This document shows positions 1 to 64,000 of a DNA stretch of 64,000 bases, one piece after another. The stretch lies in NCBI GenBank assembly GCA_024362935.1, contig JANCRA010000166.1, positions 434,001 through 498,000 on the forward strand, given 5' to 3'. Numbering within the stretch: the stretch's first letter is position 1; every line of letters begins with the position of its first letter. This DNA comes from Setophaga petechia (Eukaryota; Chordata; Aves; Passeriformes; Parulidae). The notes below the pieces were generated by a model. The model was not told where the DNA came from, searched no databases, and saw nothing but the letters and a program-made list of their open reading frames with translations. The translations under genes were made by a program, and so were the position numbers.

Positions 1-3000
1 CATTTAATGAGCAAAGGCCCAGTGCCATACTTATGTATACTTGGTTGTTCCTTGCAATGTTTTTATGAAAAATCAGTCTGTCATTCACTTCTTATCTGCC
101 ACTCACTTCTTACATAGCACTGATAATTGCTCTGTAGGACAAATAAATATCCCCTGTAAGCCTGGTTCGTTACCTTTCCAGAACCGTATAAAACTCAAAA
201 TTGAGAAGGTTAGATCCAAACAAATGGAAAATAATCCTTCAAAATTTAAAATTATTTTTAAGAATAGAAGTCTAAATTACTGAATTCTTAACAACAAACA
301 CCAAGGAGCTTTAAACTTTTACTTGAGTATCTTTTAAGAAGAAATGTGGAAGAAAAAGAGACCAACACTAGTAGCTCTGTCCCTGTTGGTGTTTTATTTT
401 CAAGATCAACATTTACTGGATAAGATGAAGCCAATGTAGAACTTAGATGGTTTCTGTGAATTCTCCTATATTAAGGAAATGTGTGTACTCAGAGGGGATT
501 TTTTTCCCCTCATGGACTAATGAGAAAAACAGACTTGCCAAAAAACAGACTGAGAGGAACATAGTCGGGCTCACAGGATTTGAGGCTGGTGAGAAAGTTT
601 TCCCTTTACAACATGCAGAGGTCTACAGAGAAAGGGAAGTGCCTCCGGTCCTCTCACTTTGGCCGTGCCTCCAGAATTCCCAAGGGCTGCTAATGATTTC
701 TGTAACTCAGGATATCAGTCAGTGAGTCTCTGCTCTGGATGTCACTTGCTGGAAGACACTCCAGAATTTGCAGCCATAATAGAGGAAGTAGCTGAAAAAA
801 TTTCCAGTATTGCTGAAAAATATGAATGGATCCATCGCATTTTTATTTTACTTTAAAGAGTAGCAGTGATTTGACAAGATAATTTGTTTTGGACGTAACT
901 CCACACAAAGCCACTGTCTCAGGCTGAGTGCAGATGTAATCTGACTTTTTGTACTTTTCAGTTGGTCCTGTTAATGCAAGCGGAGATTTCTTTACTCTGC
1001 TTCTCACAGTGAACTTCAACATATAATGTGAGCAATTATCTTGTTCTATGATTGTGGTTAGCTGTTGGTTTTGATTTAACCTACTGATTGAAAGCCCACA
1101 GTACAAAAAAGAAGTAATTACATAATTCTTGTCCATTTCTGCAAAACTGTTAAGAACCTAATACAGTTGCTAGTGAAATCTGTTAAGAGACTGCTTGTCT
1201 TCAGTCATGACTGAATGAAGCCCTAAATCATGGAACATACTGATATTAATAATGCTGTCAGAGAGAAAGTTAGGTTTAAGACTAGTAGAACTAAGATTTA
1301 AATCTGTTCTTTCTGGTAGACATCGCCGAAATGTCTCATATTCTGTGCTCAGCAGCAGCTAAAATTGTAAAAAGTCACAGTCTCTGTTCAAGGGTATGAA
1401 CACCACGGAAAGGCTAAGTGACTCCTTGAAGTGGTCTTCAGCATTGCATTTGCAAGAAATTATTCTCTGTAAGCAATAAATGTTTGCCAAAAAATGTATG
1501 TGTAATATTTTAAAAATAAATTATAAATGAAATAATAACTTGAAGATAGTCCTACAGAATGTAATAATTACAATGTAATTTTAAGATACCGGCTTATATT
1601 AAACTCTTCATTAAAATTTCCATGCCTAATAATTTTAATACAATTTATTTAAAATACCCGAGCTTTTGTAAGTTCTAAAGGAAACAACACATATTTTCTC
1701 TGGTCTCTAATTTTATATTTTCTTAGAAGCTCACAATAACTGTGAATGAACAGACATGTATGCTTCTTATATAAAAGTGCTGCTAAACATCTAGGTTTTA
1801 ATTTTTCACAAATACTTTTCAGGGAGGCAATAAATCTTGATAATTTCACCACCAAGAACCTGACAGTTACAGCAATTATATGTTCAGCAGGAACACTTTA
1901 GAGAAGCTTTGTGGAGGCAGTCATACAATTGAGGAGAATTATGCAATGTTGGATTTTAAAAGCAAAACTAATTCTTGTGTCCTGCTCTCTGTAAAAGGCC
2001 ATGCAGCTTTTGAAAGTTTAGAAGTGAGTTTACCAAACTTTTTGAAGACTCTGCTGTCTTGATGGAAAGATTGCATGTTATGGAGTGCCTCTTGATGTTC
2101 TTGGGCAGATCTTTTTTAATTATTCTGATTGATAAAAAAGGATGAAATTATATGTCACCTGTATAAACAGAAAATGCAGACTAGTAGAGGCTGGAAATAA
2201 ACAAATCTGTTCTTTTTCCAAGCAGTCCTTGGCAGACTTTAGGCTACTCACTTCTAAAAAGAACCTCTAATATTACAGATTTTTTGCATATTTTTATCTG
2301 TCCTCACCATCTCATGTTTGCATATGTCTTTTTGGTTCAAGGAATGCACTGATTCATCACTTAATTATATTCAGCATCAGGAAAGAGACACTGTAGTCCA
2401 TAGTTCCCCTCTTTCCACAAGCAGTGATCCTTAATATCCAGCAAAATTCCTTCTGCACCATTTCTGTGACTTCCCTCTTTCACAACTTGTTGCAGAGACC
2501 ATGGTCCCAGCTTCAAAATGCAGAGGAAAGGAGTTTTTATCCCAAATGGATTTCTTTCTGGGACTCAATTCCTAGACCCTGTTATTTGTTGATAGGTATA
2601 GTCTAATTTGCCAACAAGCCTTAAACTCTGAAGGGTCTGTGTTTTTCCCAGGTCAGCTTTTATCAATCCTATTAATGGAATTTGTCTGCTCATTCACAAG
2701 TCTTTTAATGTAATGCAAATGAAAAAATAGAAAATAGGTAACTTTAAAAAAAAGCTTAAATTTGTTTATTCAAGCTTGAATTAGGAAATATTTTTTAAAA
2801 GATTTAAAAATCATTCTTTCCTTATATATTGTTTATTTATTGAACTATACTGACCCTATCCCACTGTCACATCACCATGTCACAGACAAAAATCAGCTTC
2901 TTTTTCTGCAGGGAAAGTTACAGTTTCATGTCTTGCAGCGCAAGATTAATTGAGTATGAGATGCAGCAAATGTTGGCTTTCAGTAAATTACCCAGGCACT

Positions 3001-4399
3001 TTTTATTTGATTTGACTCCAGAATTTGAATCTCCTGAATTAAGGAAATGCATATTTGTCTGCACACAGGCTGAAAAGTTCCTTTCTGTAGTCTTTCTTTT
3101 TCAAGATATCAATTCAGATGAAATCTTGATGTTGGCGGAGGAATTGGTAAAGAGCTGATTCACCTTTTCTGAAAGAAAATAAAATAAGTACATGGCGTCG
3201 CATCTTTTAAATATTTCCAAAAAATGTAACTTTGGTTTTGTTATGGATCTTTGTAATGACTTTAAGTTACTGTTACTTATGTCTATTGATCTGAAATAAT
3301 TAATAAACAAAAAAACCTGCAACGTTGCATGTGACAGATACTTCTTTCAAATACACACATCCAAAGATCAAGCTGTAGATGATGAAAGAAAGAGATGTGA
3401 GAATAGCTTTGGGAGGTGTGACAATTCAGAAATTAGCTGAAATATGGTGTGCAGGAGTTTGGATGCAAAGCAGAAGCAGAGGTGGGAGGCTCAGACCAGG
3501 GCAGCTGACAGCAAAAGGCTGCATTTGCTTTTATGTACTCAGGGAGATGAAAGTTAGAAAGACAACAGTGACAGCCTTAAGAGAGTAAATGGAATGGTGT
3601 GAGAAATGTCTTCCTAACTTTTGTGCCAATACTTTTTTCCTTCACACATTAGATGTTACTGGAAAAAGCCTCAAAAGCTCTTACTCTGTTTTCAGCAAGC
3701 TTTCATTAATTACTCCTTCAGATTTTCCATGATGAGAGTTCTTATTCTCGATTTTGAAGACCCTGTACTTTGTGTCCTCTGGGTTTTTCTTCCCTCAATT
3801 TCCCTGCTCACTCTACTCAGTCCAACTGATGTGTTTTTCATCTTCATCTTTACCTTTTACAGATTTTACCCACCTTTCTGGAGTTCTCTCAAGGGCTAAA
3901 TCCATGGTGTTAGCACCCTCTTTATGTCCTTCCTGAGAAAATGTTTCTCTGGAAACTCTAACCCTGTTCCCTCAGAAAAGTTAATCCATGCCATTTTTCT
4001 CTGTATTTACTCTTCCTCTTTTTGTATTAAGAAGATCCTTATTTAACTAGGTTTAGATCTATGGAGAAAAAATAAAAGCTCCAATATTTTGAATGACCTT
4101 GAGTATGTGTGACTGTAACATCCCTATTTTACAGGAGGGACCCTATTTTGCACCTGAAATGATGAATTAGAACTTCAAAAAGACAGATCATAGAGAGGTA
4201 TACAAATACTAAGGAAAACAGATAATTGCAAGATCAGCCATATGGTTCTGTATGTACAAATCTGGCATGTTATGAGAATTTTTAAAGTTAGATTTTCACT
4301 CTTTCTCCTTTCAAGTAAGTAGAATGCTGCAACCTATAATTTCATATTTCACTACACTGTAGTGAGTCCCAAAACAGAGGGTCATAATAGGGCACCTCT
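1..4399. other. AT-rich non-coding stretch
   Basis: I see no recognisable gene, RNA or repeat here. The sequence is AT-rich with short homopolymer runs. A minus-to-plus comparison gave only short open frames. One frame on the plus strand, roughly 716-856, reads like a soluble acidic peptide (motif TPEFAAIIEEVAEKI) before a TAA stop, and follows a CAG that could be a splice acceptor, but I cannot match it to a family. It is treated as chance unless homology is found. Confidence 0.55.
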
Positions 4400-4915
4400 A
4401 GAATCATGGAATGGCCTTGGTTTGAAGGGATCTTAAAGATTGCGTAGTCCAACCCCCCTGCCATGGGTAGGGACACCTTTCACTAGGCCAGCTTGCTCAG
4501 GGCCCCATCCAAACTGGCCTTGAGCACTTCCAGAGATGGAATATTCTCAACTTCTCTGTTCCAGTGCCTCACCATCCTCACAGTAAAAAATATCTTTGTA
4601 ATATCCGACCCAAACCTCATCTCAGCTTAAAGGCATTATCGCTTGTCCTTATCTTTACAGACCCTTGTAAAAAGTTCCTCTTCAGCTTTCCAACAGGCCC
4701 ACTTTAGATACTGGAATGCTGCTGTAAGGTCTTCCTGAGCCTTGTCTTTTCCAGGCTGAGCAATGCCAATTTTCTCAGCCTGTTTTGATGGGAGATGTGT
4801 TCTGTCCCTCTGATTATCCCTATGGTCCTCGTCTGGACTTTCTCCAACAGGTCAGTGTCCTTCCTATGCTAGGGATAGCAGAGATGGATGTGTAATCCAG
4901 AATGGAGAACATCAC
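4400..4915 (-). mobile_element. CR1 LINE 3' fragment
   Basis: This is the 3' part of a chicken-repeat-1 (CR1) non-LTR retrotransposon on the minus strand. The plus strand starts with the complement of the CR1 3' end (AGAATCATGGAATGG), then the usual CR1 3' region: the CCAACCCCCCTGCCATGGG segment, the CACCTTTCACTAGGCCAG segment and the TTCCAGTGCCTCACCATCC segment. Similarity fades near 4915, so the copy is 5'-truncated, as most CR1 copies are. It is visibly diverged from the younger copies in this window and carries no coding capacity beyond the last part of ORF2 and the 3' UTR. Confidence 0.9.
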
Positions 4916-6040
4916 ATCAGTTTGTCCTTTTTTTGGGTTATAGTTGTCTCTCAGGAAACTGAGCACAGAAGAAGGTAATTTTACTTTTAAATAGGATCCC
5001 ACTACATTAAATAACTCTCCTGTGGATATATTACTGAGATACGGTAATTGCTACATTTTTAGGGAAAGCCAAATATTGAGATATTTTGCAGCTCCCATTT
5101 GACTGTATTGTCCTTGAAAGTGATCACTGAAGTGTGTTAAAAAGGAGTAGTATGTACTGAAAAATAAATATAAATGCTGTCTTGCAAAATTGTGCTATGG
5201 GATTGCAATAAGTAAGAACAGTTGAAGTCAATGTATGCTACAAAAATGGAGTTCATGTGTCATAAAAGATGATTGCTCATTATAAACCATTATTTTTCTT
5301 TGTGCTTTACTAATTTTCGTGTTCTGTCATTAAGTGGTGTTTAAATCAGCAACTTTAGTAAATTATTTTTGTGCAAATGATGTATACCATGAATCTGGTT
5401 TCACCATTTATAAGGAAGGCATCTATTTTTTAACAGTTTTCCTTTAAAAAAGGAAAACTACAACCCTTTCTTCATTTATTTTGTAATCCCTGAGCAGTAC
5501 TGAGAACCATGGAGTCAATCAGTGCAAATAAACCATATATCTGAAAAGCAATGAGCTGCTGAAGGAATAGTTTTGAAAGAGAAAGCTTTTTATTAACCTT
5601 TCTAACACCATCCTGAAAGATGCTAGGGATTCTCAGTTCTCATCAACTTCAAAGACAGTTTAGTGTTCAATATTTTCTTGCAGAACTGGGGGTACAGAGA
5701 TGAGGGCCAGATGATAATATGCTGATAAGATCACAAACACTTGTGAAAGGCAATGCTTTATGTAAAAAAGCATTTTTTGGACAATTTTTAGTATGCCATC
5801 GGTTGTGCAGTGACAAAAAATGGCATAAGATGGCAGTAAGAGATTGCAAAACACAGTGGTTTGGTGTGACATATTCCAGTGAATCAACATACTGTATTGC
5901 AATAAGGACGATTGCATAAACACGTGATAAATGGGGATTTCTGGGCTCCTTCATGACATTGTTTTCTACCTTTCTTTCTGTATTTTTCTTCTCCCAGAGG
6001 AAGATCTCCAGTTTATTTGGCATTTATACTCTTTTATCTG

Positions 6041-6071
6041 AGTGTGGGAAAATGGAATAATTTCCCACACT
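6041..6071. repeat. perfect 11-bp inverted repeat
   Basis: AGTGTGGGAAA at 6041-6051 is followed, after a 9-nt loop, by its exact complement at 6061-6071. The stem has no mismatch. No flanking duplication was seen, so I have no sign that this is a mobile element. It could fold as a hairpin in RNA or single-stranded DNA. Confidence 0.8.
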
Positions 6072-8034
6072 GCATTGCCATCTGTGTGGAAGCGCTTGAA
6101 ATTCACTGCTCATACTTTTTAAATCTGTGCTGTATGAAAATCACTCCAAATTTAGCATTATATTAAATATGGTATCATGTGCTGATTGAAACAGGAGGGG
6201 TGAAACAATCACATCACTAGGCAGCTTTGCAGCCTTGCTAGTGAAGCAATATGGACAAGGGGCTGTTCATTTTATCCCCTGCTAAACTCCAGTGAGGAGG
6301 ACAGGCTGCTGTGGGCCCAGACTGGTGTTGGCAGCTGTAGTCAAAAGCCCAGGAGGGTGGAGCTGGTGAGCCCTGCAGGAAGTTTTTAGGTGCTCTCATG
6401 ACACCAAGGCTCTAGGGTCTTCCCATCACTTTCCAGTCCAGGGCTGTGACCTGGAGACACAAAACTGCCTTCTGTTGGCTAGAGAAATGACTTTTGCATG
6501 CCTAAATAAAATTACTGCCTATGATACCAGTACGAAAACCAGACAGCTTTATTTCTGGAGATTGATGCCTCTAAGATTTGTCCAATTTAAGAACTACTAT
6601 GATAGAAAACATATGGATTATTTACAAAAATATGGGTGTGTAATTTCTCAGTGCTAATGATTTCATTAGGTCTGTGTTAAATTTTCAGTAACGACTTTGC
6701 ATTAGTATATAAAGCTATGTTCTGCATCCCCAGTGTATACTTAAAGTATCTCTCAAACAAAAATATTAACATTTTCTGAATCCTTTCCAGTGGTAATGAT
6801 GGTAGAATTTTTAGCTAGTGCTTTTTGTACTTAGATTTAAAAGTCAATTATAAATGTACATACCTCTGACCAGGAAGAGCTTTATGTGATCGAAGAAAGT
6901 AAAATTAACATCAAGGAACAATAAGCAATAAATGTCTACTACAGTGACTGGCAAGGTATTGCCTAAGCTCTGATTTAATGGAGAAAGGAAGATGTGGAAG
7001 AGAGCTTTATGTTTATCTAAGTTCATTACGATTTTCCCTCAATAAAATTATTCTTTCACAGCATTTGTTTTAATGAAGTTGCTGGGGAGGTATGTGGTTA
7101 TGCATGACTTTTATCTGATGGCTAAGCCAGAGGTCAAAGCACAAAACTGACATTTAGAAAGATGGTGTGGATTTGTTGTGCTCCTGAAGGCCTTGGTCAA
7201 GTGGACATTCCATCATATATCTTTCCAGGACAGTGTGTGATCACATGTGGCATAGGAGCTTCTCTGCACTGTAGGACTGGGTGCACCATTTAAGACCTAT
7301 GTGCTCATTTAAAGAAAACTAGTAGGAAAGATGAAGTACAACTTGAGGTTTAAATCATCCATTTACTCCAAATTTGTGAGAAAGATAACTTTAGAAGTAA
7401 TATAGTTCTTTCTTTCCTTTTGTTAATATTTTTGTTAGGCATTAAAATCCTCCTTCATTATAGTGAAATTATAGTAATGGTACCTTTTACTTCATCTTTA
7501 CCCCATTAGTTCTAGTCAGAAAATGATAAAGATCCCTCAGTTTTGATTCAATTGTATAAAGAACATCAAAGTTTGGGGTACTGAAATTCACATTTCTGTG
7601 TTTAACTCACATGGATTCATAGGAGCCATTTGCACTGGTAAAAATACCTGAACTAAAAGTGTGAATTGTTTTCCTTCAATCTGCTTAGAAGTTATTTTTA
7701 ATTGTGAATAAGTTTTCTTCACAAAATTGCTGTTATTGTTAATATGGCAGATTTTTGAAAATTCAAGTGCAATGCTGCTTTTTATTATTATTCTTACCCT
7801 TTTGAATCCACAGAATTGGAAGCTCTCAGGTAGAGTTCCATGACGTTTTAGGATTTAATTGTTTACTTGTCATTACCCATTTACGAAGATGTTTTCATAT
7901 TTCAGGTTTGTATTCTGATAAAAACTGTCTTCCACTGAGAATTCTGTTAATATATGGAAATCAGAAAGTTATCTGTACGACAACTTGTTATCATATGTGA
8001 AAAGAAAATGGATGCTCTCAAGTCACGATCTTTC

Positions 8035-8080
8035 TTTCTTTTCTTGCTTTCTTTTTCTTTTTTTTTTTTTTTTTTTTTTT
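8035..8080. repeat. pyrimidine tract ending in poly-T
   Basis: A CTTT-rich tract runs into about 23 uninterrupted T at 8058-8080. It could be the complement of an old poly(A) tail, but no retrocopied sequence was recognised to its left on the minus strand, so simple slippage is the safer reading. Confidence 0.85.
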
Positions 8081-8530
8081 CCATAATCAGGACAGTGCCA
8101 TGATTGACAACTTCTGTTTGCTAATAATGTGTTTTCAATATCATTTTAGCCTCTGGCTTCTCTTCCCCATAATTTTGAATGATACAAGGTATTTTGAAGC
8201 CCAACACAGACTCTTTCTGATTTCAGTAAGAAATACTTGCCATTGCTCTTACAATAGAAAATTTGAGCTATCGTACACTCTCACTGGATGCAGCCTCACA
8301 ATGACTGCTTTACTATGTGCTGCTGTATGATACTGGAAATAGTTGATTGTGTTGAACTGGTCCTCTTGTCAGGAGAGGGCAAAAATCACTAAATTAGTAA
8401 TGTGATTTCACATCAATGAACATGTTTTAACATTGACATTTTTATGAATTACCCAAATCTATTAACTTCTGATGAATTCCAGAACAGAAGGAATTCTAGA
8501 ACTGTGCTTGAAAGTCCATTTTTCATCAGA

Positions 8531-9040
8531 CTATTGCAGAAAAACTCTTGCAATATAGGTTTCTGAGAGAGTCTTGCACATTTCTTTGGCCTTTCTACTG
8601 GCCAGAAGTGAATGACAACCATATGGAGCAATTTTGATGCTGTTTATCAGGTTATGCATGACAGCACAAGGTATGAAGTCAAAAACTGCTAGACCTTCTG
8701 GGCTGAAATGGGATAAGCAATACATTAGCCCTGTCTTAAAGATTCAAGGGAAAACTTTTGCAATGACTGGACTAAACTGTTTTGCTGCTCTGTCATAATC
8801 TTGATGAATGCCTTTGCCCTCATAATGATTTTCCCTTAAGGTCTGATCCAAAGATCGTTCACAGCAAAGAGGATCTTCCAGTGGGCTCTGGCTCATGTCA
8901 CTGAGTGAGGTCAGGTCAAGCATCACAAAACTTGGCAAGAAAGGGAACCAGGTCACAAAGAGCACAAAGGCAAAGAAAATCCACAAGTGACATTTCAGAG
9001 TGGAGTGAAAAATGACATTAAGTCAGAATTCATCTTGACA
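8531..9040 (-). other. long open minus-strand frame, unknown
   Basis: One minus-strand frame stays open from about 9040 down to 8531 with a single stop (near 8741). The upper part has a hydrophobic stretch (WIFFAFVLFVTWFPFLPS) that would make one membrane segment, followed by a charged region. The lower part contains SPEGLAVFDFIPCAVMHNL. No family is recognised, there is no ATG start in a good position, and no splice sites are convincing. It may be a decayed coding remnant or chance. I annotate it only because its openness is unusual in AT-rich sequence. Confidence 0.15.
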
Positions 9041-12000
9041 AAGTCAGACATCAAAAAGTTACCTGTCTTATTTTCTTCATAGCCGTTGGATAAGAAAGAA
9101 ATGAGCAAGTGATTCATCGAGCCTGTCTTAGATATCTTGGTTGAGATGAACTACCTTCTGGAGGTGCCTCTTTCTCTCCTTCAACTATAAAGGAGCCCAG
9201 GGGACTAGCTGACATTTAGGGAGCTGACTTTTAGGTGATAAAGTTAGAAAATTCCTGTCAAAGGAATCTGTGGAAGTATCTCTCTTTTGCTCTCTGTCCT
9301 TTTCTTCCTCCTACCCATTCAGACAGTATTACAGGTAGGTCTGCTGGCTTGAAAAGGCACCCTCCTGAAACCTTTGGTAGGTCTGGAGACTATGCTTTCC
9401 TCTAGAAGAATCTCAGCTAGGAAACAGACATCACATCCTTTGACCTGGAGTAGTTTTTCTTTGAAAATCAGGATTTTTCCAGTTCAAGACTAATAATTAC
9501 TATTGAATACACTTCTTAGATTACTTAAAGTGAGAATAGAGCTCAAGATTCAACTGCACCTCTGTTTTCTTCCTAAATAGTATAAATATCCCCTATTATT
9601 CCTTCCATCCCTTCTAACAATATATTAACATGAATTTAAATAAAGTCTTCCTATATCCCAGATGCTGCTTTTACTGCACTAGAGGTAACACATTCTTGTT
9701 GAAATCAAAGACTCAATACGTTGACTTTGTATTTAATGTGTGTCTACAAATCTGGCCCAACATTTATTCAGGAGAATACATGCAGAAATAATTTTGTTTC
9801 TTTCCTCATATTGTTACATAAAACAGAGTGTAGCTGTGTCTTTCATAGAGAAGAAAAGCACTTTGAAACAAAATGTACTTTCTTTTTAATTCTATAGAGG
9901 AGGAAAACTGACACCTAATTTCTTCAGACCATTTGTTTACTGGGTTGGGCTGAGTTCACTTTTTTAGAAGTAGCTTGGTTCTTAAAGGTATTTGGGTTCA
10001 AAAACTATGAGTTGCTCTACAGTGAGGCTTTTTAGATTATACTGCCTTTTTAAGGACCAAAATCTTTGGTAATTGATAGTCAATAACATTTAAGTTTCTA
10101 AATTTAATAAAAAATATATTTAGGCTATTAATTGAGTTAAATTTTAGATGATTTGGAAAATTTAGATTTGTATATTGAATCACTTTATGATTTTGTACTC
10201 AATTTTGAAAGCTATTTGATTATAAATGCTATTTTTTAAAGGAGACCATAATTCTTCATTCAAGTGTTACATTTTGGTTCATTGCAAACAAATATCTTCA
10301 GGAAATTATTTGTGCAAATGGAGGCATCTCTTATAAGACACTCATGAGCTGTTTTGGAAGTGATCGTCACTTGAAGTACAGACTTTGGTTTCTTTACTTT
10401 TTTCCCATTTCTTTTTACTCACTGAGAGAGAACAAAGTGTTTGTTACAGCAAGGCAAGAAAAGAGAAGAAATAACTTCAAATAAAATGGATTTGCTCATG
10501 AACTGTGAATATTGTGGTGGGACCATAGGTAGTTTGAATTTGACAATTTATAAAATGTATATGGATCCAGATTCTCCAGAATCAGATATGTAACTTAAAG
10601 TCACTGTTTTTGTAGCAAGTGGGGTTGGATCCTATCTATGCTATCTATTAAGCAAATGTCAGCTCTGGAACAAATAGAAATATTACTATTGTTTTTAGTT
10701 ACGTGTTCGTTGTTTGATTCTTCACCTATGGATACATCAAAAATAGGGTAAGACATTTAGTAGGACTGAGAAGACATGCTTCTTCCTGAAGTTAATATGA
10801 GGTGTCTTCAAAATGTGAAAGCAAAAGATACAAAAGTATAAACCAGTTTGCTCTGTATTTTAAAGTATTTTAGAATATTGTTATAATTAATTAAAGTCCT
10901 TATAAGTAAAAACATAAAATTAAGCTAGTTTATTCTCATGGCAATTCTTTTTTGGGTTAGCCAGAATATTAAGCACTTCTGGGAATGCTTTAGTGTTAAA
11001 ATAAATGAAGGTAAGTTTTTCCTTATCTGTTTCATTGTCCTAAGAAATGCCTAGATCAGAAATATTTTGATTTGTGCTCCTCAAAAGAGTCTTTTAATAT
11101 CCTTTCTGAATCCCTGCATTAATTCCTCCAAAGCTTCAGGATTAGCTTGACTAATAAACTCAGTTCTGAATAAACTTAACAATGTTCTTCATTGCTTATA
11201 AACCTATCTGTTGACAACAATGAATCAGCCAAAAGCAAGAAAGCCAGAGGAAAATTAAAATCCTTTCTCATATTTTATCAAGAAGAAACAGTATTTTGCT
11301 TTCTCTCTGAAGTTGGTTTTGAGGCTAAGTCTTGAAAAAGTGCTAACAATTCTCCCTGGTGAGCACACTCTTCCCTGTAATCCACGCAGTTTCTGAAACT
11401 GAGAAATACAGAGCAAAGAAGAGCATAATTTACAAATTGCATACACATTTTCCTCCTTGGGTTTGAACTGGAAGCTAGAAATATCTTTATGTAAAACAGT
11501 TATAGCCATTCCTGTGTTGATTTGCCATACTTTACCTCTGCTAAAGCTGCAGCATGTAGTTCATGCCGTGTTCAGTGAGAAAACTTAAAGAGTTTGCAGA
11601 CTGTGGTTGTCTCTCTCTTGATGGATTTGGACCACAAATACAAACATTTGATTCAAACATAAGCCTGGCACATATCTCCTGCACAGAGAAAAATGTGGTT
11701 GAATAGTTTGTTAATAATGTGAACACACAAACTAAAACTGATTCTAGATGGCTTTGTAAACTCCAGTAACTCAGTGAAAGTTAGATAAATTTTTCTGTTC
11801 ATTAGTCTCAGTAGATGAACTAAGCTATTAAACAAGAACACAAAAAGAAACCCCCTGTTATACATATAATTTTGATCTGTTCAAAATTTTAGGCTCTCGC
11901 GCTGAGCCCTTATTTTAATGCAAGCGCAATGTTCGGGTGTGGGGGATAGAAGACTGACTCTGCTAGCTTGGTTTTGGATTTCATACTGATAGAAACAACC

Positions 12001-13866
12001 CTGGTTCATAAGAGATAACAACTGGGAGTAAAAGACACAAAACAAGGTATCTGAATATTAAAGCTGTAAATTCCATGAACCACAACTTTTTTTGATGATT
12101 GCAAAAACTGGGAGTGAGTATGGTGGATATAATTTGTATGAGCAAACATTTTTGTCACCCAAATATTGAATGGGGCTTTATTTACTTTTGTGTCCTTAGT
12201 CACATGCTTGATATGATTCCAGCAGTAGCTTCCCAGCTGGAAGGTCTTGGCATAAATGACTTCTTCACTTCCTGAAGGTGAAAGGAGCTGTGTTCCCTTC
12301 TACATTTCCTTCTAGAAGCACATTCAGGCCTTTGAAATGCAATTTTCATCTTTTGAATACAATAGGAAAAGTGTCCCTTGGGGATGTATATTTTACCTTT
12401 TGACTGTGGGTTGAGGAGTGCTCCTCTGTGGGTCTTTCTTGATGCTGATGTAGCTGCTGAATTTCAGCCATTCCTTCGCTGTGTCCTGGGTTAGTAAAAG
12501 TAATATCAAGTTTGCAGGGGCAAGAGAAAGTTCAAGCAAGGAGAGCTTGGTAAGGGTCTGTTATTTACATCAAGCTGGCTGATTCTGTCCTTGCTTATCC
12601 AAGGCATACCTCCAGGAAGATTTCCCCCAGTGTGTACATTTTTTTAGGATCTCTTATTTTCTGCTGTTGGGTAAGAGAGTTTGTGGTGGGCTGACAGCTT
12701 GGTCTGGGATGACATTGTTTTCTCTCTCCTTATGACTGTACTTCCCACAACATTTAGGGTCTATGCACAGGGCACAAAGCCATCTTGTGCCAGATAACCC
12801 AGGTGAAGGGCTGCAGTTTCCTGGGCAGAATACCTGGGATGATGAGGGAGCCATTCTTGCTGAGGAGCAGAATATCTAGGCTATGGTAAAGCTAATATGA
12901 TCTCACTGTTCCCAGTGACCAAGCCAGGCTGATAATTTGGGTAACATACCCATCTGAATTTGTATGCTTATTCTTTTGCATTTTAGAATTGCTGAAGGAA
13001 ATTCCTGCTTAAAATCCGAGCATCAGTAAGTTGTCCATACAATAATGCATTTAAATAAATATTCTGTCTTAAGTATGAAAGTCAATCTGTTGAAAGCCTG
13101 GTTGCTATGGCTTCTCTCATGGGTTTTGCACTTACTGTCTGTAAAACACAGTACCTATCTGTGATCTCCACACAAGGTGTCTCCAGACACCCAGGGAAGT
13201 GATATTCAGCAGTTCATGAACAGGCTGAGCACCCAAATCCTGTATCATGTTTTACAATGGACCCAGTGTTATGTACCTCTTCTGGATATATAATTTTTAA
13301 GCTCATGCTATGTACTTAATTTTGTTCTGAATTTAACAGGGACCCTTGTGTATGTAAGATAGATATTAGCAGTAGATCGCCCACAGGGATACATTGAAAC
13401 AGCCTGTGGAAACGGAATTGTCTACCTCCCCACCCTCTTGATGCTGGGGTAGGAGTGGGATTTGCATCCTAGAACAATTTCATGAGCTCAGGTGATGAGC
13501 TGTTAGATAACAAACATTGGTGCTTATTGGGGAGGAATAGAGGTGCTTTTCCTTCTTGTCAAAATTCAGCTCTCAGCCAGGCAAAATGGAAAGCATCCTT
13601 CTGCTGAGCCAGTAACCACTCTAAGCAAATGCTCTCTGCAGCTGTCCCATTGCAGATAGACCACTGGATATCCAGGAGTGTCAGCTTCCAGGGACACAGG
13701 GGGAAAAAGGACCTGACACAGTTGGGTAAAGGTAAGGGCCACACTTTGGCAGAAAGGTGACATTTCTATCACTGCTCATGCATTTTATCTTACTGTGTTC
13801 TAGTTATATGTGTGTAAATATTGTTGGAATACAAATTATTACTTAGGACTCTTGGACCCTTGACTC

Positions 13867-14334
13867 TGTTCTTGTTTAACCCCAGGCATCAACCACACAA
13901 GTGCTCTCTCATTCCCCATGCAGTCTTGGTGTGGGGGAAGGAGAATCAGAAAAACAGGTAAAACCCATCAGTTGAGATAAGAACAGTTTAAGACTTCAAA
14001 TACAGTAAAATATAATAGTACTCCTAATAACAAACATGGTAATAATAGCAACAATAAGAACAAAATTTTATTGAAAAGGAGAAAGAGATATAAATAAAAC
14101 CCAAGAGAAATAAGTTATGCCAAACACAATTGCTCTCCCCCCACTGACTGCTGCCCACTCTATTCCCAAGTAGTGACCTCCCCCTCCTGGCCAATTCTCC
14201 CCAGTTTAGATACTGGGTATGACATTTTATAGTATGGAATGTCCCTGTGGACTGTTCAGGTCAGCTGTCCTGGCCTTGCTGACTCCTGGCTTCATGTGCC
14301 CCATCTCACTGACAGAGCATGGGAAACTGAAAAG
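13867..14334 (-). mobile_element. ERV solo LTR, 3' part (split)
   Basis: This is the 3' part of an avian endogenous-retrovirus long terminal repeat on the minus strand. On the plus strand it opens with TGTTCTTGTTTAACCCC, the complement of the GGGGTTAAAC-type LTR end I recognise from bird genomes. It continues through ACCCATCAGTTGAGATAAG, an A-rich stretch of ATA/AAT units, the CCAGTTTAGATACTGGG promoter-side segment and GTCAGCTGTCCTGGC. It stops at CTGAAAAG (14334), where the NUP42/CR1 insertion begins, and resumes at 15486. No gag, pol or env is attached, so this is a solo LTR. The exact family name is uncertain, with ERVL- or ERVK-like both possible. Confidence 0.85.
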
Positions 14335-14443
14335 ACACAATCATAGAATGGTTTGGGGTGAAAGGGACTTTAAGGGTCATCTTGATCCAGGGGAACCTTC
14401 CACTAGACCAGGTTGCTCAAAACCTCATTCAATCTGGCCTTGG
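14335..14443 (-). mobile_element. CR1 3' end joined to NUP42 retrocopy
   Basis: About 105 bp of the CR1 3' terminus on the minus strand. The plus strand reads TCATAGAATGGTTTGG at the 3' end of the element and then CACTAGACCAGGTTGCTCA and CTCATTCAATCTGGCCTTG. Compared with the other CR1 tails here, an internal segment of roughly 25 bp near 14390 is missing. The fragment lies exactly between the LTR break at 14334 and the A-rich tail of the NUP42 copy, in the same orientation as that copy. The CR1 sequence does not resume on the far side of NUP42, so NUP42 did not simply insert into the middle of a longer CR1. Confidence 0.88.
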
Positions 14444-15485
14444 TAAGATTTTATCTTTTTTTAACCTGAGAGTTTATTACTGCAGAAGACTTAAAGATGA
14501 AAAAAAAAAAAATGAACTGAAACGGAAACATTTTGTTTCATTACTCAACCACAAAAATGTGTAGTTGAGCAATCAGAGAAAATAGAGTATTTCAAAATAA
14601 ACTTAGAAAGTCCTAAACATTCAAAAAGTTCTACTAGTGGTGGCTTAAGAGGAATTCTTCCCATTACAATATTATTTGTTTCAAACAGTTTCAATTCTTC
14701 AGCTGCTCCTTGGTGTAAATAACTTTTTTCATGTATTCTGCTTTGTAAGTGCAGAAGCTGCTGATGTGGTGTTATGTCCAGAGACACTGGCAGTCTATCC
14801 AAATAAAATACTGCTGGACTGTGAGGCAGAAGTTGCTCCTGCTGTATTAAATGTTCCAATGATTGTAAGCACAATGGCGCTTGAAGAGTTCACAGCAGAA
14901 AAATTCCTAGGCAAGGATGTAGCCTCAAAAGCAGGAGGATTACAAGCAGCAGAAATGCTCTCAAAACCATCAGAATTTCCAGATGATGAATTTCCAAATG
15001 CACTGGCAAGACTGGAAATCATTGTAAAGAAGAAACTGGTAGCGCTGCTACTGCTGCTGTCCATGGGAAAGCTTTACAGCCCAAAGCTTGATGTTTGCAG
15101 TCCTCCAGATCCAAAGGAAGGCAAGGGTTGAGTGATTGTGTTCTTTACAATCAGATGGCACAGCTGACAAAAGCAGTCAATGCATTTAAAGCTTTCCACT
15201 GAGGCAGCTGATTTTTCCATTGTCTGTTCTGCTGGACAGAATTTATATAGAGTTCTGAATGTTTGCTCTGCAGTCATAATGCTCCAGATGGAACTGTTCT
15301 GGCAAGAAATCTGAGAAGCCTGAGACATTCAGCTTTTCTTTCATTGGTGATGAAGATGAAACTATCCATTGTCCTGAGGATTCCCAAATTTCCACATCTT
15401 TCATTACATAGTCAAAAAGTCTCTTCATCTTTATAGCCATCGGTAATATTTTGACTGTTTGTAAATGCAGAAAATGTGTTCTGCA
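14444..15485 (-). pseudogene. NUP42 processed pseudogene, 5'-truncated
   Basis: A dead retrocopy of the mRNA for NUP42 (NUPL2), a nuclear-pore FG protein that acts in mRNA export on the cytoplasmic face and binds GLE1 through its C-terminus. On the minus strand the reading order follows the family: KDVEIWESSGQW (WESSGQW at 15366-15386), NVSGFSDF, an FG/serine-rich part with PLPSFGSGG and SSSSSATSF, and the conserved end MGRIPLKPP (14635-14664). The original stop corresponds to 14613-14615. The pieces lie in three different frames with an internal stop, and an extra T breaks the last residues before the stop. The N-terminal CCCH zinc finger is missing. No introns are present. A minus-strand AATAAA lies at 14473-14478, followed by an A-rich tail at 14448-14462. 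The copy is therefore processed, truncated and non-functional. Confidence 0.87.
14473..14478 (-). promoter_or_regulatory. poly(A) signal of the NUP42 retrocopy
   Basis: AATAAA on the minus strand, about 135 nt downstream of the ancestral NUP42 stop and 11 nt before a 7-A run. The spacing is normal for a signal and cleavage site inherited from the source mRNA. Confidence 0.75.
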
Positions 15486-15630
15486 AAAAGTCCTTGACCT
15501 AGGGTAAGAACTACTTACCAACAACCAAAACATCTGTGTGTTATCAATATTATTCTCATACTAAATCCCAAACCACAGCACTGAATAAGCTACCAAGAAA
15601 ACGAACCCTATCAAAGCCAAAAGCAGGACA
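15486..15630 (-). mobile_element. ERV solo LTR, 5' part (split)
   Basis: The LTR interrupted at 14334 resumes here. The plus strand reads AAAAGTCCTTGACCTAGGG, then GTGTGTTATCAATATTATTC and TACTAAATCCCAAACCACAG, and ends in GCAGGACA, so the minus-strand LTR starts TGTCCTGC. Together with 13867-14334 it gives about 613 bp of LTR. AAAAG is present on both sides of the insertion (14330-14334 and 15486-15490), which fits a short target-site duplication. The outer flanks of the LTR (GACTC and CTCTC) match at only three of five positions, so its own duplication has decayed. Confidence 0.8.
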
Positions 15631-17140
15631 CTCTCAGAGGAGTGTTACTTTACCCAAGTTCCCTGGGATTTATGTCACAGTGTCATCAATCCTGACATAA
15701 AAATAGTAACTGAAGAGCAATGATTTAATTGGGGATAAGAGTCAACTCTTTTAATGTAAATTGCTTTGGAGTTAATTGTTGAGTTAGAAAGTGATCTAGG
15801 GCTCTTAATTGTTGAATAGAGAGACGAATAACTCAGCCCACCCTGAAATGGGAGATGCTGATGAATCACTGAGCAGGATACCTACATCTATACCTAAAAA
15901 TGCTCCTTTGAATATGGAGGAAGCAGGGAAGACTTGCTTGCCAAAATTGTTGAGCTTGAGGACAGATGAAGTGAAGGGAGACAAATTGCATCCTAGGTTT
16001 GCTATAAATCAGGGTTTGGGTTCCCTGTGAATCACACCAAGAGTGCCTTAATGGGATTGATTTTAAAGAGCAGATGGGATGTCAAAGGAGGAGTCCAGTT
16101 CTGTGAGCATAAAACCATCCAGTCTTCCTCCTGCATATGTGAAGATTAAATGATTGCCCATGTATGGAGGAGTTGCACACCACTATAGCCTGAACAACAT
16201 GGGAAGCAATTCTGGTGTGTACAACGAAGTGGCAACTGAAAGCCCAGGCAGCTTTCAGAGGTCTGGAGAGCCTTTTGAAATGCTAGCCCTTCATGTAAAT
16301 TCAGTATATACATTTGAGGTGAAGAAAGCCATTATGGTTATGTTTTATTCATATTTATCTTCTGCAGAAAGGTAGCAGTTTTAGGGAATGAGACATGCTG
16401 TGACCCCAGGGGAAAATCCTCCTGTGGATTGTCTTGTACAGGCAAGGACAGAGCAAGTAATCTGGTGGGCACACTGCATGTGTGCCTTGCTTGGTGGAAA
16501 ATTGCAAGTTTAATTGGGTTTTCCTCCTGTTGTTTTTTTAAATAGTACTGAGTCTGTCACAATGCAGGGAACATTGTGTATGAAAAAATGTCCAAAAAAA
16601 AATTAAGGTAAGTGGCATCCTAGTGCACTGTTTAGTGCTTAGGGCATAAATGGCAAATCTCAAAAGACTATGACACCAATAGAAATGATGTGTAAAAAAA
16701 CAAAGCAAAAATTACCATGCCATATAGCTTAGTTGTATGCAAACTAGGCAGCATTAAATGTCAGTATCCTAACATTTTTTTAAGAAAGAAAACATATAGT
16801 TAACAAACAATGTTACACTTTCTGGTCCCAGTGGTGACAGAAATCCTTTCAGTTCCCATGTGGCACCAGCAGCAATGTAGATTTCTGTATATTCTACTTT
16901 TAGTATGTCAGTGCCAACCTCAGGGGTTCTCCAGGAGACACAACACAGTGAAGTGAGCATTGGTCTGGGTCCACCAGCAGATCTGGGTGCTGGAAAACCG
17001 TGTGTCTCTGTGTATAGTCCAGCTTTAAGGTTCCTACTGCCATACAGGAATCGACAGCCAGTCTTTTCTGCCCCTTCAAGGACTCATGTCTCATAAGGAA
17101 TTCACAGTCAGCACTTGGAGGAGAAAGTTGTTCTCAAATC
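15631..17140. other. non-coding stretch
   Basis: No gene or repeat is recognised. Two open minus-strand frames around 16769-17094 read like unrelated short peptides, and I could not assign them. The stretch lies between the two solo LTRs. Confidence 0.45.
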
Positions 17141-17208
17141 ACTTTGAGGGGCTATAATCTTCCATAATCCATAATATAGCCCCACTTTGAGGGGCTATAA
17201 TCTTCCAT
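17141..17208. repeat. 25-bp direct repeat, 43-bp period
   Basis: The 25-bp sequence from 17141 (key part CTTTGAGGGGCTATAATC) recurs without mismatch at 17184-17208. It lies just outside the LTR at 17218 and therefore in the pre-insertion DNA. On the minus strand both copies fall in the same open frame as the exon-like segment at 17988-18103 once the LTR is ignored. Confidence 0.85.
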
Positions 17209-17212
17209 CTCG

Positions 17213-17217
17213 CATCC
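17213..17217. repeat. LTR target-site duplication, left
   Basis: CATCC, identical to 17983-17987 at the other LTR edge. A 5-bp duplication suits ERVL-type or related integrases. Confidence 0.75.
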
Positions 17218-17982
17218 TGCCACGATCCACTAGTACAAGCGGGGGTCATGATGGTTCGTTTACTGATCTCAGAGGCAAAAACAACACAGAAGGAAATTTC
17301 AGTATTAATCAAAACCAAATGCACCTTTAATGAGTGCCCACAGCAAATGCGAAAGAAGGATTAGAAAGGAGATAAAGGATAGAGAGAGAGAGAGAGAAAG
17401 AGGAGGGGGGAATATAGCTACCAACGGAGAGACGAGATCCTTGTGGTCCAGCCAATAGATCTGTCTTGCCACACTGGGGAGAATCTCAAAGTCTCTGGTT
17501 AACTCAGGGGTCTTTCATAGTCCTCAACTGGGAGGGAAACAGGTACAGGACAGTGGAGACTAAGTCTGATGAGAAGAAGTACTCATAGTCTAGTTATGAA
17601 ACAGGACAAACTAGTCTCAGCAGTGAGAAGGACCTATTGTTTCAGGACTTGTTTCTATAGGGCCTTCAATCTCCATCCTTGACAGTGGTCATGAGGCAGA
17701 TGAGGGATTTTACATGGGGGATCACCAAAGTTGCCTCAGAAAACTAGTCCTTCTCTAAAGCTGGTGGCATCTGGCCAAGAGGTGAGGAAATCATGGGTTG
17801 TTGTGATGAGCAGGGATCATGAAACAGGTGTAAGACTGTGGTGACACAGCAAGCACACCTGCAAACAATCACTTGGTGAGCATCCACCTCAACCAGGCCA
17901 GAACTCCAGTCAGGGTCTTCAGGGTCTTAGTCCTTGCGACGGTGGTGATGCAAATGAAGGAAACTTTGGACAGTCTCTAACA
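17218..17982 (-). mobile_element. ERV solo LTR, 765 bp
   Basis: A second solo LTR on the minus strand. Read on the minus strand it starts TGTTAGAGACTGTCC and ends GATCGTGGCA, the retroviral TG...CA pattern. It is bounded by the perfect 5-bp repeat CATCC on both sides. A minus-strand ATTAAA near 17328 could be the polyadenylation signal, and an (AG)8 tract lies at 17381-17396. No retroviral genes are attached. The sequence is not related to the other LTR in this window as far as I can see by eye. I recognise the pattern of edges and duplication rather than a named family. Confidence 0.75.
17381..17396. repeat. (AG)8 microsatellite
   Basis: Eight AG units inside the solo LTR. The purine-rich context continues for about 30 bp on both sides. 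Confidence 0.9.
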
Positions 17983-17987
17983 CATCC
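17983..17987. repeat. LTR target-site duplication, right
   Basis: CATCC, matching 17213-17217 exactly and directly following the LTR end CTCTAACA on the plus strand. Confidence 0.75.
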
Positions 17988-18103
17988 TCATCCTTGTCTG
18001 GACTCAAAGCCATCCTACCTGTGCCTCCTGAAAAGTTCTTCCTTCCAAACACACTGAAGTAGATTGTCCCAGAAATTTTCTTTAGAAGTGCAGCAGTAGT
18101 CAT
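17988..18103 (-). other. exon-like frame cut by an LTR
   Basis: On the minus strand a pyrimidine-rich TTTTGTCTTATAG, which looks like a splice acceptor, is followed at 18103 by an open frame beginning MTTAALLKKISGTIYF and continuing through GRKNFSGG to SPDKDED. The frame runs into the LTR and stops at 17927-17929. If the LTR and one copy of the duplicated CATCC are skipped in thought, the same frame continues into 17212-17129 and ends at a TGA. I do not recognise the protein. It may be a decayed terminal exon, or a chance frame beside a chance acceptor. Confidence 0.25.
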
Positions 18104-18559
18104 CTATAAGACAAAACCAGGGGAAGTATCAATGACTTCCTTACAGGTAATCTATATAATGTAATTCTGGGTGGGCAGAATACTCTATATGCCATACAAT
18201 TCCATTCCCTTCTCCATCTGAAAGAATTCCAATTGCCTCCCACCACCTAGGTGAATGTCCCAGCCAGCAAGGTATAGATGCTTTGGCAGATGTTAAAGGA
18301 AAGAGCAGGGAGAAGAATAGAAGGTAGAGGGCTGCTAGTTACATTTTTTTAAGCATTTCCTAAAACTGAGTGGGAGTGACTTAATTTTCAAGATGTTTCT
18401 GTAGGATAAGGGTCCAGGGAAAGAGCAAAACAGCTTGTCCAGCCTGGGGCCAGCCAGCCAGGAGTCACACTTCTGCATGAAAGGCAAAGTTCATTCATAC
18501 TGTAGTTTCATGAAAACTTCAGAAAACTTGTGAAACATATCCACTTCCACACAGTTAAA

Positions 18560-18905
18560 AGATTGTAAGACTTAAACAACTTCTTTTACAGCCATTCCAT
18601 TTTTCTGGCACACCTTTCTTGGAGATACATGCTGCATAGGTCTCTTCCACGTCCTTTCTCCCTGTTTTTTCAGTGTCTCTGCTAAAGCTTTTAGCTGTTG
18701 TTCCATTCACAGTGCTGCCTTTGATGTCTGTTTATTCCTGGTACCATGCCGTGTCACATAATCAGATGCAATAGCCTCACTGAACAAATCCTTCCTTCCA
18801 AGCAGAAAATATTTCATGCTGTTGGACCTAGATAAAAGTATACTCTCTTTTGCAGCACCCATATTTCCAGTGTCATTTTTGGGCAGCTAATCCCATAAGG
18901 CAAGT
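18560..18905 (-). other. possible decayed coding segment
   Basis: On the minus strand one frame reads MGAAKESILLSRSNSMKYF, then GRKDLFSEAIASDYVTRHG, one stop, and a lysine-rich helix-like part (MEQQLKALAETLKKQGERTW) ending in MAVKEVV and a stop. The composition is protein-like over about 110 codons with only two interruptions, the first being a TAG at the start. No known domain is recognised. It lies upstream, in the minus sense, of the exon-like frame at 17988-18103, so both could be remnants of one gene. Chance is not excluded. Confidence 0.2.
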
Positions 18906-20781
18906 TCTAGGAGTCACATAAATAGTCCCAGATAATGAACTTTTTTTTCTGACACACCAGCATGCTTTTATAAAAAAAAAAAAAAATTGCCAGTCCAATG
19001 TGAAAATAAAGAGGTCCTAGAGACAAAAGTAGAATTCACAACAGTTGTTTTAATATTTTTTTATTAATTTATACTTTTGTCATTAAATTTTTTATGAACT
19101 AATACAAAAAAATTCTTATTTAATGTTTAAATAGCTGCTATGGGTCTTTTGATAACTTCATGCCTTTGACTTATCCACAGATCAGAGCTTAGTGGTATGA
19201 CAGGTGTCATGAGCAACCATAACTGTGTGTTTTGCTCCAGAGAGTTGTTAACTAATGACAAAGAAATAACAGCACGATTTCAGTACATATTCTGCGCAAA
19301 CTTGGGAATGTATTTTGTGAGTTAGCTGCAAAGAATTTATTATGCTTGGGAAGCTCTATTATTTAAAATGTTCTCTGCAGTGGGTACAAACCTGCAGGAG
19401 AAATGGGTATATGGATATGATACAAATATTGTGTATAAAATTCACTTCTGTCTAGAAACCTAATGAGAAGCCTAAATACCACTTCTTATGTGATGTTACA
19501 GAGAACTTGAACTTTGTGTTTACTATGTGCTTGCAATTTTAAATTTAGTAAAATTAATATACCTACTGCATGCTATATCACAGGAATGTTAAAATGCTGG
19601 GAATTTTCTTCTGCTGATGAAGAAGAATCACTGTCTGAATGTATGCTTATACCCATATAGTTCAGCCATTTGACTTAACAATTTTTTCATAGACAACATT
19701 GATTAAATTTGGAATTTTACTTCCTTTTCTACCTTGTGCTGTTCTCAGATGATGATGGCTGATTTGGCAGGGGCTGACAGTGCATGTGTTTTATTTCAAA
19801 TATACCCAAATAGAACCATAATTTGGTTAAAGAGGGAACTGTCACAAATATTTGTTTGACCTGCTATTTCTTTATACAGGACTCCACAAAATGAGATGCT
19901 AATTAATGGATTTAATTTTTCATATTGCATTGCTTTCCTGTATATTTTTGTCCACTTGTGTCAGCTAGAATCTCTGCAAGGCAGGGACCAGTAAGTTTTT
20001 TAGGCTGCGCACATCTTGAGATTTTTATCTGTGACTTTATTTTTGTAGCACTCAAAATAATAAGTATAATTTATAGTACTTACCTGTTTTGCAATGTTGA
20101 GTTATTCCATCAGATCTCAATGTGAAAGTTGCTTCAAAAGGAAGCTGCTGGTTATGAAGACAGAAAGTTGTCAACTTGTGAAGTGGTTTGACTCCTGAGG
20201 AGAACATTCCTGTTTAAAAAATACTGACATCCTTTTGTAGGATTTTTTGATCTTACATTGAAGATTTTAAATTGGCTTTTGAACCCATGTTTGGCATTTA
20301 TAGAGCTGAATTAATTGTAAGCTTTAGTTTTTCTTTTTCTTGAAAGATTATTCAGTTCCATTTTCTCCTTACAAAAATGCCATCGGGGGCTCCCATGAGC
20401 CCACAAGAGAAAATGAAAGCTTTCAGTTAATAAAATGCATTTACCTGTGTGTGTAAGCTGTGACTGACTGAGCTTCCCCCAGCACTGCTGTTATTATATG
20501 CCATACATCTCCCACAGATATACAAGGCTCAAGGTCAGTGGGGAACAAAAATTTTGTAGAAATGCTGATGTGCAAGAGTCCTTCATCTTCTGAAGCTCTT
20601 GTGCCTGAAGTGTGAAATGGCCATGAGGAAATTTGCTAAAATAACTACTGTTTGCCTGTACTGCTGCTTCTCCCAGAATGACACTTGCAGCTGCAAAGGG
20701 TTTCTGTGAACAGGTGCAAAATGGTTGTGGTTCAGCCCACTGAGATTTTATAGTAGAGGGAAGTAGAGAGAGGAAGGGAGG
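18906..20781. other. AT-rich non-coding stretch
   Basis: No gene is seen. There is a run of about 15 A at 18972-18986 and strongly AT-rich sequence around 19040-19130. Confidence 0.5.
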
Positions 20782-21172
20782 AGAATCATAGAATGGCTTG
20801 GTTTGAAGGGGCCTTGAAAACCACCTCATTCCAACTCCCCTGCCATGGGCAGGGACACCTTTCACTAGACCAGGTTTCTCAGAGTCCCATCCAACCTGAC
20901 CTTGAACACTTCCAAGGATGGGGCATCCACATCTTCTCTGGGCCACCTGTTCCAGTGCCTCACTACCCTCTCCATGAAGAATTTCTTCCTAACGTCTAAT
21001 TTTAACCTGCCCTCTTTCAGTTTAAACCCATTCCCCATTGCCCTATCACTAAAGGGCCTACTGAAATGTTTTTCTTATAAGCCCCTTAAGTTCTGAAAGT
21101 TTTCTCTGGAGTCTTCTCTTGCTTCCACTGAACAACCCCAGTTCTGCTAGCCTTTCCTCATAGCAGAGATTC
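20782..21172 (-). mobile_element. CR1 LINE 3' fragment
   Basis: A minus-strand CR1 3' region. The plus strand starts AGAATCATAGAATGGCTTGG and contains CCCCTGCCATGGGCAGGGAC, TTTCACTAGACCAGG, CCTGTTCCAGTGCCTCACTA and AACAACCCCAGTTCTGCTAG. It is better preserved than the copy at 4400, so it is probably younger. It is 5'-truncated near 21172. Confidence 0.93.
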
Positions 21173-22638
21173 TCCATTGCTGACTTGTGCTTTAGCAATG
21201 ACCAGGCAAACAGAGGTTTTCAGTGGAAGTATCACTTTGTCTTAGAGATGATGACTATCTGCTTATATACTTACATCCTTTTAAATTCCTCAAACCTCTT
21301 TCAGACTTGATGCATCTCAGCTTTTTGTCCTCCAAAGACTCCCACACAATAATCTCCTGATTAGTAATAACTTAAAATGTACTAAATAGTACTGGCCATC
21401 TATAGCTACCTTTACATTGTTACCATTTGCATGCCTAAATTCTTTACCTTTGCATCCTTTAGTCAGTTTCAAATCCCACTACAGAGGTTTGACATTTAAC
21501 CCATGACTAATTTGTTTGCCTAGCAGTCTTAAAAAGAACATAATGACAATCCAAATAAATTATACTGTACCAACTTGCTTTATCTATTACTAGTATGTTA
21601 GTAGAGACATAACTTTCTCCTGCAGAAATGCTTTGTCTCTGTTGCCTTTCCTCTCAAACACACAAATAGTGGAAACCACACCTTCAGAATCACTGAACTA
21701 GTTTCTTTGAAGATGTGCTAATTTGCATCCATTTGAGGACTTGACCAGAAACACACAAGTCTAAGAACCTCATCAAGCAATCCCTTCTCATGCAATTAGT
21801 CCTTGATTATGTGAGTAACCCCATTTAGGTTAGCAGTGAGATAGAATCATATATTGTGACAGCTACAGCTATTTTTGTGCTGAGGTGAGTCACAAAAAGT
21901 GCCCACATCTGCAGGAGCATTTACTTAGGTGAGACATCTCAGTGCTTCTCCCCCAGTGCTGGTAGCTCTGTGAACTCCCAGAATTTTCCAAGCTTGGTTG
22001 TTGTCTACTCATGCTGCTGAGGGATGAGATACCAAGAATGGAGGCCCTTCTCCCCCCTTCTGGCCTTTCTCTGAAGGCTTAGCTCAGCCATTGTTGTTCA
22101 TGAAGGAAATGGGATTCCCCATCCCACATACCAGCTGCTGGGTAGCAGAGCTACCCTCTCAGTGCCTGGGGTATGTCTCTGACCCACCTCAAGGGAAGTG
22201 AGCACTTCAACTTCTGTTCTTGTGATGCCAAGTATGTGCATGCTTTCTCTATATATTCCCTGACACTCATATTGGTTTTGTGGTTTTCCTGTGAGCTGCC
22301 TAAGAAGCTCGTAGGGACACACTTGTTATTAGTGGTCACCAGATTCTACTTGCTTTCAAGATAGCTTTTCTCAGTATTAATTTTGAAAATCTTCCTCAGG
22401 GTTTTAGCTCAAACCAAACCTGTAAGCAGCTTGCTAGTTGTTGGGTTGTAAGAGTGATACACTGTCAGGAGAACGGGAGATGTTTCCTTGAACTCTTTAT
22501 ATTTGAGCAATCTATCAGTGCCCTCAGGGAAGATGAGACCCTTGTGCATGACTAGTCTGTCAGGGCTCTGTTCTGTGGACCCCACTAAATAGCAAATATG
22601 TCACAGGGTGGTTTGACCAATAATTCAGGGTCACACAC
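21173..22638. other. non-coding stretch
   Basis: No gene or repeat is recognised. Short open frames on both strands are not protein-like. Confidence 0.5.
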
Positions 22639-23330
22639 TGACAGTGTCCCCACTTTTTGTGGGTTTATTATCAGTTTTGTCAAGCATGTCATCCCCTGCC
22701 AGCAGATGCCAGCACCCTTGAAGGACTCAAGCTCACACTTTATGGAATAGCACACTTTATTATCAAACACACTGGTAATAGAGGGCTGTGACAGGGTAAG
22801 GTAAGAGATTGCCATCAGTAGTATGCTGACTGCAAAAATGAATCTGAAGCAATATACAGACAAGCTCTAATCACCAATGGAAGCTCGCTGAGGACAATCA
22901 TTTGGTGAACATAAAATAATGTTCTTACCCAACTGGCATCCTTATGGGGACAAGACAGGTTCAGCCCATCAATGGATCCTGGAAGTTGCAATGGAGTCTT
23001 CTCTAACCTTCCCCCTATTTAATCTATATTTATATTATTTTTGTTGTGGGAGGAGAAAATGTAAAGTTTCATGTTTAGGTGGAGTTTGAGTGACTTTGCT
23101 CATTAGCTTATGCAGGGCATGAAAAGTAGTATGTATTTTTGAATTAATGAAGCACAGTTCAGCTTTTGATTACCATCTGGATAATTCCTTTGGCTTAGTT
23201 CCCCTTAGCTTAATTGTTTACAACAGAGCATAACTGCTGTACTGCTCCCTCCTTTGTTTCATATGTGCATTGATTTCAACAGAGCACGCACCTTTGTGTC
23301 ACTCCATCCTTTGTTTCAGGGCTCCTTGGA
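22639..23330 (-). mobile_element. possible solo LTR
   Basis: A candidate third LTR on the minus strand, TGTCACTCC to ACTGTCA, about 690 bp. Supporting signs are a TATAAATA box on the minus strand (23017-23024), an AATAAA near its end (22664-22669), and diverged direct repeats in the would-be U3 (CAACAGAGCA and TCCTTTGTTTCA, each present twice with a period of about 57 bp at 23221-23319). The flanking five bases (CACAC and CACCC) agree at four positions. The sequence is not one I recognise, so the edges are tentative. Confidence 0.3.
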
Positions 23331-25009
23331 GTGACACACCCACCTTCCTCAGTGTTCCTGCTTCAAAGGTGTGCAGGCAGTTTGTACCTGGTGAACTATA
23401 GCCAATACATGCACTCTTTGCTAAACTTTGTTTTTTGGTTTCCTCATATATTATGTATATATTTGTGTGTCTATATATATGCTTTTCCCCTCCAATGCTA
23501 TTTGTCAGATACTTGGGTGTGCTTAGGGTAAGAAGTAAGAGCTGTAATTTTGAGTTGTTGATGCCTGAATGGTGACCCAGGGGATTAATCAGCTTGGTGG
23601 TTTTGTGCCTCAGGCTGCTGAGGATGAGCAACCCCATGTGGACTTCTTGACGGGAGCCCCCAACAAAATAGGCTTTGTGTTATACAACAACATATCAATA
23701 AAAATATCAAAGTAGGCCTGTTTAAAGCCAGAAGTTTCTCAATAAAGAAATATACCTGAAATGATCATCATCTTATTTTTTAAGAGGCCTGGGTAAAATG
23801 ACCATTATGCTGCTAGAAAGTATGTACTTAAAAGTAAATGGTTGCAAATGATGCTTTTTATATAAAAATATTTGGGGGTGCTGAATTGTGAATAGAAATA
23901 ATTTGTCAGCTTCATTATTAAAGCAATAGCCTATGTTGCTATCTAGTGAAACAAAAAGTATCATTGGAGAGAGATAATGCTGTGTTTCTTTTTTTTGTAA
24001 GTAAGCACTGCAATGGTGGTGGTAAATTCAGCCAGGGTATTTTGTGTAGTTTTAAAAGGATTCTTTAATGCTTTCATTCCTGTCTATTGGTTCACTCTAC
24101 AAATGGCAGCTAAAATATTTTCACAACTGCAGATGAGCAGAGGGCATATGCCATGGAGTTTCTCAGGCAGGAAAAATCACAGCATGTGGCAGTATAAATA
24201 TGACATTGAACATTTACTGGTTGTTCAGAGACCCATGATAAACCCAGAGCAGAAACATAAATCTTCCTTCTTCATTTAAGACTATATCTAAATAATGTAG
24301 TCTTGTCTTCTAAGTTAAATACATGGGGTGATTTTTTGGTTTTATTTTTGAGGCGAGGGGGAAGGAGCAACTAATTTACAGAAGAGTAAAAAAAGCTAAC
24401 CGTCTTGAATTTTTAATTTGTGGCTGATATCTTTGGGGTGGTTAAATCTTCTGGGATGCAATATTCCTACACTTAGGCATAGGATGCTATAAAACATGAG
24501 GCTGTGAAACTGATCATGTGTACACAAATACAGTCCCTTTTTCACTGCTCAATATTAAAAATAAAAATCTCATAAAGCATGAGAGAAAACTCAATCAAGT
24601 TCATATGTACTTTAAAAACTCCTATGAATATGAATACTTTTCTACCAGTAATAAAAGTCTAAAATGAAGAGGTATGAACTAGAGTAACTGATTTTGAATG
24701 AATATACTGACATCTCAAATTCAGCAGGAGAAAATTAAAGGGAGCCCAGAGAAAACAGGGAACTAAGCTTAAAATAAATTCTTTTCATTGGCATTCATTG
24801 GGGAATATGCCCAGCCATAAAACCTTCCTTTATAGGAGGCAAGTCTGAGGAACTGTCTCAATATAAAAAGACACCAGAGAGGTTTAGAAAATTCAGTGGA
24901 AAAGGAAGAATCAAACTGATGGTATCAGGCAGTATGAGCCAAGCACATACCTGTTGAACTCAGGGTTGAGTTTGTTGAACAATTAGTCGTAGCTTCCACC
25001 TTATTGTTT
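23331..25009. other. AT-rich non-coding stretch
   Basis: No gene is recognised. The stretch just before 25010 may include diverged 5' parts of the ancient CR1 that I could not align by eye. Confidence 0.45.
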
Positions 25010-26385
25010 AAAATGATTTTTCCTGTTGGGTGGCAAATGTGACACCAGTTTTTATCAAAGGATTGCAGAGAGAATTCAAGGAACTACAGAGCAGTGCCTC
25101 TGACTTTTGTGTTGGACAAATTGGTAGGAGCTGTTGCAAATGACAGAAAAGAGTAGAGAGTGCTGAAATACAGCATAGAGGAGAAGGGTCAAAGCAGATT
25201 TCATAGACCAAAGTCATCCTTCACAAATCTATTCTAGTTCTGTGAAAAATAAGTGTGTAAGGGTGATGCAGTTAATAAAATTTTTAAAAAAAGACTTTAC
25301 ATGATATTTTTAACTGTAGAGTCTTGATGATATTAAGGCGTCACAGATTAATAATTGGCTAAATGAAAGAAGCCACAGGGTAGGAGTAAATGATCTCTAT
25401 TTCACAATAAAAAGGAGTATGTAAGCTCCAGCCTCTGTTCTGTTTAGTGTATTCATTAATGATCTGAGAAAGGGATAAGTGATATGGTGATAACTGCTGC
25501 TTGATCAGACAAAATATTTCAGAATAACCAAAAGTCAGATCAACTGCAAAGAGCACTAGTAGGATTTCTTGTTATTAACTGGCTGTAAAATAGAAATGGG
25601 AGATGAATTCTAGGGCCCAGATATTTTAAATAATGCACCTGGGAAAACCAGTCTCAAATATATGTATGAAATTGTAATGTAGCTATTAGCTATGTGAATT
25701 TGAAGTGATTATACATAATTTTCAGGAAAAAAAAATCATTATAGTGATTATTGATAACTGAAAAGCAAATGGGATGTTAGGAGTTATTAAGGAAAGGAAT
25801 AGAAGATAAAATATCTCTTCGTCACTGTTATGTATATGGAGTGTTGAATAGAGAGCTCATTTCTGATCCCTTAGTTTCAAGATGATGTAGAAAAGATAGA
25901 GAAGGACAACAAGGTTAACCAGAAGTTTGAAATGGCTTCTGCACATGGGGAGATTAAATGAGTTATGGCTTTTAGCCTGGGAAAGAGACTACTGAGATGT
26001 TTATGGTGCAGTCCAGCTGGAGGTGATCATTCCCTGCCTCTCCCAGCCTGTGCAGTATGGACAGTGTAATGGTGCTATTAGACATCTGGCCCAAAACAAA
26101 CAGTAGGAAATACTTTTCCACACAGCCTGTAATAGAGCTCAGGAGCTCATTGCTACTGGATGTGTCAGATGTAAAAGTCAAAATGCAAATTGGATGGATC
26201 TGGAGAATCAAGGCCATTGAGAACAAACTCTGGCACAGAGCAGCCTCAAACACCTGCTTGCTGGGAATATCAGCTGTGGTCAGCAGGGCTCTCTGTGTGC
26301 CATGCTCCTGGCAGGAGCCACTGCTGATAGCCACAGACAGACACTGGCTACAGGAATGAATGGACCTTTAGTTTGACCAAAGTAT
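25010..26385 (+). mobile_element. ancient CR1/L3-like ORF2 remnant
   Basis: An old, strongly decayed CR1-clade element on the plus strand. Pieces of its reverse transcriptase can be read in shifting frames: WVANVTPVF, NYRAVPLTFV, then the FTNL region, NNWLNERSHRVGVND, and FSVFINDLRKG. The expected FADD box cannot be seen. Further on, C-terminal ORF2 similarity resumes, and the 3' end shows the GGACCTTTAGTTTGACC tail typical of old amniote CR1/L3 copies. Many stops and frameshifts make it long dead. The level of decay is far greater than in the copy at 59165. Confidence 0.7.
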
Positions 26386-29300
26386 TTTAAAATATTTACA
26401 CTTATAGCCATCCCATCAGATATACGGAGTTAATGCTGTTCTTCACTATTGACAGAGTGATCAAAGGCTGGCCTGTGTCAGAGGACTCAGGTGGCTCCTG
26501 TTACTCAAAACCTTCTACTAGCAGGAGATTGTGGCTCTGCTGAGCTGAGCCCTGCTTTCAGGCTTCCCCAGCACTTCTACTCTGTCACTCTCCTGGACTT
26601 TCTTTTTCCCTCCCAAGCCTTGATTTTCTTCAAAGATGGGTTTTAATTTTGTTCTTTGTAAGGAGTATAAGTACAAGGTGATGCCTTGAGAAGGCACATG
26701 AGCATGATTACAGTATATCTGTGTGTTGGTCTCGTAGCAAAATACCTTGTGCTGCTTCCTGGCGTGCAGTGAGCAGTGCAAGCTCTCCTGTCAGGATCTT
26801 TCTCTGCCTGCTTGCTGTGGAGGAAGGAAAGGTGCCCACTAATGAGACATGTGGTTCCTTATGGCATGAAAAAGACTAACTAGGGCTCCTTTGTAAATAA
26901 CTTCTGGCTGTGTTTTCTGTCAGACAGGTGGAAGCTCCTTATTTGTATGCAATAATGACATGTGCTTATCAAAGAGTGATAATGCAAGGAACAAACAAAT
27001 GACATTTCCAGTATTAATATGTAAATTACATGCTAAGAAGAAATGATCAAGCACTCCTGAAATACAGCAGCAAGCACTAATTGCATTCTTTGCCCTTCAA
27101 TATGCTGTGCACTGTAGATAGCTCTTTTCCCTAAATGAGCATTTAAAGCTTTAATTTTTTTTGCTTCTTTATGCCTAAAGATTTCAGATACATTTTCCCC
27201 AAATTTGTTGCACTGTTTGCAACTGTTTATTATATCTCATAGAAAGGTGGTGTTACCAAAGGTTTGCTAGAACAGCCTTTGTGCGCTCTGATTCCCTAGA
27301 AATGTCTGTAAATTATTCCTAGCTTGGAAACACCAGGCAGACTGCTGAGGTGGATTTCTGTGTGAGAAACCATTGCAAATAATCCTCTTTTGCAAACACA
27401 TCCAGCCCCATCTTGAAAATTGATTGGGGTTTTTTGTTTTGTTCCCAGTACATTTTTTCTGGAAATCTGTTCCAGAACTTCAGTCTCCAGATGGCTGGAG
27501 ATCTCATTTCTTAGTAACATTTCTTTCATATGGCAGCACTAACATATGAAATTGGAAAGGTTTTCTCTTGTGTTTTCTCCTTGAAGCATTTGTAGTACAG
27601 CTGCACCCTCTATCTGGATGTGGCACCTTTGCTTTTTTTGAGCTGAATAGGTAATTTTTTAATAGTGCAATAAGATGAATCCCCACTTTTCCAGGGTTCT
27701 AGCCACTAGTCTCTGAAGATGGGACAGTCTGAGTTTATTTCTTGAACACTGGCTGTTAGGAAATGTATGCATTGTGTGAATTGGGGCCTTCCTTATCAGA
27801 ACTTAACCCAACAATGCTGCTCCTGCACTGTCTGTACATAAGAAGTAGGATGACTATGAATCCTATGGAGATTATGGAGACTTGTACAAAATATCTTTCC
27901 AGATCAAGCACGTCTGAGTGAAAAGATCCTGGTAGAATAGGAAAGAATACCTCAATATTCAAAAAACCCTACATGTAGAGTATCCAGAGATGAGCTGGAA
28001 GAACTTATGTAGGACAATTCAGGTTCATCCTTGCTCCTGTCCAAGGGACTTATGCAAGCCCAGACTGTGGCCACTGAGCACAGTGCTGTTTTGGGTGACT
28101 CATGACTGGGAATGTGCAGTATTCTTTTTCCTTGCTATAGCTGTGAAGAAGGATTGCAAGGGGGAAAGACTGACATCCTCTTCTAGCAGCTACTTTTGTT
28201 GGCAGAAAGAGTGAATTGCAAATGATTTCCCAGCTCCTGTATTCCTTTGCCTGGTCACTGGCATTCATTAAGGAGAACTGGTAGATACTGGAAAAGGAAG
28301 GGCCTGGTGTGTGAGACTAATCAGAAATTTCTCCTGAACAGAGAGGGAAATTTATATTGAAGCTTTATTTATGTTTTTATATGATACCCTGCTTTATTTA
28401 TTGTTGGAAGTGGTATAAATTAGTTTAAGAGAGCAGATTCCTACATGCCAGTAATAATGGCAATTTGGCAATGGCTAGAAGCAATTCCTACATGTAAGGC
28501 ACCTGAAATGCTACATCAGCCTTCACTTTCTGAAAATGTGAGGTACTATTTGTTCTCAGTTGCAGCAGGCACAGCGTTGCTATGTGGTAGTAGCAGCTAT
28601 TCAGAGTATTCAGAGGAGTAGATTGGACATACCTGGTTTAAGGTAGTTTTAAAACTCCTTCAAGAGCAGTCAACTCATCTGTACTTATTGCACTTGTGTT
28701 TGCTCTCATAATTTCTTAAAGATGGCTTTTACACTGAGACACTAATAATTTCCTTTTGCTTTAAAGTCCTGCTTCTGAATGTAGCAGTGAGGTGTTAGAA
28801 GGAGCTGGGGAGAGTGTTTTATTCATCAAGAAACTAAAGGAAGACTTGAGGTGATGTCTCTGCCTCTGATGAAATTCATTCCCTTATCTCGAAGCTCTTA
28901 AATCATCCCTGGCAGAGGTGACATTATAAAAATAATTCTGAAGAACAAAAGTTCTTGCCCTTGGAATACACTGCATTGCACCAAATGATAGGTGTTTATT
29001 GACTTTTTTTTCTTGTAGGGAGTCTAGTGTATGCTTCAGTTTCCTTTAGATTTCTTTCATGAGCTTTTGCAAGCTGACAGATATTTTTCCCCCTCAAATG
29101 AATACCTTGTGAAATAAGCTGCACAAAAGATAGCCAGAGTAGTGACTGGTAAACCCCAGAGATTGGCTTGGGACACTCTGGGTTCATCCCAGTTTCAGGG
29201 GCTTTAGGGAACTCAGTCTTGGCTTGCCATTCACCACTTCTGAAGTGGTCTGGTGGCCTTCCTCCTTCTGATAGTATAAAGAGGTGGAGGCTGACACACT

Positions 29301-30609
29301 GAGGTAAATTTGTTCATAGAACAGAGACAGTTTATTGGTTTCGGGTTTTTTTGGCAGTGAAAGCAATACTTAAGATGTGCTGAAGGTGAATTATGGGCAT
29401 AAGGATATATGGAAAGCCTACTAGTTAGAAGGACATGAACATCTGTCTCTTTCTGTAGATTATTAAAAAAACCCCCAGACTCTAGGAGACAGCAAAAAAA
29501 AAGGATCAAGGTGTGAGTCTATGCCATTATTTTAAATGAGGATTTAATTCATTCTGGATGGATAGATTTCTGCACAGATAATGTTATTTTGAAGCAATTT
29601 CTCTTGTTTGTAGTGATTTTTCAGGACGTATTTTGGAATATCCCTTCGTTTGATTTGTTCTGGAGTCATGTCAAGTATGGTTTAATGAGCTTGTTTAAAT
29701 TCTGGTCAGGAGTTTTTCCCCTCTATTATAACAGAGTATTTGAACTCTTCTGTTATGCAAAATATTTCGTGTGTGTGTGAAAACTTAGAGTTGGTCTGCA
29801 GTTCAGTAACTGTAGTAAATAGTTTACTGGTTTAAATTTTGTGTGTCACTGGAGACAGAAAGGGGCTTTTGGGTGGTTTATGGCTCAGGTGTCCCTAAGG
29901 TACCAGCTCAGATTTTAGTCAGGAAGATGAGACCCATTTTAAAGAAAATCAACAACTTAGCCAGGAGGCTTGGCTGCAAATACATCATATGGTCCAAGAG
30001 GCAAGTAGACGAGTAGAATAACTTGATTTCTATAGTTTTTATATATTTTAGATCATCAACTTGGTGCAGTGGTTCCTTTTTTTACTTTTCTTTGAGTATA
30101 CTGCGATGATTTCTACTGCGTAGTTTTGATAATGGTTTCCAGAATACCAAAAATTGTTTGAAATAGGAGCTGAGAATGACAACAGCAGCAGCCACAGCAG
30201 CTACTACTGTCCTCTGAGCAGCTGCTCAGTCTTGGGGACAACTGAGGAGTACTAATAAAAAAGCCATTTTACTGTGTATAATTACTGTATAATGTTCCTG
30301 ATTTCCACAACATGACAAGTAATCCTCACCTTCACATCAGTTCTGAGACAGGGTAAGGTGTTGAGAGGCAGCAAAGGTTTTAGCACAATCCAACACTGAG
30401 TATGGTGTTCTCTTTAGCATAACTTTGCTTTACAAGTTGGCTGTCTCTGACCTTGATACTCTCTCATCTGGACTGTGATAATGGTGAATTTCAAGAATAC
30501 TCCATGTATTTGATAAGGGAAATGCTATTTGGGAATCTGAGGGCAGTAGGGAACAGAGGTGTCTCCTCTAGGTGACAGCTTCTTGCTGTCTGGACAGCAT
30601 GACACTTAC

Positions 30610-30628
30610 TTTTTTTTTTTTTTTTTTT
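30610..30628. repeat. poly-T tract (19 T)
   Basis: Nineteen T followed directly by CAG. It resembles a strong polypyrimidine tract plus acceptor on the plus strand, but the open frame after it is short and unrecognised. Confidence 0.85.
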
Positions 30629-31678
30629 CAGGCATTATGGAATTCAGGTTTGTTCAGGGAACTTCTGCATAGGATGAAAGCATTGCATCAGCTTTACCTG
30701 CCTCCTGCTTGCTGCCTTGTGGCCCTCAGTCCTATAGGTGGTGGACATCCTAGGATACCAGGGTGGCTTTGGAAGGGGTGAGGAAGGGAGGCTGCTCTGA
30801 TGTGTATGGGGCTGGGAGAAGGCTGTTCCAAAGACTTTCTAAATCTTTACTGTAACCCCTAAACTATACACATTTCAGATTCACTTGGCTGCTTTTGTTA
30901 AAAAACTGCCACTGATGTAGCATTCAGCTGGATGTGACAATTTTAAAGAGCTTTCAGGTGAGGAGGGAAAGCCGCATTGTGTACAGAACTGCCACCAGGA
31001 GTCTATCAAGCCTGAAGTCTTAATGGGGCTGAGGCTGTGCAGCTCTGTCCTAAAGGAAATGTGTTCATGCACGAGAGAAAAGCCACTGGCAGCCTCTTAA
31101 GGAAGCCTGGGAAGCTGGACATCCAGAAAGAGAAGTTTGCAGCTTGACTGCAGTAGGCACCATGCTGGGAGTAGCCTTTGGAATAGTGCTCTGCACTTGT
31201 GAGTGAGCTGGGAGCTTGCTGTGTCACCAACAGAACTGCTCTCAAAGATACTGGTGACTTTATTGGAGTCCCATATGCACATGGGGCCACTTGTGTGAAA
31301 GATTTCTGTCCCAAATGTGATAATGAGCTGATATTTCATTATTGTTTATGTTTATTTTTTTCCATGCACCAGTGTTTCTGGTTGAAGTAATCAAGCCAGA
31401 TAATGAAACTGAGACCTGGGACCCTGGTCTGTGTCCCAGAACAGTGGCCTGGACAAGGTCATGGCAGCAAAATTCCATCTGATTTCAAAGAGGGCTGGCT
31501 TTCATCCACCGCAATAAACTACCCTTATCCCTAGCAATAATAGACTAAAATCATTTTTAGCTTAACTTGTCATGCTTTACCTTTCACTTTATTATCAAAC
31601 ATCTTTCATATTGTAAGCAATTCTACAATGTATATAGATGTAGTAAAACAAGCAGTGATTCTGTAGCTCCTAAAATTC

Positions 31679-31707
31679 ACTTAGAATGATGGCCTATCAT
31701 TCTAAGT
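31679..31707. repeat. perfect 12-bp hairpin
   Basis: ACTTAGAATGAT at 31679-31690, a 5-nt loop GGCCT, then the exact complement at 31696-31707. The stem does not extend further. It could be a fixed fold-back insertion or a structured RNA element. No flanking duplication is seen. Confidence 0.85.
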
Positions 31708-32063
31708 TTTATTTTGTGCAGCTTCCAATGGGGGAAAAAGCATTAAGAGTTTTGTGCTTGAACATTTTCCTTAAAGAGAATTTCTCTGTCAGATGTAAAT
31801 TCTTCCTTGATCCTGCTATTTCATTTTTTCAAATTATGTGATTCCATATATTTAGGAGAACTAATTCAAATAACTTAAAACCAAAATATTCTCCTCAGAT
31901 ACTAAAAACTTTCTTAATGTAATTTTGCCTTGTCTACTTTTGATTTCTAAGGCTTAAAAATGTAAATAAAGTGTGAATCATATTGTGTATGGAAGCTCTG
32001 TTGTAGGAAGGTCCAGGTAATTTTTCTGAGAATGGACAGGGTATGTGTGGAGGTGCAAGGCAA

Positions 32064-32105
32064 GTATGTGTGTGTGTATATATACGTACACACACACACA
32101 CATAT
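32064..32105. repeat. TG/TA/CA near-palindromic microsatellite
   Basis: A TG run passes through TATATACGTA into a CA run, so the tract is nearly its own reverse complement. Such tracts can extrude as cruciforms or form Z-DNA and are usually length-variable. Confidence 0.85.
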
Positions 32106-33859
32106 AGGGCAAGGCTTTAGAATATAACAAAATATAAAGAATATAACAAAAGAATATAACAAATAAGTTTAAAGAGGAAGGAGACAGTAAATGAGGAAAG
32201 AAGGTGGGAATGAAAGCACAAGATGATATAAGCTATCTGTAGGCTCAGCATGGTGTTTATGAGTCATTGCAAAACACCTTTAATAAGAGGTGTGGGTTGT
32301 CCCTGACTGCTGTTAACATGTGAGGATCATTACCTGGCTGATAGATGTTGCAGCAGAGGTAGGTCTTGAGGAGAGATTTTAAAGAGAAGATTTCTATCAG
32401 ATCTTTTTCAAAGGGTTCATTTTCTCCTCTACATCAGTTGGAGTTCCCAGAGCTGAATCATTAATAAGCATTTTTTCTGATGAAGTTCAGAGACCCACAG
32501 CACTGAGAGTGGGATGAAAGTACAGCTTGAGAGATTTGCCATGTACACAAGCCCACAAGGGCTTCCAATAGTTGCCTCATGTATTCTGGAGAACTGTTGT
32601 GCATAAATGAGTCATGGCCATACAGTATAATTCCCCTGCTCAGCATGTTCTTGGGGTGTTTTTCAGGATAACATGAGACAGGTTGCAGTCATGGGAGTGT
32701 CCTGAGGAGGTTGGTGCTGCCAGTCCTGACAAGCAGAACAGGTGTGAGTCCTGCAGAAAATCATCAAGTCTGGATCCATGGCAAAGCTTTTAAGTACTTC
32801 AAATGGAAAACACCATTTGGCTAAGCCTGATTTCTTAGGTGTGTAAAAACCCTTTCAGAGTACATGTATGCTGTTCTTACAGGATTGTATCTCAAGAAGA
32901 AAAGTTGATTTAGTTCAGTCTCCAAATCCCTGTTAAAACTTTGACTTTTATGTCAAGGTAGTAAATTTTAGTTAGAGATGGATGGAACAGGCAGGAGTTT
33001 ATTTTAAAATTTATTTCTTTCTTTTAAATAGGGTTTGTGTTTTTAATCTCATATGCAGGACCTCATCTGTACAGCTTTAGGGATCAGAGTTTTACAGGTA
33101 AATATCCACAGAACTTGCTGAGGATGGTGCAAGGCAGGTGCCTACCTCTCAATGAGGACATGGATTATAAGTAAGACATTCCTTCCTTTCTGTGGACAAA
33201 GGTAGGAAATCTATTTGGGCTCATATCTAGCCTTTTATACCTTAACCTATGCCTGTTCATGCTGCTGAAGGAAGGACTTATGGACACCTTTTTGTCATCA
33301 CAGCAATCATACAGTGAAAGTGGAGGCCTTTCCTTACACTCCCCACCTCCATGGGAGGAGAGACTGAGTTCAACATTTCCAAGAGGAAATGGGGCTCCTG
33401 CATTTGGGCTTGGCCTACCAGGACTCACTGTGAAAGAAGATTGCTCCTCTGCTGTAAAATATTAGTGAGACCAGTCTAGATTTGTGCCTTGAAATTGAGA
33501 CTGCTGAAAGCTTAATGTGGTACAGATTTTGGCACTAGTTTGGCCCATTTGTGGCTAGGGTGGTACTCTGGTTTACATGTTATTCAAAGACCCAGCTAGG
33601 TGAGATTGATCTTAATTATTAAAGTGATAATAAAATGTTATGTAGATAGATTAATTTCATACAGGCCAGCAGAAAGGCACTAACAAAAACTAGATTTGAG
33701 TCAGTAATTTCCTAGTTCTCCAAAGTCTTCCCTTTGTTCTTATTCAAGAGCAACTACAGTCAAGCATAGTGCAATAGAGAAACTCTGGAGCACCATAGCC
33801 CAGGGAGGCAATGGTTCTACTCACACTGTGAGCAGTGGTAGCATTCACACACACATTTA

Positions 33860-34008
33860 TCATAGAATCATGGAATGGTTTGGTTTTGAAGGGACCTTAA
33901 AGATGACCCAGTTCCAACCCCCCTGCTGCAGGCAGGGACACCTTCCATTAGACCAGGTTGCTAAAAGCCCCATCCAACCTGGCCTTGAACACTTCTACGC
34001 TTGGTGCA
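33860..34008 (-). mobile_element. CR1 LINE 3' end, short
   Basis: About 150 bp of a CR1 3' end on the minus strand. The plus strand reads TCATAGAATCATGGAATGG, then CAACCCCCCTGCTGCAGGCA, CATTAGACCAGGTTGCT and CCCATCCAACCTGGCCTTGA. It breaks off soon after, so it is heavily 5'-truncated. Confidence 0.92.
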
Positions 34009-37000
34009 TATCCTGTACAGAAAGTCCATTACCTCAACTGAATGCATGTTCATAAAAGCTGTTTGTTACTTTTTTTACTCATATTAGTTGATTGGTAAGT
34101 AAAAGCAAGATAAAAGCAACAGCTCTCTGTTTTCTTTTTTCATGGAACAGCTAAAAGAGAGATGTTATTTAAATGACAAGTTTCTTTGCCCCCCCCTTTA
34201 TTTTTCTCCTTTGTGAGCTTCAGAAGCTTCCCAAGAATCATTGGGAATAGATGAAAATTGTGCTAACAGATGAGTGACAAGAGAACTTAGGCATAAGGCA
34301 TCTAATGTGCCTGTGACTCCCATTCTCACTCTCAGCAAATGTGTTTCAGACCATTTGTGGGGTGGAGGCCACAAAGTTTTGTGTTCAGGCTGCTGGAAAG
34401 TAGAGTCCTGCTGTCATTTCCAAAGAATATGGCAGTAGTTTTTTTTCCCCAGTTAGATAAAGGGTTTTTCCCTCTTTTATTCCTAATCTCTATCAAAACT
34501 CTATCTCTGAATTCTTTCTGAATAATTTCATATGTCATCCCACTTCATTGTTTGTCTACCCCCATTTCCCCCACCCATTTATCCCTGAAAATAACAGGTG
34601 TGTCCAACTCCTGGTTCAAATACAGGTTTTATTTTAGCTTGCTTTCTTTCTGAACAAATATGAAATATGAAAACATGCTGCATTTGTCTGGTGATCAGCT
34701 GTCCACAGTCCTGCTAACACTGGCCCCAAATGTTTTGATTTCACAAGCTGATTTCATCCAAGTTTGTCAGAAATGTAAAGATAAGAAAAATAATAACCAC
34801 CTATGAAAATAATAAACCTCAATGTGAAGATAGTTGGTCAGGTAGAGGAGACAGAGGTTTCATGCCCCATCAGGGCAGAAGCTGATGTGAAATCATGTTG
34901 CTTAGACATCAGAGCATCCAGAGAGTCAGCAGAGGCTTGAGATGCAGATCTGCAGGACACCATGTTTCATCATCTCTGCTGCTCATAGAGCGAGGGATTT
35001 AACTTGTCTCTCCTGAGAGAAACATTGAACTGTTCTTTACTCTCAGGGTGTCATTGGTGCACTTGAATATTTTCTTTCTTTATTTATTTCTTGAACTGTC
35101 AGTTATGATTAATTTAGGCTTTGTTGATGCTGCTCATTGCATAGAAAACTTCTGACTGTGACATCTACAATGTGGAGTCTGTCATCTGATTTTTCTCTGC
35201 TGTTTTTATGTCTGTTCAGGTATCAGAGAGGAAATAATGGCTGTACTCCTAAGAGGGAAAATGACTACTAATGGATTAGGCTGTATCAAATGGATTGTGA
35301 AAATGAGATAACCAGCCATAACAGGGCTGAGGTACCCAACACCAACCACAATAAACCTGAAATTTATTGGCAGCAGAAATGAAAGTCATAACCCAAAGAG
35401 GAAGGTAAAATTATATAGACTCAAATATACCATGGAATAATAGTCCCATTCCTTCTTACGTTTTCTCTCAGTGAAGAAATAAACCTTTAACATCACATCT
35501 TTTTCAAAACATCATTTGAAGATAAAAATAAGTGATTTTGTTGATATAATGTCTATTTCCACTGAGAGCTCTTGCAAAAGAGATCAAGTAGATACTGTCT
35601 TTCTGGAAAACTCAGATTAAAATCTACTGTCTGCCAGTGCCTTCCAAATGGAAGAATGTGTTAAAGACTAAGACTTGTTTTATTCCTTTATAAGTAAGCG
35701 AAGATAGCTATGAATTTACATGCTTACTTTAATAGGGTCCCTAACTTGTGCTTTGGAAAAAGGTGGCAGTTAAGCTTTACTGTATCAGAGTTATGGGGAC
35801 ATATTTCTCTGGTTCTCACTGGACAAAATTTCAGCCTACATGGCATCAGACTCAGTAGGACCAATAACAAGTAATATCTAAAATTTTCATAAAGTTTTGA
35901 GGCTTTAAAATTCTACAGTATTTACTTTCTTCTGTCTTGAGATATTCATGATAAGTTTGTGGCACCTGGAAATGATTCAGCAAGGGAAGGGTGACTTCTC
36001 CTGCACAACAACCTATTAATGAGCTGAGTTTATCTTTTGCTCAGATGTTTGACTTCTCTCGTGCAGTATTTTTGTAGATGACCTTTTTTAGCAGACTTCA
36101 AGAGATCAAAATAGAGGTAGGAAAAAAGGAATATGTTAGTGAAAGGAAAGATGAATAACATGGTTAAATTTGGTAAGAAAAAACAAGATGGAAGTTTTCC
36201 CTTGAATTCTGGAATTTTATTTATTTTGCAGAAAACTCATTTTGGAGAAGAAAGATGGTGCCATATCAAAATATCACATTGCAAGTTGTCTCCATCTGTG
36301 ACTTCTATGTCCATTGAACCAAACTATTCAAAACTCAGCTGTCAGAGGAAAAAAAAATGCTGAGCAGGTGGGAGTATATTCAAGTCTTAAAAATGTTTAT
36401 TTTGGTTACAAAACAAAATTAAAATCTCAAAAATATTTGGGATTAAATCTTCAGAGCATGCAGCTCAGATAAAAGCATGGTTTGGCTTAAATTTTAAAGC
36501 AAAGTATTTTGAATGCAGAAATTTTAAATTTTTTCCTCAAATAATACCTAACAACAATTTTTAGCAAGTCAAGGTGGGAATTGTTAATTGAAAAATTTCT
36601 CACCTGCTCCAAAAAGAAGTCTTAGATGGCTTTGATTGCATCTGTGAACAGCGTTCTCTGAAACGAGCAACTTGCACTCTCTGCTCTTCCTTTCATCTTC
36701 ATGAGGATGGCTACTGGATGCTCAGAGCTTCAGACAGCCAGCACTGTCACTTTTAAGGAAAAACAACCAAATTAACTGCATAATTTATCGAGAAATTTTA
36801 AAAATTTCACGACCAAATTTTTGAAGAATGTTTTGACTCATGGCCTCTCTATTATGAACTTAGTTTTATATGATATTGAATACAAATTAAACTATTTGGA
36901 GACGAGGAGATAAAAAATTCTGGATTACTCAGGACTCTGAGTAGCCAGGCATGTTTCCTTCTTATGTGCTCCTTGACAGTTCTGTTATCAACTGATAATT

Positions 37001-40000
37001 GCCAGTTCTGCTGTCATGTATCTATCTAATTATTGGTTATTTTGCATCATCATGAGCCAACTTCCCCTGTCCTAGTGCTGCCCAAAGGCAGAACAAAAAG
37101 GCAGGCTCACACTTTTTTTGTTCTCCTTGGAAAAAAGAAAAAGGAATTATCTCTGGAATAAGAGTGACAGGATCAAGCAATATTGTAATGGTCACAGTCA
37201 AAGCGGAACCGCTGAATGTGTCATTTTGTCAGTGTGCACTCTCTGAAATCTGTCTAGCTTTAGACCTGAAATAAATCCACCAGTAAAATAACATCTTATA
37301 CCTTAAAAACTTTTCTGGCTGTTAGTACCCCAGAGGAAATTTTTCATCTCAATTTAATCAATAATATCAAATTGATTTTAGAGTTTACCAACTACTGTAT
37401 GTGCTTACTATAGCTATTCTGAAGACTTTACTCTGTGATTGGGGGAGAAACAAAAATGCATTAAATCTGTATAACCATCATGTTGATGTGAGCATTAGTT
37501 GATACCACATATATATATTAACACTTCTTTATTGATATAACTGTCTCTGCCTGAGCAGACCGTAGTAATTTAGTTAATTTAGTGTAGCTATCAAGGCAGC
37601 TAAATGAAGGGAGAAAAGTAAACGCCAGACACAAAGAAGGAGAGGTAATTTCTGTCACTCCTTTGAAAAGTGTCTTTTCCAATCAACAGCAGATTTCTGT
37701 GAACAGAGTAGGCATTCTTGCAAAACCTATAAAGAATGAAATGTCATTTTTATGGATAATGATGCTATTTGCTCTAGAGAATTCTACTTTTACAAGAGCT
37801 GGTTCAGAACTTGCTGGTCTTGTCTCCATCAACCTTACATTTCTTGGCATCAAAGATGTTAACTGAGTCCTATAAAGTAAATATTTAAGGATCATGGGAA
37901 TCATCCCTTCAAAATTTTGCATGAGCTTTTTTTCAGTGGCATCATTTTTTGTCAGCATGTGCTTGGAATACAAGAGAGGAATGATTTTCCCATTGGAAAC
38001 AAGGAAGCCTTAAATTATTTTATTTCATTCTGCCCTTGATAGAGCACAATGTATTTTAGGCTTTGTGTAGGCTACATTTTTACTCCCTGGGAGCACCCAG
38101 ACCTGCAAAAAAAGAAACAGCATTGCACTAATTCAGTTTTCTTGTTTCCTTTCAAGTTTCAGCATCGTGACTGTGCTTGAGCATCTGGATCTGACTGTTT
38201 GCACTTCTGCCAGGGGACCAACTCCCACATGCCCTTCCTTCCCTCACCCCTGCCTGCTTCCTCCTTACCCCAACCCAGAAGTCACTTTTCTTGAGAAATG
38301 GGAAAGCTGTCAGCATGTTCCCATGCTTCCAGGACAATTTGCAATCCCTCTTGGCTCTCAGAGGTGGGTGACACCTGCTCCCTAATATGGGCTGGTCAGA
38401 AAGCAGCAGGCAGAACTGACTCCAAGGAGCCTGGAGCTGTCCCTGTGCTGTGTGGGGAACACACGTGCCTGTCTGTGCAGGAGGACTGATGGGAGGTGGT
38501 GAGTGATGGAGCAGAGCCCAGGGCCACCCATGGCCAACCTGCTCAGCTGAGATGGGCCTTGAAAGCTGTAAAATCTTGCACGGCCGGTGAACATTGGCAG
38601 AGAAAAGGAAAGGCATCAGCTGCCATGGCTGCTCTCTTTCTGGAAGAAAAAACTATAAAGTACAGTTGTGCTTTGAGAATGACTTATTGTTGCCCTGTTT
38701 CTCTGCCTGTGAAAGGCCTTTTTTTTTTCTCTGCCTTTAATAAAAGGATTCCTTGGGAGACCATTTGTTTCCTGCTTGCCAGTGGGGACAGTTTGTTCCC
38801 TGAGTCCTTTGCTCTGCTCATTGCATCAGGATAATTTTCCCTGGTTTCTGGGTGAGGACTTTTGCTGCTCTAGCAGTGATTTACTTTAAATGTGAACCCA
38901 CCTATTGCCATTTCCACTCAGGTCCTGGTAGAATGGTGAAGGAATGGCACGGTGTGGTGCCCAGGGTTTTTCCAGTACCTGTTTAAGAGGTGATGGTTAG
39001 GGTTGACTGACAGACTCACCCAGACTCCAAGTGACAGCTGGAAGGTGAAAGACTTGGTATCCTTCTACCAAACTGAGGATGGCAGTCTATGCTAGGGGAA
39101 CATATCTGAGAGACAACCAGACCCAAACCCTTTAAAGGTAAGGTTTCTCTTGTGCCTAGTCGTACTTTACCTGCTGAAAGACTTTCAATGAAACAGTTGA
39201 AAAGAGTATGTTAATGCCTTTTCACAGTGTGACAGAGATTTAAAGCACAGATTTTATTTATTTTTATTTAATAAACAGAATGTTGTTGAATTTCTACCAA
39301 AGCTCCTAACCCTGCTTAGAATTTCAAAACCAGCTTTGGACTGGAAAAAATAAATCCAACAATGAAGGGAAATATTCAAATCCTCCCCCACATCCCCCTA
39401 ATAAAAGGAAAGAGTAAAAAAGTGATATGTCACTTTAATATTAAAGTTAAAAGGCTTTGAGAGAGAGCAGAACTTTGCAGAAGAGAAAATGATGGGGGTG
39501 ACAAATCTTTAAAGAAGGGAAAACGGAGTACTATTTTTAAAATTCTTCTATTCTTTTCTGATTGTGGTATTTTATGGAGCCTTACAGATTACAAAGCAGC
39601 TGCTTCCACTGAGCCTCACAATGCTTTCTCCACACACCACTGGGCTGGGTTTTTTTCCTTTTCTTTTTGTGTCACATTGATCTTCTCTCATTGTGCTGTC
39701 TCTAACATGCCATTAGGTGCCTCTGGCTGCCAATAGTGAGGAATATCAGGTTCTTGTGGGTAAACTGCCATTAGGCTCTTCCTGACATGACTTAAAACAT
39801 TAAAGTTTGTGTTGACTCTTTGAAGATATTTTGAGAGGTTAGGATTACCTTGTTACTGTTTTTTACTACTTGTACTGAAGGAGTTTCTAGGGGCCCTGGT
39901 CCAGATCTATTGTACTGGAATTGCACAAATGGAAATTAAAAGGCAGCCCCTGTCTCCCAGAACTGCCTTCAAATGAGTGAGACATAAAAAAGGGAATTAT

Positions 40001-41380
40001 AATACCCAATTTACAGCAGAAAGTTTTTTACTGCTGCACAGAAAAAAAAAAAGTACCACAAGCTCCAGATAGAAATAATACAGGCAAAGGAGAATTATAC
40101 TACATCTATCCTAAAAACCCCACCTTCTTACAACCTTTAAGGTGAAATGATGTGTTGAGGCAATAAAACAAGATACCTACACTAGCTAACAAGGGCAAAG
40201 AGTTAATCAGTCATATGAACCAGCTTGGCAGCCCTCATTCATTCTTAAAATGTTGGTTGCTGTCCCTGGTACCCAAAAATCAGTATTACTTGCTCACCTC
40301 TTTTCAGGGGTACAGAAATAAAACTCATACTGCCCAATGCACTGCAAAGTAACTTCTGTGAATATGTGCAAAGCAGCTTTATTGTCCCCTCCCCTGGATC
40401 CTGCCTCAAAATACCCCTCTGTGTCTGTAATTTCTGCCAAGGCCTGGTGAGGATGTGCCACTGCTGTGTGGATGCTGTTGTCTGTCTCACCAGTTGATAC
40501 TGTCTGGTGGGTTCCTGTCTGCCTGTAAGGGCCTGTTGGCTCTTGCCAAGTTTGTGGCTGGCCAGAACAGCACTTCCAACCTGTAGAGCTCTTCACACAA
40601 CAGAAACATAGTAAATGTTGATTTTCTAGGTTCTGAAGTAATACAAAAAATAATAACAAATAATAATAATAGTAAGCATTGAGAAATCTTTTTTGACTAC
40701 ATCTTTATGCTTGTGTGCTCAAATACCCTTCCCCTGCCCCTGATTTCTGCCACCCTGGAACATACTTAACAAGCTTGCCATGTGTGGGAGCAGTTTGCAG
40801 CCACTGATATTAAGGATGCCTGTATTTAATAATTTAACACAATTAGCATAATGCTTGACTCATTGAATTTCTGTGGGGAAACAGTAACCTCCAGTGGTCA
40901 TTGAGAGTCCAGTCATGTTCTAACAGACTTCAGTGAGTACAGTATTAGGTCTGTTTTAATTTATATCTGGCTTTAAAATTTTCCTTGAAGCCCTAAATTA
41001 TACATTCATAACCAATTTCTCTAGGAACACAAAGATGCTAGAACTGTGCTCTTCAAAAGGTTTATTTTGCCTTAGTTATTTACCTTTGCCAAGGGCCTTG
41101 AGATTCAGAAAAAAAAATCCCTGTGAAAATGAAAAGTAATACCAATTTTTAGTGAAAAATGAAAACTTTTTTAAGGAAACAGTACAATCCATACAGTCAA
41201 GTCTGAACTTGACTTAGGAATGTCATCTAAGTGTTAGGTAAATAGATCCTTTTAAAGTGGGAGACATCCTTCAGTTAGAAGTAAGGCTAAGACAACTTTC
41301 TTATGCATTGTAATTTGGTTAGAGGTTAGAGTCTGAAGTGAGAAATGCATTCAGGAATGTTTTAATTTGACCAGTCAGCA

Positions 41381-41440
41381 ATCATAGGGAACAGGGGTAG
41401 AAGAGACCTTGGGATGACTCTTATCCTGTGCCCTTTAAGT
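41381..41440 (-). mobile_element. possible ancient CR1 3' tail
   Basis: The plus strand reads AATCATAGGGAACAGGGG and then TAGAAGAGACCTTGGGATGA, which resembles the complement of the 3' end of old CR1/L3 copies (the ATCATAG and GAAGAGACCTTGGG parts). It is short, so chance similarity remains possible. Confidence 0.4.
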
Positions 41441-43438
41441 TTCAGCTATCTCTGGTAAAACTGTGTCACCCTTCAGCTTCCTTCAGGCTGCCTTCCCACA
41501 GGAGAGGGAAAGGGAAGGTCAGGAAGGTTTTATGTTCCCTTGTGTTTCTTTCTTGTATTAAAGACCCTGACTGTTTCTGGCATAGCACTGGAGCTGCTGT
41601 GTGTTGCTGATAGTGGAAGGCTTGCAGGAGCTGGCACAACTATTCCCTTTCCTTCAGGGAAATTACTGCCTGGGAGCTCAGAGCCTAAATCTTCAGAGTG
41701 CTACCTGCTGTTGCAACACATTAATCTGGACTAGCACAGCATGATTAGCTTTTCTGTGACTGTGTTTTCAAGGGGTTGAGGTTATGAATCTGACTTGCGT
41801 GGGGTCACATATACTTCTTCAAAGTTTTTAATGTTGTTTTGCCACAGGGTGAGGTAAATTTTTGTCATCTCAATTTGAGAACTGAGGACCATGCAAGTGC
41901 ATGTGTTTATATTTATACTCCTGGTCGGGTGCTGTCTATGCAACTACTGCAAACTGCTCAGAGCTTAGAGCTGGTCCAATCTGTCAAACTGGGAATCAAA
42001 TATATTAACTCCTGCAATTCAGCTGGAATTGCACACTCAAAGGCACAGGGAGAGCCAGCAAAGAGAGACCTTGTCTGATGGCAGAGAGCCAAGATGTCTA
42101 CTCTGTCTGTGCCTTTCCATGTAGAACACTCTGTTGCCTTGCTCCCACCTCCTGCATGGGCAGTCATCCACTCCTGCTTTTTGAGAGCAGTCAAGCTCTT
42201 CCCTGAAGTCCACAGGCTCATCCTTGTTGCTGACACATCCTGTTCACCCACCGCAGTAGAAGGCACTCCGGTGTGCCTCGGCTGCTCATGCTGGAGACAC
42301 CACCTGGACTGAGGCCTTGAATGAGAATGAGGTGGTGCTTAGCTGAAGCAGGAACATAAAACACCAACAAAATTAAATTTCAGAGCAGATAGCAGATGAA
42401 AGAAAAAAAAAGAAAGGTAGCAAGCTGTGATTAATATAGGAAATAGGTAACAAACAGAGAAAAGTTAAAACATGAGTAATTAAAAAGGACCACAGGCAAC
42501 CCAGTCAGCATTTTATTTATGCCACAACTGGTTGTGCTCAGGGAGAAAGCAAAGTTGAAACAGATGAATTATGAGTGCTGATCTCTCAGTCCTGCTTTCT
42601 TTCAGTTAAGGATTATTTCTTATCTTTATTTTTTCTAATGAGGACTGCAAACCCCGATTAGGGATTTACCAACAGTTTCCCTTGATTTTTGTTGTTTTTC
42701 TTGTCTTTTTTTTCTCTATGGCATTGCGATATTAACATCTTTGCCTCTCCTTAAATGGGTCATTTGCAGGAAAATTACAATACATGCCTGTCTGAAGTAC
42801 CAGTGAATTGAACACTCAGAAGACAGTAAGTGATGTTCTTCATAAATGCAGGCTATGGGTCAAAGAAAGAAAAAATATTTTAGTAGATTCATGGAGTGGG
42901 TGAGGATATATTCCAGATTTTAGACTAGTGTCAACAGGAGTGGATGTATGGTTTAATTACATTGGGTTTTTTTGCAGTAAATGTGTAGTTCTCATTTACT
43001 TTTTAAATATAATAATTCCTATGTCATCTGGCAAGACATTTAGGTTTCAATTCTGCAAAGATGGATTTGAGGTTCCATGTTACTAGATGCTACGTGAACC
43101 CTGGAAATATGCCTTCATATAGGTGGTCTTTTCCTAAATGATACACATTGGAAACAAGCCATTGTGGAACAAAAACTTGGTACAGTTGTAAGCATTATAC
43201 ATGTTAGTTGCAAATGGGAAGTAAGATCTAAGAATCAGCCTTTCTATACTGTAAATAGTACCAGTCTCCTTCAAGACTGATCTGGAGATGTGCTGAGACA
43301 AACTGATTATATTGATGTCCTGAGAAGATTCCTTGACACTGTCCATGGAACCCAATAATAAGAGTAGTTACAAAGCTGAGTGTAAAAATCTCCTTGGACT
43401 ATTACAGGAATCCTATAGGTGTATTGAAGTCCTACCCC

Positions 43439-43453
43439 CTCTCTCTCTCTCTC
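43439..43453. repeat. (CT)n microsatellite
   Basis: Seven CT units after a short C run. Confidence 0.9.
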
Positions 43454-45128
43454 TTTTAAAAATTACTGCCTTCAGAATTTAATTTCTGTATATTAATGGC
43501 ATATGTGGAAATGATGGAAAATCAATATGGTATTTCTGGATACAAAGACATACATAAATATGACTTTCTCCGCGATTAGGAAAGATTTATGTTTATTCAG
43601 CCCCTGTTTCATCTTTCTGCTCTCTGCGCAGTCCAATGGTAACATAAATAATATTTAAACAATGCACTGACTCACTTTCATCCATGTTTCTTGTTAGCTA
43701 AATTATTAATAAACACTTGGTGGAAAACTGATTTCAGCTAAATTTAGCAGTATGCAGTGCATACATTTATATCTGATTTAGCTTTTTAGGGCTCCCTTTA
43801 CAGTCTGTGGGGAAAAGCAATCCTAAGGAGGGATGCAGATCATGAGTTTTAAGTTCATTGCTTAAAAGAGATGAACTATGCCCTAAGACACTCATCTTCC
43901 TCCAGCTAGATCTGTTGCAGATGTCTTAATTTGTAGACATGAACTTTACCCTTTGTTCAGATAGTGTAATTTCTATGAGTACCTGGATCATTACTTGTAA
44001 TCATGTCTAGCCTGAGGGAGCTGAAGGCACTATTCTGTGGCATGAAGTACTGCTGGGAGTGATCTCCCTTCATGAACACTCACTGACTGATAAAATAGCC
44101 ACTATTTTTTATGAGTGTCCTTGGTTGCTATTGTGAAGGCATCAAATTCTGCTCCTGCTGTGTTAAATATCTATCAGATTCAGGCTTTCAAAAAAAAAAA
44201 TGTGGCACAAGCATGCTCAATGCCATGACTCAGGTTTCCCTCCTATGGGAAAGGGGTTTGAGAAGCTCCTGCTGAGTAGAAGCTGGAGCAGCACCTCAGG
44301 CACTGAGTAGACTGCAGTAGATAGGAGGGTGCCTTGTAATGGTAAATGTGACCAGGATTAAGCCATAGCAGAGAGGGGATTTTATTTTTAATTTTTTTTT
44401 TAAATTATGGTTTGTTTGGAGGTCTGTTAGTTTTGCCTCAGCCTCATGTCAGTGGCTCAAGTCCTTAGTGTATATAGCTGTTAATAATATTTACAGCACA
44501 GGGATTTATAGACACATTTATTCTGGAGGAATCTAATCACTGCATTGCTTTCGTAAATGTAGCTGTATCAGAAGCAAACAGTGCATGAATTATGTGTCTC
44601 AGCAGGATTGATCATGCCCTTAGGAGCTAACAGCAGCACCCAGAGAACAATTACATTCTCCTGCTCCCAATAATGAAGTATTATTTAGAAACAGAAAGTC
44701 ATTATGTAAAACTTTGAGAAATTATACAATTACATTACATTACACATACTTTTGTCATGGACCTGGCTTACTACATAAAATTTAAAAGCCTTCTGAGAGG
44801 GAATTCTGTAGTGCTGGTTTCCTGCTCCGGTGCTCCCAGGCATTTTCCCTTTTCTGTTAAATGATGAAAGAGAACTGTTTAGGATTGGAAATATCATATA
44901 CTCTGAAAATTGTAAAACCTCATTTATAAAAAGAAGTAGCACTTGAAAAAAAGCAGAAATCACATTAATATTCAGTCAATTTCATATTAAATAACCTTTT
45001 AATTTGCCAGTATCTATTTCATATTTTGGTTTATCATTTTATTACAACAATATGTAACTCAGAGAAGTGAACACAAGCATCTGATGCTTTCTAAGGTTAT
45101 CCATCCTGATAGTGAACATGATTTCTTC

Positions 45129-45158
45129 TTTAAATCTGTAATTGTTTACAGATTTAAA
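45129..45158. repeat. perfect 13-bp hairpin
   Basis: TTTAAATCTGTAA at 45129-45141, loop TTGT, and the exact complement TTACAGATTTAAA at 45146-45158. It is the tightest long perfect hairpin I found. Directly after it comes a further TTTAAA. No gene lies nearby. Confidence 0.88.
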
Positions 45159-48100
45159 TTTAAACCATAAGTTTTCTTCTTCTATTTGCATAATAGTTTC
45201 TCTTTGTTTTGCATGCTGGTTTCAACTGATGCATGGCAGGAGGTGTGTGATGGGAAGGAAAATGAGCTGTGTTAGTCTGGCTTGTGCAGCATTCAGTAGT
45301 CTCAAGGCAAAGCTCTGGTGAGGGGCTAAAATGTGGGGCTGGTGCAGAAGTGGGAAGCAGGCAGCATGGTGGATGGCCAGGGCAGATCTGCTCTGTCACA
45401 ACCTCTTCTGCTTTAGCTATAGAAGGTGAGATGGGGGAAATGAACTGCTAGGAAATGCTAACACAGCATTTCCAAAACATCTCAGTAACACTCCTAAATC
45501 TTCAGGATTTTTACCTGAGGCTAGAACCACAACAAACATGAGTTAGTGCCTGAGCGATCTGGCATTGTCTGAGTGCCTCTCATTGCTCTCACTAGCAGTT
45601 TTTGTTTACACAAGCCTTGCCTTGAAGGGCAGAGATGTCAGGCATGTTTCATGACAACCTTCCTACACCTTTTATTTAACTAGGACTCTGCCACAGTGTG
45701 AAAAGAGCTCAATGCTTGCTCTTAGAGAAGCTCCCAGGACCCCATAGGAAAAGCTATAGGAAGCTTTTTACTATGGAAAAAAATAAGGAGCTGTTTAAGT
45801 GCATCAACAGTCTGTTATTTAAAGAAAGTTGCTTCTGCGCTTCTATTTCTGTCTCAGTAATTGATTGTGGATGGTTTCAGCAAATGTGTTGCATCAAGAA
45901 CTCACCAACATGAGTGGAATTGAACCAGGGCTGATTTTTTCACCCACCATTTCCCAGTATTTTCTAATGGGTTGTGTTGCATGTTGCTTTTTAAAATAAA
46001 TTCTGTGGCAACCACATTACATTAACAGCATGTGTGTGTATTTGCACACTGGGGGAGTGGAGCTCTATCCAAAAACTTGTGAGAAGCCAGGCACTCCAAG
46101 GAAATCTGATGAGACCTGGTTAATCATTTACATGTTGAAGATTTTCTGCCTAAGTCTTACAGCACAAAAACACTGAAGTAGTTCCCCATCATAATTGATT
46201 ACTTCAGGAGGTTGCTAAATGCCCACAGCACTGGAATAATACATGAACCAGTCTACCTTACCCTCCCAGGAGCCATTTTCCAACATTTTAGTCACAAGCA
46301 TTGCTGAGAGCTCTAAAAATGTATTAAAATTTTAAATAGATGGAAGCCCCCACAGATTTGTTATGAGAACAGCATGGTTGTATTTTGACAGTATTTAACC
46401 TTTATTTCAATTATTCTCATTAATATAATGCCTTGTTTACTTCTAGATCTTATGCAAGCTAATAAATTGTTGTTGAAAGCATTACATTGCAGAAGGCTGT
46501 CATTAGCATCTCACACAAGCTGCATTTTTGATGGCAGTCAAACTGAATTAAACCATACACAGACACAGTGTGATATCTCGGTGACTACCCTCTTCCTCAT
46601 CATCCCAGGGGGTGACTTTGTATGAAATTCGGTGGCATAGAGCTCCTAACACCTTCCCATTTGTTTTTAATCCAATCCTTTCTATGATCCCCAGGCACAG
46701 AGATGAGAGCTCTACATTCTTGTTTCCTGGATGTCGATTCACTCTATATACATCTTAGTTTCTGAATTTCTGATAGTCAGGTTATATCAGAACATGCTCA
46801 GGTCCAGCACTGCTGGTGACCAACAGTGACACTTGGAGCAGCTCCAGATGCTGGACAGCCCTGAAACACAGGAAGCTGCTTCAGTCCCTCGGCTGCCTAG
46901 TGATGCCTGCTCTCCTCTGTGCCTGCTAACAAGTGTAAGGTGGTTTTTGTTTTCCTCTATCTTGTGTGATAAAATGTCTGTGTAGTTCCCACTTATTTCT
47001 GGAAAGCTGCACTACATTTCAAAATTGCCAGCTCATTTATAAAGAACAGTAGTTTTCAAATTATGCAGTGGTTTGTTTCAGTCAAAAGACACAAGTCCTT
47101 TGCCTGAAACAAAGTTTGCTCCTGGACGCAAGTCATTACAGGAGATTATTCACTTTGGAAAGAAAAATCCAACCCACAAATAGTTATTAGTTTTAGTGGT
47201 TGCAGTGAAAAACTCAAAAGTCATGACTCAGATTACCCCAATGGCAAATTAGAATGTAAGTAAAAATTATGCAGTATTAATTTTTTCAAGTCCAAATTCT
47301 AACAGAATTATATCTATAAAAACAAGGTCTTTTGTCTGCCTCATAGTCTGAATATTTCCAATTGACAGGCTGGTGTTGATAGGATAGTGCTACACAGGAC
47401 TGCACACTCCTTGTAGATGGTGGTCTTCATTTCTAACCCCCTTACCTGTCTGTCCCTTCTAGAGAAACATGCTGTGTCTTGGGTAATCCTGTGGTTTCAT
47501 TTAATAGGGCTGAAACATCAAGGAAAAGAAATGTATAGACTGAAAAATACCTGAGGCTAAATGCAGTGGTATGTTGTTGTGCAGAAAAAATCAGAAAACT
47601 TGGATAGAAATGACATGCAAGATCTGAAGGAACCCCCATCATGAAAGATTATAACAACAAGTCTGGCAAGCACCTTGCAGGAAAGACATTGGGACAGTGA
47701 AGCATTTGGGGAGGGATGGACTAAGTGATGTCTTAGTATCTTTTTTAGTTCTCTGTTTTCTCTTTTTGGACTTTGTGGATGAGTTTTGTAGGACCCTCTG
47801 AATCTGAGGTTTTCCCCTCTGAAGATAATATTAAATCAAAGATGATAATAAAATTTTTACATATTATGTCTGTGTAATTAATCTACAAATGGTGTATTAA
47901 AGATGTAAAACTGATTTTGATAGCAAGCTGCTTTCATAAAGCCAGCTTGATGGACATTACTTCTGCATCTGGTTTTTGATTGTTTCATTCCTTCCTAAAT
48001 GACTCTGTCATTTTGCTGAGCATAATTTTATTTCTGTATTTCTGGTACCCTTTGGGATAATGGTGTACAATTAGTGAATTTCCAATCTTCTGAAGAGTCG

Positions 48101-51100
48101 TTCAGTGATCCAAATTCTATCAAATTCATATCCCCAGACAGGTTTCATGGCTTATTTTCTAACTGGGTGCAATGGCTTTATTCTAAGTAAGCCTAATGAA
48201 ATCTGTAGAAATCCTGAGTTTAATTCTTGGAAAAGGGAGATGGGAATACCTGAAAGATGGGGCTGTTTGTATGCACACAAGTGAAATGCCTTGGTCAGAA
48301 ATATCTTACTTTCTGTGGTAACACAGGAGCTTTACACTTCAGTGACTTGTGTGCTTATATACCTGTCCAGCAGAAAAAGCACCTTAAAAGTTCTTGTGAC
48401 ATCTATTTCACAACAAAAGTTACTGCTTTTTCAGAGAACATCAAATGGAAATATTTCTGTTTTGTTTTAGAGAAGTGATGGTCTTGAAGTCTGGGTGTGA
48501 CAGCACCAGAGAAACAGCTTTCATTTTCTGTATTGCTGAAGGGGATTGCAGTAGTGAAACAGCAGAAATCAGTTATAACTGTTGTTTTTATTAAAATGGC
48601 ATTTACCTTGCTGCTCTTTCACTGACTATCAATCTTAACTGGATTAAAATCAATGCAGTGGCAAGTATTCATTATTAAAATAATTTTCCTAGTACGTTCA
48701 GTGAGATGAGCAACTGTATGTGCACCTTGCACTCTTTGACAGCAAAAATTGTATGACACTATGCAGAGTTATTAATTATTTTCATTTTAATAATGAGCTG
48801 GTATTAAAGGGAAAAATATAATTTTCTCTTCTGCCCTGTGTAAAGACTCTAAGTCCATTTCTCAAGACGTTTCAGAATATTGTGACAAAGGAGCTGTTTG
48901 TCAATAAGAAATTTTCAAGAAAACTTATTTACAATCTGCAAATCTTTGAGTTGTTTTTCCCCATCCAAGGGGCTGAATTTGGATTTTTTTCCTATCCATA
49001 TTGATATATTTTTCTAAGTGGATGCATGCTATTCACTCTGAAAACCCACAGACATCCAGGGAACATGTAGGTAACTTGCTCAGGTTTTGTGAAAAACATT
49101 GAGAAATTGACTTTCTGTCCAGTACAGTTTCTGTAAATAAACCAGTAGTGTGCTTGTGTATGTATGAACTGGGATTAGAAAAGTAACTGTACAAAAATTC
49201 TAGCATATTAAGAAAAGGTAGTGTTATTTAAAAATTTTTGCATATTTAAATTCTCATTTGTTTTAAATGGTAAAAAAGAGATAACAATGGAAGACTTAAA
49301 GTGAAGAGTTAGAAGAACAGATACCCGTTTGCAGCTGGTGTGTAAAGAAAGATGGTGTCAAATATTGGATTTAAACATCACAAAGATAGCATCCCATTCT
49401 GCTCCCAGCAGGAATGTTGTGATTGATCTCAGTACTAATAGGATCAAACAGAAATACAAAAGTGAAGTGGATAAAAGCAAAGTGGAAAAAGAATAAGATT
49501 GGCCAAATAGCCTGCACTGATACAAAAGGGAGGCAGTTCTTAGAATTAGGCTTTGCAAAAAATGCAGCACCACTGTTGAAAATGTATAAACTAATTGCAA
49601 AAGGACTGATGTGTATAAATGTTCTACCTGCCTCATGACTATATTAATAGGTGGGTTATGTAGATATGTATATGGCTACAGCTCTTTGGTCTTCTGTGTA
49701 AAATAATTGATTGTCAGTAGCCTTTCTAGCAAATAAAAAAGAAAATTTGAAGTATTTTGCAATAAAATAGACCATACCATACCTAATCCTGCAAAATCTT
49801 TCCAGGGCTCAATGCAAAACACAAGTTCCACTCATGAGATGCTTTTTAATTTATCATTTAGTGGCACACGAGCACAGCATTAACATTATTCAGCATTATG
49901 AGAGCAATAGTACCAACAATAAAAGATAATGAAATAGGATTTTTATTTAAATTTAGTTTTGATTAATGACATTGTTGTAAAATTTTACCACAGATGAATA
50001 GCAATCAGCAAATTGAAATAAAAAAGGTAATCTTTCTTCAGTTCACATATGAGGGAAGACTGAAGGAGGCTTCAGTGAAAGGCTTTTGAATAAGAAGTGA
50101 TTTTGTTTGCGTGTGATGCTTCCTAGTGTAGAAGGGAGTCTGTAGGCAGATATTTCTGTCTTGGTCTTAGAGAAGTTTATCACAGATCCATGTGATAAGG
50201 ATCTGAAAGATCTGTGGCAGTCCTTACCAGGGAAAAATAAGAGAATAAATGATTCATTCCATTTATTTTAGAAACTTACCTTGAGACCAGTATTAGTCTC
50301 TAAAGAACACAATTGTTCCCATGGAAGCGGAAGCTTCCTAACTTAGACTAAAAGTTAGCTTTAAACTTTCAGCCTGATAAAGTTAGTGTTTCTCAATGTA
50401 ATTTGATGTCATTCACTTTAGTTTAATTTATGCCTCACTGTCATATTTCTCTCTTGCAGCCCAGCTTCAAATATCATGTTGCTACCTGGCTGCCTCATCC
50501 AAGCCTCTAACATGAAAGAGGAAGAAGCCTTTACCACCTTAGGGCACAGAAGCACCAGATGCCATGTTTTGGCTGGAGGCTGTTTCCATGGATTTGTTGT
50601 CTCCTACTCACCACCTTCTCTAAATGATACTGGACTCATGGCTTTGGTTTTATTGCAAGTTATGGCCGCTCCCACCTATCTCCATACACAAAAACTTTGC
50701 CTTGAAATTAAGTGGTAGAAAATATACAGCATGGTTTAATGAATGAACTACTTTGGGAACCAGAGCCAGAGCAGCAGCCCTAGTACAGAGTGGTGAGGAC
50801 TTTTGCAAAGCTGGATACCTTAGTCTTGTGGAAAGGACAAGCTGATGCAGCTCCAGGTATCTCTGATTTCTTTGGAACTGCTTCCTCTGGATTCTCTGTG
50901 CAGCACTGTGTTTTGTCAAGTAGACATATTGCTTAATATATGCCTAATAAACATAAGTGCCCAATGAAGACAGATAAGATCATTTTATGTAGAGAAGTTT
51001 CTTAGAAGAAAGTGGAGCTTGTGACAGAGAAGCAGTTAATTCAGCTGAAAAAATATATCTAAAGCAGCACAGCATGTGTTTGGGAAGGGATGCTCAAATT

Positions 51101-51106
51101 GTGTTA

Positions 51107-51271
51107 CTTAGGCATCATGAAATGATTATTTTTGAAAATATTGTGGCAAGGTCTCCTGACATGTAACAGATAACTTGAAAATTCTATTGCATGTACTCCA
51201 GTAACAGTTCTGGAAAAAAAAAAAAATCTCTGGTTTAAATAATGAGCTTCACTTTCTTTGGAATTCCACTT
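51107..51271 (+). repeat. 165-bp direct duplication, copy 1
   Basis: This segment, from CTTAGGCATCATGAAATG to GGAATTCCACTT, recurs about 3.4 kb downstream at 54507-54744. By eye every base agrees except for a one-base difference in the A-run (13 here) and the absence here of a 74-bp pentanucleotide tract. It has no obvious coding content and no flanking duplication. Confidence 0.95.
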
Positions 51272-54200
51272 TTTCCTGGGTCATAGGAGTGATGATAAAT
51301 AGTGTTGAAATAAAAAGGCCCAAATCACTAAGGCAAAGAGTAGTTTCCTTCCTCAAATTAGGGAAAGGAATAGTGTCTGTAAGTTTGCCACAGACCCAAG
51401 GATAGCACGTGTGGAGATTGACTGAAACTACCAAACATATGAATCATTCCTAGGTGGGAGATTTAGCATAGTCTCCCAGACTTCCAGCTATGGTTGGTGG
51501 AGAGATGGGGATCCTCTGAAGGTAGTTCACAGCAGGAGCCTAATTTGGATTCCTGAATCATCATCCAGAAGTACCTGTAGAAGAGACTTATCACAAACCT
51601 TACTTTGCCTGGCCTTCAACCCCCGTGGGAAGCTGCAGGTTAGGAACTGTGCCTATTTCCCTCGTCCCTTTTGTGCCAGCATAGCAGATTCTCCATATGT
51701 AGCCTGTCTTCTAGATCTGCTGATAATGCAGTGATTCTTGGCCTTGACATTTGCAATTCACAGACTAAATTAAATTTTCTAAGAATAAATCCAGATTTGC
51801 TTCTTAGAAAAACCTGTTGAAAATGCTGGTTTGAAAAGCTCAGGAATTAGAGGGAAATGAGTTACTAGAACTAATTTAATGTACCTCACAAAAGTTGCTG
51901 AAAAAGAAATTATGACAAAGCAGTAATCTCAGTGTGCAGGGTCACTTCAGCACCTTCTTCTTTTATAATGATAGGGATGTAGAAGTCATGACCAGTCCTG
52001 TGGGCTTGTGAGCTTGCTGCTTGTGCTGTCTGAGGCAGTATGAATGCCCCATTTGTACTGCTAATCATAAGAATCATTATGCAGCTGAGTAGATTAGGGC
52101 AAGATTACTGATTAATAAAAACTTTCTGTAGTTAGGTATCCAAGCCTTCTGTAGTTAGGTACCCAAGGAACAGAGAATTCCTCTGGTCTTTAAAAGGATA
52201 TTTATTTTCCTCACAATGAAGGCATCTCACAGAAGTTGCATTTGTTTTCAATTCTGCAATGCAAAACTCCTTCCCAAGGTGTCCATGTGCTATGTTCTCA
52301 TTAGGAAAGTAAAATTTATGGTGGGCTAGATGAGAGATGAAGTCTTCCTTTGAGGAACCTAAATTTTCCTTGAAATTACATTTCTCTCCAAATAATACCT
52401 TCCTAGGAAATCTTAGGTACTAGTCTTCAATAGGTCTGGAAATAACTTTGGTTCAAGTTTCTTGTTGTTTATATTTGTAGAGAAGGATGAGAGGAATCTT
52501 GATAAGAGCTTTTGATTTTTATTATCTCTTTTCCTTTGTTGGTGCTAAGCTATTTTTGCCAGGTACCTTTCTTGTGAGTTCATAATTTTAAAAGAGACAT
52601 TCCAACTGGATATCAGTTTATTTCTTTGTTTATTTGCATGTACCTCTCTGAGGTAAGAAAGTGAGCTAAAGATAGGGAGCTGAAGTGCTCAGAATCACTC
52701 ATCATCATTGGATTTTGCATCCTAAATAGCCTTCTGAAAACTTCTTCCCAGCTGCTGCATAGCTTGGAGATGTTGAAAAGTATGGAAGTTGATCAAGGGT
52801 AATCTGCTTTATTGGATCTCCCATATCATTTGTCAGGTTGTGAACAGCACAGAGTCCATCTGGCCTGAAAACTCTGGGAAGGCTTCCAAGAGAAGTCTCA
52901 CTCTTGCCTGCCTTTGCAGTGGGCTCAGGAAGTTAATTCCTTGGGCACATGCCAGGATGGAGTAGCAGTCACATCACGGGATATTGGAATCTGGAGCAAC
53001 TTCTTGTAATCTTGAGTTGTCCCGTGAAGGACTGGCCAGGGTAAGTGGTGTAAGAAGAAGGACCTGAGTTACTGAAGTTGTTCCCATCCCAGATGAAGTA
53101 CTGATTGTAGTTTTGGCCATTTCATGGAGCTGGAGGAGCAGCTATGCAGGGAGTTTGCAAGGGCTGCTAATGGAGCAAACAGCCCAGCACACACTTCTGG
53201 TGCAAAGGGCCATACAGGAGGAGCCAGGACTGGAGTGTTCCTCACAGCATCTTAATAAGAGTCTGGCTAGGAGGTAACCACCAGACCTGAATCACATGGA
53301 AATTGATGCTGAGTCAGAAAAGGCAGAGTGTCCTTCTCCCATTGTAGGCAATCATCTGAGACGGAATACACAAATTTCCTGTATTGTTCTTTGGATGGAA
53401 ATATAGAAGGTAAGCTAATGATTTATTTTGATTCCCTTGGCCTTTTCAGTGTTTTTGTCTGTTTACACTCATTTGGTGAAGGCAGCTGGTAGAACACACC
53501 TGTGTTTGCACCAGCAATGTCTTGGGACACAGACTGAGGCAGAGCATGAGCGCCAAGGTGAGCTGAGACCATGTTTAGCTCTCTGTTGTGCAACTGAAAA
53601 ATGGCTTTTTAACTGACTGTGGTTTTATTTAACAACTAATTTAAAGTCAAAAACTGTGTTTTTCAGTTGATATATTTGCTTCCCCCAATGTAGATTTCAA
53701 TTTTTTATCAATTTGCTTCTCATTTTTTCATCATCCTTCCTGATTTTTTTTAAAACTCGCCAAAGCTGACAGCTGTTTTAAACAGGTTTGAAATCAAGTT
53801 ATTACTTCTATGCTGTCAGCCATGGAGTCTATGTGCTTAAAGGTATATGCATACATATATTTATTTATATATACATGTATTTCATTTTACAGTATGAAAT
53901 TATAAGGCAGAAACTATTCATTTAATACATCAAAATGCTATGTGCAACTCTTGCACTATATCATAAAAAAAAATAAACAGTAAATCACTTATATTTGCTT
54001 GTATATGACAGCCTATTTAAAACTGGAGTCTCACCTACTTCAGTTTCAAACTAATTAAAAGTTGTCATTTAAAACTACTGAACTTATGTTTTGACCCCAC
54101 AGTAAATCAGAGTTTCAAGGTTCTGTGATTTCAACTAGCTTAGAGTGTGTAGTACTTCTGAACTTGTGCAGAGAAAGTAAAGCAAAAATAAGAAGAAACA

Positions 54201-54506
54201 TTCTGTAGTTAAGTTCCATTATGTGTCCCAGCTTTTATCTTTCCTCTTACTTCAATGTCTTTGGACTCCATGGGCTGCTGATAGACCCCAATTTTAGCTC
54301 TTGTCCCTCTTTGCAAATAAATATTTCCACAGTGTGGACCAAACTGTAACTTTCATGTCCACTGGCAAAGAAGTGTTGAGTTGTGCCCTGAGCACCTGCT
54401 GTGCAGTGCCTTCCTCAAGCACTCACCCTGGAGCAAGGAAGAAGGAGAGAGGATGCAGAAGACCCTACAACTACTTCTCTTTGAGTGCTGGCCAGTGACA
54501 AAGTGC
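51272..54506. other. non-coding spacer between duplicates
   Basis: No gene is recognised. It contains a 23-bp near-perfect tandem repeat (52122-52167) and AT-rich simple sequence near 53840-53880. Confidence 0.5.
52122..52167. repeat. 23-bp tandem duplication
   Basis: Two adjacent 23-bp units centred on TTCTGTAGTTAGGTA, the second differing at two positions. A small slippage or repair duplication. Confidence 0.9.
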
Positions 54507-54744
54507 CTTAGGCATCATGAAATGATTATTTTTGAAAATATTGTGGCAAGGTCTCCTGACATGTAACAGATAACTTGAAAATTCTATTGCACTATTCTAT
54601 TCTATTGTATTCTATTCTATTCTATTCTATTCTATTCTACTGTATTCTATTCTATTCTATTCTACTGTACTCCAGTAACAGTTCTGGAAAAAAAAAAAAT
54701 CTCTGGTTTAAATAATGAGCTTCACTTTCTTTGGAATTCCACTT
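54507..54744 (+). repeat. 165-bp direct duplication, copy 2
   Basis: The second copy of the 51107-51271 segment in the same orientation. It differs by 74 extra bases (54592-54665) of TTCTA-type repeat and by one A fewer (12) in the A-run. GTGCC occurs just before its left edge and again 2 bp past its right edge, a weak hint that this copy is the inserted one. Confidence 0.95.
54582..54669. repeat. (TTCTA)n pentanucleotide microsatellite
   Basis: About 17 units of TTCTA/TATTC with a few interruptions such as CTACTGTA. The tract sits inside copy 2 at the point where copy 1 has only ATTCTATTGCATGTACTCC, so expansion in copy 2 or collapse in copy 1 is implied. Confidence 0.95.
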
Positions 54745-56689
54745 GTGTGCCAAGATGAAATGCTCTGCACTTCCTTATCTTCATTTTATATTTTCTCCAC
54801 CTGATAAATGGGTGGTGTTTTGTTATGACCATTTTGCTCTAATTTTCAGACCAGTTGTTGCATTTTCTCTCCTGATGGCAGAGCAGACACTCTCAGCACC
54901 AGACTCTAACATCTTCTGGCTTTTAGTCAGGAGTTACTACGAGGACCAGGGCAACAGGCTGGGTGAGTCCATGGGGTGGCCTTGCTGTTGGGATGCCAAA
55001 TGTGCCATGGAATGTGCAGAATGCCATGTTAAATAGTGTGAAACCTTTGACTCTTTTGGCAGGTTTGTTTCAAGCACTTATTTTCAGCTCTGCTTTTCAA
55101 ATATATTCATTATGCTTTGACAATGCATAATTGTTCCATATGTCTCCCTTTAACTTTACCTTCATCAAAAGCATCTGACACACCAGGTGATACTTTCATT
55201 ATTGATATGATAATATTCATGGTCAGTTATGCTTTTTCTTAGGGATTGGAGAGATCAGTGATAGGACACAGTTCTTGTCTGAGGGAGGAATGTCAAATAG
55301 CCTTTACTGAAGGGTTTCTGATAAAATATTTTGACTTGACTGGATTCAGGCATGTGCTCTGTGCTGCTGTGCTGGCTGACTTTCAAAGCTCTTGGAAAAT
55401 GTGCCTGTGCCTCTGAGTTCCTGTGCCAATTCTCTAGCTGTTGTGCAGATCAGAAGGGCAAGTTTCAGGTGTTCTGCACTCCACGTGCAGAGCTGTAATT
55501 TGTAGTGCAGGCCAAGTTAATAACTTGATTAATTTACTTATACCTGGCCTAATGCCACAGAGTGCAAAACATGAATCCTGAAGTAGGTGTCTGTGCATTT
55601 GCTTATGAAACACAAGTCACAGACTGACAATTTTTTAAACATAAATTCAATATCAATATTGATTGGGATGGGGAGGAATGATCAATACCTATGTGTAGTT
55701 AATAATTAATGTAGCACTCCAAAAGCCCTCTCTAGTGAAAAACCATCATGGCTAGCTTATTTCTCAAAAAATTAGATAGAAATAGGAATGTATATTATGG
55801 GTCTTAGGGCCTAGTTGTCCAATTATGGTGAAATCTTAAGGAAAAAAATCTCAACACCTTCAAAGATTTGTCCAGGAAATGTTAGCTTAACTGTTTCCTT
55901 TGCTTGAAAACAATTTTCTTTTCCTTCAAACCTCACCCTTTTTTACTCCTAGGCTTTCTATTACCACAGTGACTTCCACAAATGTGTGTCCTTTGAGACC
56001 TGTAAACAAAAATATCTCTGCTGCCAAGATAAACTTCATCTTTAAAATCCTAATTTTCAAAGATTTTCACCCTCTTCAGTTTGCATATCCATGCATCGAT
56101 GCATACATAAAAACCCCTCAGTCCTTTTTGACACACTTTAAGATTTCTTCTTGAAATTTTTGCCTGGCAACAAATATTCTAAAGGCACCAGTTATGAATA
56201 CTTATTCAGTTGATCTTAGATAAAGCTCAGAGGAGGATGAACATTCTAAAGCCAAAAATACAGAAGGTCATTGCTTCTGAGAGAAATGGACGGTGTGTAA
56301 AGCATAGCAAGAGGCTGATTCTCTTTGTCCCTGACTAGATTTCAAAACCTGGGCAGATTTGGAGCCACAGGGACTGGCTTTTTATGGAAGCCTGCTGAGC
56401 TACCACCTGTCTGCTGAGCCATGTCTCTTAGTCCATCTAATTTGCAAAGTCAAACATATTAGCCTAAGGGACCGCAAACGTGGTGAAAACACAGGACAAG
56501 AAGACAGTCTTCATTTACAAATTTCAGATAGCTGTTTGATTCAAGGCAGTACAGGGAAGATTTCTAAAATGAGTAAGAGAGATGAAAGAGCTGTAGACTA
56601 CCTTGGGACTTCAATTTGGGAAGGCTTTGGAGTGTATGGCTTAGGCTTACAAAATCATGGAGATATGGTTAAAGTGACTGCAGAACTGT
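54745..56689. other. non-coding stretch
   Basis: No gene is recognised. It includes a 14-bp perfect palindrome, ATGCATCGATGCAT, at 56091-56104. Confidence 0.5.
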
Positions 56690-56935
56690 TATTTTCCTTA
56701 AATACTAAAACTTGGGAAAGTCATTGAAACTGGTGAGAAACTATTTTAAAGGATGTAAGAGAAATTATGTCTTTATGTAGTGGGTGTAACCTGGAACACA
56801 TAGCCTTGGAAAAGAATGGAAGCAGAAGGTGTCAGCAGCTTCAAAAAGGGACTAGACAAAAAGGAATTCAGTTATAGGTCCATGGATATCCTAAAGGGAA
56901 TGGACAGTATTATCCTGTAATTAATTGGTGAAGGA
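56690..56935 (+). mobile_element. ancient CR1 3' remnant
   Basis: A decayed CR1-clade 3' piece on the plus strand. The readable parts are the GGGTGTAACCTGGAACACAT region, CAGCAGCTTCAAAAAGGGAC followed by TAGACAAAAAGGAATTC, and TATAGGTCCATGGATATCC. These follow the order of the C-terminal ORF2 and early 3' UTR of old CR1/L3 copies. It has no coding capacity. Confidence 0.6.
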
Positions 56936-59164
56936 ATATGGAGAGTTCATTTTCCTTTTCTCATGGTCCCATTTTTCTTCATATTCCTCAGAAAGGAATT
57001 TCTCCAGGAATTAATTAAAAGAATTATGACATTCTACTTGAGATTGCCTCTGCAGTGCTACACTAACTACTAAATATACATATTTATATGTGTGTATAAA
57101 AATGAAAAAGTCATTCTTAACAAATTTTTATGTTTGGCAGGTTGGTCCTGTTGCCTTTTAGATGCAAATTCAAATAACTCCTGTGGAAGTTATTCCATAC
57201 TGTTTTGCACAGGTATGATTGTGCTTAGTTAGTTCAAACTGGGCAGATGTCAGTAGTGTGCACTGACTTACACCCAGGTGGAGAGACCCAAGGGGTCCAG
57301 TGACCTGCTCCCAGGCTGGCTGGGCTCAGGACAGGTACAGCAGCAGGTACCTTTGCATGCATAGATATAGATGTGTATACACTTCTGTCTGTGTGCATGT
57401 GGGTGAATTGATTGTTGCATGAATGTTATCTTGAATCTATAATTAAGTCACTGTTTTAATTAGACTGAATCCTATTGAATCACTTTATGAATGTCAAAGT
57501 GGTCAATGATTAAGTTCTTGCTAAACCCTTTTGTACCCTTATCTTTTTCACCCATTTCATTTGCACCCTTCCTGGTCTCTGTGTAAATAATTTTGTATTG
57601 ATTTCCCTTTGTGTGCTTCATCTATGTAGTAAATAAGAGAGTGAACTTTGCCACTGAACTCTGTTATGTTGCACTTTCACAGATTTATATTAAAATCTGC
57701 TTTTCACCGATGCTTTTGATGGTGATTCTCTAAGCCTTCCAAAGCACCCACTTGTGACAGAGTTGTCCCAAAAGAAGGGTCACTGTGCTGCTCCTTGCTG
57801 TGGGACAGGTTAGTTTGTTAGTCAGTGACAGCCATGTATGAGTGCGTTGAGGGCAGGCACAGTCTGTTATCTGCATCCATCCTGATTTAAGCTGCTCACT
57901 GGCTCGCACCACACGACTGGAAGAAGGAAGCTGAGGAGCAGGGCCAGGAGCCAGGCAAGCTGTATCTGGATCTCAGCTGGACCAGTCTTCAAAACTTGGT
58001 TTTCTCTGTCTTTCTGGTGGGACAACTTTATGAACACATGAAACTGCTCTTCCCCATGAGAGTTTATGAAGGGAGAAAGAGTTTTTCTGTTTGTTTGGCT
58101 TTCTCTTCCCTTGGCTCAGATTTGTATTGCTCACAGGTGTTTTTAAAATAGGCCTAATAAAAGCTCGCAGTCCACCTGCACAATATCATAATCTCACCAA
58201 ATTTGTACAATGCTGGAAGCCCTGTGCAAGATACCTAAAATCTGATTCTGGAGAACAAAATGGGAATTCTTCCCCCTGGGCTTTGGAGCTGCAGGGGACA
58301 TGTGCTTGCACAGGATATCCCTGGGCAGGATACCCATTCTGGGGAGAAGGGAGGTCCATTTACAGCAGTGGGTGAAAGCCAGCAGCAGGAGGAGCCCCTA
58401 GGAGCTGTGACAGCTTATATAAAGATGATCTGCATCCTCCAGGGAAATGAAACAGGAGTTCACCCACTTGTTCTCCTGTAATCACACATCTGTAAAACAG
58501 TCTAGAAATGAAAGACAAATGACAGCTCCCATGTTGTGCTGCTCATCTCCTGGTGAAGACAGAACTATGCAGCAGCTGAAATTTGATGGACAGATTTGCC
58601 AGAAATAAGAGGATAGGAAACCAAACTAATAGCTTTAGATGAAGGCATGGCTGTGAGTATTTTTCATCTGAGCTCAGTTTTCTGTGGGTGAATATGATTA
58701 TTCCAAGATTTGAGGCTCACATCACTCATACTAGCAGTGTATTAAGATCATACAGCTCATTGATGTGGCCAGGCAGAATGGGATAAATGATTTCAGGCTA
58801 ACAGCTAATGACTGTCTCTTCCTTATGTTCCCAAAGGGTTGGGAAAAAGCCCTGTGAACCTTTCCTCTGTATTTGTCAAAGATTACTTTTGTGTGTCCAC
58901 TGGGCCTGAAATATTAGATGAGTGCTTTGAAAGTATTGTCAAAATGAAATGTACTATTTTGCTTAATTCTGCAGATCATGCAGCATTATTTCTGATGCCC
59001 AACTGACTGATGTGTAGAACTAACTTTCAGCAAGAGAACTGATGCCAAAGTGCAGATATAAGGGATTTATTTTAGGAATTTAGAAGGATATGAAGTTAAA
59101 CATTGATTTTTTTTCTTTTTTAAATTATCCAGCCTTATATAATTTTAGAAGTATTTACACAAAA
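56936..59164. other. non-coding stretch
   Basis: No gene or repeat is recognised up to the start of the large CR1. Confidence 0.5.
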
Positions 59165-59202
59165 TTAAAGGCAGACCTCATTGAGAGTGCTTTAAACTAG
59201 GT

Positions 59203-60290
59203 TTGAAGGGGGAAGGGCAAGCAGCAGAGCTACCTGGAAGCAGGCCCAAGGGTTGCAAGGCTGAGTTAGGGGTGAAGTCAGTAGCCCAGCTGAGGTGTGT
59301 GCATACCAACACACACACCTTGGGCAACAAAGAAGAAGAGCTGGAGGCCATGGTGCCACTGCAGAGCTATGATGTAGCTGCCATCACGGAAACATGGTGG
59401 GACGACTCACTTAGCTGGAGTACTGCGCTGGATGGATACAAGCTCCTCAGAAGAGACAGGAAAGGAAGAAGAGGAGGAGGGGTGGCCCTTTATGTTAAGC
59501 AGACTTTCAATGCCATAGAAATTGAAACTAAGGAAGATGGAGTTGAATGTCTACGGGTAAGAATTAAGGGGAAGGCCAACAAGGCTGACACCATACTGGG
59601 AGTCTGTTATTGTCCACCCAACCAGGAAGAGACTTATTCTATAAGCAGCTAGGTAATGTTTCAAGATCATCAGCCCTTGTTCTTGTGGATGACTTCAACC
59701 TACCGTACATCCGCTGGGAACTTAATACAGCAGTAAAGAGGCAGTCCAGGAAATTCTTAGAATGTATGGAGGACAACTTTTTGTCACAGCTGGTGGGGGA
59801 ACCCACCAGGGGAGGGACTATGTTAGATCTGCTGTTTGCAAATAGAGATGGGCTGGTGGGAGATGTGGTGGTTGGAGGTTGCTTGGGGCAGAGTGATCAT
59901 GAAATAATAGAGTTCTCAATATTTGGTGAAGTCAGGAGGAGCACCAACAAGACTCTTACATTGGACTTCTGGAAGGCAATTGGCCTGTTTAGGAGACTTA
60001 TTCAGAGCATCCCTTGGGAAACAGCTCTTAAAAACAAAGGAGTTCAGGAAAGGTGGGCATGTCTCAAAACAGAAATCTTGAGGGCACAGGAACAGACTGT
60101 CCCTGTGTGCCGAAAGATCAGTCAAGGGGGTAAACATCCAGCCTGGCTGGGCAAGGAGGTTTTGGAGGAACTTAGGAATAAAAAGAGGATGTACCAGTGT
60201 TGCAAGGAGGGTCAGATCTCTAAGGAAGTATTCAAGAAGGCTACTGGAGCATGCAGGAAAAAAATTAGGGGGGGCCGAAGCTCATTTTGA
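59203..60290 (+). pseudogene. CR1 ORF2 endonuclease part, broken
   Basis: The apurinic-like endonuclease domain that nicks target DNA for target-primed reverse transcription. The motif ITETWWDD is at about 59381, GGGVALYVK follows, GVCYCPPNQ precedes a frameshift near 59625 caused by a short deletion, and DDFNLP, EPTRGGTMLDLL and the catalytic SDH (59892-59900) follow in the next frame. The second frame then runs through a lysine-rich linker and fails at a G-run near 60268, where one extra base leads to a stop. The order and spacing of motifs match CR1 ORF2. Confidence 0.9.
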
Positions 60291-60297
60291 ACTTGGA

Positions 60298-61990
60298 ATG
60301 GCGACTTCTGTAAAGGATAATAAAAAATGTTTTTACAAATACATTAATGCTAGAAGGAAGGGTAAGAGCAGCCTTTGTTCTTTATTGGACAAGGGAGGGA
60401 ACTTAGTATCTGCAGATGAGGAGAAGGCAGAAGTGCTTAATGCCTACTTTGCCTCGGTTTTTAATGGGAAGATGACTTGCCCTCAAGACACCTGCCCGCC
60501 TGGACTGGTTGATGGTGACAGGGAGCAGAATGGTCCCCCCATTATCCAAGAGGAGGCAGTCAAAGAACTACTGAAATGCTTGGATGTTCATAAATCTATG
60601 GGACCAGACAGGATCCACCCCAAAGTAATGAGAGCTGGCAAATGAGCTTGCAAAGCCACTCTCCATCATTTACCAACAGTCCTGGATCACTGGTGAGGCT
60701 CCGGATGACTGGAAGCTGGCCAATGTGATACTCGTTCACAAAAAGGGTGCAAAGGAGGATCCTGGTAATTACAGACCAGTCAGCCTGACCTCAGTACCTG
60801 GCAAAATAATGGAACAGTTTATATTAAGTGCCATCACATAGAATTTACAGGATGGCCAGGGTATCAGACCCAGCCAGCATGGGTTTAGGAGGGGTAGGTC
60901 ATGTTTAACCAACCTGGTCACCTTTTATGACCAGGTAACCCACCTAGTGGATGCAGGGAAGGCTGTTGATGTTGTTTACTTGGATTTCAGCAAGGCCTTT
61001 GACACTGTCTCCCACAGCACACTCCTAGACAAGCTGGCAGCCCGTGGCTTGGACAGGAGCACTCTGTGCTGGGTTAGGAACTGGCTGCACGGCCGGGCCC
61101 AGAGAGCGATGGTGAATGGTGCTGCATCCAGCTGGCGGCCAGCCACCAGTGGTGTCCCTCAGGGGTCTGTGCTGGGGCCAGTTCTATTTAATATTTTTAT
61201 TGATGACATGGATGAGGGTTTAGAGTCTTTCAATAGCAAATTTGCAGATGACACTAAGATGGGAGCGTGTGTTGATCTGTTAGAGGGACGGAGGGCTTTG
61301 CAGAGGGACTTGGAGCGATTGGATGGATGGGCAGAATCTAATGGGATGAAGTTCAATAAGTCCAAATGCTGAATCCTGCACTCTGGCCTCAATAACCCCC
61401 TGCAACGTTATAGACTGGGGACGGTGTGGCTGGACAGTGCTCAGGAGGAAAGGGACCTGGGGGTGCTGGTTGACAGTCTGCTGAACATGAGCCAGCAGTG
61501 TGCCCAGGTGGCCAAGAAGGCCAATGGCATCCTGGCTAGTGTCAGGAATAGTGTGGCCAGCAGGAGCAGGGAGGTCATTCTTCCCCTGTACTCGACACTG
61601 GTGATGCCACACCTTGAGTATTGCGTCCAGTTCTGGGCCCCTCAGTTTAGGAGGGACGTTGAGATGCTTGAGCGTGTCCAAACGAGAGCAACGAGGCTGG
61701 TGAGGGGCTTGGAGCACAAGCTGTATGAAGAACGACTGAGGGAGCTGGGGTTGTTCAGCCTGGAGAAAAGGAGACTCAGAGGTGACCTTATCACTCTCTT
61801 CACCTTCCTGAAGGGTGGCTGTGGTGAGCTGTGGGTCCGTCTCTTTCTCTGGGCAACAACAGACAGAACAAGAGGACACAGTCTCAAGCTGCGCCAAGGG
61901 AGATACAAGCTAGAATTAAGGAGGAAGTTTTTCATAGAAAGAGTGGTCAAATACTGGAATCATTTACCCAGGGAGGTGGTGGGTAAATGA
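60298..61990 (+). pseudogene. CR1 ORF2 reverse transcriptase, broken
   Basis: The reverse-transcriptase and C-terminal parts of ORF2. Motifs in order: NAYFASVFN, MGPDRIHPKVM, a frameshift near 60630, LSIIYQQSW, GNYRPVSLTSVPGK, a TAG stop at 60839, [35 protein letters not shown], and the catalytic FADD at 61241-61252. A TGA at 61371 interrupts KSKC-ILHSG. The C-terminal part continues open to 61990 ([43 protein letters not shown]) and ends early at VVGK because of the inverted repeat described separately. Key active-site residues are still present, so decay is moderate. Confidence 0.92.
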
Positions 61991-61999
61991 TTCCAGTAT
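61951..61999. repeat. 20-bp perfect inverted repeat in CR1
   Basis: The left arm ATACTGGAATCATTTACCCA (61951-61970) is followed by a 9-nt spacer and its exact complement at 61980-61999. The left arm is ordinary CR1 ORF2 sequence. The right arm replaces the usual CR1 sequence after GGGAGGTGGTGG and creates the premature stop. Confidence 0.92.
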
Positions 62000-62150
62000 A
62001 TGGGAAGTTGAATTAAGCCATCCCTTGATGTATTTAAAAAAAGACTGGAAGTGGCACTTGGTGCCATGATCTAGTTGAGGTGTTAGAACACAGGTTGGAC
62101 TTGATGATCTTAAAGGTCTCTTCCAACCTAGAAATTCTGTGATTCTGCGA

Positions 62151-64000
62151 AAGGGCATTCATAAAGTAAGTGAGTGTGTACATATGCATATGGGAGAATT
62201 TGACATGTTTACCTAAGGCCCAGCAGTAGCAACTGGTATTTTGTAGTGTAAACATTCCAGAGAAAAGATCAGCAACCCAGTGTTCTTAAAAACACTGACT
62301 TGCTGACCTCTTATTTTCTATGAGATTCATGTCCCCCCTACCTCCCAGCTGTCTGGCTTCTCTTTCTATGTTCTAAGGTGTCCACATCTTCTTGGAGATC
62401 ATGCTTGGTTCCTGAACAGGCTCAGAGGGGATGGGAGCAGTTTGAGGTGTGTTGGGTTTGCTTGACCTAGCTCCAGAGACCAGAAGTGGTGGCATCCCCA
62501 GTGCCTGCAGGCTGTGAGTTCTCCCTGGCCAGTGTGGAGGGGAGGGATGCATGCACATGTGAGAGTCCTTAGCATGAAGATGCACCGTCTGCAATGGCTT
62601 CAAGCCTAAATATGAAGACCAGGAGCTAACCCCATGTCTCAAAGCTCTTAGTACTCACTGCTCAGCACAACGCCTACAGCAGCAGGCTCCATGCCAGACA
62701 GCACTGTGATTTATTCCTTGCTCTCAGCAGTGCTGGAACATGGTCCAGGGCTGGGTACCAACAGCTGCCTGCTCTGTCTGACCTCTCTTCTCTTCACCCC
62801 ATCAATTTACTGCAGTAGCTCATGTGCCTGAAAAACTCCCTGGGCTAAGAGGGTTAATGCCAAAGCCTGTGGCTGATGGGAGAGCTGTGAGCACTGTCTG
62901 TGCCCTAAACCTGGCCATCCTGCACATTCTGACTTGCATCTTCCTGTGACATTGATATTGTTCCTGACAGGGTTTGTGTTCTCCTCACATCATGCCAAAC
63001 TGCCATGAAACCACACCCAGTTTATTTCTGCCATGGCTTCATCTCTTCTTCATCCATCTTCTGGAGCCCAGGCCCAGAGCTTCTGCTAATCTCCTGAAGT
63101 AAATAGATTGGTAAGTGAGATTGTGTTCAGTTGCCAAAAATCTGTTCACAGTAGTTCCAGCCAGTGCAGTGTGTGTTAATAGCTGTATGTTGGGGTTCAG
63201 AGGTTCAGGTAAAACTGTGAGAAAAATGACTTCAGTGGAAGCATTGAGAAGCAGCTCACAGGGGCTGTCAGACCTTAGCCTTGGATCTTTTCAAGATATG
63301 GCTCAACAAAGGAAATGACAGACCTGAACAACAGAGGGTGGTGGTTTCAAAGAGGAAGTTGAATTAAGCCATCTTCAAGCAATTTGTGATTGTCCATGCT
63401 CTAAAATCATTGGAATAGTCCTTTGAATGTGTTTGGCCTGGGACTAGTATCAGTGTCCTGAACCATCCCAAGGCGTTACTTGGGAATTAGCCTAAGCCAT
63501 TCCCAATGCAGTTTAAACGATGCTACCTTATTTATAAGGGAAAGAGAATTTTGAAGCATGTTGACAAGCCATTCCATACAAATTGTCCTCAGTGTATGTT
63601 GACAAGCCATTCCATACAAATTGTCCTCAGTGTTCAAGCATCCAGAAAACATATAACTGTTTAAATTTCCTAGGAGAGATGTGTCCTGTCAAGGAATCTA
63701 AAGTGACAACCAACACAGATGTATTTCCCACTTGGCTTTCCCCCTGGTAAAGGCAATCATGGTGTGGCCATTTTGTTAGCTTTGACAGAGGACTAACAAA
63801 ATGTGCACTTATTTACTGGAGCACTAGGATCACTAGTTTATTACTTTAAAAGTTCTTTAACACATGGAAATGACAGCCATTTATCATTGCTGTCAAGAGA
63901 GTAATCTAGTTGCGATCTAGCAAAGATATTTCTGAGGATTCTGCAGCAAAATAAAATTTATCATTGTCTTTCTCTATAGAGATGCAGTGTGATGTTAAAT
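62151..64000. other. non-coding stretch
   Basis: No gene is recognised. The stretch around 62380-62900 is richer in GC but has no protein-like frame that I can assign. It contains a 38-bp tandem duplication and a 20-bp match to the CR1 tail. Confidence 0.5.
63558..63633. repeat. 38-bp perfect tandem duplication
   Basis: Two adjacent 38-bp units (63558-63595 and 63596-63633) without a mismatch, containing TTGACAAGCCATTCCATAC. The identity suggests a recent event. Confidence 0.95.

Follow-up and report, generated by a model that had tools for sequence, protein, structure and literature searches.

Template switching by LINEs is an established process, and the small number of retrocopies in birds is usually explained by the requirement of CR1 for its own 3' end. 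In chimeras of the U6-L1 type and of the WEIRD/MGL type from Magnaporthe, a copy of a cellular RNA is fused to the 3' part of a LINE, with direct repeats outside (PMC2104539, PMC4476161), and the U6 copies in the L2 and RTE clades are described as being solely template-switch chimeras (PMC4476161). The locus analysed here in Setophaga petechia has the same architecture, but the LINE is CR1, the host is a bird, and the partner is a spliced mRNA, that of NUP42, which is joined by its 3' end. As described for chimeras of human L1 with mRNAs, the mRNA part is in sense orientation and lies 5' of the LINE, and a target-site duplication (TSD) surrounds both (PMC13174262). Fifteen of the 17 human cases derive from transcript starts, six end at splice donors, and most contain near full-length L1 (PMC13174262), whereas in the NUP42 locus a short CR1 tail follows the 3' end of an mRNA.

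Two bird systems come close. The passerine PittSINE also carries a CR1-derived tail, for which template switching in CR1-driven reverse transcription was proposed, but it is an amplified SINE family with a tRNA head (PMC5729268), whereas NUP42/CR1 is a single-copy mRNA chimera. A U6 copy of the turkey likewise represents a cellular RNA adjoining CR1-like sequence in a bird, and was left undecided by an assembly gap (PMC4476161), whereas both junctions are read in NUP42/CR1. With ordinary processed pseudogenes, the locus shares the lack of introns, the truncated 5' end, the broken frame and an A-rich 3' end, but it terminates in a LINE 3' terminus instead of poly(A). CR1 is described as generally unable to generate retrocopies (PMC8232201, citing Suh 2015), and counts of 78 retrocopies in chicken versus 4738 in human were given (PMC3136929). 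Retrocopies do exist in birds, because a retrotransposed NARF copy was reported on the W chromosome of crow (PMC7599627). A resolved CR1-mRNA chimera was not found in the literature searched; most subscription papers lay outside this search, and one may be in print. LINE template-switch chimeras were already known, and the NUP42 locus would be a CR1-plus-mRNA variant of them in a bird.

Structure of the insert and its NUP42 part

The window, i.e., the whole stretch of 64,000 nucleotides that was analysed, corresponds to positions 434001-498000 of contig C166. It contains a minus-strand LTR split by 1151 bases (14335-15485), with AAAAG on the plus strand at both edges of the insert (14330-14334 and 15486-15490). 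The first-pass annotation had placed this interruption between 14334 and 15486 with flanking AAAAG, which is exact to the base. The features are listed below in minus-strand order.

15486-15630, minus strand: 5' part of the LTR, a solo LTR, found in 25 of 29 other copies; end set by eye (TG...CA)
15486-15490, minus strand: TSD copy 1, CTTTT (AAAAG on the plus strand), 5 bp, inside the GACTTTT common to LTR and NUP42 mRNA; 5-nt flank overlap in 22 of 25 copies
About 14613-15485, minus strand: coding part of NUP42, 5'-truncated, exons 2-7, intron-less, frame broken; from the alignment to the spliced parent cDNA and the protein search
14463-14612, minus strand: NUP42 3'UTR with AATAAA at 14473-14478; from the alignment to the parent 3'UTR
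14443-14462, minus strand: A-rich stretch, putative decayed poly(A) tail; 13 A in the 21 nt of 14443-14463
14335-14442, minus strand: CR1 3' end, 108 bp, reaching the CR1 terminus; from matches to other CR1 copies and the CR1 profile
14330-14334, minus strand: TSD copy 2, CTTTT; from the sequence and the comparison of LTR copies
13867-14334, minus strand: 3' part of the LTR, with 43 genome match rows including itself; end set by eye

The alignments agree with the minus-strand order given in that annotation, which runs from a 5'-truncated NUP42 copy to the CR1 3' terminus, with a CR1 part of 108 bp versus the claimed 105 bp or so. It had also named a poly(A) signal and an A-rich tail; the signal is present as AATAAA, but in place of a clean tail there is an A-rich stretch, probably decayed poly(A). 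Rfam models at gathering scores gave no match anywhere in the window.

Read-through translation of the copy yielded 183 protein matches, and each named one among the 120 listed is an avian NUP42/NUPL2. A search of solved structures added three matches, all to NUP42, with E values of 0.23-0.27 that are weak alone. The parent NUP42 of the host is located on a different contig (C38), of which 30 kb around the gene were examined, and the encoded protein is closest to that of Haemorhous mexicanus (P0119, 92%) among 125 proteins compared. Aligned to the parent cDNA, consisting of exons 2-7 spliced at GT-AG, the insert agrees at 71% over 998 columns, the final few dozen of which lie past AATAAA and are not true homology. 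In this alignment, the copy starts within exon 2, crosses five GT-AG exon junctions of the parent with zero introns, and tracks the parent 3'UTR up to an AATAAA common to both. The comparison with the host mRNA, with its five junctions free of introns, bears out the processed copy proposed beforehand. In each of the three frames, the copy is interrupted by stop codons and frame shifts; it is a processed pseudogene and dead.

The NUP42 segment is in sense relative to CR1 and ends after AATAAA, where CR1 begins. A-richness starts ten bases past AATAAA: 13 of 21 nt are A, which has a probability of about 0.005 at an A content of 32%. This stretch probably represents a decayed poly(A) tail, although eight of its 21 bases are not A and it might partly be 3'UTR.

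Some further observations concern NUP42 itself. About 38 codons (~114 nt) of the last exon are missing from the retrocopy at about 14930-14905 of the window (minus strand); the same loss occurs in the related sequence P0041, and an overlapping stretch is absent from a NUP42 isoform of Podargus (P0121). A second partial NUP42 with introns (L009:54-2634) lies directly upstream of the parent gene on contig C38 and indicates a tandem duplication. An apparent intron of this tandem copy contains 39 nt (L009:543-581) which are 87% identical to the 3'UTR end of the retrocopy and include AGTAATAAA. Athene noctua has two NUP42-like protein models (P0044, 422 aa; P0088, 311 aa), so the little owl perhaps carries a second NUP42 copy.

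Target site, CR1 tail and age

To compare the insertion site with uninterrupted LTRs, we searched the genome (1.22 Gb in 687 contigs) with the 3' part of the LTR, which gave 43 match rows including the query, and examined 29 other copies, placing the flanks by projecting BLAST ends. Both window flanks were placeable in 25 of these, and the upstream part of the LTR was not found in the other four. None of the 25 copies contains an insert. The overlap of the flanks is exactly 5 nt in 22 copies and 4, 6 and 11 nt in the remaining three; the exact spelling CTTTT occurs in 14 of the 29. In the uninterrupted LTR, the five bases occur a single time, but they flank the insert of the window on each side and therefore represent a 5-bp TSD around NUP42 plus CR1. 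This duplication brackets the two parts jointly and therefore indicates one insertion. The single insertion of a compound unit, as the first-pass annotation had it, is thus favoured by a TSD around both parts and by LTR copies that are whole elsewhere.

Short patterns built from the joined window flanks have five T where the LTR paralogs mostly have four, and they gave 0 hits in viral contigs and in prokaryote genomes, collections that do not include birds. The parent mRNA reads GACTTTTCACAG and typical LTR copies read GGACTTTTCAG. Because both contain GACTTTT, the CTTTT next to NUP42 can equally be assigned to the mRNA and could derive from it instead of from a duplicated target. The chance of such a 7-nt microhomology at the 5' junction is about 5e-4 under a simple model with the present-day parent. 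For human L1, 5'-truncated insertions are reported to show microhomology at the 5' end more often than full-length ones, and short duplications to be linked with 5'-truncated L1 but not with retrocopies of mRNAs generated in trans (PMC2912911). By analogy, the short TSD and the microhomology would fit an insertion of the LINE type rather than that of an ordinary retrocopy.

The tail of the insert matches three other CR1 copies inside the window as well as 38 CR1 rows in the genome. Because 32 of these 38 begin at insert base 1043-1047, the CR1 part is taken to start there. A CR1 profile matches the tail too, the tail itself being among the 10 sequences of this profile. The CR1 3' end claimed beforehand is therefore confirmed by the matches in both the window and the genome. 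Of the 8-bp repeat at the CR1 end, described as 5'-ATTCTRTG-3' (PMC8665684), the insert contains one clear unit, ATTCTATG, plus a second, diverged one. The predicted fold of the tail is no better than those of shuffled sequences (z +0.52), and part of the hairpin region is missing. Because this region is likewise short in several other CR1 copies, it is possible that the hairpin was lost after insertion.

Further CR1 sequences lie elsewhere in the window. Three 3' ends are on the minus strand, like the insert (4399-4532, 20780-20913 and 33860-33996). On the plus strand, a CR1-like LINE remnant at 59185-62149 has successive open reading frames resembling, by eye, endonuclease and reverse transcriptase, and contains a match to the CR1 3'-end profile at 62042-62149.

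In a tree of 49 rows, the window copy forms one clade (100/100) with sequences from blue jay (P0063) and great tit (P0122) and with P0041, and is grouped with the great tit at 99/92. P0041 starts in the LTR and continues across the LTR/NUP42 junction (MLSLLLSSSYPRSRTFCRT vs. MFWLLVSSSYPRSRTFCRT in the window), and the VKDF of the blue jay protein is encoded by LTR bases. Two of the three protein models of these relatives thus span the LTR/NUP42 junction (that of the great tit does not), and none spans the CR1 junction. Because P0063 and P0041 carry the LTR/NUP42 junction and the great tit sequence belongs to the same clade, the insertion is, judged from these sequences, older than the divergence between jays on one side and tits and finches on the other. 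The free tree placed the four pseudogene rows outside the 16 passerine NUP42 rows, and a tree uniting pseudogene and passerine NUP42 rows scored higher (lnL +17.24, p-AU 0.954). We take this placement as no more than compatible with an old insertion.

Origin of the chimera

Most probably, the locus results from one CR1-driven insertion of a template-switched CR1/NUP42 chimeric cDNA into the LTR. Within this best explanation, the involvement of the CR1 enzyme, the sequence of events, the template jump and its arrival on poly(A) are inferred. The CR1 enzyme would nick the LTR and prime the first strand on the 3' end of a CR1 RNA. After about 108 nt, it would jump, with polarity kept, onto a spliced NUP42 mRNA at its poly(A) 3' end and then copy about 1 kb of this mRNA. 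The 5' end would be joined at the GACTTTT common to mRNA and target, giving the 5-bp CTTTT duplication, and the event would be placed in an ancestor of jays, tits and finches.

Alternatively, the RNA may have been chimeric before CR1 inserted it, either by read-through of a NUP42 allele with a downstream CR1 or by trans-splicing. Spliced chimeric RNAs of mRNA and L1 are described in human (PMC13174262), and sense CR1-like fragments occur at the parent locus, with E 2.8e-6 in intron 1 and E 1.7e-6 at 14.4 kb downstream of AATAAA, further CR1-profile matches around the gene being weaker. However, the CR1 part of the insert remained unmatched in a BLAST search against the 30 kb around the parent, the 2.4 kb that follow the parent AATAAA lacked any CR1-profile match with E <= 10, and the junction lies in the A-rich stretch past AATAAA with no splice site. 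A contiguous genomic source of a chimeric RNA was thus not detected in these 30 kb around the host parent. Read-through of the present-day parent is therefore unsupported, CR1 being undetected within 2.4 kb behind its 3' end; an ancestral allele since lost may have been the source, but we regard a pre-fused RNA as unlikely overall.

Somewhat less probable again are two separate insertions, with either CR1 arriving first and NUP42 at its 5' edge, or NUP42 first and CR1 at its 3' edge. CR1 is abundant in the host genome, where one 16-mer has 1016 exact copies, and the CR1 junction lies outside the protein models of the relatives. However, the second insertion must have hit the exact boundary without leaving a footprint, and a single TSD spans both parts.

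We consider it very improbable that repair of the insertion break joined a NUP42 cDNA to the 5' end of CR1 without a template jump. PMC2912911 discusses repair-type joining at the 5' ends of LINEs, but such capture predicts a random strand and segment, whereas the NUP42 segment has sense orientation and is tied to the 3' end of its mRNA. A retrovirus-like element switching between LTR RNA and NUP42 mRNA without CR1 can practically be dismissed: PMC8232201 cites LTR-mediated retroposition in animals (after Tan 2016) and microhomology is present at the 5' junction, but the flanks are contiguous in empty copies, their 5-nt overlap indicates insertion into existing DNA, and the CR1 tail is left unexplained.

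Search for further chimeras and the CR1 3'-end rule

A genome search for the pattern of AATAAA, A7 and a nearby CR1 motif gave one match, the NUP42/CR1 locus itself, and none with reversed-pattern controls; the 16-base CR1 motif of this pattern alone occurs 1016 times (523 + 493). Exact patterns at two other CR1 positions and an exact A9 pattern without AATAAA, which cannot match the NUP42 locus and each cover part of the CR1 copies, gave no genome matches. The rarity therefore holds for the exact AATAAA-A7-CR1 form only. Because a second CR1-mRNA chimera was not found with these patterns, the locus is without a replicate. A survey for retrocopies with Pfam profiles yielded 55 matches to PF00118, mostly exon-sized, while three extend over 301, 197 and 118 profile positions, and 32 matches to PF00160, one of them almost full-length in a single frame.

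With somewhat less confidence than for the template-switched insertion at this locus, we propose that CR1 is able to copy spliced, polyadenylated mRNAs if its enzyme has already started on a CR1 3' end and then switches to the mRNA tail. If this holds, processed pseudogenes of birds could arise as CR1-tailed chimeras, possibly overlooked by retrocopy scans since their 3' end reads as a repeat. The NUP42/CR1 locus would obey the CR1 3'-end rule and yet let an mRNA pass, the required 3' end being contributed by template switching. It provides a countable signature for bird genomes, namely a gene 3'UTR, AATAAA, an A-rich stretch and a CR1 3' end with a short duplication around all of them, and counting this signature would make the origin of the rare avian retrocopies directly testable.
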